From: Archangium gephyra
GTDB taxonomy: Bacteria; Myxococcota; Myxococcia; Myxococcales; Myxococcaceae
Direction of reading: 5' to 3'
DNA: 64,000 bases
Assembly: GCF_001027285.1 (NCBI RefSeq)
Contig: NZ_CP011509.1
Span: 9,138,501 to 9,202,500 of the forward strand
The position numbers were made by a program, and so were the translations under genes. This document shows positions 1 to 64,000 of this stretch, piece after piece (within the stretch, counting starts at the first letter, position 1; every line of letters starts with the position of its first letter). A model generated the notes under the pieces. The model was not told where the DNA came from, did no database searches, and was given only the letters and a program-made list of their open reading frames with translations.

Positions 1-624
1 CGCCTTGCGCTCGAAACGGACGTCGGCGCTGGCTTCCGCCTTCTTCAGCAACTCGCCTGAGAGCTCGGGGTTGACCTCCGGCGGCTGCACATGGCCCGCG
101 TAGGGCTGGCCGAGCGCCATGTAGAACGGGCTCATCTCCTTGCCCGTGGACCAGGAGATCAACTGGGTCCGGTGGCTCCGCATCTTCAAGGCATGCGGCG
201 TCCCTTCCGGGATGCTCGCGAAATCGCCCCGGATCAGCAGGTGGTGCTCCTTCCCGAGCCAGAGCTCGACCTCTCCGTCCAGGACGAGCAGGGCCTCGTG
301 CGTGCGAGCGTGGGTGTGCAGCGGAAGGTTCGCGTCCCGGCCTCCTGTCAGCACGGCGGTCTCGAAGAGGTCCTGGGTGTCCTCTCCTCTCGCGACCAGG
401 TCCGCGACGAGCCCTCCCACGAGGTACCGCTCGCCCTCGCCGTTGCGAATGTAATAGGGCACGGCCTTGCCTGGCAGCTTGCCCTCCGGCGTGACCTTCT
501 GGATGTCGATGCCACTGTCTGTTTTGGGAAGCGCCTGACCTTGGGCCCCCTGGCCCGAGCCGAGAACGAACATCCCCAGCGCCGCACCCAGCACGGCCAT
601 CCTCGTCTTCAATGCGTGTCTCAT
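1..624 (-). CDS. Cupin-domain protein, quercetin dioxygenase-like (3' end outside window)
   Basis: At least 208 codons are present and the reading frame is still open at base 1, so the C-terminus is missing. The protein starts MRHALKTRMAVLGAALG, a signal-peptide-like N-terminus, so export is likely. Residues about 90-150 form a cupin barrel with the metal-ligand patterns LPLHTHARTHEALLVLDGE and IPEGTPHALK. Small cupins of this kind resemble quercetin 2,3-dioxygenase-type proteins, but the substrate cannot be read from sequence. The gene is divergent from the LysR-type gene at 720, with 95 bases between them, so that regulator probably controls it. The start at 624 is the first ATG ahead of the hydrophobic segment. 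Confidence 0.8.
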   Translation of the reverse strand, partial: MRHALKTRMAVLGAALGMFVLGSGQGAQGQALPKTDSGIDIQKVTPEGKLPGKAVPYYIRNGEGERYLVGGLVADLVARGEDTQDLFETAVLTGGRDANLPLHTHARTHEALLVLDGEVELWLGKEHHLLIRGDFASIPEGTPHALKMRSHRTQLISWSTGKEMSPFYMALGQPYAGHVQPPEVNPELSGELLKKAEASADVRFERKA

Positions 625-684
625 TCGATTCCGCCTTTGCGTTCGGGGATGAAGATGGTTGGGACGGCTTGAGAAATCCAATAG

Positions 685-704
685 ATTGAAACTCCGCTTT
701 TAAT
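685..704. promoter_or_regulatory. Imperfect inverted repeat in the cupin/LysR divergent promoter
   Basis: ATTGAAA (685-691) and TTTTAAT (698-704) form a 7-base inverted repeat with one mismatch around a 6-base GC spacer. It is the only AT-rich block in the 95-base intergenic region. Its place between a LysR-type gene and its divergent neighbour is typical of a LysR operator or overlapping promoters. It does not fit the strict T-N11-A spacing, so the operator role is an inference. Confidence 0.4.
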
Positions 705-719
705 CATCGGGAGTGATGA

Positions 720-1604
720 ATGGAGCTGCGCCATCTCCGCTACTTCGTCGCCGTGGCCGAGGAGCTGCACTTCGCTCGCGCGGCCAGACGGCTGAGCATC
801 GTGCAGCCCGCGCTGAGCATGCAGATCAAGTCACTCGAGGAGGAGTTGGGGACACGGCTCCTGGAGCGCACCCGGCGCCATGTCGAGCTCACCGAGGCCG
901 GCAGGCTCTTCCTGGAGGAGGCACGCCGGACCCTGGAGCAGGCGGAGCGGGCGAAGCGGGTCGCGACACGGGCGGGACAGGGTGAGCTGGGGCGTCTCGG
1001 GATCGGCTACTCCGTCAATGCCGCCTACTCGGGCGTGCTGGCCAGGACGCTCAAGGCCTTCCGACAACGTGCGCCGGACATCGAGCTGCTGCTCCATGAG
1101 TTGCACCCGTTCGACCAGCTCGAGGCCCTGCTGGAGGGACGCATCCAGCTCGGCTTCCTCACGGCCCCCGCCCTTCCAATCCCTCCCGAGTTGGTCACGG
1201 TGCAGGTAGGTGCCTGGCCGTTGATGGTGGCCCTGCCCTCCGACCACCCGCTGTGCGCACGAGCCCGCGTCCCGGTTGAGCTGCTGGTGGAGGAGTCCTT
1301 CGTCGACTACACCGGCTCGAAGGGGGAGCAAGGGCTTCCCGCCATGCAACGGATTGGGGGCTTCGTTCCCCGCATTCGCTATCACAGCACCAACATCATG
1401 GCGGTCATCAGTCTGGTGGCCGCGGGCCTTGGCGTGGCGCTGGTCCCCTCGTCCATCGTGTCGCTCAACATCGGCGGCAACGTCGTCTACCGTCCGCTCA
1501 CCGGTGTGAGCGGGTTGATGGAGATGTCCGTCGCGTACCGCCGCAATGAGAAGGCTCCCGCCGTGAGAGCCTTCCTGAAGGTCATTCAAGAGCAGTCCGG
1601 CTGA
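720..1604 (+). CDS. LysR-family transcriptional regulator
   Basis: This is a 294-residue regulator of normal LysR length. The N-terminal winged helix-turn-helix (residues about 1-60) reads MELRHLRYFVAVAEELHFARAA followed by QPALSMQIKSLEEELG, the classic LysR signature. The rest is the periplasmic-binding-protein-like effector domain. GGGAG lies just upstream of ATG 720, which supports this start. It is divergent from the cupin gene ending at 624 and is most likely its regulator and an autoregulator. The co-inducer is unknown. Confidence 0.93.
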   Translation: MELRHLRYFVAVAEELHFARAARRLSIVQPALSMQIKSLEEELGTRLLERTRRHVELTEAGRLFLEEARRTLEQAERAKRVATRAGQGELGRLGIGYSVNAAYSGVLARTLKAFRQRAPDIELLLHELHPFDQLEALLEGRIQLGFLTAPALPIPPELVTVQVGAWPLMVALPSDHPLCARARVPVELLVEESFVDYTGSKGEQGLPAMQRIGGFVPRIRYHSTNIMAVISLVAAGLGVALVPSSIVSLNIGGNVVYRPLTGVSGLMEMSVAYRRNEKAPAVRAFLKVIQEQSG

Positions 1605-1673
1605 ACAGCCACCCGCGCCACCCCCCTGAGCGGGCTATCCTCCCTGGAACTTCCGCTGGAGGATGCCTCGAAC

Positions 1674-2330
1674 ATGAGTCCGACTCGCTGGTGGCACCGC
1701 CTGTGGGGCCAGGAGCCGAAGCCCCCGGAGCCATCGAAGACACCAGAGCCGCCCCAGACGCCGCGGACCCCGAGGACGCCCCAGACGCTGGAGGTCGCAC
1801 CGCTTCCGGGCTGGTCTCGCAGCAAGGAGGTCGAGCGGATGTTGCGTGACCGCATCATCATGATCGGCACGCCCATCGACGACGCAATCGCCAATGTCGT
1901 CGTCGCGCAGCTCCTCTTCCTCGAGAGCGAGGACCCTGAGGCGGGCATCTCGCTGTACCTCAACTCTCCGGGGGGCTCCGTCACCGCGTCGCTCGCCATC
2001 CGCGACACCTTGGAATACGTGAAGCCGCCCGTATCCACCATCTGCATGGGCCGGTGCCACGGCACGGCCGCGTTGCTGCTGGCCTGCGGAGCCCGGGGCC
2101 AGCGCATCTCCCTGCCCCAGGGGCGTATCGGTATCGTGCCCCTCGAGGTGAGAGCGGGCACGGCGGATGACCCACAGATCCGCCATACCCTCGACACCAT
2201 CGTCCACCTGTTCGCCGAGTGCACCGGCCAGACACGGGAGACGGTGCGCAAGGACCTGACGCACGGGCGCGAGTTCTCTCCCGAGAGCGCGATGGCTTAC
2301 GGGCTCATCGACTCGGTGGTGAACCGCTGA
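1674..2330 (+). CDS. ClpP-fold protein lacking the Ser-His-Asp triad (ClpR-like pseudoprotease)
   Basis: The protein has 218 residues. Residues about 45-218 align along the whole ClpP fold: the IIMIGTPIDD strand, YLNSPGGSVTASLAI, STICMGR, LPQGRIGI, and a C-terminal AMAYGLIDSVV. The catalytic positions do not match active ClpP. The Ser of GQAASMGA is Gly130 (GRCHGTAA), the His of RIMIHQP is Val155 (RIGIVPL), and the Asp before the final helix is Gly198. The oxyanion GG loop is intact. Residues 15-38 are a proline/threonine-rich extension unlike a usual ClpP propeptide. ClpR-type subunits of plastids and cyanobacteria are known catalytically dead ClpP relatives that assemble with active subunits; a structural role in a mixed Clp ring is inferred here. 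No ClpX or ClpA gene is adjacent. Confidence 0.88.
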   Translation: MSPTRWWHRLWGQEPKPPEPSKTPEPPQTPRTPRTPQTLEVAPLPGWSRSKEVERMLRDRIIMIGTPIDDAIANVVVAQLLFLESEDPEAGISLYLNSPGGSVTASLAIRDTLEYVKPPVSTICMGRCHGTAALLLACGARGQRISLPQGRIGIVPLEVRAGTADDPQIRHTLDTIVHLFAECTGQTRETVRKDLTHGREFSPESAMAYGLIDSVVNR

Positions 2331-2479
2331 ACCCGTGAGCACGTCGGATGTATCACCTGGGGGCCCAGCGCTCCCCCGTCCGCCCGCCCGGCTGGCTGAT
2401 ACGGGAGGGCGTGGCCAGCGCGAGGCGCCATCCAAACCTTGAGTGAAGCGTCTTTTGCTCCCCACCAGGAGAGGGCTTG

Positions 2480-3304
2480 ATGGCTTCGTCAAAACAGGGA
2501 AACACCCGGCAGTTCGCGGTCGTGACCGGTGCCTCCAGCGGCATCGGCTACGAGCTGGCCAGACAGTTCGCTCAGAACGGCTTCGACGTGCTGATCGCCG
2601 CCGAGGATGACAGCATCACGGAGGCCGCGCGGAGCCTCGCGAACGGCGCACACATCGAGAGCCTGAAGGTCGACCTCGCGACCTATGACGGGGTCGAGCA
2701 GCTCTACGCGAAGATCCAGTCGCTCGGCCGGCCCGTGGATGCCATCGCCATCAACGCGGGCGTTGGCGTGGGCGGAGAGTTCACCGAGACGAAGCTGGAG
2801 GACGAGCTCAACCTCATCCAGCTGAACGTCACCTCGGCGGTCCACCTGGCCAAGCGGGTGGCCCGGGACATGGTGAAGCGCGGCAGCGGCAGGATCCTCT
2901 TCACCTCGTCCGTCGCGGCGATCATGCCCGCGCCCTTCGAGGCGGTGTACGGCGCGTCCAAGGCCTTCCTGCTGTCATTCTCGGAAGCGCTGCGCAACGA
3001 GCTCGCCGATGCGGGCGTCAGCGTCACCGCGCTCCTGCCGGGCCCCACGGAGACGAACTTCTTCCACCGCGCGGGGATGGATGACACCCGGGTTGGCCAG
3101 CAGAAGAAGGACGATCCGGCCCAGGTCGCGCGCCAGGGCTTCAAGGCGATGATGGCCGGCGAGCAGAAGGTCTTCGCCGGCTCGGTCAAGACCCGGCTCC
3201 AGGCCGCCGTCGCCCGGGTGCTTCCGGATCCCGCCAAGGTCCAGATGCACCGGCTGATGTCCGAGCCGGGCTCCGGGTCCGATCCAGAGCCCGAGCACAA
3301 GTAG
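2480..3304 (+). CDS. Short-chain dehydrogenase/reductase
   Basis: This is a 274-residue classical SDR with a Rossmann nucleotide-binding motif VVTGASSGIGYELA near residue 15-28, NAG at about 91, catalytic Ser in LFTSSVAAI and YGASK for the Tyr/Lys pair. It should catalyse NAD(P)H-dependent oxidation or reduction of an unknown substrate in the cytoplasm. I chose ATG 2480 because AGGAGAGG lies about 6 bases upstream; the frame is also open from a TTG at 2477. The C-terminal tail is rich in Pro, Gly, Ser and Glu. The 149-base gap upstream shows nothing recognisable. Confidence 0.9.
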   Translation: MASSKQGNTRQFAVVTGASSGIGYELARQFAQNGFDVLIAAEDDSITEAARSLANGAHIESLKVDLATYDGVEQLYAKIQSLGRPVDAIAINAGVGVGGEFTETKLEDELNLIQLNVTSAVHLAKRVARDMVKRGSGRILFTSSVAAIMPAPFEAVYGASKAFLLSFSEALRNELADAGVSVTALLPGPTETNFFHRAGMDDTRVGQQKKDDPAQVARQGFKAMMAGEQKVFAGSVKTRLQAAVARVLPDPAKVQMHRLMSEPGSGSDPEPEHK

Positions 3305-3379
3305 TCCGGGGCCAGGGGGGCTCCCCATGGCACCAGTCCACGCGGTAGGGTCGGAGCCCCTTCCAGCCCTCCGCCCGCC

Positions 3380-5230
3380 ATGCGCCCCGCCCTGACCCTT
3401 CCCGGCTTCCTCCGCGTCTACGCGTTGCCTGCCCTCTGGCTCTTCGCGCTCCCGCTCTTCGGCCTGTGGTTCGCCAGCCACGCCACCTCGCGGTTCGACC
3501 AGACCGTCCTCACCACCATCGAGAGCCAGATCTCCCAGGACGCCTCGCTCGACGAGGCACGGCGGCAGGAGCTGCTGGAGTTCTTCCGCACCGTTCCGGC
3601 CTCGGCGGCCTGCCTCTCGACGGCGGAGGAGCTGGCGGGGTTCCGCGACAGCCTCGGTGAGGCGTGCTCGGACGTGGAGCAGTTCGATGGGATCCGCCTC
3701 CTGGCGCTCGGCTCGGCCCTGCTGGGGCTCGCCTCCGGAATGATTGCCCTGCTGTGCGCGCTGGCGGCGTTCATCTCGCGGCCCTTCCAGTACGGCAGCT
3801 TCGTGGTGGGCTGGAACGTGCTCCGGGTCACCGGGGCGCTGCAGGCTCTCGCCCAGGGAGCCCTGGCCGTGTGGCTGTCCTACTGGGTGACCGCGGTGTG
3901 GTTCGAGCGCTACTACCCGAAGCTCATCGGCATCATCGGCCTGCTGGCGGCCTTCGCGCTCTTCCAGGTGGTGGCCGCCATCTTCCGCCGCCCCGCCACG
4001 GACTTCGAGGTGGAGGCGGAGGTGATTGAACCGACACACGCGCCGGAGCTCTGGGCCCACGTGCGCCAGCTGTGCGAGCAGCTGAAGACCCAGCCGCCGG
4101 ATCACATCCTCGCCGGCATCGACACCAACTTCTTCGTCACCGAGAGCGAGGTGCACGTCGGGCAGCGGACGCTCACCGGCCGGACGCTCTACGTGAGCCT
4201 GTCCCTGCTGCGCATGCTCGAGAAGTCCGAGGCGGACGCGGTGCTCGCCCACGAGATGGGGCACCTGCTCGGAGGGGACACGGGCCACAGCAAGCGGCTC
4301 GCGCCCATGCTCGCGCGCTTCGGCAACTACCTCCAGGCGCTGCGCGAGGGCGGGCTCACGCTGCCCATCTTCCACTTCATGGTGGCCTACCGCGGGCTCT
4401 TCGAGCTGTCGCTCGGGCGCAGCCGTCGTGCGAGCGAGCTCGCCGCGGACCGGCTCGCCGCGGGTGTCACGTCGGGCCGGGACATCGCCCGCTCGCTCAT
4501 CAAGGTGGGCGCGTACGCGAGCTTCCGTGACCGCGTGGAGGCGGACCTCTTCGCCCGCGGCGAGCAGCAGCAGACCGTGGCCATCGCGGAGCGGGTCGCG
4601 CTCGGCTTCGCGCAGTACGCCGGCTCCGAGGCCGTGCACGGAGACCTGAATGGCTCGGTGACGCCGCACCCGTTCGACTCCCACCCGCCGCTCGCCGCGC
4701 GCCTGGAGAACGTGGGCGAGACGCTCACGCCGGACGACGTGGTGAAGGTGCTGCTCGCGCCCACCAGTGCCTCCTGGGTGAGCGCCATCCTGGAGGCGGA
4801 GGCCATCGAGGCGCGGCTGTGGGGCGCCTACGAGGCGCGCTTCGCGCAGGCGCACGATCTGGTGCTCGCCTACCGCTACGTGCCGTCCACCGAGGCGGAG
4901 CGGCAGCATGTGGAGAAGCACTTCCCTCCCCTCACCTTCCAGGGCAAGGAGGACACGCTGGAGGTCCGCCTGGACTACGCGCAGGTGAGCTGCACGGAGT
5001 GGGAGGAGCCCGTGCGCCTCGAGCAGGTGAAGTCCGCCACCACCGAGGAACGCCTGTTCAAGAAGTACCTGGACCTGCAGCTCGAGGGAGGAGGCCTGTT
5101 CAAGGGCAAGCGCTCCATCTGCCTGAGCAAGCTGCAGAACGGGGACGGGATGCTCCAGGCGTTCGGGCACTACCTCGGACGCCACAGGACCATGGAGGAG
5201 CACCGCAAGAACGCCCAGCAGGCGGCGTGA
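3380..5230 (+). CDS. Membrane-bound M48-family zinc metalloprotease
   Basis: The protein has 616 residues. The N-terminal half carries several hydrophobic segments (about 10-35, 110-140, 150-180, 185-205) separated by a soluble loop. The gluzincin motif HEMGH is at 291-295, followed by LLGGD, and the third zinc ligand is Glu353 in ASELAADR. This matches Peptidase M48 (HtpX/Ste24 class), membrane proteases that cleave misfolded membrane proteins or lipoproteins. The C-terminal 150 residues are soluble and unassigned. It is convergent with the SPFH pair, with only 7 bases between stops. SPFH proteins are frequent partners of membrane proteases, so a functional link is possible but unproven. Confidence 0.88.
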   Translation: MRPALTLPGFLRVYALPALWLFALPLFGLWFASHATSRFDQTVLTTIESQISQDASLDEARRQELLEFFRTVPASAACLSTAEELAGFRDSLGEACSDVEQFDGIRLLALGSALLGLASGMIALLCALAAFISRPFQYGSFVVGWNVLRVTGALQALAQGALAVWLSYWVTAVWFERYYPKLIGIIGLLAAFALFQVVAAIFRRPATDFEVEAEVIEPTHAPELWAHVRQLCEQLKTQPPDHILAGIDTNFFVTESEVHVGQRTLTGRTLYVSLSLLRMLEKSEADAVLAHEMGHLLGGDTGHSKRLAPMLARFGNYLQALREGGLTLPIFHFMVAYRGLFELSLGRSRRASELAADRLAAGVTSGRDIARSLIKVGAYASFRDRVEADLFARGEQQQTVAIAERVALGFAQYAGSEAVHGDLNGSVTPHPFDSHPPLAARLENVGETLTPDDVVKVLLAPTSASWVSAILEAEAIEARLWGAYEARFAQAHDLVLAYRYVPSTEAERQHVEKHFPPLTFQGKEDTLEVRLDYAQVSCTEWEEPVRLEQVKSATTEERLFKKYLDLQLEGGGLFKGKRSICLSKLQNGDGMLQAFGHYLGRHRTMEEHRKNAQQAA

Positions 5231-5237
5231 GCGGGCC

Positions 5238-6146
5238 TCACCGGGAGGGGGTGGCGGGTGACGCCACCAGCAGTTGCGCGAGCAGGTCGCTCTTCTGTCC
5301 CTCGGGGATGAGCGTCACGTTCGCCTGGCCCTCCTGTATCCGTTGCAGTTCCAGAACCTCGAACATCGCCGTGGCGACGGCCGGATCCTGGGAGATGCGC
5401 TGCAGCGCCGCGCCCACGATTTGAGGACGCAGGGCCGCCGCCTTGGCGAACGCGATGGCGGCCTGCCGCTCGGCGGTGCTGGTGATGATGCTCACCTGGT
5501 TGGCACCGTCCTGGCGGATGGCCGAGGTCACCTGCCGCAGCCGGTTCACCACCTTCTCCTCGATCTGACGGATCATCCCCACGTCGCGGAAGTGCACCTT
5601 GCGGATGTAGACGGAGCCGAGCTGGTAGCCGTAGGCGTGCGACATGGGAGAGACCTCGGCGCGCACCGTGCGGCTCATCGCGTGGCGGCTCTCCATCATG
5701 GTGGCGAGCTTCATGTTGGACAGGCAGCGCACGGTGGCGTTGCTCACGTTGGCCGCCAGCGAGCCACGCGGATCCGCGTTCTCGAAGAGGTACTTGAGGG
5801 GATCCGAGATGAACATCTCGTACCAGATGCCGATCCCCATGGGCGCGCCCTCCTCGGAGTTCACCGCCTGGCTGCGCAGGTATTGCTGGTCCAGGCGCAG
5901 GTCCAGCACGTCGCAGCGGCCCACCCAGTTCACCAGGAACGCCTTCCACCCGAGCCGCTTCCAGAGGAAGTGCAGTCCGGGCTCGTCCAGCACCGCCACC
6001 ACCGTGCCGAGCATCACATAGACGCGGCAGGTGCGCTCCTCCACGGTGACGTAGAGGCCGAACACCCGGCACAGGACCAGGAAGAGGGGGACGCCCACCG
6101 CCATGCCGAAGAAGCCGAGGACGGCGCCCGCGAGGAAGCCCATCAT
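5238..6146 (-). CDS. SPFH/band 7-domain membrane protein (downstream gene of a pair)
   Basis: The protein has 302 residues. A hydrophobic anchor covers residues about 2-30 (MMGFLAGAVLGFFGMAVG). A band 7/stomatin-like domain follows, with the typical FLWKRLGWKAFLVNWVGR, RSQAVNSEEGAP and VRCLSNMKLATMM segments. A charged helical region near the C-terminus (IEEKVVNRLRQVTSAIRQDG, AAIAFAKAAALRP) probably oligomerises. Members of this superfamily form scaffolds in bacterial membranes. ATG 6146 overlaps the stop of the upstream SPFH gene by 4 bases (6143-6146), which fixes the start and implies coupled translation. Confidence 0.85.
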   Translation of the reverse strand: MMGFLAGAVLGFFGMAVGVPLFLVLCRVFGLYVTVEERTCRVYVMLGTVVAVLDEPGLHFLWKRLGWKAFLVNWVGRCDVLDLRLDQQYLRSQAVNSEEGAPMGIGIWYEMFISDPLKYLFENADPRGSLAANVSNATVRCLSNMKLATMMESRHAMSRTVRAEVSPMSHAYGYQLGSVYIRKVHFRDVGMIRQIEEKVVNRLRQVTSAIRQDGANQVSIITSTAERQAAIAFAKAAALRPQIVGAALQRISQDPAVATAMFEVLELQRIQEGQANVTLIPEGQKSDLLAQLLVASPATPSR

Positions 6147-7171
6147 GACTTCACCCCCAGCACCACGCGGCTGGCCTTGGAGAAGAGGCCAAGGCGGATG
6201 TTGCGCAGGTAGGCCTCCAGCGCGCCGGGTCCGCTCTGATGGAGCAGGGTGAGCTGCGCGGCCATGGCATTCAGGGGCTCCACCTCGGCCATGGAGCGGA
6301 GGGTTTCGATCTCCACGGCCCGGCGCGACTGGACGATCTTCTGGTCCGCCGCCGCCTGCGCGAGGCTGATGTCGGAGGAGACGTGGTTGTGCGCGGTGTT
6401 GATGGCGGCGAGCGCCGACTCCACCTCGCCCGGTGGATCGATGCCCGTGATGAGCGTGGCCTCCAGGGCGATGCCGTAGCGCGACAGGCTGCCGCGGCAC
6501 TCGCGCTCCATGTGCTCGTTGAGGTCGCGCAGGTTCTTGCGCAGATCGTTGATGGAGACGCCGGAGACGGCCGTGGCCTCGACGGCCTGCAGGGTGCCCT
6601 CGATGACGGGCTCGGGAGGCGCCTCGAAGCTGGCGATGCGCTCGCGCAGGATGGAGATGAAGTAGCCCATCACGTGCGCGATGGGATTCTTCACCGCGAA
6701 GAGGTACGCGTAGAGGTTCTGCTCGGAGACGCGGTAGCGCAGCTGCCCGGTGAGCCCGGTGTTGAGCTGGTCCTTGGTGACGGCCTCGAGCACCCGCCCG
6801 CCCTGGTTGGCGGTGGAGGACTCGGGGTCATGCGCCATGCTGAGCGTCTGGGTGGCCACCGACACCTTCACCACCCGCTCCCAGGGCCATTTGAAGTAGG
6901 GGCCACCGGGTTGGATGACCTCGAGCTGGGGGTAGACGTAGCGGTCCTCGTCCGTGCGCGCGAGCCCTTCGCTGACGGGCCCCCGCTTCGTGGTGGGCTC
7001 TCCAGCGAGCCGGGCCGCGCGGCCGAAGCGCACCTTCACCGCTCGCTCGCTCTGGTCCACCGTGAAGAAGCCGGTGAGCACGCACCGCATCACGAACCAG
7101 CCCACGGCTCCAAAAACAATGCCCGTGCCCAGACCCACGGGCCCAAGCTCCAGCGCTTGCAGGAAGTCCAT
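6143..7171 (-). CDS. SPFH/band 7-domain membrane protein (upstream gene of a pair)
   Basis: The protein has 342 residues. An N-terminal membrane segment covers about residues 12-35 (GLGTGIVFGAVGWFVMR). The band 7 region follows: FTVDQSERAVKVRFGRA, GPYFKWPWERVVKVSVATQT, RYRVSEQNLYAYLFAVKNP and GIALEATLITGIDPP. It is related to, but not close to, its downstream neighbour, so the two may form a hetero-oligomeric ring. The start at 7171 has a strong GAGGAGG ribosome-binding site 6 bases upstream. A longer frame upstream lacks that support. The divergent 192-base gap to the kinase gene shows no clear operator. Confidence 0.86.
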   Translation of the reverse strand: MDFLQALELGPVGLGTGIVFGAVGWFVMRCVLTGFFTVDQSERAVKVRFGRAARLAGEPTTKRGPVSEGLARTDEDRYVYPQLEVIQPGGPYFKWPWERVVKVSVATQTLSMAHDPESSTANQGGRVLEAVTKDQLNTGLTGQLRYRVSEQNLYAYLFAVKNPIAHVMGYFISILRERIASFEAPPEPVIEGTLQAVEATAVSGVSINDLRKNLRDLNEHMERECRGSLSRYGIALEATLITGIDPPGEVESALAAINTAHNHVSSDISLAQAAADQKIVQSRRAVEIETLRSMAEVEPLNAMAAQLTLLHQSGPGALEAYLRNIRLGLFSKASRVVLGVKS

Positions 7172-7363
7172 CGCCCCCTCCTCGGAAGGTTCCGCCAATG
7201 AGCGGCCATCATCCGTGAAGTGCCGCCTGCTCGGACGTCCCGGTTCCGTCCACCTGTTGCCAGGAAGACGGCACGTCCGGGCAAAACGGAGGGCCGGTTG
7301 CTCGCATGCCCTCCCTCGCGGGTCCAATGGAAGCCCTATTCCTCCTGGGGTCCAGGAGATAGA

Positions 7364-7900
7364 ATGACAACCGCCTGGCACCGCCCGCCTTCGCGGGCCC
7401 GGACTGCTTGGATGCCTGCCCATCGCGAGCACATGGAATTGCTCCTCGTCAGTCCGCACCCCGGGTGCTCCGTGGGCCAGCTCCTCTCGGACTGGGGACA
7501 CGCGGTGCGCCACGCCCCGGCCGTCGAGCAGTCGGGTCCCCTGCTCCAGGGCGTGGAGGGAGTGCTGGTGGTGGGCACCGGCAGCGTGCTGGCCACGGAG
7601 ATGGCCCGGCTGCGCACCGCGGAGATGCGGCCCCGCCCCTTCCTCCTGGCGCTCGTCGCCGCGTCGGCGGAGCAGGTGCCGCTGGAGGCACTGCTCGCCG
7701 CGGCGGTGGATGACTTCCTGCTCATGCCCTTCGAGCCCGCCCAGCTCCAGACGCGGCTCGAGTGGCTCGCCCGGCGCAGGCGGGCCGGGATGCAGGCCCC
7801 CCTGGAGGAGCCCCGCTCGCGGGGGTCCATGACCGGCTCTCGGCCATCATCCAGACGCAGACCGACATCGCGAACGCCGGGCTCGAGCTGGAGAAGGTGA
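7364..7900 (+). CDS. Pseudo-receiver domain, 5' part of a frameshifted histidine kinase gene
   Basis: ATG 7364 has AGGAG 5 bases upstream. From residue about 24 (MELLLVSPHPGCSVGQLLSD) the product resembles a response-regulator receiver fold: LLLVSP strand, GVLVVGTG, LLALVAAS, DDFLLMPFEPAQL. The usual phosphorylated Asp is absent (GTG) and the conserved Lys of KPF is Met (LMPF), so this is a pseudo-receiver. After about residue 150 the frame turns into low-quality Arg/Ser-rich sequence, while the kinase ORF one frame back continues without a gap (GVHDRLSAIIQTQTDIAN). A C6 tract at 7797-7802 lies in the overlap. The natural protein is probably one fusion, 7364-9852, with a one-base deletion. 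I list the halves separately because the sequence does not show them joined. Confidence 0.6.
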   Translation: MTTAWHRPPSRARTAWMPAHREHMELLLVSPHPGCSVGQLLSDWGHAVRHAPAVEQSGPLLQGVEGVLVVGTGSVLATEMARLRTAEMRPRPFLLALVAASAEQVPLEALLAAAVDDFLLMPFEPAQLQTRLEWLARRRRAGMQAPLEEPRSRGSMTGSRPSSRRRPTSRTPGSSWRR

Positions 7901-9852
7901 TGTCGCTCATCGCCGAGCGCGCCATGCGGCTGTGCGGTGCGTCCGGAACGGCGGTGGCCCTGGCCGAGGGCGACGAGCTCGTCTACCAGGTGACGCACGG
8001 CAACTCGATGGCGCATCGCGGCTTCCGGCTGAAGCTCGCCCAGAGCATCACGGGGATGAGCATCCTGCGCGGCGAGGTGCTCCACACCCGGGACACCGAG
8101 GAGGACCCCCGGGTGAACGTGGCCGCCACGCGCGCCACCGGCATCCGCTCGATGATCATCGTCCCGCTGCACCGGATTGGCAGCACCGTGGGGGCCATCA
8201 ACGTCAGCTACCCCGAGCCCAACGCCTACGATGACCTCGACGTCCGGACGCTCGAGATGATGGGCCGGCTGCTGGGCGCGGCGCTGAGCAACGCCGCCGA
8301 GTTCGAGGCCAAGCAGGCCCTGGTGGACAAGCTCGCCGCCACGCTCGCCGCGCTCCAGCAGAGCCAGGAGCTGTTCCACTCCTTCATGAACCACAGCCCG
8401 GTGCTGGCCTACATGAAGGACGAGGAGGGCCGGCAGACCTGGGTGAACGAGTCCTTCGCCCGCTTCCTCCAGCGCGACGCGGAGTCGCTGCGGGGGGTCA
8501 AGGACTCCGAGCTGATGCCTGCGCTGGCGGCCGCGCGGCTGCGCCGGGAGGACCAGGCGCTGCTCGCCACCGGGCAGCCCCTCCAGTCCGAGCAGGTGGT
8601 GCCCGCGCCGGATGGGACGGTGCATCACTGGCTCAACCACAAGTTCATCCTGCGCGATGCGAACGGCCGCCGGTTGATCGGGGCCGTCTCCATCGACATC
8701 ACCGCGCGCAAGCACACCGAGAAGGCGCTGCGCCGCTCCGAGGAGAGCTTCCGCGCGCTCATCGAGGGGATGCCGGAGGCCATCTTCGCGCACCGCGAGG
8801 GCAACCTGCTCTACATCAACCCGGCGGGGCTCGCCTTCCTGGATCAGCGCTCGGTGGAGGAGCTGTCCGGGAGGTCGCTGCTGGAGCTCATCCACCCGGA
8901 TGACCGGGGCGCGGCGGCCAACGTGCTCGAGGGCTCGCTCGAGCGGGGCCCCGCCACCATGCGGGAGGTGCGCTTCCTCCGAGCGGGTGGCCAGGTGATG
9001 ACGGCGGAGCTGAGCGCCATGCGGCTGCTCTTCGACGGCGAGCCGGCCACGGTGGTGAGCGCGCGCAACGTCACCGAGCGCAAGCAGATGCAGGCCCGTC
9101 TGCTGCTCGCGGACCGGCTGGCGAGCGTGGGCACCCTGGCCGCGGGCGTGGCGCATGAGATCAACAACCCGCTCGCCTTCGTGCTCTCCAACCTCGGCTT
9201 CCTCGAGGAGGAGTGCCAGCTGCTGAAGGATCTGCTGCCGGAGGATCGGCTGCGCGAGCTGGAGGACGTGCTGCGCGAGACGAAGCAGGGAGCGGAGCGG
9301 GTGCGGCACATCGTGCGCGACCTGCGGACGCTCTCGCGCGACGAGGGCGAGCAGCTCTCCGACGTGGACGTGCGCGCGGTGATCGAGTCGAGCCTGGGGC
9401 TGGTGCGCAACGAGCTGCGCCACCGCGCGCGCCTGGTGAAGGACTTCGAGCCGGTGCCGCTGGTGCGGGCGAGCGAGGGACGGCTGGGGCAGGTGCTGCT
9501 CAACCTGCTCATCAACGCCGCCCAGGCGGTTCCCGACGGGCTGCCCGGCGAGAACGAGGTGCGCGTGCGGCTGCGCGCCATCTCCGGGCGGGTCGTCATC
9601 GAGGTGCGGGACACGGGGTGTGGCATCGCCCCCGAGGTCCGTGACCGCATCTTCGATCCCTTCTTCACCACCAAGCCGGTGGGGACGGGAACGGGGCTGG
9701 GGCTCTCCATCTGCCACGGCATCGTGACGGCCATGGGAGGCGACATCTCGGTGGAGAGCGAAGTGGGACGGGGCAGCACCTTCCGCATCACCCTGCCCAT
9801 TCCCCGGGCGTCCTCGGGCACTCCCGAGCCGAAGGACGCGATGCCCGCCTGA
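7762..9852 (+). CDS. GAF-PAS-PAS sensor histidine kinase (3' part of a frameshifted gene)
   Basis: The frame encodes up to 696 residues, nominally from a GTG at 7762; real homology begins near residue 24. Domains in order: GAF (about 35-180), PAS (about 200-325, LFHSFMNHSPVLAYMKDEEG), PAS (about 330-445, SFRALIEGMPEAIFAH), HisKA with H-box LAAGVAHEINNPLAF and phosphoacceptor His465, then HATPase with N box LINAAQAV, G1 DTGCGIA and G2 GTGTGLGLSICHG. It is probably soluble, since no membrane segment is seen. No adjacent response regulator exists, so the partner is elsewhere. The upstream frame supplies a pseudo-receiver that this protein probably once carried, or still carries if the frameshift is a sequencing error. 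Confidence 0.82.
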   Translation: MARPAQAGRDAGPPGGAPLAGVHDRLSAIIQTQTDIANAGLELEKVMSLIAERAMRLCGASGTAVALAEGDELVYQVTHGNSMAHRGFRLKLAQSITGMSILRGEVLHTRDTEEDPRVNVAATRATGIRSMIIVPLHRIGSTVGAINVSYPEPNAYDDLDVRTLEMMGRLLGAALSNAAEFEAKQALVDKLAATLAALQQSQELFHSFMNHSPVLAYMKDEEGRQTWVNESFARFLQRDAESLRGVKDSELMPALAAARLRREDQALLATGQPLQSEQVVPAPDGTVHHWLNHKFILRDANGRRLIGAVSIDITARKHTEKALRRSEESFRALIEGMPEAIFAHREGNLLYINPAGLAFLDQRSVEELSGRSLLELIHPDDRGAAANVLEGSLERGPATMREVRFLRAGGQVMTAELSAMRLLFDGEPATVVSARNVTERKQMQARLLLADRLASVGTLAAGVAHEINNPLAFVLSNLGFLEEECQLLKDLLPEDRLRELEDVLRETKQGAERVRHIVRDLRTLSRDEGEQLSDVDVRAVIESSLGLVRNELRHRARLVKDFEPVPLVRASEGRLGQVLLNLLINAAQAVPDGLPGENEVRVRLRAISGRVVIEVRDTGCGIAPEVRDRIFDPFFTTKPVGTGTGLGLSICHGIVTAMGGDISVESEVGRGSTFRITLPIPRASSGTPEPKDAMPA

Positions 9853-9876
9853 GGGCCCCGTCCGCCCGGCCGGGCC

Positions 9877-10659
9877 TCAGCGCAGGCCCGGCAGCCGGGC
9901 CTTGAGCGACGGCAGCACCACCCGGTCGTCCATCATCCGCTGGTCGAAGACGAAGTGCTCGGTGGGCTCCACCTGCCACCGGCCTCCGAGCCGCTCGTTC
10001 AGCGCGAGGACGATCTCGTAGTACGTCCACCGCTCGTTGGCGTCGAGCAGGTACAGCCCCGGCTCGGCCCACGCGAGCGCCTGCAGGGCCCTCACGGTGT
10101 CATCCAGGAAGGAGCAGGCGGGAAACCACCGCGTGCTCGCCTCCACCCTGCCCCGCTCGCGCATCTGCGCCTCCAGCGAGGCCACCATGTTGTTGCCCGA
10201 GGGCCGCTCGTCAATCTGCCACCCCAGCCGCACCACCCGGGCCTCGGGGTTCTGCTCGAAGGCCCGCGCCTCGGCGCGCCGCTTCTCGTACCCGTAGCCC
10301 TCGGGCGCCTCCGGCTCCGAGTCCACCGTGAAGGGCCCGTGCGCGTGGTCCGAGAACACCATCGCCGTGCTGGAGAACACGAAGCGCACGCCCAGCTGCC
10401 GGGTGAGCCACGCCAGCTCGCTCGTCCACTCGTAGTTGATGAGCCACGACTCGTTGGCCCGTCCCGTGGGCCGCGAGGCCGTGGCCAGGTGGAAGAGCAC
10501 GTCCGGCGCCACCGAGCGCACGAAGCGCTCCATGGCCCAGTAGTCGTCCACCGGGACGCTGTCGCGGTCCCAGCAGAACACCTCGACGCCGTGGCGCCGC
10601 AGATCCTCGCACAGCCGTGAGCCGACGGTGCCGTTGGCACCCGTGATGAGGGCCCTCAT
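9877..10659 (-). CDS. NAD(P)-dependent epimerase/dehydratase, RmlD-like
   Basis: This is a 260-residue extended-SDR protein. It has the N-terminal dinucleotide-binding motif MRALITGANGTVGSRL, then APDVLFHLATASRP, a VFSSTAMVFSD Ser/Thr region and YGYEKRRAEA, which carries the catalytic YxxxK. This pattern is nearest to dTDP-4-dehydrorhamnose reductase-like nucleotide-sugar enzymes, though the substrate is not determined. ATG 10659 overlaps the stop of the upstream HAD-type gene by 4 bases, so it is the last gene of the plsX-led unit. It is convergent with the kinase, 24 bases away; that gap holds a short GC palindrome around 9868-9879 that could act as a terminator. Confidence 0.83.
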   Translation of the reverse strand: MRALITGANGTVGSRLCEDLRRHGVEVFCWDRDSVPVDDYWAMERFVRSVAPDVLFHLATASRPTGRANESWLINYEWTSELAWLTRQLGVRFVFSSTAMVFSDHAHGPFTVDSEPEAPEGYGYEKRRAEARAFEQNPEARVVRLGWQIDERPSGNNMVASLEAQMRERGRVEASTRWFPACSFLDDTVRALQALAWAEPGLYLLDANERWTYYEIVLALNERLGGRWQVEPTEHFVFDQRMMDDRVVLPSLKARLPGLR

Positions 10660-11693
10660 TGTGTCTTGCGCCCCTTGTGCGTGCGCGGGAGCGCGTGGTG
10701 GATGAGCTCCAGGTAGTCCACCGTCTGCGCCGGGGGCGGCGGCGGGGGCGTGCCCAGCGCGGCCAGGCGCTTGGTGAAGGCCGAGATGATGTCCGGCACC
10801 GGCCGCAACGCCTGGATGAGCGCGTTGGGCCCCTCCAGCGCCTGCACCAGCGCCGCCGCCGCCTGCTGCAGCGGCAGGCCCCGGCGCAGCAGATCCTGGA
10901 ACGAGTTGGAGAGCGTGATGATGTTGTGCCCCGCCGACTGCACCATCTCCACGGCGATCTTGATGACCTGCGGGGCCGTCAGGTGCCCGTCGGCCAGCAG
11001 CACCAGCGCGGCCTGGAAGTAGTTGAAGACGGGCACCACGCGCGGGCCGTAGTTGGCGAAGTGCGCCGGCGGCGTCAGCCGGTCCAGGTGGATGAAGATG
11101 CGCCGCACGGGGTCCGCCACCGGCGTCTTCTTCCACGCGGTGAGCACCCGCTTCGCCTCGTCCGGGTACACCGCGGCCGCCTCCAGAATCTGCTGCAGCA
11201 CCCGCTCGTCCACGCGCCCGGCGATCATGTCCGCGTAGAGCGAGTAGATGAAGGCATCCGCCTCGGCGTCATCGCCGAAGAGCACCTCCTCGGCCTCCAC
11301 GGGGGCGTTGGCGCGGCTCTCCAGGATGGCGGGCAGCTTGTAGCCCACCTGCCCGCGCAGGGCCCGGAAGCGCCCGCGCATCAGGTTGCCCACGTTGTCC
11401 TTGAGGATGAACTCGTCCCACACCACGCCGTCCAGCTTGAGCTTCTCCTCCAGCACCGAGCGCAGCTGCTTGGGGCTTCCGGAGACGATGCACAGCCGCG
11501 AGTCCCCGTTGGAGGCCAGCTCGCGGATGAGCGCGGACGCGCCCGGCACGGCCTGCTTCTCGTGGGCCTTCTGGAAGGCGGTGCGCAGCAGATCCCGGAG
11601 CGAGTCGAACTCCGTCTGCAGGTACGTCTTGTCCAGGTCCCAGCGGTAGATGCGCCGTGGAGGCCTGGGATCGATGCGATCCGGAAGACTCAC
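10656..11693 (-). CDS. APP1/DUF2183-like HAD-superfamily phosphatase-type protein
   Basis: The protein has 345 residues. The N-terminal half carries a HAD-like core: RWDLDKTYLQTE (DxDxT nucleophile motif, about residues 18-22), LCIVSGSPKQL (motif II Ser) and EVLFGDDAEADAF (motif IV acidic pair). This arrangement is that of the DUF2183/APP1 family, which includes fungal phosphatidate phosphatase. The C-terminal half is helical and ends in a proline stretch and a basic tail. The GTG start at 11693 overlaps the plsX stop by 4 bases. Being coupled to plsX suggests a role in phospholipid metabolism, perhaps dephosphorylating a lipid intermediate. That is inference from context. Confidence 0.75.
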   Translation of the reverse strand: MSLPDRIDPRPPRRIYRWDLDKTYLQTEFDSLRDLLRTAFQKAHEKQAVPGASALIRELASNGDSRLCIVSGSPKQLRSVLEEKLKLDGVVWDEFILKDNVGNLMRGRFRALRGQVGYKLPAILESRANAPVEAEEVLFGDDAEADAFIYSLYADMIAGRVDERVLQQILEAAAVYPDEAKRVLTAWKKTPVADPVRRIFIHLDRLTPPAHFANYGPRVVPVFNYFQAALVLLADGHLTAPQVIKIAVEMVQSAGHNIITLSNSFQDLLRRGLPLQQAAAALVQALEGPNALIQALRPVPDIISAFTKRLAALGTPPPPPPAQTVDYLELIHHALPRTHKGRKTQ

Positions 11694-12718
11694 CGCGCCA
11701 GACCCTGCTGGATGGCCTTGCCCAGATCATGGGCCACCGCCTTGGCGGCCACCTTGCCGGCGTTGGCGATGGCGCGGGCCTTCGAGCGGCCATGAGCCTT
11801 GATGAAGATGCGATCGAACCCGAGCACCGGTGCGCCCCCGTACTGTTCCCAGTCGGTGATGTCCTTGATGCGCTGGATGCCTCCGGACAGCATCGCCAGG
11901 CCGGCGCGCCAGCGCAGGCTCTCCTTGTAGGCGTACTGGGCCAGTTCCACCACCGTGTCGTGCACGCCCTCGAGCATCTTCAGGCACACGTTGCCCACGA
12001 AGCCGTCCGTCACCACCACGTCCGCGGTGCCCTTGGGGATGTCCACCCCCTCCACGTTCCCGATGAACTGCAGCCCCCGCATGGCCGAGAGCGCCGCGTG
12101 CGCCTCCACCACCTGGCGCGGGCCCTTGTTGGGCTCGGTGCCGTTGGACAGCAGCGCCACCTTGGGATTCTCGTTGCGTGAGATGATGCGCGCGTACGCC
12201 GCCCCCATCACCGCGAACGTCACCAGATCCTCCGCGGTGGCCTCCACCGTGGCCCCCACGTCCAGGATGAGCGAGAACGGATCCGCCTTCTGCCCGTGCC
12301 TGTCGCGGGTGGGGTACACGGCCGCGAGCGCCGCGCGCCGCACCCCGGGCAGCAGCTGGAAGTGACGGGCACACGAGAGCACGCAGGCCCCCGTGTTGCC
12401 GGCGGACACGAGCGCATCCGCCTCCCCCTCGGCCACCAGCCTCGCCGCCACCGACACGGACGCGTCCGGCTTGCGCGCCAGCGCCTCGCCGGGCTTCTCG
12501 TCCATGCCGATGTGCTCGGAGGCATGCTGCACCGAGATGCGCTCCCCGCTGTGCTTGATCTCGGCGAGCGCGTCATCGATGAGGGCACGGTCCCCCACCA
12601 ACAAGGCGTGGATGTGTGGTGACTCCAGCGAGAGCTGCGCGGCGCCCCTGACTACCTCCGCGGGGCCGTGGTCGCTCCCCATCACGTCGAACGCAATGGT
12701 GATGAGCTTGGTGGCCAT
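11690..12718 (-). CDS. plsX: Phosphate acyltransferase PlsX
   Basis: This 342-residue protein has normal PlsX length and conserved blocks throughout: IAFDVMGSDHGPAEVVRGA at the N-terminus, ALVSAGNTGACV, DPFSLILDVGATVEA, VALLSNGTEPNKG, GNVEGVDIPKGTADVVVTDG, FVGNVCLKMLEG and YGGAPVLGFD. PlsX converts acyl-ACP and phosphate to acyl-phosphate, the donor for glycerol-3-phosphate acylation by PlsY at the inner membrane. In many bacteria plsX sits with rpmF and fabH; here it instead leads a unit with a HAD-type protein and an epimerase, downstream of the glt operon. A hairpin at 12755-12782 separates it from that operon. Confidence 0.97.
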   Translation of the reverse strand: MATKLITIAFDVMGSDHGPAEVVRGAAQLSLESPHIHALLVGDRALIDDALAEIKHSGERISVQHASEHIGMDEKPGEALARKPDASVSVAARLVAEGEADALVSAGNTGACVLSCARHFQLLPGVRRAALAAVYPTRDRHGQKADPFSLILDVGATVEATAEDLVTFAVMGAAYARIISRNENPKVALLSNGTEPNKGPRQVVEAHAALSAMRGLQFIGNVEGVDIPKGTADVVVTDGFVGNVCLKMLEGVHDTVVELAQYAYKESLRWRAGLAMLSGGIQRIKDITDWEQYGGAPVLGFDRIFIKAHGRSKARAIANAGKVAAKAVAHDLGKAIQQGLAR

Positions 12719-12754
12719 GACGTCACCATCTTACACGTTCGTGGCGAACGCAAA

Positions 12755-12782
12755 GGGGCTGGATCCTCTCGGATCCAGCCCC
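12755..12782 (-). terminator. Strong hairpin after the gltC-like gene
   Basis: GGGGCTGGATCC (12755-12766), a TCTC loop and GGATCCAGCCCC (12771-12782) form a perfect 12-base-pair stem. On the minus strand it is followed by TTTGCG, a short T run. It lies between the stop of the TPR gene at 12804 and the plsX start at 12718. It is a likely intrinsic terminator or attenuator that isolates the glt operon from plsX. Confidence 0.8.
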
Positions 12783-12803
12783 TGAGTCACTGGGAGTCCG
12801 GGC

Positions 12804-14798
12804 TCAGTTGCTCTCGCTGGCCTGGATGGTCCGGTTGGCGGTGTCGCGCTGGATGCAGCCCTTGGTCAGGGTGTACTGGTAGGTGCCCAGCTCGTCGCGC
12901 CAGTACTCGCCCTCGTACGGCCAGTAGAGCTGGTCGTCGGCCACTGCCACCGAGAACCTGTACTTCTTGACGATGGCCGTCTTGCCGCCGGCCTTGAGCT
13001 GCTCCTCCAGGAACTCCTTCTCCTTGGTGACGGTCTCGAACTTGATGCGCAGACCGTTGGCCAGCAGCTGCTTGAGCGCCACCAGCTCCGTCTCCAGCTT
13101 GCCCTTGGCCATGATGCCGGCCTTCTCGATGAGGCCGGTGCGCTGCACCTTGAGGCCCTCGAGCAGCTGCTTGGACAGCTCGGAGTAGCGGAAGGTGTCG
13201 CCCTTCTCGCCGAAGGTGTCCATCTCCGTCTCCAGCTCGAGGATGGACTCGTTCGTCTTCTTCAGATCCTGGTCCGTGAGGGCCAGCCGGAGGATGCGCT
13301 CGAGGATGACGTCCGTCTCGCCCTTCTCCAGCCCGTCCTTGTTCTTCTTCTGCACGTCGGAGAGCACGCCGTAGTACTCGCTGGCCTCCAGCTGCTTCTT
13401 GGTGATCAGCTCCAGCTGATCATGCACCGGCAGGTAGGTGCGCTCGAAGTCCTGGAGGATGAGGCTGGATTCGCGGTAGCGGCAGTTCTCGTAATAGATG
13501 ACCGCCTTGAGGATCATCGCCTCGGGGAAGTACTCCTCGCGGAAGAAGGGCGAGGAGAGCGTAATGAGGTTGCCGAGCGCCTGCTCGTACTGGCCCACGC
13601 GGTAGTTGGCCCAGCTGGACTCGAACATGGACTCGAGCCACTGCGACGTGCCGCGCTCCACCTTGTTGAAATAGAAGAGGGCGTAGCGGTTCTGCTGCAT
13701 GCCGTAGTGGGTACGGCCCAGCTGCATGAAGGCCAGCTCGCGCAGCTTCTGGTTGGCCACGTTCTGCTCGGCGTCCAGGCCCGCGCCGGAGCGGGTGACG
13801 CGGATGATCTCCTTCATGGCCTCGATGGCGCCCACGGTGTTGATGTCCGTGCGCTTGGCGGCCGCGCTGGTGGCCCGGTTGCCGAAGCGGAAGAAGGTCA
13901 GGCCCTCGAGGAACTTGGCGCGCGGGTAGAAGACGTCCGTCTTGGGGATGAGCAGCGTGAGCCGCTTCACCTCGTTGAAGCTCTTGTCGGCGTCCTCGGT
14001 GCGGCCCACCTGATCCAGCGCCTTGCCCCGCACGAAGTGGTAGCGGGCCAGCAGGTAGTGGAACTCGGTGCGGAAGCGCTCGGGGAACTCCTGGTTGGCG
14101 TACTTGGCGATCTCATCCAGGATGACGGTCTCGTTCTTCGTCTTGCGGCTGATGAAGAAGAGCCACTCCAGGCTGGTGCGGAAGAACTTCGTCTCGGGAC
14201 CGACGGCGAGGATCTTCGAGAACTCGCCCAGCGACGAGTGGTAGAGGCCCATGCGGTAGAGGGCCTTGGCCAGCACGTAGCGCGCCTCCAGGTGCAGGCC
14301 GGCGAGCTTGGCGTCCTGGAGCATCTCGAAGGAGCTCATCGCCGCCTTCTCGTACTCCTCGTTCTTGAAGAGCGAGATGGCCACGTCCAGGCGCTGACGG
14401 TCACCGCTCTTGCCGGACACGTCCACCGCGTCGAAGGACATGGTGGGCGCGGCCTTGGGAGTGGCGGGCGTCTCCGCCGTCAGATCCAACCCCATGCCCG
14501 GGTTGGCGGACGGGTCCTGCGCCGCGGGAGCCGCGGGGGTGGACGCCGCCGTGCCCGTGTCGGCCGGAGCCGGGGTGGCGGAGGTGTCGGACGAGTCCGA
14601 GTCGGAGTCGGACTCGTCCTCGGCGGGCTGGGCGGCCGTGGGCTTCTTGCCCCGCGGCGGCTTGCGGGTGGGCTTCTTCTTCTTCTTGGAAGGCTGGGAG
14701 AGATCCAGACCCTCGAAGCTCTGAGCGGGCGAGGGCGTCGCCCACGCCAGCGAGAGCCCGAGGGTAGCGAGACAGAGGGGCCGAAGCAGACGTTTCAT
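12804..14798 (-). CDS. gltC: Exported TPR protein, gliding-motility GltC-like
   Basis: The protein has 664 residues. A signal peptide (MKRLLRPLCLATLGLSLAW, cleavage near PAQS) is followed by a lysine-rich stretch (KKKKKPTRKPPRGKK), an acidic Asp/Ser block and a Pro/Ala linker. TPR-like helical repeats fill about residues 150-480 (EYEKAAMSSFEMLQDA, ALYRMGLYHSSLGEFSKIL, YRVGQYEQALGNLI). A coiled-coil-like segment and a short WPYEGEYWRDELG module end the protein. Gene order (lipoprotein, barrel, barrel, TPR) matches, from memory, the gltK-gltB-gltA-gltC locus of Myxococcus xanthus, whose products form the outer-membrane part of the Agl-Glt gliding machine. The start at 14798 overlaps the stop of the next gene by 4 bases. 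Confidence 0.78.
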   Translation of the reverse strand: MKRLLRPLCLATLGLSLAWATPSPAQSFEGLDLSQPSKKKKKPTRKPPRGKKPTAAQPAEDESDSDSDSSDTSATPAPADTGTAASTPAAPAAQDPSANPGMGLDLTAETPATPKAAPTMSFDAVDVSGKSGDRQRLDVAISLFKNEEYEKAAMSSFEMLQDAKLAGLHLEARYVLAKALYRMGLYHSSLGEFSKILAVGPETKFFRTSLEWLFFISRKTKNETVILDEIAKYANQEFPERFRTEFHYLLARYHFVRGKALDQVGRTEDADKSFNEVKRLTLLIPKTDVFYPRAKFLEGLTFFRFGNRATSAAAKRTDINTVGAIEAMKEIIRVTRSGAGLDAEQNVANQKLRELAFMQLGRTHYGMQQNRYALFYFNKVERGTSQWLESMFESSWANYRVGQYEQALGNLITLSSPFFREEYFPEAMILKAVIYYENCRYRESSLILQDFERTYLPVHDQLELITKKQLEASEYYGVLSDVQKKNKDGLEKGETDVILERILRLALTDQDLKKTNESILELETEMDTFGEKGDTFRYSELSKQLLEGLKVQRTGLIEKAGIMAKGKLETELVALKQLLANGLRIKFETVTKEKEFLEEQLKAGGKTAIVKKYRFSVAVADDQLYWPYEGEYWRDELGTYQYTLTKGCIQRDTANRTIQASESN

Positions 14799-15607
14799 GG
14801 CTCGGGATGGGCGGAGGGGAAGAAGAGGGACACACCCAGCTCGAACATCAGCTGGTTGCGCAGCGTGGTGGCCGGGTTGAGGGCCTTCTCCACGTAGATG
14901 AGGTCACGGAACTCGGTGCGCACCGTCACCCAGCGGTTGAGGAAGAAGCGCATGCCGACGCCGACGTTGCCGCCCGCGGTGAGCTCCGCCGTCTTGGCGG
15001 GCCCGCGGTACTGCACCGCGGTGGCGCCCGCCACGCCGTAGAGATCGAAGTGGAGGAACTGCTCGGCCAGCAGGGAGATCTTCCCGTAGATGGGCGCCCA
15101 CTGGACGTCGACGCCGCCCATGAGGGTCAGCTGGCCGGGGGCCTCCCCATCCAGCTCCTCATAGGTGGGCCGGCGGCAGCCGCGGGTGCTGCCGTCATCG
15201 CCGGTGAAGGTGCAGATCTGCGCCGCGCTGGCCACCGTGTTGAGGGCGTAGCCGGCGCGCAGGCTCAACCCCAGCGTCTCGGTGGGGTGGTAGGTGAGCG
15301 TGCCACCCAGGATGTACTTCGAGAAGAAGGCATCCTTGATGGAGAGCGTGGCGGACGGGCTGAACTCGAAGCGGCCCTGCTTGAGGAAGAGGTGGCCGGA
15401 GACGGGACGGACGCGCTCGCGCAGGGGGCCGAGACGATCCTTGTCCACCTCGGACACGTCGCCGGCCTCCTGCTCGGAGCCGGACCCGGACGGGGCGGGC
15501 TTCGCCGGGGCGGCGGGCGCGGGAGTGGGAGCGGGTGCCGCGTCCTGGGCCAGGGCGGGCACGGGCGCCAGACAGAGCGCGATCAGCAGACGGGTGGCGG
15601 TCTTCAT
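14795..15607 (-). CDS. gltA: Outer-membrane beta-barrel protein, gliding-motility GltA-like
   Basis: The protein has 270 residues. The signal peptide is MKTATRLLIALCLAPVPALA, followed by an Ala/Pro linker. The core aligns with the myxobacterial outer-membrane barrel family: RVRPVSGHLFLKQGRFEF, SPSATLSIKDAFFSKY, then alternating amphipathic strands ending in an aromatic-rich C-terminus (QLMFELGVSLFFPS). The upstream gene encodes a clear paralog (LKKGRFEVAPSVTLSVND), so the two arose by tandem duplication. It is coupled to both neighbours by 4-base overlaps (14795-14798 and 15604-15607). The A versus B label rests on remembered order in M. xanthus (A next to the TPR gene) and could be reversed. 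Confidence 0.76.
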   Translation of the reverse strand: MKTATRLLIALCLAPVPALAQDAAPAPTPAPAAPAKPAPSGSGSEQEAGDVSEVDKDRLGPLRERVRPVSGHLFLKQGRFEFSPSATLSIKDAFFSKYILGGTLTYHPTETLGLSLRAGYALNTVASAAQICTFTGDDGSTRGCRRPTYEELDGEAPGQLTLMGGVDVQWAPIYGKISLLAEQFLHFDLYGVAGATAVQYRGPAKTAELTAGGNVGVGMRFFLNRWVTVRTEFRDLIYVEKALNPATTLRNQLMFELGVSLFFPSAHPEP

Positions 15608-16449
15608 TCGGACTCCCGACCGGTCGACTTCATCGGGAAGAAGAAGGAGATGCCGGCATTGAGGGTCATGAGGTTCTGGGTGGCGCCCTTGCTCGTGTTG
15701 AGAGGCTGATCCACGTAGGACGTGTTGATGAGCGCCACGTTCACCGCGAGGTAGTCACGGGCCACGAAGCGCAGGCCCAGGCCGAGGTCCACGGCGAAGC
15801 TGGGGCCACGGGGCACCTTGGGGGTCACCAGCACCTGGGACGTCTGGGTGTTCACCACGCCGAGGCCGCCCAGGAGGTAGGCATCGAAGTGGAGGATGTC
15901 GTTGAGGAAGGCCACCTTGCCGTAGAGCGGGCTCCACTCCACGTCGCCCATGGCCGCCCACTGGGGCACCGAGAAGAAGATGCGGCTGTCGAAGGTGCGC
16001 TTGGCGATGCGCACGTCATCCTCGGGCAGCACCTGCATGATGGAGAAGCGCCCGGCCACCGCCAGCGTGTCCGCCAGGTAGAAGGCCCCGCGCAACCCGG
16101 CGCCGAACTTGGTGTAGTACGGATCGTTCACCGACAAGGTGACGGAGGGCGCCACTTCGAAGCGGCCCTTCTTGAGGTACACCTTGCGCTGCACGCTCTT
16201 GACGCGGTCGTCGAGCGTGACGTCGCGATCCGCTGGCGAGAGCGGCTCGGCCGGAGGCGGCTCCGCCAACGTGGAGGGCAGCGGGGGCGGCTCCTCCGTG
16301 GGCGTCTCCGCGCTGGTGTCCGTCTCTTCCTGGGGCTTCTGCTCACCGCTGCTCAGATCGAGTCCGAGCCCCGTGTCTTCCTGGTTCTGGGCAACTGCTG
16401 ATGCTGGCGCGATGCACAGCGCGAGCACGATGGCCTGGAGGCGATTCAC
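15604..16449 (-). CDS. gltB: Outer-membrane beta-barrel protein, gliding-motility GltB-like
   Basis: The protein has 281 residues and is the first gene of the leftward glt operon. The GTG start at 16449 precedes a signal peptide (NRLQAIVLALCIAPASAVAQ). The mature N-terminus is acidic and Pro/Glu-rich. From about residue 80 it shares the barrel signature with its neighbour (YLKKGRFEVAPSVTLSVND, YLADTLAVAGRFSIMQ) and ends in NAGISFFFPMKS. Such barrels are thought to link the trans-envelope motor to the cell surface. The 300-base region upstream is shared with the divergent lipoprotein gene, so the two transcripts may be co-regulated. Confidence 0.76.
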   Translation of the reverse strand: MNRLQAIVLALCIAPASAVAQNQEDTGLGLDLSSGEQKPQEETDTSAETPTEEPPPLPSTLAEPPPAEPLSPADRDVTLDDRVKSVQRKVYLKKGRFEVAPSVTLSVNDPYYTKFGAGLRGAFYLADTLAVAGRFSIMQVLPEDDVRIAKRTFDSRIFFSVPQWAAMGDVEWSPLYGKVAFLNDILHFDAYLLGGLGVVNTQTSQVLVTPKVPRGPSFAVDLGLGLRFVARDYLAVNVALINTSYVDQPLNTSKGATQNLMTLNAGISFFFPMKSTGRESE

Positions 16450-16687
16450 TTCCGGGAGCTCCGTGTCATGGGGGCGTCCGCCCGCCGATACACCTTCGAA
16501 ATCGGAGGCTGAGGCAGCCGCATCCTATCCGTCACGCTCGCAACCCATCAACCTAACTCCGCTCGCCTGCTCCCTCTGTTGCATGCCGAGCGCGGCGAAA
16601 AGCCCCCTTTGTGTATCCACCCGGTACAGTTGCAGGAGGAGCGTCCGGCGCTCTCGCAGAGGGGGCATCCATGCGACCAAGGTACGG

Positions 16688-16715
16688 TTGGCATGAAGAG
16701 GCACTGTGCTACGGT
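16688..16715 (+). promoter_or_regulatory. Possible sigma-70-type promoter in the divergent glt intergenic region
   Basis: TTGGCA (16688-16693), a 16-base spacer and TACGGT (16710-16715) lie 34 bases before ATG 16750. The match is only partial, so this is a weak call. The rest of the 16450-16749 region has no convincing minus-strand promoter or operator that I can see. Confidence 0.3.
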
Positions 16716-16749
16716 GGCCGCCCACATGAGTCTCGTGAGGTGCACGTCG

Positions 16750-17229
16750 ATGTCTTCGCGTCTGGCCCTGCTGGTGAGCGCCGTGCTGCTGTGCGGCGGT
16801 TGCAAGGTCAATTCCGATATCGGGAAGAAGTGCCTTCTGGTGAAGAAGAGCACGGACCCCAGCCGGGAGTCGGATCCCGTCGTGGAGAAGGACCTGTCCG
16901 AGGGCCAGGACTTCATCTCCTTCGGCTCGCTGGATTGCGAGGATCTGGTCTGCGTGAAGGACGCGGACATGCCCCTCGAGAAGGCCGAAAACGGGCAGGT
17001 CTTCGGCTACTGCAGCAAGGCCTGCGTGCAGGACGAGCTGGTGGACCCGTGCCCCGTCACCGATCCGGAGGCGATCGAGTCGGTGAAGAGCCGCATGAGC
17101 TGCCGCGCCCTGCTGCTGGATCAGCAGGCGCTGGACGACCTGCGCCAGAATGACCCGGCGGCGTACCGCGCCACGTTCGGCGACAACAACTCGCCCTACT
17201 TCTGCGCGGGCAACAAGCTCGAGCCGTAA
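16750..17229 (+). CDS. gltK: Outer-membrane lipoprotein, gliding-motility GltK-like
   Basis: From ATG 16750 the product has 159 residues. The N-terminus MSSRLALLVSAVLLCGGC is a lipoprotein signal with acylated Cys18. Lys at +2 is compatible with outer-membrane sorting. The mature part is small and Cys-rich (DCEDLVCVKD, FGYCSKACVQDE, DPCPVTDPE, MSCRALLL, PYFCAGNK), which suggests several disulfides. An in-frame ATG at 16726 would lengthen the signal; I prefer 16750 because it gives a normal lipoprotein signal length. Its position divergent from the paired barrel genes matches, from memory, gltK at the M. xanthus glt locus. No enzymatic motif is present. Confidence 0.75.
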   Translation: MSSRLALLVSAVLLCGGCKVNSDIGKKCLLVKKSTDPSRESDPVVEKDLSEGQDFISFGSLDCEDLVCVKDADMPLEKAENGQVFGYCSKACVQDELVDPCPVTDPEAIESVKSRMSCRALLLDQQALDDLRQNDPAAYRATFGDNNSPYFCAGNKLEP

Positions 17230-17297
17230 ACGGACGTAGAACTTTTTCGCGCGCCGTACGTGGACAGCGGGGCCCTCGCCGCAAGGAGCCCTCTGTC

Positions 17298-18698
17298 ATG
17301 AACAAGACGGTCGCCTTCGTCTCCCTGGCCGCCGGACTGGCCCTCACCGCCCTGGTGCTGGGCCTGCCCCACCTGGCGCCGCCCCACCCCGCCACCCCGG
17401 TGGAGCCGCCCAGGCCCGCTAGCGCCTCCAATGGCTCGTTGACCATGACGAGCCGCCTGTCCCACCCCTACATCACCCCGGGCAGCACGGACCTCTTCGT
17501 CACGGTGGACATCACCGGCGTGGAGGTGCCGGGCGCCAAGCGCACGCCGGTGAACCTGGCGGTGGTCATCGACCGCTCGGGCTCCATGAGCGGCTACAAG
17601 CTGCAACAGGCCAAGCAGGCCGCGCGGCACCTCGTGGGGCTGTTGGGCCCGGAGGACCGGCTGGCCATCGTGCACTACGGCTCGGACGTGAAGAGCCTGC
17701 CGGGCCTGCCGGCCACTCCCGCCAACCGCGAGCGGATGCTCCAGTACATTGAAGGCATCTGGGACGATGGGGGCACCAACATCGGCGCGGGGTTGCACGC
17801 GGGCCACTCGCACGTGGCGGCCTCCCGGGGCGACTACAGCGTCAACCGCATCATCCTGCTGAGCGATGGCCAGGCCACCGAGGGCATCACCGACGACGCG
17901 AGCCTGACGGAGATCGTCAAGAGCATCCGCGCCGAGGGGGTGACGGTGAGCTCCATCGGCGTGGGCACGGACTTCAACGAGGACCTGATGCAGGGCTTCG
18001 CCGAGTACGGGGCGGGCGCGTACGGCTTCCTGGAGGACGCGGGACAGCTGGCCTCGCTCTTCCAGAAGGACCTGCAGCAGGCGTCCACCAGCGTGGCGCG
18101 CGGCGTGGCGCTGACCTTCCAGCTGCCCGAGGGGGTGATGCTGGGTGAGGTGCTGGGCTACCGCTCGTCCCAGGAGGGGCGCACGGTGCGGGTGCCGCTG
18201 CCGGACTTCTCCTCGGGCCAGGTGGAGCGCGTGGTGGCGCGGGTGACGGTGGTGGGCTCGCGGGCGGGGAGCGCGGTGGACGTCACGGGGCTGAAGCTGG
18301 CGTACACGGACCTGTTGAAGAGCGCGGGGGTGGAGAGCGCGGCGAGCCTGTCGGCGATGGTGACGGAGCGGCGGGAGGAGGTGCTCGCGCGGCAGGACAA
18401 GGACGCGACGGTGTACGCGACGCGGGCCATGAGCGCGAAGAACCTGAAGCTGGCGGCGCAGGCCCTGCGGGAGGGGCGCAAGGAGGAGGCGAAGGGCTAC
18501 GTGATGCAGAACGAGGTGCTCTTCAACGAGGCGGGGGCGGTGGCGAGCCCGGCGGCGGTGGCGGCGGACCTGGAGGAGCAGCGGGCGGTGCTCCAGGAGT
18601 ACGAGCAGGCGTCCGACGACGAGTCCGTGGGGGCGGCGGTCAAGCGGACGAAGAGCAAGGCCATGAAGAGCTTCGGCAAGCTGGGCTCCACCTACTGA
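17298..18698 (+). CDS. VWA-domain protein with N-terminal membrane anchor
   Basis: The protein has 466 residues. An N-terminal hydrophobic segment (residues about 5-27) is followed by a Pro-rich linker. The von Willebrand factor A domain covers about 90-260, with a complete MIDAS signature DRSGSMS near residue 95, DGGTN for the Thr ligand, and [10 protein letters not shown]. The C-terminal part holds a beta-rich region and a long helical tail. Exposed VWA domains bind partners through a divalent metal; the partner is unknown. An AAGGAG site lies about 9 bases before ATG 17298. The gap from the gltK-like gene is 68 bases, so read-through is possible. Confidence 0.88.
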
Positions 18699-18744
18699 GC
18701 CCTCCCCTCCCCCCGGATTTCGCCGCCTGGCCGTACGCTTCCGG

Positions 18745-18774
18745 TTGACCTGCGGAATCGCCCCACCCTATCTC
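18745..18774 (+). promoter_or_regulatory. Sigma-70-type promoter upstream of purE-purK
   Basis: TTGACC (18745-18750), an 18-base spacer and TATCTC (18769-18774) form a good housekeeping-type promoter. It would give a leader of roughly 48 bases before the TTG start at 18829. It closely resembles the TTGACG-N17-TATCTA promoter at 35304. No riboswitch-like structure is visible in the short leader. Confidence 0.6.
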
Positions 18775-18828
18775 CGCGTTCCCCGCACCTCCTGGGCATC
18801 ACCAGGAGGGCGCACCGGAGGCGAGAGC

Positions 18829-19323
18829 TTGAGCGCGGACACACCGTGGGTGGGCGTCATCATGGGGGGCAAGAGCGACCTGGAGCATCTGCGCCCCGGC
18901 ATCGACGTGTTGAAGGAGCTGGGCATCCCGCATGAGGTGCGGGTGGTGTCGGCCCATCGCACGCCGGACTGGATGATCGAGTACGCGGAGACGGCCGAGA
19001 AGCGCGGCCTGTCCGTCATCATCGCGGCGGCCGGAGGCGCGGCCCACCTGCCCGGCATGGTGGCGAGCAAGACGCTGCTGCCCGTGCTCGGCGTGCCCAT
19101 CCCCGCCACGGTGCTCAATGGCTTCGACGCGTTGATGTCCATCGTGCAGATGCCCAAGGGCGTGCCGGTGGGGACCATGGCCATTGGCAAGCCGGGCGCC
19201 ATCAACGCCGCGCTGTACGCCGCCTCCATCCTGTCGCTCAAATACCCGGAGCTCCGCGCGCGGCTCGCCGCCTGGCGGCAGGCCCGCACCGACGAGGTGC
19301 TCCGGGACCGGGAGCTCGCATGA
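18829..19323 (+). CDS. purE: 5-(carboxyamino)imidazole ribonucleotide mutase PurE
   Basis: The protein has 164 residues, the usual PurE length. Motifs cover the active site: [13 protein letters not shown] near the N-terminus, [39 protein letters not shown] and [14 protein letters not shown]. The enzyme converts N5-carboxyaminoimidazole ribonucleotide to CAIR in purine synthesis. The TTG start at 18829 is preceded by GGAGG with a 7-base spacer and gives the standard N-terminus; the frame is open further upstream to 18745 but that part is not PurE-like. The stop overlaps the purK start by 4 bases (ATGA). Confidence 0.96.
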
Positions 19324-20465
19324 ACAGCAAGAGGACCATCCTGCCGGGCGGCACGCTCGGCATCCTCGGTGGTGGGCAGCTGGGCCGGATGATGGCGCTG
19401 TCCGCGCGCACCCTCGGCTATCAGGTGCAGGCGTTGGATCCGGACCCGGCGTGCTCGGCGCGCTTCGTGGTGGACCAGTGCTACACGGCCGACTTCAGCG
19501 ACGTGGGGGATGCCACCCGGCTGGCCCGCGCGTGCGACGTGGTGACGCTGGAGATCGAGAAGATCCCCATGGCCACCCTGCGCGCCGTGGCCCAGCACGC
19601 GCCGCTGCGGCCGGGCCCCGGAGTGCTCGACGTGGTGCAGAACCGCGGGCGGCAGCGGGCCTGGCTGGCGAAGCACGGCTTCCCCCAGGGTCCCTGGAAG
19701 CAGGCGGACCTGCAGGAGTCCCTGGCCACGGCGGCCACGGAGCTGGGCGGGCGCTGCTTCGTGAAGGCCTGCGAGGGCGGTTACGACGGCCGGGGCCAGT
19801 ACCAGGTGAAGTCCGCCGCCGAGGCCCCGGACGCCTGGCGCGAGCTGGGTCAGCGCCCGGTGGTGGTGGAGGCCGCGCTGGATCTGGAGGCCGAGCTGTC
19901 CGTGCTGGTGGCGCGCTCGCCCAACGGCGAGGTGGCCGTGTACCCGCCGGCCTACAACCACCATGAGGAGCGCATTCTCGACTGGTCCCTGCTGCCGGGC
20001 CAGGTGCCGCCCCAGGTGAGCACCCAGGCCACGGAGCTCGCCCGGGCCATGGCCACGGCGCTCGAGGTCGAGGGCCTGCTGGTGGTGGAGATGTTCCTCT
20101 TGAAGGACGGCCGGCTGCTGGTGAACGAGCTGGCGCCCCGCCCGCACAACAGCTTCCACGCCACCGAGGTGGCCTGCCTCACCAGCCAGTTCGAGCAGGC
20201 GGTGCGCGCGGTGTGCAACCTGCCGCTGGGCTCGGTGGAGGTGGTGCGGCACGCGGCCATCGTCAACCTGCTGGGCGACCTGTGGCTGAACGAGGGCGGG
20301 CCCCGGTTCGAGTCCGTGCTCGCCATGCCGGGCGTGCGGCTGCACCTGTATGGCAAGCGCGAGGCGCGCAAGGGCCGGAAGATGGGGCACCTGTCCGCCG
20401 TGGGCACCACCCCCGAGGAGGCCCTCGCCCGCATCAAGGCCGCCCGCCAGGCCCTGGGAGCGTGA
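19320..20465 (+). CDS. purK: N5-carboxyaminoimidazole ribonucleotide synthase PurK
   Basis: This is a 381-residue ATP-grasp enzyme. It has an N-terminal [16 protein letters not shown] motif, VTLEIEKI (TYEFEN-like), central ATP-binding [13 protein letters not shown], and the metal-binding [15 protein letters not shown]. It makes N5-CAIR from AIR, ATP and bicarbonate, the substrate of the coupled purE product. Translation is coupled to purE through an ATGA overlap at 19320-19323. The usual signature NSGH is NSFH here, a minor variation. Confidence 0.96.
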
Positions 20466-20469
20466 CACC

Positions 20470-20952
20470 GTGAAGACGAACGCGGCACGGCTGCTGGACT
20501 CGCTCGGCATCCGCTACGAGCTGCGCGACTACGACGTGGACCCGGAGGACCTCTCCGCCGAGACCGTGGCCGCCAAGGTGGGCATGCCTCCGGAGCAGGT
20601 CTTCAAGACACTCGTGGCTCGCGGGGACCGCACCGGGGTGCTCATGGCCGTGGTGCCGGGCAACGGCGAGCTGGATCTCAAGGCGCTCGCGCGGCTGAGC
20701 GGGGACCGCAAGGTGGACACCGTGCCGCTCAAGGAACTCCAGCCACTCACCGGCTACATCCGCGGCGGCTGCACGGCCATCGGTGGCAAGAAGGAGTACC
20801 CCGTCTTCGTGGACGAGACGCTCGAGCTCTTCGATGTCATCGCCGTGTCCGCGGGCGTGCGGGGCACGCAGCTCGTGCTCTCGCCCGCGGATTATCTGCG
20901 CGTCACCAAGGGCAAGGTGGGACCCATCTCTCGCGACAAGCCCCACGCGTAG
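20470..20952 (+). CDS. ybaK: YbaK/EbsC-family Cys-tRNA(Pro) deacylase
   Basis: The protein has 160 residues, normal for YbaK. Recognisable blocks are NAARLLDSLGIRYELRDYDVD, PEQVFKTLVARGD (with the catalytic Lys), VPGNGELDLKALA, LTGYIRGGCTAIGGKK and LSPADYLRV. The family hydrolyses mischarged Cys-tRNA(Pro) in trans. The GTG start at 20470 is 4 bases after the purK stop, so it is probably the third gene of the purEK transcript. Confidence 0.9.
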   Translation: MKTNAARLLDSLGIRYELRDYDVDPEDLSAETVAAKVGMPPEQVFKTLVARGDRTGVLMAVVPGNGELDLKALARLSGDRKVDTVPLKELQPLTGYIRGGCTAIGGKKEYPVFVDETLELFDVIAVSAGVRGTQLVLSPADYLRVTKGKVGPISRDKPHA

Positions 20953-20964
20953 ACCCTCACCCCG

Positions 20965-20986
20965 CCCCTCTCCCAAAGGGAGAGGG
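20965..20986. terminator. C/G hairpin between convergent genes, dispersed-repeat-like
   Basis: CCTCTCCC (20967-20974), an AAA loop and GGGAGAGG (20978-20985) pair as a 9-base stem including the flanking C-G at 20966/20986. It lies between the convergent ybaK and the gene ending at 21005, so it can serve both strands. Similar CCCTCTCCC-AAA-GGGAGAGGG elements are common intergenic repeats in GC-rich proteobacteria; that is recalled, not searched here. Confidence 0.6.
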
Positions 20987-21004
20987 AGTGGGCGCGAGAG
21001 GGGC

Positions 21005-21451
21005 TCAGCTACGTCCGCGAGCGCCGAGGAAACCGATCACCACCGCTGGGATCAACACCGGCAGCGCGCGGCGGGTGTGGTAGCCCCAGGAGTCGACCCG
21101 GTCCCCCAGCATCTTCAGCAGCCAGTGGCTCGGGTAGTGGTCCGGAAGGCTGTAGGCGTACTTGCGGATCGCTCCGGAGAGCCCCTTGAGCGGGGTGGAG
21201 GTGCCGAAGACCGGAGGCATCTCCTTGTTGGAGCGGCCATGCATCGGGACCGCCGACTCTCCCTGCTGACGTTCCGGCGGGAAGCGCGTGTTGGGGAACG
21301 GCTGGGGCTCGCGCTCCATCGGGACACCCGGCCGGCGCGAGGGGTCGAGATCGACGCCCCAGTACTCCGGACGCTTCACGGGCTGCAGGGATTGGTACCC
21401 GGAGCGCTGCTGGATGGTCTCCGGGGTCGATAGCTCTGGCGTGGGATCCAT
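21005..21451 (-). CDS. Small protein with C-terminal membrane segment, function unknown
   Basis: The protein has 148 residues. The first two thirds are polar and rich in Pro, Arg and Glu with no domain I recognise (for example GVDLDPSRRPGVPMERE). The last 25 residues contain one hydrophobic helix (ALPVLIPAVVIGFLG) followed by a basic end, as in tail-anchored proteins. It starts 13 bases after the stop of the alcohol dehydrogenase gene and is probably co-transcribed with it. Codon use looks like its neighbours. No function is proposed. Confidence 0.7.
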   Translation of the reverse strand: MDPTPELSTPETIQQRSGYQSLQPVKRPEYWGVDLDPSRRPGVPMEREPQPFPNTRFPPERQQGESAVPMHGRSNKEMPPVFGTSTPLKGLSGAIRKYAYSLPDHYPSHWLLKMLGDRVDSWGYHTRRALPVLIPAVVIGFLGARGRS

Positions 21452-21464
21452 GAGGGTCTCCGTC

Positions 21465-22616
21465 CTAGTGAATGGTTCCGTTGGGGAAGAGGGCCACCTT
21501 GATGCACCCGTCCCGCTTCTGGGCGAACGTGTGGTAGGCGTGCGACGCCTGTTCGAGTGGCAACCGGTGCGTGAAGACCTTGCTGGGCTTGATGCGCCCG
21601 GCGCGGACGTGCTCGAGCAGGTGCGGCATGTAGCGCTTCACGCTGGCCTGGCCGGTGCGCATCGTCTGCGCCTTGTTCATGAAGGTGCCGATGTCCACGC
21701 CCAGCGACGGAGGGCCGTAGGCACCAATCAGGGAGATGATTCCTCCCTTGCGCGTCGCGTGGATGGCGAAGTTGATGGCCTGCGGTGAGCCGGCCTCCAG
21801 CTTCATGTAGATGCCCAGCGCGCGATGCATCGGCCCGCCCGCCGCCTCGCAACCCACCGCTTCGATGGTGGCATCCGCGCCGCGGCCTTCCGTCATCCCC
21901 TTCACCGTGGTGACGAGGTCCAGGTCCTTGAAGTTGAGCGTCTCGACGCCCAGCCAGCTCCGGGCGAACTCGAGCCGGTAGTCGACATGGTCGACGGCGA
22001 TGACCCGGCCCGCGCCCATGGCCCAGGCCGACCACATCGCGAACAGGCCCACCGGGCCGCACCCGAGCACCAGGACCGTCTCACCTCCCTTGAGATCGCA
22101 CATCTCGGCGGCCTGGTAGCCGGTGGTGTACGCGTCCGTGATGGGCAGGGCGTCCAGGTCCTCGACGTCCTCGGGGATCTTCTCGGCGTCCACGCCGATG
22201 AAGGGCACCCGGACATACTCCGCCTGGCCGCCGTCGTAGCCACCCATGGTGTGCGAGTAGCCGTAGATACCGGTGCCCGCGTCGGTGGCCGGGTTGGTGT
22301 TCTCGCAGCACGACGTTAGGCCCCGCGTGCAGTAGTAGCAGCCGCCACAGAAGATCTGGAACGGCAGCATCACCCGGTCGCCCTTCTTGATGCCCTGGGC
22401 CCCCGGGCCCACCTCCTCCACGATGCCCGTGAACTCGTGGCCGAACGTGAACCCGATGCGGGTGTCCGGGACGAGCCCGTGCAGCAGGTGGAGATCGGAG
22501 CCGCAGATCGCCGCGCTCGTTACCCGGACGATGCCGTCCTGGGGATGCTCGATCTTCGGCTCGGGTTTGTTGCGTACGGAGACTCGATAGGGTCCGTCAT
22601 AGGTGAGAGCTCGCAT
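21465..22616 (-). CDS. Zinc-dependent alcohol/formaldehyde dehydrogenase (MDR family)
   Basis: The protein has 383 residues. The medium-chain dehydrogenase layout is complete: catalytic zinc Cys in SAAICGSDLHLLHG, FGHEFTGIVEEVG, structural zinc cysteines in CGGCYYCTRGLTSCC, a Rossmann motif VLVLGCGPVGLFA, and IAVDHVDYRLEFA. The overall pattern is nearest to glutathione-independent formaldehyde dehydrogenase-type enzymes, which tightly bind NAD. I chose ATG 22616 because it starts exactly at the conserved MRALTYDGP; the frame extends further upstream without homology. It is divergent from the RsbQ-like gene over 283 bases, in which I see no operator. Confidence 0.9.
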   Translation of the reverse strand: MRALTYDGPYRVSVRNKPEPKIEHPQDGIVRVTSAAICGSDLHLLHGLVPDTRIGFTFGHEFTGIVEEVGPGAQGIKKGDRVMLPFQIFCGGCYYCTRGLTSCCENTNPATDAGTGIYGYSHTMGGYDGGQAEYVRVPFIGVDAEKIPEDVEDLDALPITDAYTTGYQAAEMCDLKGGETVLVLGCGPVGLFAMWSAWAMGAGRVIAVDHVDYRLEFARSWLGVETLNFKDLDLVTTVKGMTEGRGADATIEAVGCEAAGGPMHRALGIYMKLEAGSPQAINFAIHATRKGGIISLIGAYGPPSLGVDIGTFMNKAQTMRTGQASVKRYMPHLLEHVRAGRIKPSKVFTHRLPLEQASHAYHTFAQKRDGCIKVALFPNGTIH

Positions 22617-22899
22617 ATCGCGACGTTGTGCACCTTCACGGCAGGTGACACCGCTGGTCCTTCGAGCCCCCACCGGACTGCCTACCACCGCGTTCGGGCA
22701 GCGCTCGCTACCCTCGGACGCAGACCGGCCGGCCTGCCGTTTTCCCGAGGAACCCCAGAGCCCCGCTGGAAACTTGCCATGAGAGCAGCCCTGCACGGTC
22801 GAGCCATGGCCCTGCTCCTGATTCGTCCTCGTGAGTGGAGGGTCGACCTGTCATCCTGGAGCGCTGCTGTTCGCCCCCCCCTCATCGACGGAGCAGTTC

Positions 22900-23715
22900 A
22901 TGGGTGTTCTCGCCAGGAATAACGTCAAGGTGCCGGGCAAGAACGCTCAGCCCATGCTCTTCTCGCATGGCTTCGGTTGCGATCAGAACATGTGGCGCTT
23001 CGTCGCGCCCGCCTTCGCCAGCGACTACCGCGCCGTCCTGTTCGACCACGTCGGTGCTGGCGGCTCGGAGCTCTCCGCCTACGATCGCACGAAGTACGGA
23101 ACGCTCCAGGGCTACGCCGACGATGTCCTGGAGCTCTGCCACGAGCTCCACCTCGAGCAGGTGGTCTTCGTCGGTCATTCCGTGAGCGCGATGATCGGAG
23201 TGCTGGCGGCGATCAAGGAGCCGGAACGTTTCGCCAGGCTCGTGCTCGTCGGACCCTCGCCCTGCTACCTCAACGATGGGGAGTATCCCGGTGGCTTCTC
23301 CCACCTGGACATCGAGCAGATGCTGGAGTCGCTCGACGACAACTACCTTGGCTGGTCCAGCACGATGGCACCCGTGCTCATGGGCAATCCGGACCAGCCC
23401 GAGCTCGGGGCGGAGCTCACCAACAGCTTCTGCCGCACCCATCCCGAGATCGCGAAGCACTTCGCACGCGTCACCTTCCTCTCCGACAACAGGGCCGACC
23501 TGCCCAAGGTGAGGACGCCCTCCCTGGTGCTCCAGTGCTCGAACGATCCCATCGCCCCGCGGGCGGTGGGTGAATACGTGCACCGCCACCTGGCGGGCAG
23601 CGAGCTGGTGCTCATGAAGGCAACCGGGCACTGCCCGAACCTGAGCGCCCCTGCGGAGACCATCGCCGCGATGGAAACGTTCCTGGGCGTGCGAGCGAAC
23701 CGTGTCGCGAGTTGA
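22900..23715 (+). CDS. RsbQ-type alpha/beta hydrolase
   Basis: The protein has 271 residues, almost the length of Bacillus RsbQ (269). The start at ATG 22900 has GGAG 6 bases upstream and gives NNVKVPGKNAQPMLFSHGFGCDQNMW, the RsbQ-like beginning. The nucleophile elbow GHSVSAM holds Ser94, Asp216 lies in CSNDPIAP and His244 in GHCPNLSAP: a complete triad at RsbQ spacing. In Bacillus RsbQ works with the PAS domain of the phosphatase RsbP to trigger the energy-stress response; plant KAI2/D14 are relatives. Here the next gene, overlapping by 14 bases, encodes a PAS histidine kinase instead of a phosphatase. The hydrolase probably makes or loads the PAS ligand. Confidence 0.9.
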   Translation: MGVLARNNVKVPGKNAQPMLFSHGFGCDQNMWRFVAPAFASDYRAVLFDHVGAGGSELSAYDRTKYGTLQGYADDVLELCHELHLEQVVFVGHSVSAMIGVLAAIKEPERFARLVLVGPSPCYLNDGEYPGGFSHLDIEQMLESLDDNYLGWSSTMAPVLMGNPDQPELGAELTNSFCRTHPEIAKHFARVTFLSDNRADLPKVRTPSLVLQCSNDPIAPRAVGEYVHRHLAGSELVLMKATGHCPNLSAPAETIAAMETFLGVRANRVAS

Positions 23716-25705
23716 CGAGGAGCGCACCGGGCTCGAGGAGGGGCAGCTCGAGGAGTCCGCGGAGGAGCTCTACGAACATGCTCCGTGTGGCTACATCTCG
23801 ACGCGTCCGGATGGGCTGATCATCAAGGTCAACCAGACCTTCCTGTCCTGGACCGGTTATCAGCGCGAGGAGCTGCTCGGCCGCAAGCGGTTCTACGAGC
23901 TGCTCACGATGGCCGGCCGCATCTTCCACGAGACGCACTACGCACCGCTCCTGCGGATGCAGGGTTTCGTCCGGGAGCTCAGGCTCGAGCTGGTGTGTGC
24001 CAACCAGCTTACGCTCCCCATCCTGATCAACTCCGTGCAGAAGAAGGACGCAGCCGGTACGCCCCTCCTCAACCGGACGACGATCTTCAACGCGACGGAG
24101 CGCAAGCTCTATGAGCGCGAGCTGCTGCTGGCGCGAAGGAAGGCCGAGCAGGAAGCCCAGAACAAGGCCGCTCTCCTGGCGACGATCAGCCACGAGATCC
24201 GCAATCCCCTCAGCGCGCTCACCGCCGCCACCCGGCTGCTGGGGATGACCCCCCTCTCCGAGAAGCAGGAGAAGTACCTTCGAATCCTCGCGGCGTCGTC
24301 GGGCAGCCTGCTCGCCCTGGTCAACGACATCCTCGATTGGAGCAAGATCGAGGCGGGCAAGCTCTCGCTGGAACAGCGTCCGTTCGACCCCCGCGAGCTG
24401 CTCATCGGCATCGTGAACGGCCTGGCCGCCCGAGCCGAGGAGAAGAAGCTCTTGCTCCGCGCCGACCTCGACGAACGGCTGCCGGCCCGTCTTCTGGGAG
24501 ACCCGGTCAAGCTCGGGCAGATCCTCACCAATCTCACGAGCAACGCGATCAAGTTCACGGAGCGGGGCTCGGTGACCCTCACGTTGGCCGTCCGCGCCCA
24601 GCACGAGGGCGAGTGCAGCGTGGACTTCCGGGTGAGCGACACGGGGATAGGCATCGCGCCGGATCAACTGGCCACCATCTTCGAGGAGTACACCCAGGCG
24701 AGCTACGACATCGGGATGAAGTACGGAGGCACGGGCCTTGGCCTCTCCATCAGCCGCAAGCTGCTCGAGCTGCATGGCAGCAAGATGTCCGTGGAGAGCG
24801 TGGTGGGAAAGGGCTCCACCTTCTCCTTCGAGCTGCGCTTGAAGACCGGGGAGGACGTCTCCACCGAAGTGCCCAGGAGCGCGGTCCCCGAGCAGGCGCT
24901 GCGAGGGCTGCGTGTGCTCCTCGCCGAGGACAGTGACGTCAACACCTATGTCCTCACCCACTGGCTCGAGCGTTGGGGTATTGCCTTCGACACGGTCCAG
25001 AACGGACGGCTGGCGGTGGAGCAGGTGCTCAAGGGCGGTTACGACCTCGTCCTCATGGACCTGCACATGCCGGGGCTCAACGGCTACGAGGCAACGCGGA
25101 CCATCCGGCAACAGCCGGACGAGCGGCTTCGCCAGCTTCCGATCATCGCCATCTCGGCCTCCGCCCAGCTCTGGCAGCACGGCAGCGTCAGGCAAGCCGG
25201 CTTCACCGACTTCATCAGCAAACCCTTCGACACGGACGTGCTGTTTCGCATGATGGCGCTGCATACGTCGCGCGAGCTGCCGGAGCCGCCCGAGAGCCCC
25301 GAGCAAGAGCCAGCCCGCCCGCGCCCCGAGCCGCTCGCGAGCGCCACCGCCCCGGCGCCCGACTTCAGCCTCGCCAGGCTGGAGCAACGAGCGGATGGCG
25401 ACCCACAGGTCCGCGCGGCGCTGGCCCGCCTCACGCTCCATGAGCTCGAGCAGACCAGGCCGGCGCTCCGCTCCGCGCTCGCGGCGGGCGCTCCCGACAA
25501 GCTCGAGCACCTCTGCCAGGAACTCGAGGGGACGATCCGGCTGCTCGATGCCGATGCGCTCGCGGCGGCCCTTCGCCGCGCGAAGAGCCTGCTCGCCAGC
25601 GACAAGCGGCCCCCCGCACGCGTGCAGGCGGTCACGTTCGCGGTCGATTGGGAGATGGAAGCGCTCATCGAGGCCCTGGCCGGCATCGCGAACCAGGACT
25701 TCTGA
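23702..25705 (+). CDS. PAS hybrid histidine kinase with receiver and degenerate Hpt-like end
   Basis: The protein has 667 residues. A PAS domain (about 20-130) begins LYEHAPCGYISTRPDGLIIK. HisKA follows with LATISHEIRNPL and His164, then HATPase with LTSNAIKFTE, DTGIGIA and GGTGLGLSIS. The receiver (about 400-525) has LLAEDSDVN, phospho-acceptor Asp453 in LVLMDLHMPG and FISKPFD. After a Pro-rich linker, residues about 555-660 resemble an Hpt helical bundle, but where Hpt has AHxLKG this has CQELEG, with Gln606 in place of His. The GTG start at 23702 lies 14 bases inside the RsbQ-like gene, so the two are co-translated. There is no membrane segment; sensing should be cytoplasmic, through PAS. 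Confidence 0.9.
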   Translation: MSRVDEERTGLEEGQLEESAEELYEHAPCGYISTRPDGLIIKVNQTFLSWTGYQREELLGRKRFYELLTMAGRIFHETHYAPLLRMQGFVRELRLELVCANQLTLPILINSVQKKDAAGTPLLNRTTIFNATERKLYERELLLARRKAEQEAQNKAALLATISHEIRNPLSALTAATRLLGMTPLSEKQEKYLRILAASSGSLLALVNDILDWSKIEAGKLSLEQRPFDPRELLIGIVNGLAARAEEKKLLLRADLDERLPARLLGDPVKLGQILTNLTSNAIKFTERGSVTLTLAVRAQHEGECSVDFRVSDTGIGIAPDQLATIFEEYTQASYDIGMKYGGTGLGLSISRKLLELHGSKMSVESVVGKGSTFSFELRLKTGEDVSTEVPRSAVPEQALRGLRVLLAEDSDVNTYVLTHWLERWGIAFDTVQNGRLAVEQVLKGGYDLVLMDLHMPGLNGYEATRTIRQQPDERLRQLPIIAISASAQLWQHGSVRQAGFTDFISKPFDTDVLFRMMALHTSRELPEPPESPEQEPARPRPEPLASATAPAPDFSLARLEQRADGDPQVRAALARLTLHELEQTRPALRSALAAGAPDKLEHLCQELEGTIRLLDADALAAALRRAKSLLASDKRPPARVQAVTFAVDWEMEALIEALAGIANQDF

Positions 25706-25716
25706 GCGGGCCGCTC

Positions 25717-26118
25717 CTACCCGAGCCAGCCCTCTCGGGCCAGGAGGGCCGCCACACGTGCGCGCACCTCGTCGCGAATCTCGCGCACCCGCTCCACCGG
25801 TTTGCCCTTGGGATCCTCCAGCGGCCAGTCATCGCGCTTCAGCCCGGGCACATGCGGGCAGGCCTCGCCACAGCCCATGGTGATGAGCCACTGCGCGCCC
25901 CGCGCCAGCTCGTCCGTGAGCCGCTGGGGCTTCGCTCCCGACAGGTCGATGCCCAGCTCGGCCATGGCGGACTGGACCTCCGGGTGCACACGCTCGCCGG
26001 GCTGCGTGCCGGCGGACACCCCCCGGGCCTTCTGGGGATCGGCCAGCGCGTTGAAGAAGGCCGCCGCCATCTGCGAGCGGCCGGCGTTGTGGACACAGGC
26101 GAAGATGACCGTCTTCAT
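25717..26118 (-). CDS. arsC: Arsenate reductase ArsC (low-molecular-weight phosphatase type)
   Basis: The protein has 133 residues. The P-loop CVHNAGRS gives nucleophile Cys8 and Arg14. The paired cysteines Cys83 and Cys87 (MGCGEACP) and Asp102 in EDPKG complete the thioredoxin-coupled ArsC pattern seen in S. aureus pI258-type enzymes. It reduces arsenate to arsenite in the cytoplasm. No arsB, acr3 or arsR is adjacent, so it is an orphan resistance gene here. ATG 26118 directly precedes the P-loop strand. It is convergent with the hybrid kinase. Confidence 0.9.
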   Translation of the reverse strand: MKTVIFACVHNAGRSQMAAAFFNALADPQKARGVSAGTQPGERVHPEVQSAMAELGIDLSGAKPQRLTDELARGAQWLITMGCGEACPHVPGLKRDDWPLEDPKGKPVERVREIRDEVRARVAALLAREGWLG

Positions 26119-26131
26119 GACGGCGCCCACT

Positions 26132-27769
<1,638 letters not shown>

Positions 27770-27809
27770 CCGAAGCGAGCTCCTTGCTGCTCTACCGCGT
27801 GAGACGGCC

Positions 27810-30269
27810 CTACTTCGCCGGCCAGCTGCTGAAGGTGTCCTCGCCCGGGTGCTGCACGCTGAAGAACAGCGTCTTCATGTCCGAGCTGAACGCGGGGCCG
27901 GTGGCCTCGGCGTCGCTGGGCGTCGCCACCACGCGGAAGGCCTTGCCGAACGTCGAAGCGACCACGCCGTCAGCGCCCGCCTTGTGGGCCGGATCCAGGT
28001 CCAGGTAGTAGAGGGCGTCCGCGGAGCTGTTGCCGCTGGAGCCGTAGTTGCCGTCCGTGCCAAACCACACGCCGCCCTCGCGGTCGATGGCGAGGTTGTC
28101 CGGGTTGGCCGCCACGTACGTCTGGTCCGTGCCCGGCGTCACCTTGGAGCCCTTCCACACGCGCTCGAAGCTGAACGTCTTCGAGGCGCCCGGGTGGGCC
28201 GCATCGGTCTCGCGGAGGGCGAAGATGGCGCCCGTGGTGTCCGTGCGCGCCTTGGTCTCGTCCACGCCCTTGTACATGGTGCGCGGGCGCGCCCCCCACG
28301 TGTTGGTGGCCTTGTCCAGCGCGGCGGTGATGAGGGTGCCGTTCTGGCGCAGCGCCGTCTGCTGGCCGTGCTGCGTGAAGGCCACGTACAGCGTCGGCGT
28401 GCCGCTCGGGTCCTTCGGGTTCCAGTCGAGATCCTCGGGCCGGTTGAGCTCCTTCACGCCGATCTTCATGGTGGCGGTGAAGAGCGCGCGCCGGACGTCG
28501 GCGTCCGTGGGGAAGCCGCCCATGCCGTTGTAGTTCACGTCACGCAGCGCCTGGCCCACCGTCAGGTCCGGCAGGGTGAACTCCTCCGCGTTGCCCACGT
28601 ACGGCATCGCCTGGCCGGCGTTGGGCGCCTTGTCCTCGTCGTTGTCCACCGACAGGCGGATCCACCTGCCCTCGCCAGGCGCGCCGCCCACGGTGTCGAT
28701 GCCGCTGGCGTTGTCCAGGTTGGCGAAGTGGGCCACGTACAGCGTGCCCTCATCCAGCAGCTGGCGGAGCTCCGCGCGCGTCATGCCCGCGGTGTAGACG
28801 CCCTTCGTGACGAACTTGTAGATGCCGCCGCTGCGCCGGTCATCGCCGCCGTAGACGACGATGGGCTCGCCGGGGAGGAGCTTCCAGTCCGCGCCCACCA
28901 CGAAGGCGGCGTTCTCCCAGTGCGCACGGCCCATGCCGCCCAGCTTGCGGTGACCCACGCCCGCCGCCGTCTTCCCGTAGTACTCGTCCGGGGCCGCCTC
29001 GGGATCGATCTCCGCCAGGTAGCCGTGCAGGTCCCGCGCGTGGCGCGCGTTCTTCGAGGCCGTGTCCTCGTTGGGGGTCGGGCTGAACTGGCCGCTCTTC
29101 TCCGCGGCGAAGAGGGGCGACACGTTGGCGCCCGCCGCGAAGGGATTGGTGGTCACCGGGTCCGTCGTCCGGGGCCGGAAGTTCTGGCCGCTCCAGCCCG
29201 ACTCCAGGTCACCGTAGTAGTCCTGGACGTTCTCCTCGGCGGTGATGATGGTGCCCCATGGCGTCTGGCCGCCCGAGCAGTTGGCCTGGGTGCCCACGAC
29301 CACGCCCTCGGGCAGCTCGGTGCCGTCGTCCTTGTGGTCGAGGCCCGACAGAGGCTGGCCCACCACCTTGAGCAGCGTGCCGCTCGTGCCGTCGAAGCGC
29401 TTCGCCGCCGCGCCCCGGTCCACCTGCCACTGGTGGGTGGCGTAGTCCTTCACCACCCGGAACCACGAGCCGCCCACCTGGCGCTTGTACTGCTGCGTAT
29501 AGGTCTGCAGGTCCGCGTCCGCCCACCGGGAGGCGTTGACGTCGTTGTTGAGCACGCCCACGTAGCGCAGGAAGCGCGCCAGGACGTGGTGCTGGCCCGA
29601 CGCGCCGGTGCTCGGCGTGGGGCGGCTGTTGGAGACGTACTCGTGGTTCACCCACACCCAGCCCGCACCGCCGCTGCCGTTGAACTGGGGCGCGCCCGCG
29701 CCCTGCCAGCCGTCACCGAAGTAGGCGATGTAGTCCGCGTTGGCGCCGAAGCGCGGCGACGTCTTCGCGTCGTAGCCCTTGAAGGTGAGCGGCTCCAGCC
29801 AGCGCACCACCACATTGGAGCTCAGCCCCGGCACGGTGCGCACGGTGTCCGTGGCGGCGGCCGTCAGCGGGAAGCCGTCCGTGGCCGTGCCCCGCGCCTG
29901 GAGGTCCACGCGGCGCTTCACCAGGTCCACCAGGTGGGTCGCGCCATCCCCACCCACGAAGTTGACGGCCACCATGGCCGACAGCGGCGTGGTGGGATCC
30001 AACGGCGAGCGGCCCTCGGGACCCGTGGGGCCCTGCGAGCCCGGCGCACCGTCCGCTCCCGGAGTGCCCGGAGCGCCGCCCGCGCCTGGAGCACCGTCCG
30101 CGCCATTCGCACCCGGAGCACCGTCGGTGCCATCCCTGCCGTTGGTGCCGTTGACGCCATCCTTGCCATCGGCGCCCGGCGGGCCCTGCACACCCTGGCA
30201 GCCAACTCCGGCCAGGGCACTCCCCAGCAGGAGCGCGCTCGTGGCGAGCCCCAGAAAACGAGAAGACAT
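27810..30269 (-). CDS. PhoX-family alkaline phosphatase lipoprotein with collagen-like stalk
   Basis: The protein has 819 residues. The N-terminus is a lipoprotein signal (LLLGSALAGVGC, Cys24). Directly after it come about 19 Gly-X-Y triplets (GPPGADGKDGVNGTNGRDG and similar) in residues about 28-87, a collagen-like stalk. The rest is PhoX/DUF839: GWVWVNHEYVSN, CSGGQTPWGTIITAEEN, HARDLHGYLAEIDPE and KPPGAS-type calcium/iron-site regions near the C-terminus. PhoX enzymes release phosphate from esters outside the inner membrane. The stalk would hold the enzyme away from the membrane. GAGGAAGG lies 8 bases before ATG 30269. No Pho-box-like repeat was identified upstream. Confidence 0.88.
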   Translation of the reverse strand: MSSRFLGLATSALLLGSALAGVGCQGVQGPPGADGKDGVNGTNGRDGTDGAPGANGADGAPGAGGAPGTPGADGAPGSQGPTGPEGRSPLDPTTPLSAMVAVNFVGGDGATHLVDLVKRRVDLQARGTATDGFPLTAAATDTVRTVPGLSSNVVVRWLEPLTFKGYDAKTSPRFGANADYIAYFGDGWQGAGAPQFNGSGGAGWVWVNHEYVSNSRPTPSTGASGQHHVLARFLRYVGVLNNDVNASRWADADLQTYTQQYKRQVGGSWFRVVKDYATHQWQVDRGAAAKRFDGTSGTLLKVVGQPLSGLDHKDDGTELPEGVVVGTQANCSGGQTPWGTIITAEENVQDYYGDLESGWSGQNFRPRTTDPVTTNPFAAGANVSPLFAAEKSGQFSPTPNEDTASKNARHARDLHGYLAEIDPEAAPDEYYGKTAAGVGHRKLGGMGRAHWENAAFVVGADWKLLPGEPIVVYGGDDRRSGGIYKFVTKGVYTAGMTRAELRQLLDEGTLYVAHFANLDNASGIDTVGGAPGEGRWIRLSVDNDEDKAPNAGQAMPYVGNAEEFTLPDLTVGQALRDVNYNGMGGFPTDADVRRALFTATMKIGVKELNRPEDLDWNPKDPSGTPTLYVAFTQHGQQTALRQNGTLITAALDKATNTWGARPRTMYKGVDETKARTDTTGAIFALRETDAAHPGASKTFSFERVWKGSKVTPGTDQTYVAANPDNLAIDREGGVWFGTDGNYGSSGNSSADALYYLDLDPAHKAGADGVVASTFGKAFRVVATPSDAEATGPAFSSDMKTLFFSVQHPGEDTFSSWPAK

Positions 30270-30376
30270 GAGTGAGACCTTCCTCAGAGTCGTGGAAACG
30301 CCCGCGGTTCGGGTACGGGCGCGCGCATCCTGCGGGCACCGTGTGGCGTTCCCTTGAGAAGGGGGTCACATCTTCA

Positions 30377-30918
<542 letters not shown>

Positions 30919-30922
<4 letters not shown>

Positions 30923-31314
30923 CCCGGGTGGAGCTGCTTGTTGAGCAGCTTCTCCGTGAGCTGCGTGCCGAGGCTGTCCGCCATCAACCGCTCCACCACG
31001 CCCTCGAACTCGCCGCGCTGGCGGTCGTCGTTGTAGATGAAGCGGATGCCCATGCCGGGCTCCTCGGCGTCGCCCTTGGACCAGACGACCTCGCCGAGCA
31101 GCTCGAAGGGCGCCTCGCGCTGGGGCACGGTGAGCTTGAAGAGGAAGCGCGTCCCGATGGGCAGCGGCTTCTTCGTCTTGATGAAGGTGCCACCCTTCGA
31201 GATGTTCTTCGTGTAGTCCGCGAAGAACGAGTTGAGCTTCTTGTAGTCCACCTTCAGCTCGATGGGAGCACGAGTGTGTTGGCGGATTTCAGCGCTTGTC
31301 TTCTGTTCGGCCAT
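30919..31314 (-). CDS. PilZ-domain protein (TIGR02266-like myxobacterial paralog)
   Basis: The protein has 131 residues, almost all PilZ. RQHTRAPIELKVDY near the N-terminus and NISKGGTFIKTKKPLPIGT match the RxxxR and D/NxSxxG c-di-GMP-contact motifs, the second with Asn in place of Asp. The remainder (VVWSKGDAEEPGMGIRFIYN) completes the barrel. Whether it binds c-di-GMP is uncertain. It is the first gene of a two-gene unit with DUF192 and is divergent from the HExxH membrane protein by only 24 bases. Confidence 0.88.
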
Positions 31315-31338
31315 GCTGGGGGAGTATAGGAGAAGGCC

Positions 31339-33699
31339 ATGCGGCAAGTCCTCTTCCGTGCCACAGAGCTCCTCCGGCGCCCCCCGGTGCTGGTGCTCGC
31401 CGGGGCCCTGGCGGCTGGCGGCTCGGCCCTCGTCTTCCTCCCCCTCTTCGGGGTGCCCGGCTTCGAGCTGGGCCTCACCCTCTCCATCGCCGTGGGCCTG
31501 CTCGGAGGCGGGGTAGGCATCGCCGCGGTGCATCAGGAGCGCCGCCTGCTCTCCGGGCAGGCACCCAGGCAGGCTCCGGAGGCCCCCCGCCCGGACAGCC
31601 CGGGCGCCCTGGCCTGGAGGGCCCTGGCCCCCGCCCTGTTCCTCAACCTGGCCGTCCTGGTGCCCCCCTTCCTCGCGGCCACCCTGTACGCCCTGGTCGG
31701 CACCCGGTGTGATCCCTTCTCCCTGGTGGGCTTCTACCCCCTGCTCACCGTCCCCTCGGCGGTGCTGTCCGCCGTCGCGGGCGTCTTCTGCGGCTTCGCC
31801 ACCCGCCGCTGGGGCCGCGCCCTCCTCCTCTACGGGGGGCTCTTCCTCCTCTCGGCGCTGCCCACCGCCTGGCCGCTCGTCTTCGGGCCCCAGGTCTACG
31901 CCTTCAACCACCTCCTCGGGCACATGCCGGGGCCCCTCTATGACGAGGCGCTCTCCATCTCCTCCGCCCTCCTCTGGTTCCGGCTGGAGACGCTGCTGAT
32001 CGCCCTCGCCTTCCTCGCGCTCACCGTGCTGTCGCTGGACGTCCCCGAGGCCCGCCTGCGCCGCCCCCGCGTGCGCCCTGGAGCGCTCATCCTGCTCGTC
32101 CTGGTGCTCGTCCCCATCGTCCTCCTGGAGGCCCATGGCACGGACCTGGGCCTGCGGATGACGGACGAGGCCCTGCTGACGCGGCTCGGCGGGGTGCGCG
32201 ACACGGAGCACTTCCAGCTCGTCTACCCCCGCGGCCTGCCCCGCGAGAAGGTGGAGCGGATGGCGCGGGACATCGAGTTCCGCTACGCCCAGCTCGCGCG
32301 CTTCCTGGGCGCCGTCCCCGAGGGCCGCATCCGCGTGTGGCTGTACCGCTCGGACGAGGAGAAGCAGGCCCTGGTGGGCGCCGGCCGCACCCAGTTCGCC
32401 AAGCCCTGGCGCCTGGAGCTGCACATCAACGGGCGCGAGTTCCCCCACTCCGCCCTCAAGCACGAGCTGGCGCACGTGATGGCGGCCCCCGCGGGCAGCG
32501 CGCCCTTCCGCGTCACCACCCGGCTGGGCGTGTGGCCCCTCATGGGCGTCATCGAGGGCATGGCGGTGGGCGCGGACAACCCCGTCCAGGGAGACCTCAC
32601 CCTGCACCAGTGGGCCGCGGGCATGCGCCGGCAGAAGCTGGCCCCGGACATCCGCAAGCTGGTGGGCCCCGAGGGCTTCTACCAGTCCGCCCCCGCACGC
32701 GCGTACACGCTGGTGGGCTCCTTCCTGCGCCACCTCGCCGACACCCACGGCCCGGACAAGCTGCGCGCCCTCTACGCCCACGCCGACTTCCAGGCCGCCT
32801 ACGGCCGCCCCCTGGACGCGCTCGCCACCGAGTGGGAGACATTCCTGGACTCGCTGCCCCTGGACGAGGCCACGGTGAGCCGCGCCTTCCAGCGCTTCCG
32901 CACCGGCAGCCTCTTCTCCCGCGCCTGCGCCCGCGAGGTGGCCCTCCTCCAGGAAGAGGCCCGGGACTTCCTCGCCAGCGAGCCGCAGCAGGCCCTCGAG
33001 CTCTACCAGCGCGCCGCCCGTCTCCAGCCCCAGGAGCCCGCCTTCCAGCTGGGCCAGGCCACCGCGCTGGACAGGCTGGAGCGGCCGGACGAGGCCACCC
33101 GGGTGCTGGCCGCGCTCGCCGAGCAGGTGAAGGGCCAGCCCTCGCTGGAGGCGGACGTGGCCCTGGCCCAGGCGGACACGGCGGCGCGACGGGGGAACAA
33201 GGAGCAGGCACGCGCCTTCCTCGACCGGGTGCTCGCGCTCGCCCCCAGCCCGGAGGTGACGCGCACCGCCCAGGTGAAGCTCGCCGCGCTCGAGTCCGAG
33301 TCCCGCGCCGGCCCCATCCGCTCCTACTTCCAGGAGACGCAGGAGGAGCTGCGCCTGTTGCGGCTCTCCAACGCCCTGGAGAGCACCCCCAAGGATCCCT
33401 ACCTCCACTACCTGCTCGGCCGGCGCCTGCTCCAGGTGGAGGCGCCCACCGACGCCCTGCCCCACCTCTCCCAGGCCCTGGAGGGCGAGCTGCCCGAGGC
33501 CCTGCGCCGCGAGGCCCTCCGCCTCCGGGTGCAGGCGGCCTACCTGGCCGGGGACTGCGGCACGGTGCGCCACGAGGTGGGCGCCCTGCCCGACTTCGGC
33601 CCCGCCTTCCGCGCCCTCACCTCCGAGTGGGCCGAGCGGTGTGACTTCGAGGACCGCCACTTCGGGGGCCCCCTGGTGCCCCGCGACGCTTTCCGATAG
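31339..33699 (+). CDS. Membrane protein with HELAH zinc-peptidase domain and TPR tail
   Basis: The protein has 786 residues. Several hydrophobic helices occupy residues about 18-60, 95-125, 135-190 and 225-265. A soluble domain follows, with zinc motif HELAH at 375-379 and the probable third ligand Glu406 in GVIEGMAVGAD, as in Peptidase MA-like gluzincins. The last 250 residues hold TPR-like helices (EPQQALELYQRAARLQPQEPAFQL, DALPHLSQALEG). It is probably a membrane-anchored protease or scaffold facing the periplasm; the substrate is unknown. It starts 24 bases from the divergent PilZ start. Confidence 0.78.
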   Translation: MRQVLFRATELLRRPPVLVLAGALAAGGSALVFLPLFGVPGFELGLTLSIAVGLLGGGVGIAAVHQERRLLSGQAPRQAPEAPRPDSPGALAWRALAPALFLNLAVLVPPFLAATLYALVGTRCDPFSLVGFYPLLTVPSAVLSAVAGVFCGFATRRWGRALLLYGGLFLLSALPTAWPLVFGPQVYAFNHLLGHMPGPLYDEALSISSALLWFRLETLLIALAFLALTVLSLDVPEARLRRPRVRPGALILLVLVLVPIVLLEAHGTDLGLRMTDEALLTRLGGVRDTEHFQLVYPRGLPREKVERMARDIEFRYAQLARFLGAVPEGRIRVWLYRSDEEKQALVGAGRTQFAKPWRLELHINGREFPHSALKHELAHVMAAPAGSAPFRVTTRLGVWPLMGVIEGMAVGADNPVQGDLTLHQWAAGMRRQKLAPDIRKLVGPEGFYQSAPARAYTLVGSFLRHLADTHGPDKLRALYAHADFQAAYGRPLDALATEWETFLDSLPLDEATVSRAFQRFRTGSLFSRACAREVALLQEEARDFLASEPQQALELYQRAARLQPQEPAFQLGQATALDRLERPDEATRVLAALAEQVKGQPSLEADVALAQADTAARRGNKEQARAFLDRVLALAPSPEVTRTAQVKLAALESESRAGPIRSYFQETQEELRLLRLSNALESTPKDPYLHYLLGRRLLQVEAPTDALPHLSQALEGELPEALRREALRLRVQAAYLAGDCGTVRHEVGALPDFGPAFRALTSEWAERCDFEDRHFGGPLVPRDAFR

Positions 33700-33790
33700 A
33701 CGCGCCCACCACCCGGGTTGAATCCCCCGCGCCCGGCACGGGGAATGCACCTTCCCGTGCGCGGTTGCCCCTCACGGAGACTCCACGACC

Positions 33791-34258
33791 ATGAATGTCC
33801 GTCCGTTGCTCGTCTGTGCCCTGCTGGTGTTCGTCGCCTGCACCCCCCGCAACATTCCCGGCACGCAGATCGCCGACACCGAAGACAACCGCGCCATCAT
33901 CAACGTGATGGAGCGCTTCCGCGCGGCCCTCGAGGCCCGCGATGCCAAGGCCCTCCAGGGGCTCGTCTCCAAGTCCTTCCGGGACAACTCCGGCACCGAG
34001 GATCCGTCGGACGATCTCACCTACGAGAACCTGCCCCAGGCGCTCCCCACCCTCTTCGCCCGGATTGACTCGCCCCAGGTGACCATGGACATCCGCAAGG
34101 TGGACGTGAAGAACACCGGCGTGGCCACCGTCATCTACTACTGGAACGCCACGTGGCGGGCGCCGGGGCTGCTGGACAAGCCCCAGCGCGACTCCGAGCT
34201 GGAGCAGATGGTCCTCCAGAAGGAGGACGGGAAGTGGCGCATCGTCACCGGCTTCTGA
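33791..34258 (+). CDS. Small lipoprotein with NTF2/SnoaL-like fold
   Basis: The protein has 155 residues. The signal MNVRPLLVCALLVFVAC gives acylated Cys17 with Thr at +2. The mature region (IINVMERFRAALEARDAKAL at the start, EQMVLQKEDGKWRIVTGF at the end) has the layout of NTF2-like or DUF4440-type domains: an N-terminal helix with a cone-shaped sheet ending in a W-R-I-x strand. Function unknown. The 91 bases upstream show no clear promoter. It is convergent with the homoserine kinase gene. Confidence 0.78.
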   Translation: MNVRPLLVCALLVFVACTPRNIPGTQIADTEDNRAIINVMERFRAALEARDAKALQGLVSKSFRDNSGTEDPSDDLTYENLPQALPTLFARIDSPQVTMDIRKVDVKNTGVATVIYYWNATWRAPGLLDKPQRDSELEQMVLQKEDGKWRIVTGF

Positions 34259-34284
34259 GCCGGAGGTAGGCCCGGCCCGCGCGC

Positions 34285-35256
34285 TCAGACGCCGGCGAGC
34301 GCGCGCAGGCCCTCGGGCCCCATGTGGGAGAGGGCCCGGGCCCGGGCCAGGTAGGTGCGGAAGTCCTTGGGTGCCAATTTGTCAGGCGGCAGCCCGGACA
34401 GGTGGAAATCCCGGATGCGGCTGGCGGTGTAACGCACCGCTCCAAAGAGCGCGTGGCCGAAGAGGCTCTCGCGCTCCACCGGCACCAGCGAGCGCTCCAC
34501 CTGGTAGCCGCGCAGCAGCGCCCGGCACAGCTCCGGCCGGTAGGCGCCGTTGTCGAAGCACCACGCGTTGAAGGTGATGGCCACGTCCAGCGCGTAGAAG
34601 TCCCGGCACGCCATCTCGAAGTCGAAGAAGGCGCTCACCCGGTCCCCCAGCCACTTCACGTTGTCCATGAAGAGGTCCGCGTGGATGATGCCGCGCGGCT
34701 CCAGGCCTCCGCGCGCCGACTCGGCCCGGGCCAGGTAGCCCCGCAGCTCTCCGGCGATGGAGGACAGCTCCGCGTCCGGGTGGCGCTCGAGCTCCTCCAG
34801 CCAGCCGCCCACCACCTCCGGGCCGTAGGGGTTGGGGCGCGAGCCGCTGAAGGACAGGGTGACGCGGTGCAGCTTGCCCAGCTCCAGGCCCAGCGACTCC
34901 AGGTGCTCCGGGGTGAGCTGCGCGCGGGTGAGCTCCTCGCCCGCCAGCCACGCGAAGACACTCACCCGGCCGCCCTCCATCTCCAGGCAGGGGGCGCCCT
35001 CGCGCGTGAGGAGCAGCCGCGGCGCGGGGCAGTGGGACTCGTGGAGCAGCGCGAGCAGCTCCGCCTCGAAGCGCAGCACCTCCGCCGAGCGCACCGTGGT
35101 GTGCCGCACGAAGAAGCGGCCCGAGGTCGTCACCAGCCGGTAGTTGGAGTTGATGGAGCCCTGGGGGATGCCGGTGAACTCGCGCACCGTGCCCAGCCCG
35201 TAGGCCTCCGCCAGCCGGCCAAAGGCCTCCGCATCGATGTTGGTGTAGAGCGCCAT
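34285..35256 (-). CDS. thrB: Homoserine kinase (ThrB, APH-fold type)
   Basis: The protein has 323 residues. The N-terminus MALYTNIDAEAFGRLAEAYG and the IPQGSINSNYRLVTTSGRFFV block match the Pseudomonas-type homoserine kinase. The kinase core has IIHADLFMDNV (Brenner motif with catalytic Asp) and SAFFDFEMACRD (metal-binding DFE). It phosphorylates homoserine for threonine synthesis. GGGGAGG lies 6 bases before ATG 35256, which settles the start. No thrC or hom gene is adjacent. Confidence 0.88.
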   Translation of the reverse strand: MALYTNIDAEAFGRLAEAYGLGTVREFTGIPQGSINSNYRLVTTSGRFFVRHTTVRSAEVLRFEAELLALLHESHCPAPRLLLTREGAPCLEMEGGRVSVFAWLAGEELTRAQLTPEHLESLGLELGKLHRVTLSFSGSRPNPYGPEVVGGWLEELERHPDAELSSIAGELRGYLARAESARGGLEPRGIIHADLFMDNVKWLGDRVSAFFDFEMACRDFYALDVAITFNAWCFDNGAYRPELCRALLRGYQVERSLVPVERESLFGHALFGAVRYTASRIRDFHLSGLPPDKLAPKDFRTYLARARALSHMGPEGLRALAGV

Positions 35257-35303
35257 GATGTCCTCCCCGCGGCACACGCGCCGCCCCGGATGGGTGCCCC
35301 GCG

Positions 35304-35332
35304 TTGACGCTTCGGGGTGCCGTGCCTATCTA
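35304..35332 (+). promoter_or_regulatory. Consensus-like sigma-70 promoter for the TPR gene at 35397
   Basis: TTGACG (35304-35309), a 17-base spacer and TATCTA (35327-35332) are a near-consensus housekeeping promoter. Transcription would start near 35339, giving a leader of about 58 bases that carries an AGGAGG Shine-Dalgarno at 35384-35389. It is the best promoter match in the window. Confidence 0.7.
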
Positions 35333-35396
35333 CGGCCAACCCCATCGTCTCATCCATAAACGTCTGAAACCATTCAAATTTCAGGAGGCAGCCTCC

Positions 35397-36992
35397 ATGA
35401 CCGCGACGAGTGGAAGCCCCGGCGGACAGCGGGACGGGCGGAGGCGGGAGAGCCTGCCGAGCGCGCTGGTGCAGATAGGCGTGGTGGCGGTGATGCTGGC
35501 GGGCGCGGTGACGTACGTGGTGCACCGGGGACAGGTGCGCCAGCAGGTGGACGCGCGGATGAAGGCGGCGCGGACGCAGGCCCAGCGGGACAACCCGGCG
35601 GACCTGCGCAAGGCGCTGGCGGAGCTGGACGCCCTCTTCCAGCTGGACGCGGACGCACGGGACGGCCGGGCGCTGGCGGCGGACCTGAACATGCGGCTGT
35701 GGCTGGAGCACCGCCAGCCGGAGGCCGAGGCGAAGACCCGCGAGCAGCTGGCGCGCGCCGAGGCGTTGGACTCGCGCTCGGGCGAGCGCTACGGCACGCG
35801 GGCGATGGTGCTGCTGGCCGAGGGCAAGGCGGCGGAGGCGGAGAAGTACCTGGAGGACTTGAAGACGCAGGGTGCGAAGAGCCCCAAGCTGGCGCTGGCC
35901 GAGGCGCAGGCGCTGCGGGAGCGCGGGCGGCTGTCGGATGCGCGGCAGGCCTTCGCCCGGGCCAGTGAGGCGGCGTGGCGCGAGCCGCGCTACCCGGTAG
36001 CCCACGGCGAGGCGCTGCTGGACGAGGGCATGTACGGGCAGGCCGCCGAGGCGCTGAAGAAGGCCACGGCCGCCAACGCGGAGCACCTGCGCGCGCGCCT
36101 CTCGCTGGCGCTCGCCCGGCTGTACCAGGGCACGGGGCGGGAGGAGGCCAGCAAGACGGTGTCGGACGTGCTGGCGCGCGAGGCCGAGCTCACCCCGGCG
36201 TTGAAGGCCCGGGCCCTGACGGTGCGGGCCGCGCTGGCGCTGACGGACGGCAACACGGACGAGGCGCTGAAGGAGGCCGGGGAGGCACTCGCGGCGTCTC
36301 CGGAAGAGCACCATGCGCTGTTCATCCGCGCGAGGGCGCTGGCGCTGAAGAAGGACACGAGCGCGCGCACGGCCTTCCAGGAGGCGGTGGCGAAGCGGCG
36401 CACGGCCACCCTGCTCTACCTGGATGGCGCGAAGGCGCTGCAGCAGGCGGGGGACGGAGAGGGAGCCCTGGCGCTGCTGGACAGCTACGAGACCGTCTTC
36501 CGCGACGTGCAGGTGCCGGCCCCCGAGGGGAAGACGATGGGCGCGCTGGAGCGGGACGACCGGTACTGGCTGGCGAGGGGCCAGGTGATGGAGGCGCTGG
36601 CGCGCGCGGAGGACGCGATGTCGGCGTACGATCGGGCGCTCGCGGTGAAGGGCGTGGGCATGGCGCGCGCGCAGTACGCCAAGGCCGCGCTGCTGCTGGC
36701 GCGCAAGGACTATGACGCCGCCCAGCCGCTGCTCACCGAGGTGGCTCCGGAGAACGGCATGGGCGCCATGCCCGAGGCCTACGAGGCCATGGGCGAGCTG
36801 CTCTTCGCCAGGGGCGAGTTCGCCAAGGGCTGCCAGCACTACTTCTTCGGGCTGAGCCGGGCCCAGTTGAACGGCGCGCCCACCGAGACGCTGAGGGCCA
36901 AGGCCACGAACGTGGAGAAGCGCCTGGCCACCGAGGGTCAGCCCGCCATGGCCAAGGCCTGGAAGACCGAGGCGGACGCGCTGCTGCAGTAG
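35397..36992 (+). CDS. Membrane-anchored TPR protein
   Basis: The protein has 531 residues. After a short basic cytoplasmic start, a single membrane segment (residues about 24-42, ALVQIGVVAVMLAGAVTYVV) anchors a long soluble region made of TPR-like helical hairpins (GKAAEAEKYLEDLKTQGAK, MYGQAAEALKKATAANAEHL, NTDEALKEAGEALAASPEEH, RAEDAMSAYDRALAVKGVG). Such proteins are scaffolds for envelope complexes; the partner is unknown. ATG 35397 has AGGAGG 7-8 bases upstream and lies downstream of a near-consensus promoter, so the longer upstream frame is rejected. Confidence 0.85.
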   Translation: MTATSGSPGGQRDGRRRESLPSALVQIGVVAVMLAGAVTYVVHRGQVRQQVDARMKAARTQAQRDNPADLRKALAELDALFQLDADARDGRALAADLNMRLWLEHRQPEAEAKTREQLARAEALDSRSGERYGTRAMVLLAEGKAAEAEKYLEDLKTQGAKSPKLALAEAQALRERGRLSDARQAFARASEAAWREPRYPVAHGEALLDEGMYGQAAEALKKATAANAEHLRARLSLALARLYQGTGREEASKTVSDVLAREAELTPALKARALTVRAALALTDGNTDEALKEAGEALAASPEEHHALFIRARALALKKDTSARTAFQEAVAKRRTATLLYLDGAKALQQAGDGEGALALLDSYETVFRDVQVPAPEGKTMGALERDDRYWLARGQVMEALARAEDAMSAYDRALAVKGVGMARAQYAKAALLLARKDYDAAQPLLTEVAPENGMGAMPEAYEAMGELLFARGEFAKGCQHYFFGLSRAQLNGAPTETLRAKATNVEKRLATEGQPAMAKAWKTEADALLQ

Positions 36993-36998
36993 GGGCTT

Positions 36999-37640
36999 CT
37001 ACGCTCCCGGTCCCTGCTGCTCCTTCTTCTTTCGCCGCTCCTGGAGATTCTTGGCGAGAGCGAACGGGAACAGGGCACGGTGGTCGATGTTCCGGTAATA
37101 CACCGCGAGGTAGTGTTCGCCGCCAATCTGTATGACGGATTGGGCCGGGGGCTTGGACTGGCTGTTGAACCAGGCCTCCGCCTCGTCACGAGTGTTGAAG
37201 GTGGCCACCACCGGAGGCAGGCCGTCCCCCATCATCTCCTCGAGATGGAACTCGAGCGTCGGATGGGGGAGGAAGGTGCGCCAATCGCTCTCGCGGCGAT
37301 ACGCCACCACATGGTACTCGCCCGCGATCAGGACATAAGCCATGGCTGGCGGCCTGGGATGGCTTGCCAGCCAGGAATCCGCTTCTTCGCGCGTCTTGAA
37401 CGCAGCGACCACCGGGGCAGGAGACTCGGATTCGAGACTCTCGCGATAGTCCACGAACTCGTAGCTCAGACCCATCGCCCAGACGAATCTGAGCGCGTCG
37501 GCTGCGGCATGAAGCAGCGCCTGCTCTTCCGGGGATTGGGTCTTCTCGTGGATACGCCCGAGCAGATCCACCGCGTCGTTGATCTGGTCACCGATTGCCA
37601 TGGCCGCGCCGCCCGAATGTGGATCCCGCCCAGTGCTCAT
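36999..37640 (-). CDS. Protein of unknown function with duplicated domain; paralog of the gene at 48058
   Basis: The protein has 213 residues and no signal peptide. An N-terminal helical part (AIGDQINDAVDLLGRIHEK, then ALLHAAADALRFVWAMG) is followed by two copies of one module: PVVAAFKTREEADSWLASHP with YVLIAGEYHVVAYRRESDWR, and PPVVATFNTRDEAEAWFNSQ with VIQIGGEHYLAVYYRNIDHR. The gene at 48058 carries the same N-terminal part and one module (ASFGDMAEAMKWLCAQAE, KPHLVVRQRKEMWF). Its ATG overlaps the stop of the upstream Cys-rich lipoprotein gene by 4 bases. An immunity or accessory role for that lipoprotein is possible but unproven. Confidence 0.75.
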   Translation of the reverse strand: MSTGRDPHSGGAAMAIGDQINDAVDLLGRIHEKTQSPEEQALLHAAADALRFVWAMGLSYEFVDYRESLESESPAPVVAAFKTREEADSWLASHPRPPAMAYVLIAGEYHVVAYRRESDWRTFLPHPTLEFHLEEMMGDGLPPVVATFNTRDEAEAWFNSQSKPPAQSVIQIGGEHYLAVYYRNIDHRALFPFALAKNLQERRKKKEQQGPGA

Positions 37641-38299
37641 GATGCCGCCACCCACAAAGCCGGAACAAGAATCAGTGCGCCACCACCGGAGGCAACCGCG
37701 ACAAAGGCGACCCCCGCGATGACGACAACACCTCCCACCAGGATCTCCTGCCGGTATTGCTTCAACCAATCCACCGCCATACCCGCGACCGAAAACTCCA
37801 GAACGCGCTCGCCCTGCGCATTCTTGCAATCGATATAGGGCCGCATGCATCGGCGCTCACAGTACTCGTGCTTCCCGCCCTTCTTCCGGCCCGGAATCGT
37901 CATGTGCCCATACCCGCGAGGGACAGGGGTGCTCATGCACTCACTGATGCATTGACGGTTTTCTTCATCGCAGTCGCGGCGGCTGGCGGCAACCGCGAGC
38001 ACGAGACGCCCGTAGGTGCGCTCGGCGTGGGACTGGAGCCTGAATTGCGAGAGGTCCACCGACTCAACAGGGCGCCAACTGTGCGTGACGCGACCACTGG
38101 CGGACTCCTCGATGACGAGCACGTACTGGTCGAGCTCTTCGACGGCCGGAGAAAAAGTGCCGCGGGTCATCCCCGCGGACTCATGGGTGCTCACATCACC
38201 GGCCGGACCTGGGTGGTCCGGCGTGGACGCACAGCCCGATACGAGCACCCCCAAGAGGGCCACTGTGCCCATGAGCAGGTGGCAATTCGCGCGGCGCAT
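37637..38299 (-). CDS. Cys-rich lipoprotein with C-terminal membrane segment, effector-like
   Basis: The protein has 220 residues. The signal ends in LGVLVSGC (Cys26). A conserved-looking Cys-rich block, CDEENRQCISECMSTPVPRG then GGKHEYCERRCMRPYIDC, fills about 120-170. The C-terminal 35 residues are strongly hydrophobic (EILVGGVVVIAGVAFVAVA). I recall this Cys-rich block from myxobacterial polymorphic-toxin-like lipoproteins with variable C-termini; here the protein ends right after the membrane segment, with no toxin domain. The next gene overlaps by 4 bases. It may be a truncated or alternative effector. The function is unknown. Confidence 0.72.
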   Translation of the reverse strand: MRRANCHLLMGTVALLGVLVSGCASTPDHPGPAGDVSTHESAGMTRGTFSPAVEELDQYVLVIEESASGRVTHSWRPVESVDLSQFRLQSHAERTYGRLVLAVAASRRDCDEENRQCISECMSTPVPRGYGHMTIPGRKKGGKHEYCERRCMRPYIDCKNAQGERVLEFSVAGMAVDWLKQYRQEILVGGVVVIAGVAFVAVASGGGALILVPALWVAAS

Positions 38300-38322
38300 G
38301 GGCCAGTGCGGGGTTGCGCCGC

Positions 38323-38817
38323 TCAGAACAGCTCGGTGGGGCTCAGGGAGCGGTGCTTCGCCTGCACGATGCGCCACTCGCCGTCGTCCTGCTTCTCGAA
38401 CGTGCCTTCGATCAGGTAGGCGCTCAGCACGCTCTCCTCCGCCAGCGTCTCGAGCTGATCCGTCTGCGAGCGGCCGAAGATGATCTTCATCTGCACGTCC
38501 CCCCGGCTGGGGTTCACCTCGGTGACGTTCAGATCCTTCACGAAGATGCGGACCCAGTTGCCCCGGAGCACCTGCCCCAGCAGCACGCCCTTCACCTGAC
38601 GCTTGTCCCACCCCTCGCCCGTCTGGAAGTTCTCGGCCACGCCCTCCATCAGCTCGGCCATGTCTTTGCGCTCGGCGGCGTCGGTCATCTGCACCACCTT
38701 GCGCGTGATGGCCTCCTTCACCCCGGGCTCCTCCCGGGGCCAGAAGGCCAGCACCGCGCCCGCCGCCAACAGCGCCAGCACCACGCCCAACACCTGCCCT
38801 CTCGACACCGTCATCAT
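38323..38817 (-). CDS. Small membrane-anchored protein, NTF2-like
   Basis: The protein has 164 residues. An N-terminal membrane segment (residues about 9-26, VLGVVLALLAAGAVLAFW) precedes a domain starting VKEAITRKVVQMTDAAERKD and ending GEWRIVQAKHRSL, the layout of an NTF2-like cone fold. It is coupled to the upstream double cNMP-domain gene by a 4-base overlap (38814-38817), so the two products probably work in the same process. No catalytic residues are apparent. Confidence 0.76.
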   Translation of the reverse strand: MMTVSRGQVLGVVLALLAAGAVLAFWPREEPGVKEAITRKVVQMTDAAERKDMAELMEGVAENFQTGEGWDKRQVKGVLLGQVLRGNWVRIFVKDLNVTEVNPSRGDVQMKIIFGRSQTDQLETLAEESVLSAYLIEGTFEKQDDGEWRIVQAKHRSLSPTELF

Positions 38818-40145
38818 GAGCCGCCGCTCTCCGTCAGCAGCTCGTCCGCGTCGATGATCTCCGCGGGCCGCAACGCCTCGCCAATCTGCTTCAGCCGGCG
38901 ATCCGAGAGCTGCTCCAGGTACTTCTTGATGTGCGGATACGTCTTCACCAGCTCGTGGAACGCCGCGCGCTCGAGGAAGGACGTCGCCGTCTTGCGCGCC
39001 GACACCACCGTGGCCGTCGCGCGCAGGCCCGTGAGCAGCGAAATCTCCCCCGCCACCTCACCCTCGCGCAGCACGCCCAGGCGCACCGTGCCTCCCGCTG
39101 GATCCTCCTTCTGCACCACCAGCTCGCCCGCGAGCACCAGGAAGAGGCCCGGCGAGTGCTCGCCCTCCACCAGCACCTTCTCTCCGGGCTGCAGGGCCCG
39201 GAAGGTGAAGCGCTGCAGGAGCGCGGCGCGTTCGGACTCGGGCATGGGCTGGAACAGCGGCGAGGTGGCCGTCAGGTTCCGCTCCATGCGCTTCTGCGCG
39301 AAGGTGGCCAGCACCTGCGGCATCGCCGGAAAGCTCTTGGCCACCGCGTTGAGGTGCTCGCGGCGGATCTCGAACACCTCGATGTCCGACACCGCCGTCA
39401 CGGTGGCCGTGGTCGCCGCGCCCGTGAGCAGCGACAGCTCTCCGAAGATGGAGCCGCCCCCGAGGAAGCCCAGCGTCCGATCCTCGCCCTCCGACTGCCG
39501 CGTCACCTCGGCCTTGCCGGCGACGATGACGTGCAGCCGGTCCGTGGCCTCGCCCTCGCGGCTCACCACCTCCTCGGGCTTGATGGAGCGGTAGCCCATG
39601 CGGCCCACCAGATCGATGAACGCATCGCGCTCCAGGTCCGCGAAGAGCGGCAGGGGCGGACGATCATTCGGGTTGGCCGTGCCGCCCGGATCCGGCGCGG
39701 CGAGCACCTCGATGGCCCGGTCGCTCAGCTCCTCGCCGGACAACCCCATCAGGTCCGTGTCCACCTTGCCGTCATAGAGCGTCTCCGGCGGCAGCGGCGG
39801 AGGCACCGAGGCACGTCCCGTGACGTTGCGCGCGGCGCGAGCGTGCAGCCGCACCAGCGTGTCCTTCAACCGCCGCTCCTGGGGCGCCATCTCCAACCCC
39901 AGCTTGCACGCGGCCATCGCGGACAGCAGGTAGTCGCGCCGCAGCAGCCCCTCGGCGCAGGCGTGGTAGACGGTGACCGCCCGCTCACGCTCTCCCAGCT
40001 CCGACAGACACCGCGCCGCCAGCATTCGCGAGCGATGATCCGCCGGAAGCCGGCGGACCGCCTCCGCGAACACCGCGAGCGCCCGCTCGAACTGGCGGTC
40101 CTCCAAAAGGTCCAGGCCCAGTTCCCGCAACGATGACTCGTTCAT
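38814..40145 (-). CDS. TPR protein with two cyclic-nucleotide-binding domains
   Basis: The protein has 443 residues. TPR-like helices fill about 1-105 (DRQFERALAVFAEAVRRLPADHRSR). Two cNMP-binding domains follow: about 165-290 with GGGSIFGELSLLTGAATTATVTA, and about 295-420 with GEVAGEISLLTGLRATATVVS. Both keep the phosphate-binding cassette GE(L/I)SLLTG but have Thr or Ala where CAP-type proteins have the second Arg-containing motif RxA, so ligand choice is uncertain. No helix-turn-helix is present, so it is a cytoplasmic sensor or scaffold and not a CRP-type regulator. It appears to be the first gene of a leftward four-gene unit ending at 36999. Confidence 0.87.
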   Translation of the reverse strand: MNESSLRELGLDLLEDRQFERALAVFAEAVRRLPADHRSRMLAARCLSELGERERAVTVYHACAEGLLRRDYLLSAMAACKLGLEMAPQERRLKDTLVRLHARAARNVTGRASVPPPLPPETLYDGKVDTDLMGLSGEELSDRAIEVLAAPDPGGTANPNDRPPLPLFADLERDAFIDLVGRMGYRSIKPEEVVSREGEATDRLHVIVAGKAEVTRQSEGEDRTLGFLGGGSIFGELSLLTGAATTATVTAVSDIEVFEIRREHLNAVAKSFPAMPQVLATFAQKRMERNLTATSPLFQPMPESERAALLQRFTFRALQPGEKVLVEGEHSPGLFLVLAGELVVQKEDPAGGTVRLGVLREGEVAGEISLLTGLRATATVVSARKTATSFLERAAFHELVKTYPHIKKYLEQLSDRRLKQIGEALRPAEIIDADELLTESGGS

Positions 40146-40188
40146 CCCTCTCCTCCACGAACCATGGGTACCGACCCTACCCCACTCC

Positions 40189-42213
40189 CTACTGTTCGAG
40201 CGCCAGGAGTTGTGTCTCCGCCTTCGTCTTCAGCTCGGAGCCCTCGGCCGCGAGCTGGAGGATCAGCCGGAACTTCTCCGTCGCCTCCTCGGGCTCCCGG
40301 TCCTTGATGAGGTAGGCCTGCTTGAACAGGTCATTCAGCTTGACCTGGACGGACTCCAGTCCGGCCTGGGCCCTGCTGTCCTCCGGGCTCATGCGCAGGG
40401 CGTCGTTGAAGAAGCTGTTGGCGTTGGCCAGGTCGCCGCGCGCCAGGGCGGCCTTGCCCGCGACGACGGCGGAGGCCGCGAGCTGGCCGTTGAGCGTTTC
40501 GCCCACGGGCCCCTTGAAGCCGATCTGCCGGTACAGCTCCGCCGCCGAGCGCAGCGGACGGGCCGCGGACTCCAGGGCGTTGGCCTGCACCTTGCGCTGG
40601 GCGTCCTGGTAGACGCGCGCGAACTGGGGCAGGAGCTTCTTGAGCAGCTTCGCCCGGTCGCGGATCTCCTTGTCATCCGAGTGGGCGTCGATGACCCGGT
40701 CGCACTCGAGCGCCGCGCGCGAGTAGTCCCCCGCGTTGAAGCGCTGCTCCACCGGGGAGAAGGCGGTGGCGATGAACGCCTCGCGCTGCTCCTTGGCCCG
40801 GCGGGCCGCGGCGGCCCTGGCGGCGCGATCCTGGGCGGCCGCGTCCTGGTCCTCCTGGGCGATCAGCTCCTCCAGCTCCTGCAGCTTGCTCTGGTAGAGC
40901 GGCTGGCGCTCGATGGGGAGCTGGAGGATGAGCGCGCGGGCGCCTTCCAGATCCCTGGCATCCAGCGCCATCTCCACCTGCTTCACCCGCCAGGAGACCT
41001 CCGCGGTGGCCAGCTCGGCGTCGAGCTTCTCCCGCATCTCCTCCGTCTTCACGGTGCCGTGCGGCGTCTTGGAGAGCAGCTCGCGCGCCTCCTCGAACTT
41101 GTTCTCGCCGGCCAGCTGACGCACCTGAGCGAAGGCCTCCACGATGGCCAGCTCCGCGCGCGCCGTCTGCAGGAAGCCATTCGTGGGCAGGCCCGGGAAG
41201 GTGGCCTCGGCCTCCTCGGCCAGCTTCACCGCTTGCGCGTAGTCGCCGTTGCGGAAGGCGGTGCGCGCCTCCTGCATCAGCCCCTGGGCCAGCACTTCCT
41301 TGGGGTTGGGCGGCGGAGGGGGCGGCGGGCCCCGCTTGATGAAGAGCACGCCACCGCCGATGAGGGCGATCAGCAGCACCAGCGCGGCGGCCGCCAGGAG
41401 CCCCAGGTTGGTGCGCGGAGGCGGGTTGCGGCGCGGGATGTCCCGGATGTCGCGCACCTGCGTCTTCTTGTCGCGCTCGGCGTCGGGCTCCTCGCCGCCC
41501 TCGGGGGTAGCGCCGGCATCCGCGGCGGTGCCCGCGGCCTCGGCCTCGGCGGCCTTCTTGGCGGCCTCCGCCTTTTCCTTCTCCTTGCGCTCGGCCTCTT
41601 CCTTCTCCTTGCGCTCGGCCTCCTCGGCGGCGAGGCGCATCTGCCGGACGGCCTCCTGCTCGTCGATGAGGCGAATCTTCGTGCGGCCGATGGAGATGAC
41701 GTCGTGGTGCTTGAGCTTGCACTCGTCCACGCGCTCGTCATTCACGCGGGTGCCGTTGCCGCTGACGAGGTCACGCAGCATCACGCCGCTCTCGCCGCCG
41801 AACACCAGCTCCACGTGGCGGCGCGACACGGACTGGTCCAGGAGCATGAGGTCGCAGTCCTGTCCCCGTCCGATGACCATGCGGACGCTCCGGAAGCGCT
41901 TCTTCCGGCCCTGGTCCGGGCCCTCGAGGATCTCCAGCGTCAGGGGCGGGCCGGCGCGCGTGGCGTCCGGGTTGTCGTCATCCTCCACGCCGGGCGTCGG
42001 AGTGCCCTCGTCGTCGTAGTGGCCCTGATCGCCCGTGTCCTCGTCGGGAGGGAACGCCTCGTCCTCGGCGGCGCCGTACTCCTCTTGAGGCGCATTGCGG
42101 CGCACCGCGCTGGCGGACTTGATGCGGGTACTGTCCTGCGGAGCCTGCTGCGGCTCGTTGGAAGGGGACCTGCTGGAGGAGCGGCGGTTCGGGGGGGCCA
42201 TGCGGTCCGGCAT
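40189..42213 (-). CDS. FHA-domain protein with membrane segment and TPR region
   Basis: The protein has 674 residues. A disordered, acidic N-terminus is followed by an FHA domain at about 85-180 (VIGRGQDCDLMLLDQSVSRRHVEL, SGNGTRVNDERV), which binds phosphothreonine peptides. A highly charged Glu/Lys/Ala coiled coil follows, then a membrane segment (LGLLAAAALVLLIALIGGGVL, about 270-290). The C-terminal half has TPR-like repeats (NGDYAQAVKLAEEAEATFPG, RGDLANANSFFNDALRMSPE). It probably links Ser/Thr kinase signalling to an envelope complex. The start is uncertain: ATG 42213 and 42201 are both in frame and neither has a strong ribosome-binding site. Confidence 0.85.
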   Translation of the reverse strand: MPDRMAPPNRRSSSRSPSNEPQQAPQDSTRIKSASAVRRNAPQEEYGAAEDEAFPPDEDTGDQGHYDDEGTPTPGVEDDDNPDATRAGPPLTLEILEGPDQGRKKRFRSVRMVIGRGQDCDLMLLDQSVSRRHVELVFGGESGVMLRDLVSGNGTRVNDERVDECKLKHHDVISIGRTKIRLIDEQEAVRQMRLAAEEAERKEKEEAERKEKEKAEAAKKAAEAEAAGTAADAGATPEGGEEPDAERDKKTQVRDIRDIPRRNPPPRTNLGLLAAAALVLLIALIGGGVLFIKRGPPPPPPPNPKEVLAQGLMQEARTAFRNGDYAQAVKLAEEAEATFPGLPTNGFLQTARAELAIVEAFAQVRQLAGENKFEEARELLSKTPHGTVKTEEMREKLDAELATAEVSWRVKQVEMALDARDLEGARALILQLPIERQPLYQSKLQELEELIAQEDQDAAAQDRAARAAAARRAKEQREAFIATAFSPVEQRFNAGDYSRAALECDRVIDAHSDDKEIRDRAKLLKKLLPQFARVYQDAQRKVQANALESAARPLRSAAELYRQIGFKGPVGETLNGQLAASAVVAGKAALARGDLANANSFFNDALRMSPEDSRAQAGLESVQVKLNDLFKQAYLIKDREPEEATEKFRLILQLAAEGSELKTKAETQLLALEQ

Positions 42214-42305
42214 CTTAGAGCGCCAGCCCCAGCACGCCCAACCCCGCTTGAACACAAGGGCTTTCCGGGAGGAGGCAGGCCGCGCCCACCCGCTGGGAAG
42301 CCGCT

Positions 42306-42378
42306 CACTCGGAGTCGACTACGAGCGAAGAGGCACTCGCGTGTAGGCACATGTAAGCCCCATGGTCGACTACGAGTG
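42306..42378. repeat. Two diverged GTCGAC-centred repeat copies, left flank of the toxin cassette
   Basis: CACTCGGAGTCGACTACGAG begins at 42306 and matches 20 of 22 positions of the palindrome at 44880-44901. A second copy, GTCGACTACGAGTG at 42365-42378, matches the right half in 13 of 14 positions. Both sit just left of the two-gene cassette ending at 42458. The only other copy I found is on the other side of that cassette. Confidence 0.6.
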
Positions 42379-42457
42379 ACACCCGTTCCCAGCCATTTCC
42401 GGGCGTGTGACTCCAGGGGTCTGCACCGCCTCTACACCGGCCTGGCACCCGGCCCGG

Positions 42458-43084
42458 TCAGTAGAGGATGCAGTCGAACTGCTCGATGACGGCCCTGAAC
42501 GCTTCCTCGGTGGTCTCGCGGCGCCTGGCAAGGGCCGGGGCGTAGAACGTGACGGCCCTTGTAGAGGGAGGATCCCTGTACTCCCCCTCCACGATGATCG
42601 GGCGAAAACCTCCGGGCCACTGGACGCTGTTGAGCTCGCGGGCTCGCGCAACGGGCTCCAGGATGGTGAAGCAGGGCCACTTGGGAAAGCGAAGGGTGGC
42701 GGGGTCGGAGCCCATGATGCGGCAGCCATCCAGGCGGGCCTCGGAGAAATCACAGTCTTCAATGGAGCCGTGCCCTGCCCTCTCCGAGTAGCTGGGCCAG
42801 TGCCCGAAATCGCACCCCGACAGCCGCCCCTTGAACCGGCACCCCTTCAGTGATGCGAACACCCACTGCTGGTGGTTCTTCAACTCCTGCTTCACCTCGA
42901 AGGTGCAGTCGACGAACCGGGTTCCCTGGTCGAAGATCAGGTTCCTGCCGGAGACCTTCAGGACGAGGGTGCACCTGCTGAACGTCACATTGGAGCCAAG
43001 GAAGTAGAGCGAGCCCTTGTCCGTCAGTTCCAGCCGCTCGTTTTCGATTTCCCGGTCCTCGTAGAAGACCTTGTTGTAGAGCAT
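42458..43084 (-). CDS. Pentapeptide-like protein, candidate immunity partner of the SitA-like toxin
   Basis: The protein has 208 residues and no signal peptide. The middle shows an irregular right-handed beta-helix pattern of the pentapeptide type: GSLYFLGSNVTFSRCTLVLK, FVDCTFEVKQ, LKGCRFKGRLSGCDFGHW, IEDCDFSEARLDGCRI. The C-terminal 70 residues (PVARARELNSVQWPGGFRP onward) are a separate small domain. It starts 11 bases after the stop of the SitA-like toxin gene on the same strand. Toxin followed directly by a small unrelated cytoplasmic protein is the standard order for toxin and immunity genes, so a SitI-like role is inferred. I know no tested homolog. Confidence 0.72.
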   Translation of the reverse strand: MLYNKVFYEDREIENERLELTDKGSLYFLGSNVTFSRCTLVLKVSGRNLIFDQGTRFVDCTFEVKQELKNHQQWVFASLKGCRFKGRLSGCDFGHWPSYSERAGHGSIEDCDFSEARLDGCRIMGSDPATLRFPKWPCFTILEPVARARELNSVQWPGGFRPIIVEGEYRDPPSTRAVTFYAPALARRRETTEEAFRAVIEQFDCILY

Positions 43085-43095
43085 CCGCCGTCCTC

Positions 43096-44601
43096 TCAGA
43101 AGGTGAGCATCCGGAAGAACTCGCCCGCCATGCGCCGGCCATGCCGCGCCAGATTCGATGCCGTACCCGCGAGGATCTCGTACTTGAAGCCACCCGGGAC
43201 TTCCACATCGACGCCCTTGTTCCGGCTGAAGTTGTAGAGGTGCCTGAACTGTCGGCTGACCTCGTTCTCCACGAAGCGCCCTCGGGCCTCGCGCTCCAAC
43301 AGGCGCGCCAGCCAGTATTTCCCCTGCTTCAGGGCGTCGTCGATGGCGTCTCGCTCGTTGCGCGAGAGCTTGTCGGGCCCCCACTCCCTCGCGGCCTTGG
43401 TGACGGCCTCCTGGAGCATGTCCCCCACCTTGTCCTCGGCGGGAATGTCCGCGGCCGGCTTGCCGCGAGGCAGGTGCCAGCGCTGGCCATCGCTGAGCTC
43501 CACCTGCCGGTTGCCGCCCCGGTAACGGATGACGGTGGCGGAGGAGCGGCCTCCTGGAGCCGTTTCCGTCCCACGGCCCGGCCCCTTCTTGAACGTCACC
43601 ACGGCCAGTGGGCCCTGCGGAGAGGTGGCCACCGTCTCCGCCGCCACCACCGCCCTGGCCAGCGCGCCCTCCGAGGAGAGCGCCGCCTCCGTGGCCTCCA
43701 GGCGCCCCATGACGGCGGCACCGCCCTGCGCCTCGAACCGCGCCCCCGCGAGGCTGAAGCCCGGCAGCGACTTCACCCGCGCCACCACCTGCCCCAGGGT
43801 GTGCCCGCTCAGGGTGGCCACCGCGAGAATCATCGCCCTCGCCGCGTCCTCGCCCAGCACCTTGCCAAACTCCGCGCCCGCCGCGCGTAGCTCCTCGAAG
43901 GTGGTGGCGTGGTGCGCCGTATCGGCCATGCGGGCCCAGCCATCCATCAGCCCGTACACCGTGCTCAGGCCCAGGTAGCTCATCAGCAGCAGGGTCATGC
44001 CGGCGGCCAGGGCCTTGGTGGCCGGCTCGGGCACCAGCCACATCGCGCAGTAGAGCGCCACCGTCCACACCACCATGGAGACGAGCGCCCGTGTGTCCAG
44101 CAACTCGCGCCCCAGGGCCGCCTGCGTCTCGTCGAGCACGTGGCCGAGAGCGATGGACAGGGCCAGGGTGCGCCGGTCGTCGGTGCGCAGGTAGCCCCCG
44201 TCATCCAGCAGGCCCCGGCAGTCGCCTCCGCCCAGGGGCTCGCACCACTTCAGGTAGTTCTCCCTCAGTGCCTCTTCCGCTTGGGGGGTGAGGACAACGG
44301 GCCCCTCCTGGCGCTCGGGTATCCAGGTGTAGCCGCGACCCGCGTAGGCCTCCAGCTTCCAGTCGCCCGAGGCCTCCACCCTGGGCACTTCAGGTGGCGG
44401 CCCCAGCAGGCCGAGCAACGCGTGGGCGGCCTGCCGGGGAGTCCTCGCCCCCAGCCGTACGTCCTGGGCGAGCCGCTGGAAGGCCTGCTGGAACTCGGCC
44501 CTGGCAATGGGCACCGGCCGGGTGGCGAGGGGGCCGGGTTCCAGGAAGTCCACCACGTACACGGTGGCCGACTCCAGGCCAGGTTCCGTCGGGGTGTCCA
44601 C
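43096..44601 (-). CDS. SitA-like polymorphic toxin, main part (5' signal-peptide part is in another frame)
   Basis: The frame encodes 501 residues, nominally from GTG 44601. The sequence reads ATVYVVDFLEPGPLATRPVP, then QAFQRLAQDVRLGARTPRQA, two membrane-like helices (about 165-215), THFEELRAAG-like helical segments and a C-terminal domain of about 110 residues ending GVDVEVPGGFKYEIL then ARHGRRMAGEFFRMLTF. The D/E-x-I-L arrangement (VDV, YEIL) looks like a PD-(D/E)XK restriction-nuclease-fold toxin, a type used in myxobacterial toxins. Its missing lipoprotein signal lies upstream in a different frame (44609-44780), as expected for SitA proteins moved between cells by TraA/B outer-membrane exchange. 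The SitA assignment is inference. Confidence 0.72.
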   Translation of the reverse strand: MDTPTEPGLESATVYVVDFLEPGPLATRPVPIARAEFQQAFQRLAQDVRLGARTPRQAAHALLGLLGPPPEVPRVEASGDWKLEAYAGRGYTWIPERQEGPVVLTPQAEEALRENYLKWCEPLGGGDCRGLLDDGGYLRTDDRRTLALSIALGHVLDETQAALGRELLDTRALVSMVVWTVALYCAMWLVPEPATKALAAGMTLLLMSYLGLSTVYGLMDGWARMADTAHHATTFEELRAAGAEFGKVLGEDAARAMILAVATLSGHTLGQVVARVKSLPGFSLAGARFEAQGGAAVMGRLEATEAALSSEGALARAVVAAETVATSPQGPLAVVTFKKGPGRGTETAPGGRSSATVIRYRGGNRQVELSDGQRWHLPRGKPAADIPAEDKVGDMLQEAVTKAAREWGPDKLSRNERDAIDDALKQGKYWLARLLEREARGRFVENEVSRQFRHLYNFSRNKGVDVEVPGGFKYEILAGTASNLARHGRRMAGEFFRMLTF

Positions 44602-44608
44602 CTGCTCC

Positions 44609-44780
44609 GGGGGGCCGGCGGCGGCGTGAGCCGATGGTGGCGGTGACCCGCGAAGAGGCTGCCGTGGGGAGTGCTCGTGGAACAGGCGAGCTGGAAGACG
44701 AGGACGATGAGGGCCCAGGCGCCCACGCAGGAGCCCAGCGGCGCGCCTGGAGGGGAAGCGTCACGAAGACGGGTGGACAC
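44609..44780 (-). pseudogene. Frameshifted 5' end of the SitA-like gene: lipoprotein signal peptide
   Basis: A GTG at 44780 with GGAGG 7 bases upstream starts a typical lipoprotein signal (VGAWALIVLVFQLAC, Cys33) followed by STSTPHGSLFAGHRHHR and a Pro-rich stretch. At a six-G run (44609-44614, six C on the coding strand) this frame stops making sense, and the toxin frame continues with EQVDTPTEPGLESATVYV. A one-base change in the run rejoins both parts into a single protein of about 560 residues, 44780 to 43096. As given, the toxin would lack its export signal. Either a true inactivating mutation, slippage, or a sequencing error explains it. Confidence 0.65.
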
Positions 44781-44877
44781 GGCGTACCTCCGGAAGCGAC
44801 GCGGCCAGAGGCTGTCGCTCCGGAACTACATCTTACAGTCTGGGGCGATGCCGTGGTTCGCACACGGCAAACCATGC

Positions 44878-44903
44878 GGCACTCGGAGTCGACTCCGAGT
44901 GCC
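44878..44903. repeat. Perfect 26-base palindrome, right flank of the toxin cassette
   Basis: GGCACTCGGAGTC (44878-44890) is followed directly by its exact reverse complement (44891-44903), with no loop. It lies between the SitA-like gene start (44780) and the stop of the OsmC gene (44974). Having no spacer, it is more like a protein-binding or recombination site than a terminator. Related copies occur at 42306 and 42365. Confidence 0.75.
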
Positions 44904-44973
44904 ATCCACGAGCGCCCCGCCTCCAGGCGCCAGGTCCCTTGGCAGAACCGGCGCATCGCTCATCAGCCCCCTG

Positions 44974-45390
44974 TTACCCATTCACTCCGGTCTCAAGGGG
45001 CTCGGTCACGACCTCGACGGTGGCCGTGGTCATGAGCTTGTGGATGGGGCACTGGGCAACCGCGGCATGGAGGCGCTGCTTGTCCTCCTGGGACAGCGCG
45101 CCATGGAACGCGAGCTTCACCCGGAGCACGTAGGTGCCCTGCCGCTCCTTCGAGTCGTCGCGCTCGACGTGGGTCTCGACGCGCTCCAGGGCGATCCCAT
45201 GCTTCTTCGCGTACCAGTTGGCCGTCAGCGCCTTGCAGGCCGCGAGCGAGGCATCGAAGTAGTCGTGGGGTCCCGGCGCGGAGCCCTGGCCCCCCAGCGA
45301 GGGAGCGACGTCGGCATGGAAGGTGTGCTCGCCGACGCGAATGACCTGACGAAACGCACCGGACTGCTCGGTCTGGGCATCGATGGACAT
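44974..45390 (-). CDS. OsmC-family peroxide-reductase-like protein
   Basis: The protein has 138 residues. The two family cysteines are in SLAACKALTANWYA and AQCPIHKLM, spaced as in OsmC/Ohr, with the start GEHTFHADVAPSLGGQGSAPGPHDYF typical of the OsmC branch. The family reduces organic peroxides through its cysteine pair. It follows the YceI gene on the same strand (54 bases) and shares the LysR-adjacent locus, which suggests an oxidative or solvent-stress regulon. Confidence 0.9.
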   Translation of the reverse strand: MSIDAQTEQSGAFRQVIRVGEHTFHADVAPSLGGQGSAPGPHDYFDASLAACKALTANWYAKKHGIALERVETHVERDDSKERQGTYVLRVKLAFHGALSQEDKQRLHAAVAQCPIHKLMTTATVEVVTEPLETGVNG

Positions 45391-45444
45391 GGTGTCTCCT
45401 GAAAGGGGGTGGGCGCTTCGGGACCTTACCTGTGTCCCGGTGTC

Positions 45445-45996
45445 TCAGGCCGCCTTCTCGGCGCTCTGGGCCTTGACGGCCTGGACCTCGAGGGAGATCT
45501 CGATCTTCTCACCGACGAGGACGCCACCGGTCTCGAGCGCCTGGTTCCACTTCAGACCGAAATCCCTTCGGTCGATGGAGGTCTTCGCCTCGAAGGCGGC
45601 CTTGACGTTGCCCCAGGGGTCCTTGCCGATGCCGAGCTGCTCGGCCTCGAGCACCACCTCGCGGGTGATGTCGCGGATGGTCAGCTTGCCGGTCACCCGG
45701 AGGCCGCCGTCCGAGGACTGCTCCACCTTCGTGCTCTCGAAGGAGATGACGGGGAACTTCTCCACGTCGAAGAAGTCCGGCGAGCGCAGGTGGTCATCAC
45801 GCTGCTGGACACCGGTGTCGATGCTCGGCGCCTCGATGCGGACGGAGACGGACGAGGCGGTGGGCTGCTGCTCGTCCAGGGACACCGTGCCGCTGAACTT
45901 CCGGAAGCTGCCGCGCACCTTGGCGATGACCATGTGGCGGACGGAGAAGTGGATGCCGGAGTGGGTCGTGTCGATGTTCCAGGTCGCGTTGGCCAT
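45445..45996 (-). CDS. YceI-family lipid-binding protein
   Basis: The protein has 183 residues and is entirely YceI: TWNIDTTHSGIHFSVRHMVIAKVRGSF at the start, then FSGTVSLDE, SIDTGVQQRDDHLRSPDFFDVEKFP, and the closing FGLKWNQALETGGVLVGEKIEISLEVQAV. The family is a lipocalin-like barrel that binds isoprenoid lipids. No signal peptide is present, so this copy is cytoplasmic. It is divergent from the LysR gene at 46126, with the operator-like repeat at 46087-46104 between them. Confidence 0.93.
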   Translation of the reverse strand: MANATWNIDTTHSGIHFSVRHMVIAKVRGSFRKFSGTVSLDEQQPTASSVSVRIEAPSIDTGVQQRDDHLRSPDFFDVEKFPVISFESTKVEQSSDGGLRVTGKLTIRDITREVVLEAEQLGIGKDPWGNVKAAFEAKTSIDRRDFGLKWNQALETGGVLVGEKIEISLEVQAVKAQSAEKAA

Positions 45997-46086
45997 GTTC
46001 GTGTTCCTTTTCGGTTCGGCGTTGTTGACGAAGCAGAAGGTAGCGGTGGACAGCGGCCCGGATTAGATGGGGCGGGCTGGAAGAAC

Positions 46087-46104
46087 TGTTCCACCCATGG
46101 AACA
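46087..46104. promoter_or_regulatory. Operator-like inverted repeat between YceI and LysR genes (site 1)
   Basis: TGTTCCA (46087-46093), CCCA, TGGAACA (46098-46104) is a perfect 7-base inverted repeat with a 4-base spacer. It lies 22 bases before the LysR start and 90 bases before YceI. The same TTCCACCxATGGAACA sequence occurs once more at 47036-47051, before the pirin gene. Autoregulation by the adjacent LysR protein is the natural reading. Confidence 0.6.
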
Positions 46105-46125
46105 AACGCTGGAACGGGACCCGAC

Positions 46126-47019
46126 ATGGACCTCAACGAGCTCCTCGTCTTCGCCAAGGTGGTGCAGTCCGGCAGCTTCACGGTGGCGGCGAAAGGGCTG
46201 CGGATGCCCAAGTCCACCGTCAGCCGGAAGGTGTCCGAGCTCGAGGAGCGGGTCGGCGCGCAGCTGCTGCAGCGCACGACGCGCAAGCTGCGGCTCACGG
46301 AGGTAGGGCAGGCCTACTACGAGCACTGCGCGCGCATCGTGGCCGAGGCGGAGCAGGCCGAGCTGGCCGTCACGCGCATGCAGGCCGCGCCGCACGGGCT
46401 GCTCCGGGTGACGGCGCCGCTCACCTTCAGCTTCCTGGGGCCCATCGTCGCGGAGTTCCTCAAGCGCTACCCCGAGGTGCAGCTCGAGCTGGTGTGCACG
46501 GACCGCTCGGTGGACCTGATGGAGGAGGGGTTCGACCTGGCGGTGCGCGCGGGACGGCTGGCCGACTCCTCGCTCATCGCCCGCAAGCTCGGAAACGTCG
46601 AGCGCGCCGTCGTGGCGGCCCCGAGCTACCTCGAGGAGCGGGGAGCACCCAAGAGCCCCAAGGACCTCGAGCGGCACGACTGCCTCGTCTTTGGCGCGGG
46701 GATGGAGGGGAATGTCTGGACGCTGCACTCGGGGAACAAGTCGCTCCAGGTCTCGGTGCGTGCGCGCCTCGTGGTGAACGAGCCGGACATGTTGCGCGCG
46801 GTGGCGCTGGCGGGCGCGGGGATCGCGCTCCTTCCCACCCTCCCCTCCGCCACGGACTTCACCACCGGCCGCCTGCGCCGCATCCTTCCGGACTGGAGCT
46901 CCGCGGGCGCTCCAGTGCACGCGGTCTACCCGAGCACCCGGCACCACTCGCCCAAGGTGATGGCCTTCGTGGACTTCCTGCGCGAGCGCTGGCCGGAGAG
47001 CCCGGCGGGGACACCGTGA
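46126..47019 (+). CDS. LysR-family transcriptional regulator
   Basis: The protein has 297 residues. The winged helix is [22 protein letters not shown] followed by [20 protein letters not shown]. The effector-binding domain includes [15 protein letters not shown] and [13 protein letters not shown], the pattern of the AaeR/DsdC-like LysR branch. I chose ATG 46126 because it begins at the conserved MDLNEL start; the frame is open far upstream but overlaps the divergent YceI gene. Two matching inverted repeats, one before this gene and YceI and one before pirin, suggest it controls all of them. Confidence 0.92.
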
Positions 47020-47035
47020 CCGCGGTCCTCTAGAA

Positions 47036-47051
47036 TTCCACCGATGGAACA
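47036..47051. promoter_or_regulatory. Operator-like inverted repeat upstream of the pirin gene (site 2)
   Basis: TTCCACCGATGGAACA matches 15 of 16 bases of the site at 46089-46104, including the TTCCA-N4-TGGAA inverted repeat. It lies 17 bases after the LysR stop and 72 bases before the pirin start, a usual operator position. Confidence 0.6.
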
Positions 47052-47122
47052 GTCTTTCCCATGATTGGCGGCTAACGCGGAACGGGTCGCGGCCACAGGA
47101 TGGGTGTCAGGAGAAACAACGC

Positions 47123-48049
47123 ATGAGCTGGGAAGAGACGAGCGACACGAGGCAGCACCCCGAGCTGGAGACGCTCATCGTCACCCGCACGAGGGACTTG
47201 GGCGATGGGTTCGAGGTGCGGCGGGCGTTGCCCTCGGCGCAGCGCCGGATGGTGGGGCCCTTCATCTTCCTCGACCAGATGGGGCCGGCGATGTTCCGCG
47301 CGGGCCATGGGTTGGACGTGAGGCCGCACCCGCACATCGGCCTGGCCACCGTCACCTATCTCTACGATGGAGAGGTCCTCCACCGGGACAGCCTGGGCGT
47401 GGTGCAGCACATCCGGCCCGGCGAGGTGAACTGGATGACGGCGGGACGAGGCATCGTCCACTCCGAGCGCACGGGCCCCGAGACGCGGGCGGCGGGCGGG
47501 AAGCTCTTCGGCCTCCAGGCGTGGGTGGCGCTCCCGAAGAAGTACGAGGAGACCGAGCCCGCCTTCGTCCATCACTCCGCCGAGACGATGCCCTTCCACG
47601 AGGGAGAGGGCGTGCGGATGCACCTGATCGCGGGATCGCTCTACGGCAAGCGCTCACCGGTGAAGACGCTCTCGGACATGATCTACGCGGACCTGGCGCT
47701 GGAAGAAGGCGCGGGACTGGTGCTCCCGGCCGAGCACGAGGAGCGCGGGCTGTACCTTTCCGAGGGCACGGTGGAACTCGATGGGACGGAGTTCAAGGCG
47801 GGCGAATTGCTCGTGTTCCGTCCGGGGAGTGAGATCGCGGTGCGAGCGTCCTCGCGGGCGCGGATGGCCTTCCTCGGAGGTGAGCCGATGGACGGTCCGC
47901 GCTACATCTTCTGGAACTTCGTCTCGAGCTCGAAGGAGCGGCTGGAAGAGGCGAAGGCGGACTGGAAGGCCGGGCGCTTCGCCCGGGTACCGCAGGAGAC
48001 GGAGTTCATCCCGCTGCCCGAGGAGCCCGCGCCCGTGCGGTATCCGTAG
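47123..48049 (+). CDS. Pirin-family protein
   Basis: The protein has 308 residues. The N-terminal cupin holds the metal-ligand motif [17 protein letters not shown] and the histidine and glutamate of [12 protein letters not shown]. The C-terminal cupin and the tail [20 protein letters not shown] are typical of bacterial pirins such as YhhW/YhaK types, some of which are quercetinases or redox sensors. ATG 47123 has AGGAG about 9 bases upstream. The operator-like site at 47036 links it to the neighbouring LysR gene. Confidence 0.94.
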
Positions 48050-48057
48050 GTGGGTGG

Positions 48058-48462
48058 CTACTTCCCCGTCAATTCCTCGAAGGATGGAAGCGGGGGCGCG
48101 GGAATCAAGAACCACATCTCCTTGCGCTGACGGACGACGAGATGGGGTTTGCCCGCGACCTCCACACGGGCCCCGAAACGGGGCTCCGCCTGAGCACACA
48201 ACCACTTCATGGCCTCGGCCATGTCGCCAAAGGAGGCCTCGACGCTCGTCGCCCGCTCAGCGGCTTTCTCGACGTCCTGGAGATAATCCAGGAAGTCGTC
48301 CAGCTTTCCATTCAGTTGAATGAATTGGAGCCCCGCTACGGCGGACTGGATGGCCGCGAGGTCCTCGGGCGTACGCGCCTCTTCTTTCGCCAACGCTCCG
48401 AGCGCGCTGAGCGTGCTCCGCAGGTCGAACCTCCCGGATGCGCTCGATGAATCAGTGCTCAT
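48058..48462 (-). CDS. Small protein of unknown function; paralog of the gene at 36999
   Basis: The protein has 134 residues. It begins MSTDSSSASGRFDLRSTLSA, has a helical segment (EDLAAIQSAVAGLQFIQLNG), then SFGDMAEAMKWLCAQAEPRF, KPHLVVRQRKEMWFLIPAPP and a short end. Order and spacing match one module of the duplicated protein at 36999-37640, which also begins MSTG. Unlike that gene it has no lipoprotein partner beside it. It is convergent with pirin. The 295 bases between this start and the MbnP gene at 48758 hold no feature I can support. Confidence 0.68.
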   Translation of the reverse strand: MSTDSSSASGRFDLRSTLSALGALAKEEARTPEDLAAIQSAVAGLQFIQLNGKLDDFLDYLQDVEKAAERATSVEASFGDMAEAMKWLCAQAEPRFGARVEVAGKPHLVVRQRKEMWFLIPAPPLPSFEELTGK

Positions 48463-48757
48463 GTGGTTGTTCCGGCGTGGGTACGCAGGCATGGCAAGGC
48501 CCCAAGGCAATTGAGGGCTCGCCGACCTGGTTGGACACAAGGCACGAGGTCATCGCCATGCGCAAGCACCGCGCCTCCATGGAGCGCGTCCTGTCTCTCG
48601 GGCTTTGAGAAGGTGAACAACTCCGGGAGCCCCACCTCGGAAGGGATGGCACCGTGGGCCGATGCGACACAATGCCGCACGAGCGGAGGAATCCGCCCCT
48701 GCTATGGCTGGTGCCACCTGCTCCGCTGGCCGCGCCCAGCGCATTCCGAGGTGGATG

Positions 48758-49618
48758 ATGAAGGTCTTCAAGAGGCCGCTCCCGGCACTGTTCCTGCTGT
48801 CCGTGCTCCCCTTCCTCCAGGCCTGTGGAGGCGACGGCTCCTCCGAGAAGAAGTTCTCCGTGCGCTTCAGCCCCCAGGTGGGCACCCAGGCCCTGCGCTG
48901 CGATGCCAGCTACCCCAACATTGGCAAGACGGGCACCACCATCGAGCTGCTCGAGTTCAAGATGTACGTGCGGGACGTCACGCTCGTGCGCGCCAACGGG
49001 GAGAAGCACGCGCTGAAGCTGGACCAGGACGGCACGTGGCAGCGGGACGCCATCGCGCTGCTCGACTTCGAGAACGGCACCGGCACCTGCGACACCGGCA
49101 GCCCCGAGACGCGCCTGGAGGTGGTGGGCCGCGCACCGGACTTCAATGACTACACCGGCCTCGAGTTCAAGGTGGGCCTCCCCGAGGAGATGAACCACCT
49201 GGACGGCGCCACCGCTCCCGCCCCGCTCAACGCCCCGGGCATGTGGTGGAGCTGGAAGGGCGGCTACAAGTTCGTGCGCCTGGAGGTGCGCAGCACCAGG
49301 AACGCCACCTGGTTCTTCCACCTGGGCGCCTCCGGCTGCACCGGAAGCACGGCCGAGGGCTACACCTGCGCCTCCACCAACCAGTCGACCGTGGCCCTGA
49401 GCGGCTTCAATCCCGAGGACAACCAGGTGGTGCTCGACCTCGAGGCCCTCTACGCTGACTCCGACCTCGACCACTCCGTGGACTACAAGACGGACACCAT
49501 CGCTGGCTGCATGTCGAGCCTCTCCGATCCCGAGTGCGCCGCGCTCTTCTCCCAGGTGGGGCTGACGGCGGATGGCTCGCCACGGGACGTGCCCGCATCC
49601 TTCATCCGCGTCCGCTGA
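48758..49618 (+). CDS. mbnP: MbnP-family copper-binding lipoprotein (metallo-mystery pair, four-Cys)
   Basis: The protein has 286 residues. The signal ends in LSVLPFLQAC, making a lipoprotein. The mature part has the MbnP layout: VRFSPQVGTQALRC, TIELLEFKMYVRDVTLV, the conserved aromatic block GMWWSWKGGYKFVRLEV, and paired cysteines (RCDAS, GTCDTG, SGCTGS, YTCAS). In characterised MbnP a tryptophan is oxidised to kynurenine by the di-haem partner MbnH, and the protein binds copper. ATG 48758 has GAGG 6 bases upstream; an in-frame ATG at 48755 is too close to it. It leads a three-gene unit with two haem proteins. Confidence 0.88.
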   Translation: MKVFKRPLPALFLLSVLPFLQACGGDGSSEKKFSVRFSPQVGTQALRCDASYPNIGKTGTTIELLEFKMYVRDVTLVRANGEKHALKLDQDGTWQRDAIALLDFENGTGTCDTGSPETRLEVVGRAPDFNDYTGLEFKVGLPEEMNHLDGATAPAPLNAPGMWWSWKGGYKFVRLEVRSTRNATWFFHLGASGCTGSTAEGYTCASTNQSTVALSGFNPEDNQVVLDLEALYADSDLDHSVDYKTDTIAGCMSSLSDPECAALFSQVGLTADGSPRDVPASFIRVR

Positions 49619-49637
49619 GCCACGAGAAGGCACGCTC

Positions 49638-50150
49638 ATGCACACCCCACTCCGCCCCGTCGCCAGGGCCCTGTCCCTTCTCTCGCTGGTGGCCCTGACA
49701 CCCGCCTGTGACCCGGGGGACGAACCACCGCCCACACCGCCCGCGCCCGTGGAGCGCCCGGCCTCCCTGGATGTCCCGATGAAGAGCCAGCGCGACGGCA
49801 CCAGCCACCGGGCGGGAGAGAACTGCATGGCGTGCCACGGGCCCAACGGCCTGGGGCCGGGCCGCTTCACCGTGGCGGGCACGGCCGTCACGGGCGACCG
49901 CCGCCCCAACCCCAACACCACCCTCCTCCTGTCCACGGAGCGCAATGGCGGGGGCACCGTCGTGCTCACACTGGAGGCCGACGCGAACGGCAACTTCTAC
50001 ACCACCGAGCCGGTGCCGTTGCCGGACACGCCCCTCTACCCGAAGGTGATGAACGCCACCTCCGAGGCCTATAACTTCATGCCCTTCCCCACGGCCTCGG
50101 GCGCCTGCAACGTGTGCCACGTGGGACGCTTGCCCGTGTTCCTCGAGTGA
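49638..50150 (+). CDS. Di-haem c-type cytochrome lipoprotein
   Basis: The protein has 170 residues. The signal ends in LVALTPAC with Asp at +2, which in many bacteria favours inner-membrane retention. Two haem-binding motifs are visible: CMACHGPNG (about residue 63) and CNVCH (about 160). The segment between them (GNFYTTEPVPLPDTPLYPKV) resembles small cytochrome-like proteins found beside MbnP/MbnH. It lies 19 bases after the MbnP stop and 16 before the MbnH start, so it probably transfers electrons for that pair. Confidence 0.8.
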   Translation: MHTPLRPVARALSLLSLVALTPACDPGDEPPPTPPAPVERPASLDVPMKSQRDGTSHRAGENCMACHGPNGLGPGRFTVAGTAVTGDRRPNPNTTLLLSTERNGGGTVVLTLEADANGNFYTTEPVPLPDTPLYPKVMNATSEAYNFMPFPTASGACNVCHVGRLPVFLE

Positions 50151-50166
50151 AAGGAGCTCCTCCAGG

Positions 50167-51303
<1,137 letters not shown>

Positions 51304-51455
51304 GTGCTCCAAGGCCCCGTGGTCCCGTGCAGCGAACGCACCCTCTCTGGGTGCGTGGTGGAAAAGTCCGTTTTCGCATATCCATCTGCATTTGCACGGA
51401 CATCGCATTCAGGCGGATGCGAAACGTGCGAGAACGCTGGAAGCGAGGAGGGCTC

Positions 51456-52013
51456 ATGGCTCGTCACGTTCGCCACCACCGGTTGCTGGGCATGGGGTTT
51501 GTTTCGCTCGCGGGCCTGATGAGCGCCTGCACGGGCGAGCCGATGGGGCCCGGCTCCGGAAACAACCACTCGCCGATGACACAAGCGGCCACGATGATCG
51601 TCTACTCCCCTCGGGGTGGGCCCGTGGACGATGCGGACTTCATCTGGCTCGGGCCGCCGGAGGGCCTGGGCGGGCGGGTGATCGAGGGAAATCCTCAAAT
51701 CTTCGCCCGCATCGACTACAGCGCGAAGGGTGTGACGGCGGGGCTCTTCAAGGCGACCCGGGGCACGCTCGAGGTGACGTTCCCCTTCACGGAGCACGCC
51801 ACCATCCTCGAGGGAGACGTCACCATCACGGACAGCACGGGACAGCGCCACCTGTACAAACCGGGCGACAGCTACTTCATCCGCCAGGGACAGGTCATCA
51901 CCTGGGAAGTCAAAGACAACCAGGTCATCAAGTCGTTCTTCAACGTCGTCGAGCCCCAAGAGGGCACCGTCACCTCCCTGAGGTCGCGTGACATGGAGGG
52001 AGCCCGGCATTAG
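51456..52013 (+). CDS. Cupin-domain lipoprotein
   Basis: The protein has 185 residues. The signal ends in LAGLMSAC (Cys21). The core (about 85-170) is a single cupin of the DUF861/EutQ-like type: GTLEVTFPFTEHATILEGDV, KPGDSYFIRQGQVITWEV. GAGGAGGG lies 4-5 bases before ATG 51456, so the longer open frame from 51327 is not used. The 152-base gap upstream contains an AT-richer stretch (51361-51400) that may hold a promoter, but no clear -35/-10 pair. Confidence 0.82.
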   Translation: MARHVRHHRLLGMGFVSLAGLMSACTGEPMGPGSGNNHSPMTQAATMIVYSPRGGPVDDADFIWLGPPEGLGGRVIEGNPQIFARIDYSAKGVTAGLFKATRGTLEVTFPFTEHATILEGDVTITDSTGQRHLYKPGDSYFIRQGQVITWEVKDNQVIKSFFNVVEPQEGTVTSLRSRDMEGARH

Positions 52014-52025
52014 AAACCGGGCCCC

Positions 52026-52604
52026 ATGACGCCGCCGACCCCGCCTCGAACCTGCCTCGTCACGCGCCGGGAGGAGCTGGAGCAGATCCTCCAGCTCCAG
52101 GCCTCCAATCTGCGCGACCACATCCCGCCCGAGCAGGCCGTGAGTCAGGGCTTCCTCACCGTGGCCCATACGCTGGACGTGCTGGAGCGGATGCACGCGC
52201 TCGCGCCGAGCGTCATCGCGAAGGACGGGGAGAAGCTCGCGGGCTATGCGCTGGTGATGCCGGTGGAGGCGCGCGCCTTCGTCCCCATCCTGGAGCCCAT
52301 GTTCCAGCTCCTGGAGACGCTGAGCTGGCGCGGACGTCCGCTCCGCGAGTACCGCTATTACGTCATGGGCCAGGTGTGCGTGGCCGAGGCCTGGCGAGGC
52401 CAGGGCGTGTTCGACGCGCTCTACCGCGAGCACCGCGCGAGCTACAGGACGCGCTTCGACTGCATCGTGACGGAGGTGGCCACGCGCAACACGCGCTCGA
52501 TGCGCGCCCACACCCGCGCCGGTTTCGAGTCCATCAAGACCTACCGGGACGCCACGGACGAGTGGGCCGTCGTCGTGCTGGGCCTGAGTGACAGCACCCG
52601 GTAG
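52026..52604 (+). CDS. GNAT-family N-acetyltransferase
   Basis: The protein has 192 residues. The acetyl-CoA-binding motif A is clear at about 117-145: MGQVCVAEAWRGQGVFDALY, followed by NTRSMRAHTRAGFESIKTY (motif B). The N-terminal part (EELEQILQLQASNLRDHI) is the usual variable substrate region. The substrate is unknown. It starts 12 bases after the cupin lipoprotein stop, so the two are probably co-transcribed. Confidence 0.9.
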   Translation: MTPPTPPRTCLVTRREELEQILQLQASNLRDHIPPEQAVSQGFLTVAHTLDVLERMHALAPSVIAKDGEKLAGYALVMPVEARAFVPILEPMFQLLETLSWRGRPLREYRYYVMGQVCVAEAWRGQGVFDALYREHRASYRTRFDCIVTEVATRNTRSMRAHTRAGFESIKTYRDATDEWAVVVLGLSDSTR

Positions 52605-52655
52605 TCGCGGGGAATGAGCGGCCCGGTCCGGCGTTCCGGGGGCGCTTCTTCCGTC

Positions 52656-52700
52656 GTCTCTTCACCCGATGTCTCTTCACCCATGAGGGCTTCACCCATG
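52656..52700 (+). repeat. Three tandem 15-base repeats at the DUF2911 start
   Basis: GTCTCTTCACCCGAT (52656-52670), GTCTCTTCACCCATG (52671-52685) and AGGGCTTCACCCATG (52686-52700) are tandem copies of one 15-base unit. Because the unit is five codons long it places in-frame ATGs at 52683 and 52698, next to a third at 52701. Copy-number change would alter the N-terminus without breaking the frame. Confidence 0.7.
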
Positions 52701-53270
52701 ATGAATCATCGACTCACCCTTCCGACCCTGGCCGCGCTCGTCTTCCTCGCCGCGACCCCCGCGCTGGCGCAGAAGAGCATTCCGCCCGCGAAGGCTCCCG
52801 TCAGCCCGCTGGAGATGACGGCGAAGAAGCTGGATGACACCACGTACGTGAAGGTGACGTACAACTCGCCCCGCATCCAGGATCCGAAGACGGGCCAGAA
52901 GCGCGCCATCTTCGGCAAGCTGGTGCCCTATGGCGAGGTGTGGCGCCTGGGCGCGAACGCCTCCACCGAGCTGACCGCGACGGGTGACCTCGAGCTCGCG
53001 GGCAAGAAGCTCCCGGCGGGCACCTACTCGCTCTTCACCATTCCCCAGGCGGACAAGTGGACGCTCATCGTCAACAAGGACGTGGGCCAGTGGGGCGCCT
53101 ACAAGTACAACAAGGACAATGACGTCCTGCGCGTGGACGTGCCCGCGACGAAGAGCGCGGACACCTACGAGGCCTTCACCATCTCCTTCGACGAGAAGGG
53201 CACCGCGCTGAACATCTCGTGGGAGAACACGCAGGTCTCCGTGCCCGTGCGCCCGGCCAAGAAGGGCTGA
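52698..53270 (+). CDS. DUF2911-family exported protein
   Basis: The protein has 190 residues. The signal peptide is NHRLTLPTLAALVFLAATPALA, with cleavage before QKS. The rest is DUF2911: VKVTYNSPRIQDPKTGQKRAIFGKL, PYGEVWRLGANASTELT, LPAGTYSLFTIPQADKWTLI and NKDVGQWGAYKY. The family is periplasmic and uncharacterised. The exact start is uncertain because ATGs at 52683, 52698 and 52701 are all in frame; the latter two give the cleaner signal peptide. Confidence 0.86.
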   Translation: MMNHRLTLPTLAALVFLAATPALAQKSIPPAKAPVSPLEMTAKKLDDTTYVKVTYNSPRIQDPKTGQKRAIFGKLVPYGEVWRLGANASTELTATGDLELAGKKLPAGTYSLFTIPQADKWTLIVNKDVGQWGAYKYNKDNDVLRVDVPATKSADTYEAFTISFDEKGTALNISWENTQVSVPVRPAKKG

Positions 53271-53369
53271 GCCCGGCGCCGCCGGGGTGTTCACCTCCGA
53301 GCAACAACCTCCCGGACACCCCGGCGGACGCATTCCACCGCCGGCCATCACTCCCATACAGTCACGCAC

Positions 53370-56156
53370 ATGATGCGTGCCCCGTTCATTCGCTGTGTCG
53401 GGATGGTCGCGTTTCTCTGTCTCGCCGCCGCATGCACCGGCATGCGGTCCATACGAGCGCCCCGCTTCGGCTCCCTGAAGGCCGGGAAGCGGGACTACGG
53501 CATCGACCACGGCATCACGCTCATCCGCGCGACTAACGGGATGCGGATCGCGCTGATGCAGGACACGCGCACCAACCTCGTCGGCGTCGACGCCCGCTAC
53601 CTCGTCGGTGCCGCCGAGGATCCACCGGGGCGCGCCGGGATGGCCCACCTCGTCGAGCACCTCTTGTTCACCGTGAGAGCCGAGGCCGGTGGCCCGACGA
53701 TCGCGGACGAGCTCTCCGACACCGCGCTCTTCCACAACGCGTGGACCAATTCCGACGAGACGCACTACACGGCCATGGGGCTCGCCGATCAGCTCACGAA
53801 GCTCGTCGCGATCGAGGGGCGCCGGATGCAGGTGACGTGCGACCAGCTCGACGAGGCGACGTTCGAACGTGAGCGCGACATCGTGCTCGCGGAGGACACC
53901 TGGCGCCACACGGGTCACGAGACCCTGCACGATGAGCTCGTGGCCACGCTGTGGGGCAAGAAGCACCCCTATGGGCACCGGGTGAGCTCCCGGGAGATTG
54001 CCCAGGCGACACGCGAGGAGGCCTGCGCTTTCATCGCCGCGCATTATACGCCCGACCGGGCCATCCTCGTCCTCACCGGCAACTTCCGCGACGACACGGC
54101 GTTCAAGGCGGTGATCGCGGCGTTCGGCAAGCTCACGCGGCGCTCCACCGCCGGTCGCACTCCGCTCGAGCCAGCGGTGCTCATTGGCGACACCTCGACG
54201 CACACCGCCGACATCGACGAGGCGACCGCGTTCATCTTCTTCAACGCCCCGTCATGGGGGACGAGCGAGTGGACGCAGCACACGCTCCTCGCGGCGATGC
54301 TCCGCACCGAGCTGTATGCCCTGAACGAACAGGAGGAGTGGATCACCCACTCCAGTGTCACGCAGTTCGGAGGGGTGCGCGCGCCGCTGCTGACCGCCGT
54401 CGTCTCGGTGTCGGATCCGGCACGTCTCGACGAGGCGGTGGAGAAGGTGTTCGCCGCCGCGGCGACGCTCGTCAACGAGCGCAAGGACGTCAGCGAGCCC
54501 GCCCGGGCCCGGCTCCGCACGAGCCTCGTCAGCACCTACGACGCGTTCGAAGGGGCCGGCTCCTGGATCGCCGACTTCCCCCAGTACAGCAACTACAATG
54601 GGTTCTTCGTCGAGGAGCTCACGGCGCTCGACCGCACGACACTCGTCGAGGTCGCCATGTATGCGAACGCGGCGCTCGACCGCACGCACAGCCACGTCGC
54701 GCGGGTGCTTCCAAGCGGCAAACAGGCACTCACGACTCGCGCCGAGGTCCCGGCGCGCCGCCGCGAGCACGACCTGCAGCCCTGGCGTGCACCGGTGGAC
54801 CCCTCCGAGGCGAACCGCCCGCTCGATACGAGCGTGTCACGTGTCGAGAGCAAGGTGGAGACGGTGATGCTGCGCAACGGGATGCGCGTGCTGCTCGCGC
54901 ACGATCCCCGCAGCCCTCTCGTCGACGCGCGGCTGGTATTCCCCTACGGCTCGGCGGAGGATCCCCTCGGGCGGCCGGGGCTCGCGCAACTGACCGCGCA
55001 CCTGCTCGCGAACGATACCGCCCGCCTCTACCGGCGCGACGACGCCGAGCGGATCAACTTCGCGAGAGAGCTCGGCACCCAGCTCGACACCAGCGTCGGG
55101 GAGCGGGCGACGGTGTTCACGGCGCGCGGCGTCGCGACGTTCGCCGACTGGCACCTCTGGCGCCTCTTCTGGCTGCTCGATGCCGGCATCTTCCCGGACG
55201 ACGATGTCGCCGCGTTCCGCAAGAGCCTCCGCGCATCTCACGGCAAGAAGGAAGAAGACGCGGAGGCGCGCAGCCTCGAGACGCTCCGGGTCCGCCTCTT
55301 CGGCGCCGGTCACCCGTACGCCCAACCCGGCCCCGGCACCAAGGACCTCCTGAAGATCTCGATCTCCGAGCTCGAGGCATTCCGCGAGCGCTACTACCGC
55401 GCCAACGGTGCGACGCTGATCGTCTCGGGCGGCTTCGACGTCGCCGTGATGAAGAGGACACTCGAGGAGCTTTTTGGCGAGTGGGACGGAGAGGCACCGC
55501 CGCCGCCCGTGACGGTGCCACCGAGCCGGCCGGAGACGGGACCGAATTGGGCCGCCGTCATCGACGAGGACGCGACCCAGGTGAGCGTCAAGATCGGGTT
55601 CTCCACGGCCTCGGATCCGATTCGCGACGCCGCCGCGCGCCAGGTGCTCCGCGCGATGCTCGAGGACCGCGTGCGCGTCGTCCGCGAGGGGCTCGGCGCC
55701 AGCTACAGCGTCTCGGTCGACTATCTCGGCGGCACCGGCGGTGGCGCCCTGCTCGTCACCAGCGACCTCGAGCAGGATCGCTCCGGCAAGGCCCTGGTCG
55801 CGCTCGTCAATGAACTGGTGGCCGTGCGGACACGGGCCGGCACGCTCACCGAGGACTTCGTGCGCGCCCGGCGTCGCGCGCTCAGCCGGGCGCTCGCCGA
55901 CTCCGCCGGGGCGTCCGTCCTCGCCGACGAGCTCGAGACGGCCGCGAAGATGTCACTGCCTCTGTCATTCTTCGACGCACAGGCCGCGGAGATCGCGGCG
56001 ACGACACCGGATGCGGTCGCCGCGGCGGCCGCCGCCGATCTCTCCAAGGAGCGGATGGTCGTCGTCATCAGCGGCCCGCGCGGCGCGGTCAACGCCACGC
56101 TCGCGGCGACCGGCCAGAGGCCGGAGCTCATCGAGCAGCTCGTCATGGACAGGTAG
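53370..56156 (+). CDS. M16-family zinc peptidase lipoprotein
   Basis: The protein has 928 residues. The lipoprotein signal ends in LCLAAAC. The N-terminal M16 domain has the inverted zinc motif HLVEH, with His93, Glu96 and His97, and the third acidic ligand in ERERDIVLAEDTWRH, so it is catalytically complete. The second M16 half (from about residue 490, VMLRNGMRVLLAHDPRSPL) carries QLTAHLL instead of HxxEH and is inactive, the usual arrangement of one active and one inactive half. It probably cleaves peptides in the periplasm or at the outer membrane. Codon use (more CGC, TCG, GAC) looks slightly different from its neighbours. Confidence 0.92.
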   Translation: MMRAPFIRCVGMVAFLCLAAACTGMRSIRAPRFGSLKAGKRDYGIDHGITLIRATNGMRIALMQDTRTNLVGVDARYLVGAAEDPPGRAGMAHLVEHLLFTVRAEAGGPTIADELSDTALFHNAWTNSDETHYTAMGLADQLTKLVAIEGRRMQVTCDQLDEATFERERDIVLAEDTWRHTGHETLHDELVATLWGKKHPYGHRVSSREIAQATREEACAFIAAHYTPDRAILVLTGNFRDDTAFKAVIAAFGKLTRRSTAGRTPLEPAVLIGDTSTHTADIDEATAFIFFNAPSWGTSEWTQHTLLAAMLRTELYALNEQEEWITHSSVTQFGGVRAPLLTAVVSVSDPARLDEAVEKVFAAAATLVNERKDVSEPARARLRTSLVSTYDAFEGAGSWIADFPQYSNYNGFFVEELTALDRTTLVEVAMYANAALDRTHSHVARVLPSGKQALTTRAEVPARRREHDLQPWRAPVDPSEANRPLDTSVSRVESKVETVMLRNGMRVLLAHDPRSPLVDARLVFPYGSAEDPLGRPGLAQLTAHLLANDTARLYRRDDAERINFARELGTQLDTSVGERATVFTARGVATFADWHLWRLFWLLDAGIFPDDDVAAFRKSLRASHGKKEEDAEARSLETLRVRLFGAGHPYAQPGPGTKDLLKISISELEAFRERYYRANGATLIVSGGFDVAVMKRTLEELFGEWDGEAPPPPVTVPPSRPETGPNWAAVIDEDATQVSVKIGFSTASDPIRDAAARQVLRAMLEDRVRVVREGLGASYSVSVDYLGGTGGGALLVTSDLEQDRSGKALVALVNELVAVRTRAGTLTEDFVRARRRALSRALADSAGASVLADELETAAKMSLPLSFFDAQAAEIAATTPDAVAAAAAADLSKERMVVVISGPRGAVNATLAATGQRPELIEQLVMDR

Positions 56157-56171
56157 CTGCCCGCCGGGGCC

Positions 56172-57569
56172 TCAGTGCACCGAGGTCCCGGAGCCGGGCG
56201 TCTGCTCCTGCATCCCGAGCGCCGCCCGGCACGTCTTCGTGTAGAGGTCGCGGAAGATGTTGTCCGGGTCCGTCACCTGTTTCACGGCCTGCCAGGTCTC
56301 CTTGTTCCAGATGCTCCAGAAGGTCTGCTCGTCGTAGTAGTTGTACGAGATGAGCGTCTTGGTGCCGTTGACCTGCTGCAGCTCGTCCTCGAATTCCTTG
56401 TAGATGTTGCGGCCCGGCTGCTGCTTGAGCCCGTAGACCGCGAGGTCCAGGAACAGGGGATCCTTCACGCCGGACCACCAGCGGGGCGTCTGCCACTCGT
56501 AGTCGCGCATCCGCCGGTAGGGCACGCACCACACCGGGTAGAAGTGCATCTCACGGTGGTACCAGTCCATGAACTCGGCCGTGCGCGAGAACGGGATGAA
56601 CACGTCCACGATGACGGGCGGGTTCTTCTTGGGCAGGAAGCGGTGGAAGCGGTCCGCGGCCCTCAGCACGCTGTCCGAGTGCACCAGCTTGCCGAACAGC
56701 GCCCGGCCCACGAGGCTCTTGGGCGTGACGTGGGTGACGCCCCGGTCGTAGCGGTAGAGGTAGTCGTAGAGCGTGAGGTAGTCCTCCGAGCGGCGGGGGA
56801 TGCTCTCGCAATACGCCTTGAGCCAGTCGTAGCGGCTCACGTACGGGGCCCGCTCCGCGAAGCGGCCCACACACAACACGTGCTTCGTCGGGGAGAAGAT
56901 CTGCCCGTCGAGGTAGTCCACGTCCTGGGCGCGGAAGTAGCGCCAGATGGCTTGCTGGAAGGCCTCGAGCGTGGAGTACGTCTCGTACGTCACGTGCACG
57001 TAGGGCGCAGCGCGGATGAGCTTGAACTTCAGCTTCGAGAGCACGCCGAGCGTCCCGAACGAGCCGTGGATCATCTGGAACACGAGCGGGTTCTCCCGAG
57101 GAGAGCAGCGCAGCACGTCTCCCTTGGCAGTGATGAGCTCGTATTCCAGACACGTGTCGTGGAAACCCCCGTCCCGGAAGGACATGGACTCGATGGAGCA
57201 CCCCGCGACGGCGCCTCCGAGGGTGATGGTCTTGTGCTCGGGGACGATGATGGGCACGAGCCCGTAGCGCCACGTCGCGCGGACCACCTCCTCGAAGGTG
57301 ATCGCGGGCTCGGCCGTGCACGTCATCGCCACGGGATCGATCTCGAGAATCTGGTCGAGGTCGCTCAGGTCGATCTTCTCGTCGGCGCGCCGCTGGTCGA
57401 AGCGCTTGGGCACCTGATGCGGAGGGGTCTTCTTCTTGAAGGACACGGGCCGCGTGCTCGTCCGTTGCCGCAGCTGCCGCGCGATCCGCTCGATCTTCGC
57501 CTCGTGACGCGCATCGCGTCGCGTGGGTTCCGCTGGCAAGAGCACGCTGGGCTCCGAGTCCATTTGCAT
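56172..57569 (-). CDS. FAD-binding oxidoreductase, DHCR24/DIMINUTO-like
   Basis: The protein has 465 residues. The FAD_binding_4 (VAO-type) region runs from about 85 to 225: LDQILEIDPVAMTCTAEPAI, IIVPEHKTITLGGAVAGCSIES and MIHGSFGTLGVLSKLKFKLI. The order TLGGAVAG, IES, YEL, GTLG resembles eukaryotic delta-24 sterol reductase (DHCR24). The C-terminal half (FDVFIPFSRTAEFMDWYH-like) fits the same family. The substrate is unproven; a polyprenyl or sterol double bond is possible, and some myxobacteria make sterols. GGAGGAA lies 6 bases before ATG 57569, fixing the start. It is divergent from the ketosynthase over 223 bases. Confidence 0.8.
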   Translation of the reverse strand: MQMDSEPSVLLPAEPTRRDARHEAKIERIARQLRQRTSTRPVSFKKKTPPHQVPKRFDQRRADEKIDLSDLDQILEIDPVAMTCTAEPAITFEEVVRATWRYGLVPIIVPEHKTITLGGAVAGCSIESMSFRDGGFHDTCLEYELITAKGDVLRCSPRENPLVFQMIHGSFGTLGVLSKLKFKLIRAAPYVHVTYETYSTLEAFQQAIWRYFRAQDVDYLDGQIFSPTKHVLCVGRFAERAPYVSRYDWLKAYCESIPRRSEDYLTLYDYLYRYDRGVTHVTPKSLVGRALFGKLVHSDSVLRAADRFHRFLPKKNPPVIVDVFIPFSRTAEFMDWYHREMHFYPVWCVPYRRMRDYEWQTPRWWSGVKDPLFLDLAVYGLKQQPGRNIYKEFEDELQQVNGTKTLISYNYYDEQTFWSIWNKETWQAVKQVTDPDNIFRDLYTKTCRAALGMQEQTPGSGTSVH

Positions 57570-57792
57570 TTTTATTCCTCCGCCGACTGAGGGTGGGGAA
57601 GCTCCCCACGTCTGGGGAGGCATGGCCCGCCGGCCCGGCCCTCGCACGCCCGGTTGCTCAGCAGGCGCGTCCCCTGTCATGCGGCGAACGACGGATGCGA
57701 CCGCGCGCCGGGCAGACACAGCGAAGTCCCATGAACAGCTCACCTGGGCCATCGCGAGCGGGACACCTGCCCTGGCACCAGAAGGGACTCAC

Positions 57793-59067
57793 ATGCGGAG
57801 AGTCGTCGTGACAGGCGTAGGCCCCGTGACCGCCGCGGGCATGGGCCCTGCCTTCTGGGACAACCTGCTGACCGGACGCAGTTTCGTCACCCACAACCCG
57901 CTCTTCACCCCCGCCCCTGGCCAGGCGACCGCCGTCGCCAGCGTCAACCTCGAGGAGGTCATCGCCGTGGCGCGGCGCGCGCCCCAGGGGGCGGACATCG
58001 AGCACCGGCTGCGGAAGTTGAAGGGCCGGGAGCCGAGCCCCCTGCCAAACCGCACCGTCTACCTGGCCCTGGCCGCCGCACAGCTCGCCCTGGAGGATTC
58101 AGGATTGCGCGAGCAGGAGCTGGAGGCCCGGCGCGGAGACATCGGAGTCATCCTCGGCAACACCCTGGGGGATGCCGCCTCCTTGTTCGAAGGCAAGGCG
58201 TCCACCATGTACGCCGCGCTCAACCCCGCCCACGGCCCGGCGGGCGCCATCTGCATGGCCCACGGCTTCAGGGGCCCCACGCAGGGCGTCGCGGCGGCGT
58301 GTGCCTCGGGGAACATCGCCCTCATCAACGCCGTGGACAAGATTCGCCTGGGCGAGAGTCCCGTCATGCTGGCCGGCGCCACCTCGGCCTTCATCCACGA
58401 CAACACCTTCTGGGAGTCCTTCAACCGGCTGGGCGTGCTGGCGAACAGGGACGAGGAGCCCGCCCTCCTCTACCGGGCCTTCGATGAGGACCGGGACGGC
58501 TTCGTGCTTGGCGAAGGCGCCGCGCTCCTGGTGCTCGAGGAGCTGGAGCACGCTCGGGCGCGCAAGGCGAGGATCTACGCGGAGCTCCTCAGCTACTCCC
58601 AGCGGATGTTTCCGACGCGGATGATGGTCGACGTCGATGAGCAGGGCTACGCGTTCATCATCGAGGAGGTCCTGCGGCGCACCGGCCGCAATCCCAGGGA
58701 CCTGGGAGGCTCCACCCTCTACCTCAACCTGCACGGCACCGGAACGAAGCAGGGCGACAAGACGGAGCTCAACGCCATCCGCCGCGTGTTCGATGATTCG
58801 CAGCTGGGCACCGCTGTCTTCGCCTCCAGCACCAAGCCCTGTCTCGGCCACACGCAGGAGGCCTCGGCCGCCATCGAGTCGGTCATCTGCGCCTTGTCTC
58901 TGTATCGAGGCGAGATTCCGGGAACGCCCAACCTGCGCAAGCCCATCCACCCGGGGGCATTCCTCCTCCAGGAGGCCAGGAAGGTGGATTACGAGCTGGC
59001 CGCCAATCTCGCCGCCGGCTTCACCGGGTACTACGCCGCCCTCCTCTTCGCGAAGTACGCGCAATAG
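57793..59067 (+). CDS. Beta-ketoacyl synthase (FabF/KS-like), stand-alone
   Basis: The protein has 424 residues. The thiolase fold keeps the full Cys-His-His triad: Cys170 in AAACASGN, His314 in LNLHGTGTKQGD and His353 in KPCLGHTQEAS. It should condense acyl and malonyl units. N-terminal RRVVVTGVGPVTAAGMGPAF is typical. No ACP, ketoreductase or other PKS domain is adjacent, so it is a lone KS; with a divergent DHCR24-like flavoprotein it may belong to a small lipid or secondary-metabolite locus. ATG 57793 begins exactly at the conserved start. The frame is open upstream to 57523 without KS similarity. Confidence 0.92.
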   Translation: MRRVVVTGVGPVTAAGMGPAFWDNLLTGRSFVTHNPLFTPAPGQATAVASVNLEEVIAVARRAPQGADIEHRLRKLKGREPSPLPNRTVYLALAAAQLALEDSGLREQELEARRGDIGVILGNTLGDAASLFEGKASTMYAALNPAHGPAGAICMAHGFRGPTQGVAAACASGNIALINAVDKIRLGESPVMLAGATSAFIHDNTFWESFNRLGVLANRDEEPALLYRAFDEDRDGFVLGEGAALLVLEELEHARARKARIYAELLSYSQRMFPTRMMVDVDEQGYAFIIEEVLRRTGRNPRDLGGSTLYLNLHGTGTKQGDKTELNAIRRVFDDSQLGTAVFASSTKPCLGHTQEASAAIESVICALSLYRGEIPGTPNLRKPIHPGAFLLQEARKVDYELAANLAAGFTGYYAALLFAKYAQ

Positions 59068-59332
59068 ACACCCCTCAATGACAGGTTGAACGACGGGCTG
59101 TCGGAATTTCCAGCTCTCGTGCGAAAACCTGTTTATGCTCCAAGGCCGGACCCCCTTCCCCCCAGGAAGATGTCATGCGCCGCCGTGAGCCGCTCCCCTC
59201 AAGCCCATCGGAGAGCGAGCCGAATCGCCGCGTTGCGTCTCGAACCGGGGCGCGGACCCACGCAGAATGACAGATGAACCGTCCGTGTCCCTGTGAAACC
59301 AGGGGCGGCCGGGCGGCAGCGGAGGCACACGA

Positions 59333-59887
59333 ATGGAAGTCAAAGGCGTGGCGTTCCTGGCCCGGCAGGCCCAGGCGGAGCAGACCTTCGGATCGGAGAA
59401 GTGGCGCGCGTTCCTCGCCGAACAGGCGAAGAGGGACCCCATCTTCTCTCAGCCGGTGATGCCGGTGACGCGCATCCCGGCGGAGGCCTTCTTGCGGCTC
59501 AACGACGCCATGACCCAGCAGTTCTACGCGGGGGATCCGCAGGCCTACTGGAAATATGGCGTGAAGTCCGCCGAGTACGCGCTGAGCCTGGGCCAGCTCA
59601 AGCCGCTCTTCAGCAAGGGGGAGCACCGGCGCTTCGCGCTGTTCACCCCGGGCATCTGGAAGGGCTACTTCACCCAGGGCGAGCTGACGGCACAACACCT
59701 CGGGGACGTGTTGGAGCTGCGCATCACGGGCGTGCCCCGGCCGCACCTCTACTTCGAGCTGTCGGTGATGGGCTTCGCGTCCGGCGGGCTCGCCTACCTG
59801 AGCGGCAAGGAGATTCCGCACGAGGTGCTCAAGGGATTCAGCCGGGGCGACCCGGAAGTCGTCTACCGTTTCACCCTGCCCGCCTGA
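59333..59887 (+). CDS. DUF2378/TIGR02265-family myxobacterial protein
   Basis: The protein has 184 residues and is entirely this family: VKGVAFLARQAQAEQTFGSE, IPAEAFLRLNDAMTQQFY, AYWKYGVKSAEYALSLGQLK, ALFTPGIWKGYFTQGELTA, LELRITGVPRPHLYFELSVM and LKGFSRGDPEVVYRFTLP. It is a paralog family largely confined to myxobacteria, of unknown function. GGAGG lies 7 bases before ATG 59333. The 265-base region upstream has no feature I can support. The family adds to the evidence for the organism's identity. Confidence 0.86.
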   Translation: MEVKGVAFLARQAQAEQTFGSEKWRAFLAEQAKRDPIFSQPVMPVTRIPAEAFLRLNDAMTQQFYAGDPQAYWKYGVKSAEYALSLGQLKPLFSKGEHRRFALFTPGIWKGYFTQGELTAQHLGDVLELRITGVPRPHLYFELSVMGFASGGLAYLSGKEIPHEVLKGFSRGDPEVVYRFTLPA

Positions 59888-59921
59888 GTCGACGTCCGCT
59901 CAACAAGAAGAGAGGAGCCCC

Positions 59922-60560
59922 GTGCTCAAACTGCACCACCTGGTGAGTTCCCGTTCACAGCGCATCCTCTGGCTCCTGGAGGAGCTGGGGCTCGACTACG
60001 AGCTCATCACCTACCCGCGCGACCCGAAGACGGGCTTCGCGCCTCCCGAGCTCAAGGCCATTCATCCGCTCGGCAAGTCCCCCCTGCTCGAGGACGACGG
60101 ACGGGTGCTGGCCGAGTCGGGAGCCATCATCGACTCCGTCCTGCGCCGCCATGGCCAGGGGCGGCTCGCGCCCGCGCTGGACTCGGCCGAGTACGACACC
60201 TACGTGCATTGGCTGCACTACGCCGAGGGCTCGGCCATGCTGCCCATCGTTCTCGGAGTGTACCTGGGACGTCTGGGCGAGGCCGGCGCGCCGCTCAAGC
60301 CACGCATCTCCAGCGAGCTACAGAACCACCTCGGCTACATCTCGGGAGCGCTCGGGGAGCGGGACTACCTGGTGGGCAACAGCTTCAGCGCCGCCGACAT
60401 CCAGATGAGCTTCGTGCTGGAAGCGGCGCGGTCCTCGGGCGCCCTGGAATCCTTTCCCCAGCTCGTCGCCTATCTCGAGCGGCTGCACGCCCGCCCCGCC
60501 TATCAGCGTGCCGTCCAGCGGGGCGGGCCCCTCAACCTGGGAAGCCAGGGCAAGCGCTGA
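59922..60560 (+). CDS. Glutathione S-transferase family protein
   Basis: The protein has 212 residues from a GTG at 59922. The thioredoxin-like N-terminal domain starts LKLHHLVSSRSQRILWLLEELG, with Ser as the likely glutathione-activating residue, and includes HPLGKSPLLEDDG and LAESGAIIDSVL. The helical C-terminal domain includes YLVGNSFSAADIQMSFVLEA. Glutathione is rare in some myxobacteria, so the real thiol substrate is uncertain. It lies 34 bases after the DUF2378 gene and may be co-transcribed. Confidence 0.9.
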   Translation: MLKLHHLVSSRSQRILWLLEELGLDYELITYPRDPKTGFAPPELKAIHPLGKSPLLEDDGRVLAESGAIIDSVLRRHGQGRLAPALDSAEYDTYVHWLHYAEGSAMLPIVLGVYLGRLGEAGAPLKPRISSELQNHLGYISGALGERDYLVGNSFSAADIQMSFVLEAARSSGALESFPQLVAYLERLHARPAYQRAVQRGGPLNLGSQGKR

Positions 60561-60610
60561 CCCGGTACCTGACTCGCAAGGCCCCCCACACGCCTCCCCC
60601 GGAGATGTCG

Positions 60611-61579
60611 ATGCCACGCCTCCCCCCCTGCCTCGCCGTGCTCACGGCGCTGGTCTTCCTCGCGGCTTCAGACGCCTCCGCGCAAACCCTCCAGGAAGGG
60701 CCACCGCCGCAACACCGGCTCGTGTACCGCAACTTGCTGGTGGCCCGTCTCAACCCCCTGGGGCTGCTGGAGGAAGCGCGGATCAGCTATCGCTACCGGC
60801 TCTACCGCAGTGAGTCACCCGCGCTGCGCGACAACTTCGTGAGTGTCGGCCTCGCGCCCGCGCTCAGCCCCGCCTTCGGACGGCTCGGGGTCGTGGTGGA
60901 GCTCCAACCGCTCAGCATCCTCCAGCTCTGGGGCATGTATGAGCTCGTTGGCAACTTCGGGACCTTCCGGCAGCAGCAATCCTTCCCCTCGGCGCGCTCG
61001 GACTTCAGCGACACGGAGCAGTATGCCCGTGACGAGCTGCCACCCGGAGACGCCCGGAGGCCCTATTCCAACATGGGCTCGCAACTCACGCTCGGCGCGA
61101 CGCTCCAGCTCAAGTTCGGTCCGGTGGTGGCGCGCAGTCTCTTCCGTCTGGTCCGCCCCGACATGCCCCTGCGTGAGGGAGACCGCGTCTTCTACGACAT
61201 CTATTACGACGTGCTCGCCCCCAACCAGGGCTGGTACTTCGTCAACGACGCCGACGTGCTGTACCAGACGGGGCGTGGCCTCACGATCGGGCTCCGGTGG
61301 GCGTCCTCGCATGCCTTCTATGGCCCGAGCCACTTCTCGCCCGGCGAGCCCCAGGACAATCCCAACACGACCCACCGCCTGGGCCCCGTGGTGGCCTACA
61401 CCTTCGCGGAGCGGGACGGCGCGCGCTTCAACTCGCCCACCGTGCTGCTGATGGTCAACTGGTGGCTCGTCCACCGCTACCGCACGGGCGCGGACTCCTC
61501 CGCGTTCTTCCCGTACCTGGCACTCGGCTTCTCCTTCTCCGGTGACCTGATGCCCGTGCCCTCGCCCGCCGAGCGGTAG
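60611..61579 (+). CDS. Exported protein, probable outer-membrane beta-barrel
   Basis: The protein has 322 residues. The signal peptide is LPPCLAVLTALVFLAASDASA. The mature part alternates amphipathic strands and turns (LNPLGLLEEARISYRYRLYR, FRLGVVVELQPLSI-like, LRWASSHAFYGPSHFSPGEP, LLMVNWWLVHRYRTGADSSA) and ends in FPYLALGFSFSGDL, aromatic-rich like many barrels, though the last residue is not aromatic. No enzyme motif is seen. ATG 60611 has GGAG 7 bases upstream; the in-frame ATG at 60605 is too close to it. Confidence 0.72.
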   Translation: MPRLPPCLAVLTALVFLAASDASAQTLQEGPPPQHRLVYRNLLVARLNPLGLLEEARISYRYRLYRSESPALRDNFVSVGLAPALSPAFGRLGVVVELQPLSILQLWGMYELVGNFGTFRQQQSFPSARSDFSDTEQYARDELPPGDARRPYSNMGSQLTLGATLQLKFGPVVARSLFRLVRPDMPLREGDRVFYDIYYDVLAPNQGWYFVNDADVLYQTGRGLTIGLRWASSHAFYGPSHFSPGEPQDNPNTTHRLGPVVAYTFAERDGARFNSPTVLLMVNWWLVHRYRTGADSSAFFPYLALGFSFSGDLMPVPSPAER

Positions 61580-61585
61580 ACACCG

Positions 61586-63298
61586 TCAGGTCCCCGAGAC
61601 CTCGAGCTGCGCCATGAGCTGGGACGACGTCTGGGCGCCAGCGAAGACCTGGATGCGGTAGGAGCCGCGGCTCAGCACCGTGCAGGCGTACCTCGTGCCG
61701 CGGTACTCCGGGGGGCAGGACTCCTGGCTGGAATCCTGGAGGTTGACGATGGAGACCTCCGCCGGAAGCCCCCGGGGGTTGTCGAGCTCGACGATGAAGC
61801 GGCCCCGGACCTCGGTGCCCGGCCGCGACGGCGCGAGGATGCGAATGCCCTCCCATACGGGCTTCTCCCTCGTCGGCCGCTCGGTCCGCGGCTTCTGGGG
61901 ATCGATCAGGTGGGCGTAGCGCTCCTGGGTATACACGCGGGCCTGGCGCATGGCCTCGCCGCGCTCGAGCGGCTTCTCCAGCAACTGCCATGCGGGCTCT
62001 TCCGGAAGGTGCCGCCGGAGGAACTCCTGGGGCGGCGTGAAGAGGTATTCCGTCTTGTAATGCCGCGTGAACACGTCCCCGTTCACGTAACCGGCGTCCC
62101 AGGTGACATCCATGAGGTACCACGCGCCCTCGATGCGCACCGCGTTCCACGCGTGGCCCTCGAACTCCCAGTTCTCGGTGGGGGTGGGGACATCACCCGT
62201 GAGGGTGACGATCTCCTCTCCGACAGCCTGCCCCATCGCGGCGAGGAGGTTCGCGTAGCCCGCGCACACCGCCCTGCGATTCTGGAACACGGCCTCGGGC
62301 GTCTGCGGCGGGAAGGTCCTCGAGCGGTACGCCGGCACGTCGTACTCGACGCGATTCGCCACATAGTCGTGGAGCGCCTTGATGCGCTGGAAGGGATCCT
62401 TCTCGTCGCGCACGAGGTATTTCGCGACGGTGACCAGGTCCCTCTCCTCGTCACGGGGAACCGAGACGACCCGGGGGTGGAGCTGAACGGGGAGTGGATA
62501 GGAGACCGTGCCACCGGCCTTGAGTGGCGTTGACGGCACGCGGCCCGCCCGCCCCATCGGGTCTTCCGGCACCTTCCGCTCGGGCTCCACCGGTTCGGCC
62601 CGGACGGGCTCGGGAGGGCGCGGCTCCGACTTCCAGGAAAGGAAGACGTCCGACTCCCCCTCGTCCTCGGGCTCTTGCGTCTCCGCCGTGACGGAGGGAG
62701 GGGGCTGCTCGGTGACAGTCGGTTCGGCGGGAGGCCGCACCGCAGGTGGGGGCGGCTCCTGAGGCGAAGGGCGCTGCTGGCCCGGCGTGGGGGGCGCGAT
62801 GGCGATGAGTTGATCGCGGTAGGGGTTGTCCGTGGCGAGGACGTAGGCCCACTCGACGCCATCCGCCGCGGCGAAGAGGAGCCGCCGGGCGGTCTCCACC
62901 TGCGGAGGCCCGGCGGCTGGCAGCATCCAATCCCCACGGGTGGAGAGCGCCGTGAAGACACCTCGAGGCGAGAGCAGCAGCGCGCCCACGAGGAACGCCA
63001 GGTTCACCGTCCACATGCGCAGCAGCAGGCGGGTCCGCAGCCGCAGCCATCGCTTCGGGCGGACCCCTCGGGCCTGGCGCCGGGGCAGGCTCAGGAGCTC
63101 CCAGGCCAGTGGGAGCCCCAGGCTCAATCCCAGGCCCGCGGCCGCCGCCCACCGTGAGGGGGCACCGTGGTGGATCGCCAGCGTGGAGGCCGCCCAGGCG
63201 CCCAGGAGCGGCAACACCAGTGCCACCCCGAGCACCCCGAGGATGAGTAGCCATGACAGTGGGCCGGGTCCGGCCGGGCGGCGAGGCGGTGGACGCAT
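61586..63298 (-). CDS. Membrane protein with transglutaminase-like domain
   Basis: The protein has 570 residues. Hydrophobic segments lie at about 17-38, 45-62 and 92-110. A Pro/Glu-rich linker follows (about 165-255). The transglutaminase-like core (about 285-400) has a complete triad: Cys345 in RRAVCAGYANLLAAMG, His382 in FEGHAWNAVRI and Asp397 in YLMDVTWDAG. The end (about 470-570) is a beta-sandwich-like domain. In bacteria this fold mostly acts as a protease or amidase on envelope substrates. The active domain is probably periplasmic. It is convergent with the barrel gene and divergent from the EEP lipoprotein gene. Confidence 0.88.
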   Translation of the reverse strand: MRPPPRRPAGPGPLSWLLILGVLGVALVLPLLGAWAASTLAIHHGAPSRWAAAAGLGLSLGLPLAWELLSLPRRQARGVRPKRWLRLRTRLLLRMWTVNLAFLVGALLLSPRGVFTALSTRGDWMLPAAGPPQVETARRLLFAAADGVEWAYVLATDNPYRDQLIAIAPPTPGQQRPSPQEPPPPAVRPPAEPTVTEQPPPSVTAETQEPEDEGESDVFLSWKSEPRPPEPVRAEPVEPERKVPEDPMGRAGRVPSTPLKAGGTVSYPLPVQLHPRVVSVPRDEERDLVTVAKYLVRDEKDPFQRIKALHDYVANRVEYDVPAYRSRTFPPQTPEAVFQNRRAVCAGYANLLAAMGQAVGEEIVTLTGDVPTPTENWEFEGHAWNAVRIEGAWYLMDVTWDAGYVNGDVFTRHYKTEYLFTPPQEFLRRHLPEEPAWQLLEKPLERGEAMRQARVYTQERYAHLIDPQKPRTERPTREKPVWEGIRILAPSRPGTEVRGRFIVELDNPRGLPAEVSIVNLQDSSQESCPPEYRGTRYACTVLSRGSYRIQVFAGAQTSSQLMAQLEVSGT

Positions 63299-63356
63299 GG
63301 AGGCGCCTCCTTGAGTCCCCCATCTTATGCGGTGTCGGAGTACCTTCGCGCTCCGC

Positions 63357-64000
63357 ATGAGACGAACGCTCCCGTTGCTCCTCCTCCCGTTGTTACTGGC
63401 CAGTTGCGAATGGGTGGCCGACCCGATGTCCTTCACCCGGGAAGAAGTGCCCCGGTTCAAGGCCCGGGCCGAGCACCCCGCACCGGTGGCGAACCCCGCC
63501 TCGCTCCGGGTGATGGCGTGGAACGTGAAGTACGGCGCCTGCCGCATCGACTTCTGGTTCGACTTCTGGGGAGACCGCGTCCAGATGTCGGAGTCCGAGG
63601 TGACCGGCTGCCTCACCCGGGTGGCGGCGCTCATCCGCGAGTACGACCCGGACATCCTCATGACGGAGGAGATCGAAGTCGACTCCAAGCGCAGCGCCTA
63701 TATCGACCAGGTGCGCTTCCTGCTGGAGAACACGAACCTCCGCTACGCGGCCTACATGTCCACGTGGGACTCGCGCTACGTGCCGTCCGAGGGCGTGGGC
63801 CGCATCAACCTGGGCAACGCCATTCTCTCGCGCTACCCCATCACCAAGGCCGAGCGCATCCGGCAGGAGGACCGCACGGACCAGGATCCGGTGACGGGGA
63901 CGTTCTACATCAAGCGGGCCATTGGCCGGGCCGAGGTGGACGTGGGCAACGGCCGGACCATCGCCGCGTACGTGGTGCACACCGAGGCGTATGACCAGGA
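63357..64000 (+). CDS. Endonuclease/exonuclease/phosphatase-family lipoprotein (3' end outside window)
   Basis: About 214 codons are visible and the frame is open at the window end. The signal MRRTLPLLLLPLLLASC gives acylated Cys17. The EEP fold begins at about residue 50 with RVMAWNVKYGACRIDFWF (conserved Asn), then YDPDILMTEEIEVDS with the metal-binding Glu, and GNAILSRYPITKAERI. Family members include sphingomyelinases, DNases and phosphatases; with the C-terminal His and Asp residues missing from view, the substrate cannot be guessed. As a lipoprotein it should act in the periplasm or at the surface. Confidence 0.85.
   Translation, partial: MRRTLPLLLLPLLLASCEWVADPMSFTREEVPRFKARAEHPAPVANPASLRVMAWNVKYGACRIDFWFDFWGDRVQMSESEVTGCLTRVAALIREYDPDILMTEEIEVDSKRSAYIDQVRFLLENTNLRYAAYMSTWDSRYVPSEGVGRINLGNAILSRYPITKAERIRQEDRTDQDPVTGTFYIKRAIGRAEVDVGNGRTIAAYVVHTEAYDQ

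Follow-up and report, generated by a model that had tools for sequence, protein, structure and literature searches.

Can a ClpP homologue that has lost its entire catalytic triad still be a working protein, and what would it do if it no longer cuts? This question is raised by a gene in a 64,000-nucleotide stretch of DNA (the window), in which all features described here lie on the plus strand. The open reading frame at 1674..2330 starts with ATG, ends with TGA and encodes 218 amino acids. It was assigned as a triad-less ClpP-like paralogue based on the ORF list, its match to PF00574, its omega value and its position in a clade of similar proteins. A putative ribosome-binding-like GGAGG can be read at 1658..1662, 11 nt 5' of the ATG, and a LysR-type regulator identified via Pfam (720..1604) ends 69 nt 5' of the gene.

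Fold and triad positions

The ClpP domain spans residues 52-217 (1827..2324), where the Pfam model PF00574 (CLP_protease) scores 161.8 bits with a cut-off of 20.2. In case of the NCBIfam ClpP equivalog TIGR00493, the window protein reaches 163.7 bits, below the cut-off of 308.6. The window's genome (G000; 12.49 Mb, one contig) encodes two further ClpPs at 4088378-4088914 (+) and 11275008-11275547 (-), so that the window gene represents a third copy with ca. 51% identity to each of the others. An AlphaFold2 model of the window protein had a mean pLDDT of 84.9 and a pTM of 0.75, with pLDDT values of 92-98 over most of residues 51-218, except for 151-170 (81, 77), and low confidence for residues 1-49. 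VIA-align returned solved ClpPs with Z scores of 28.5-29.4 and rmsd values of 0.9-2.2 Å over 160-174 residues among the 50 entries listed. The original prediction had claimed that the ClpP fold is retained including the SPGGS loop. This is borne out by the predicted structure, by VIA-align Z scores of up to 29.4 and by an intact NSPGGS loop at residues 97-102.

To place the triad positions, 197 loci were reduced to 186 ClpP-domain ORFs of at least 150 residues and 145 distinct sequences; ORF fragments shorter than 150 residues were left out of the counts. The window protein carries Gly130 (2061..2063), Val155 (2136..2138) and Gly198 (2265..2267) at the positions of Ser97, His122 and Asp171 (E. 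coli numbering; the numbering of the G000 ClpPs gives the same columns), exactly the three substitutions claimed before. The residue-level match rests on sequence alignment, since VIA-align reports ranges only. Gly130 lies within a C95-[SH]-G97 motif common to the family described below, the HQP motif is lost around Val155 and the sensor residue Arg170 preceding Gly198 is replaced by His197. Across the 145 distinct proteins, 138 have S at the Ser column and seven have G. At the His column, 138 have H, five have T and two have V, while the Asp column shows D in 138 proteins and E (3), G (2), K (1) or Q (1) in the others. All three residues are missing in the same seven proteins and present in all 138 other distinct ClpPs extracted. 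Besides the window protein, the triad-less set contains a single protein from each of G018, G019, G042, G056, G073 and G079. The sequence alignment places neither Ser nor His nor Asp at the three positions of the window protein, and none of the seven clade members keeps any triad residue; neither outcome that the original prediction named as refuting it was therefore observed. Judged by sequence, catalysis is lost together with Ser97, His122 and Asp171.

Distribution and phylogenetic placement

A profile built from the seven members (A2) was searched in 147 genomes of the class, where it gave 301-346 bits for its own members, while no other ClpP exceeded 227.5 bits. All seven carriers (7/147) belong to the window's bacterial family (7/96 genomes), with one of six genomes in the window's genus and 2/16, 1/1 and 3/27 in three others, and each of the other carrier genomes has at least two further ClpP matches. 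A profile search at the phylum level (195 genomes) added no member; its two extra matches scored ca. 227 bits, the level of catalytic ClpPs. When public contigs were scanned with peptides of the window protein, every distinct protein of at least 150 residues from the best 80 loci had the triad. Such range searches may overlook distant members from other phyla.

In a tree based on all columns, the seven proteins form one clade with an SH-aLRT value of 100. This tree contains 58 of the 145 distinct rows (less than 88% identity to rows kept; every second public-contig row) and gave a warning of two long branches meeting, the window copy and G073. With G073 left out the other six still group (SH-aLRT 97), and leaving out the window copy yields a value of 99. 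After removal of the active-site and handle columns (128 columns remaining), the seven are again one clade with bootstrap and SH-aLRT values of 100 and 97, the bootstrap not having settled. Speaking against the grouping, the window copy is closest by identity over these 128 columns to a catalytic ClpP of G001 (64%), compared with 61% to G073. In these trees of ClpP-domain proteins the clade branches from bacterial ClpPs, and the window copy is 44-54% identical to its kin.

A phage origin was rejected: the best PHROG match reached 48.4 bits over residues 51-126, compared with 161.8 bits for Pfam ClpP, and all 123 matching phage records showed less than 60% identity; 79 of 80 viral matches had S/H/D, one had S/H/E with a D two residues on, and none had Gly at the Ser position. 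A phage head maturation protease was discarded based on these PHROG and phage-record matches and on the gene neighbours (LysR, SDR and M48 genes), and plasmid carriage because all 130 matching records were below 60% identity. A known anti-phage defence protein was likewise rejected, as PADLOC assigned no family.

Selection and damaged copies

Fitting a codon model to the seven members (F3x4 frequencies) resulted in an omega of 0.122 with a log-likelihood of -2773.4, compared with -2938.3 when omega was set to 1 using the same tree and a fixed kappa; neutrality thus costs 165 log units. Eight catalytic ClpPs gave an omega of 0.059, and subsets of the family gave 0.136 (five members of the WWNPF type, see below), 0.116 (three members) and 0.036 (the window copy and two kin). 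Pairwise NG86 dN/dS ratios of 0.41-0.70 look relaxed. As NG86 ignores codon bias and the GC3 bias is strong here, these values were set aside in favour of the F3x4 model; we read them as inflated by codon bias, yet they leave room for some relaxation. The codon model shows the family to be under purifying selection.

Damaged copies exist as well. All that remains in G028 corresponds to residues 1-31 and 139-196 of the G018 protein. This relic (L200, 1501 onward) has an internal deletion and an open frame of 96 amino acids in which the Trp-Trp start and the C-terminal part are kept. In G056 the Trp-Trp motif and the ClpP domain lie in different frames, where an assembly error is possible (draft of ca. 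820 contigs). The truncated and frame-broken copies show that the gene can be lost. Together with the patchy distribution (7/96 genomes of the bacterial family) and with no neighbouring gene recognized as common between genera, they indicate that the function is dispensable.

The same damaged copies and patchy distribution would also fit a decaying pseudogene, i.e. a ClpP duplicate without function in the window's species. This is very improbable given that the window copy is an intact full-length ORF at 44-54% identity to its kin, that omega is low for the family and lower still for the window copy and two kin, that the codon-position GC contents are 0.64/0.52/0.89, and that four new residues (C95, G97, P123 and R172) are invariant in all seven members.

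Changes in the active site, handle and N-terminus

We compared the seven members at 78 positions whose residue is conserved in 90% or more of the catalytic ClpPs, defining a position as lost when kept in at most two of the seven. Of the 23 positions that fall within the active site or handle (95-98, 115-141 and 167-174), 17 are lost, compared with 8 of the remaining 55 (Fisher p 7.6e-7, a descriptive value only, as the regions were set after the residue table had been inspected). The lost positions include S97, H122, Q123, P124, Q131, E141, R170 and D171, with H122, Q123, Q131 and R170 each absent in 7/7 members, meaning that the HQP and QXT motifs and the sensor Arg170 are gone. According to PMC9035409, which also gives the roles of the handle and the apical sites, HQP, QXT and the oligomerization sensor form a network that stabilizes the active ClpP double ring. 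The loss of this ring-ring network would make a normal tetradecamer, formed alone or with ClpP, doubtful. Outside the active site and handle, four of the eight changed positions (73, 77, 80 and 81; window residues 106, 110, 113 and 114) are located on one helix of the model, with a spacing expected for one helix face, suggesting a changed interface in the predicted structure.

The handle is shortened. In the AlphaFold2 models, the handle helix comprises 18 residues in the window protein (residues 167-184; 2172..2225) and 26 in the genome's own catalytic ClpP used as a control, a difference that may be partly conformational because several top structure matches are compact- or compressed-state ClpPs. 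Handle helices of compact ClpPs are described as 2-3 turns shorter (PMC9823225). At the sequence level, a handle deletion is found in 6/7 members and does not depend on conformational state: the His-to-Asp span measures 42-45 in these six, whereas G073 has 50 and all 138 catalytic ClpPs have 49-50.

The new residues at the former active site raise the question of whether the nucleophile has moved, resulting in a Cys hydrolase or an acyl-binding site in place of the Ser triad. A G-x-C-x-G motif at 93-97 is found in 6/7 members, Cys95 is present in all seven compared with ca. 2% of catalytic ClpPs, and Ser96 occurs in six. Such an enzyme is nevertheless extremely improbable since the seven members have no His in common, their shared acidic residues (Asp37, 78, 167 and 186) are also found in catalytic ClpPs, the window copy has His instead of Ser at 96 and G073 is without Gly93.

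The N-terminus differs as well. The usual axial-loop sequence, which is tied to ClpX contact (PMC9035409), is gone. In its place, Trp-Trp is found near the start of all six members with an in-frame N-terminus, as WWHRLWG in the window copy (residues 6-12; 1689..1709, by alignment, with a low-confidence AlphaFold2 helix over residues 3-10), as WWRRLWG in G073 and as MxWWNPFxK in G018, G019, G042 and G079. A DNA search for the WWNPF pattern with up to one mismatch in 96 genomes recovered the five copies of this form, including the out-of-frame one of G056. The only further matches were the relic in G028 and an ORF of G075 that looks unrelated. At this stringency the motif is a property of the triad-less family and not a widespread tag. 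In the window copy it is followed by a Pro/Thr-rich linker (residues 13-49; 1710..1820; block pLDDT 47-60), the longest in the family. The unusual N-terminal extension proposed earlier is real, but its long Pro/Thr part is peculiar to the window copy and the conserved element is the short Trp-Trp motif.

We take positions 23, 48, 49, 60, 62, 82, 90, 92, 112, 114 and 189 to line the apical docking pocket of ClpP. The window protein keeps L48, F49, Y62, Y82, I90, M92, L114 and V189, and carries minority residues at positions 23 and 112 (Met and Ile). The pocket is less well kept in the relatives, with Arg at position 60 in 5/7 members and Gln or Leu at position 82 in two.

Genomic neighbourhood

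In the close relative G004, the flanking backbone is present on both sides at 93-94% identity while ca. 9 kb ending at window position 2358, including the ClpP-like gene, is replaced by ca. 1.9 kb; the two share one 191-bp piece. This variable block consists of window positions 1-2358 and ca. 6.6 kb upstream (L169 6876-15859). It contains acyltransferase-like, HPPD-like, FAD monooxygenase-like, c-type cytochrome-like, cupin, LysR and ClpP-like genes, with all neighbour names but LysR assigned by eye. DNA resembling the cupin-LysR part was found elsewhere in G003 and G006, both without a family member. The block replacement and the separate occurrence of cupin-LysR DNA mark the ClpP-like gene as accessory.

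Using crude gene calls inspected by eye, no operon partner common between genera was recognized in the six relatives and no Clp ATPase gene was recognized beside family members. In G018 and G019, which belong to one genus, a hydrolase-like gene adjoins and a TetR-like gene lies nearby (by eye). In G079 (L116 8571-10565) the ClpP-like gene is located directly behind RarA-like AAA+ and YigZ-like genes on the same strand (by eye), a pair that was not recognized in the other carriers. Separately, paired same-strand ClpP matches ca. 110 bp apart, as if representing tandem clpP genes, were seen in genus g26, namely in G094 (L186, L089) and G089 (L176, L185).

Discussion

Taken together, we lean towards a pseudoprotease that arose from a bacterial ClpP in the bacterial family of the window and that would act as a Clp-linked pseudo-subunit. 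The claim of a functional pseudoprotease is supported by seven triad-less members in one clade, an omega of 0.122 and a retained fold, and a new, non-cutting role for the protein is most likely. By analogy, the best reading is a functional ClpR-like pseudoprotease working through ClpP-type ring contacts. The protein would use ClpP-type heptameric ring contacts, either on its own or in rings shared with the genome's two catalytic ClpPs. As a dead subunit or cap, it could alter the pore, ClpX or ClpA docking, or the number of active sites, while the N-terminal Trp-Trp peptide on its flexible tether may recruit or anchor a partner.

An unlikely, though substantial, alternative is a stand-alone dead ClpP fold outside the Clp system, a single heptameric ring or smaller oligomer whose groove would bind peptides or a partner and whose Trp-Trp tether would serve as a membrane or protein anchor. 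It would account for the loss of the ring-ring elements and axial-loop sequence with retention of the head and the NSPGG loop, for a Trp-Trp motif that is conserved despite a variable linker, and for a neighbourhood where no Clp ATPase gene was recognized and where, in G079, a RarA-like AAA+ gene adjoins (both by eye). The window protein, however, retains most of the apical docking pocket, for which no use outside the Clp system is obvious, and the anchor role of the Trp-Trp motif is a guess.

The same pocket and tether could also be combined in a cap or anti-adaptor that evolved from ClpP and now regulates it, and that predatory, multicellular bacteria would keep as an optional module. Here, a dead ring that keeps most of its apical pocket and cannot pair normally ring to ring would present seven tethered Trp-Trp peptides. 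These could dock into the pockets of a partner or of the catalytic ClpP, where they would compete with ClpX or ClpA or take their place. We consider this specific scheme improbable.

A further bacterial family of triad-less ClpPs would reveal which parts of ClpP are useful without proteolysis. In this family the triad and the ring-ring network were lost together, while selection has preserved the head and a good part of the docking surface. The family offers a natural tool for separating docking from degradation.

Relation to known Clp proteins

Among the matches listed in the open-access literature, no description of a triad-less myxobacterial ClpP family was found. Compared with ClpP (S14, PF00574), the family shares the fold, the NSPGG loop, most head residues and most of the apical pocket, but differs in the absence of Ser/His/Asp, HQP, QXT and the sensor Arg, in the shortened handle and in the N-terminus. 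Additional ClpPs are known from myxobacteria: Myxococcus xanthus has ClpP2 beside ClpP1, with ClpP2 being deletable and showing no activity on Suc-LY-AMC (PMC11423568). ClpP2, however, has a classic triad and is 79.6% identical to ClpP1 (PMC11423568), in contrast to the triad-less third copy of the window. The ClpP1P2 hetero-complexes of Listeria, Mycobacterium and Chlamydia (PMC11423568, PMC9035409, PMC9823225) provide a precedent for a paralogue that is silent by itself but functions, or may function, as part of a mixed complex, whereas the mycobacterial and chlamydial paralogues described in these sources have triads and the window's family has none.

The closest analogue is ClpR, a ClpP homologue without the triad that occurs beside catalytic ClpPs in cyanobacteria, plastids and apicoplasts (PMC7966870). 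Like ClpR, the window's family consists of triad-less ClpP homologues in genomes with catalytic ClpPs. In plastids, ClpRs form part of the protease core, and the ClpR of apicoplasts is essential (PMC7966870), whereas the family described here is accessory (7/96 genomes of the bacterial family) and branches from bacterial ClpPs. Among the 60 PDB matches listed for the family profile, only generic ClpP molecule names appear, which could hide a ClpR. The likeness to ClpR put forward in the original prediction thus stands only as an analogy between triad-less ClpP homologues; with HQP, QXT, the sensor Arg and some of the handle missing, the protein is unlikely to be a ring-to-ring partner of the standard kind, and the two kinds of dead ClpP possibly have separate origins.
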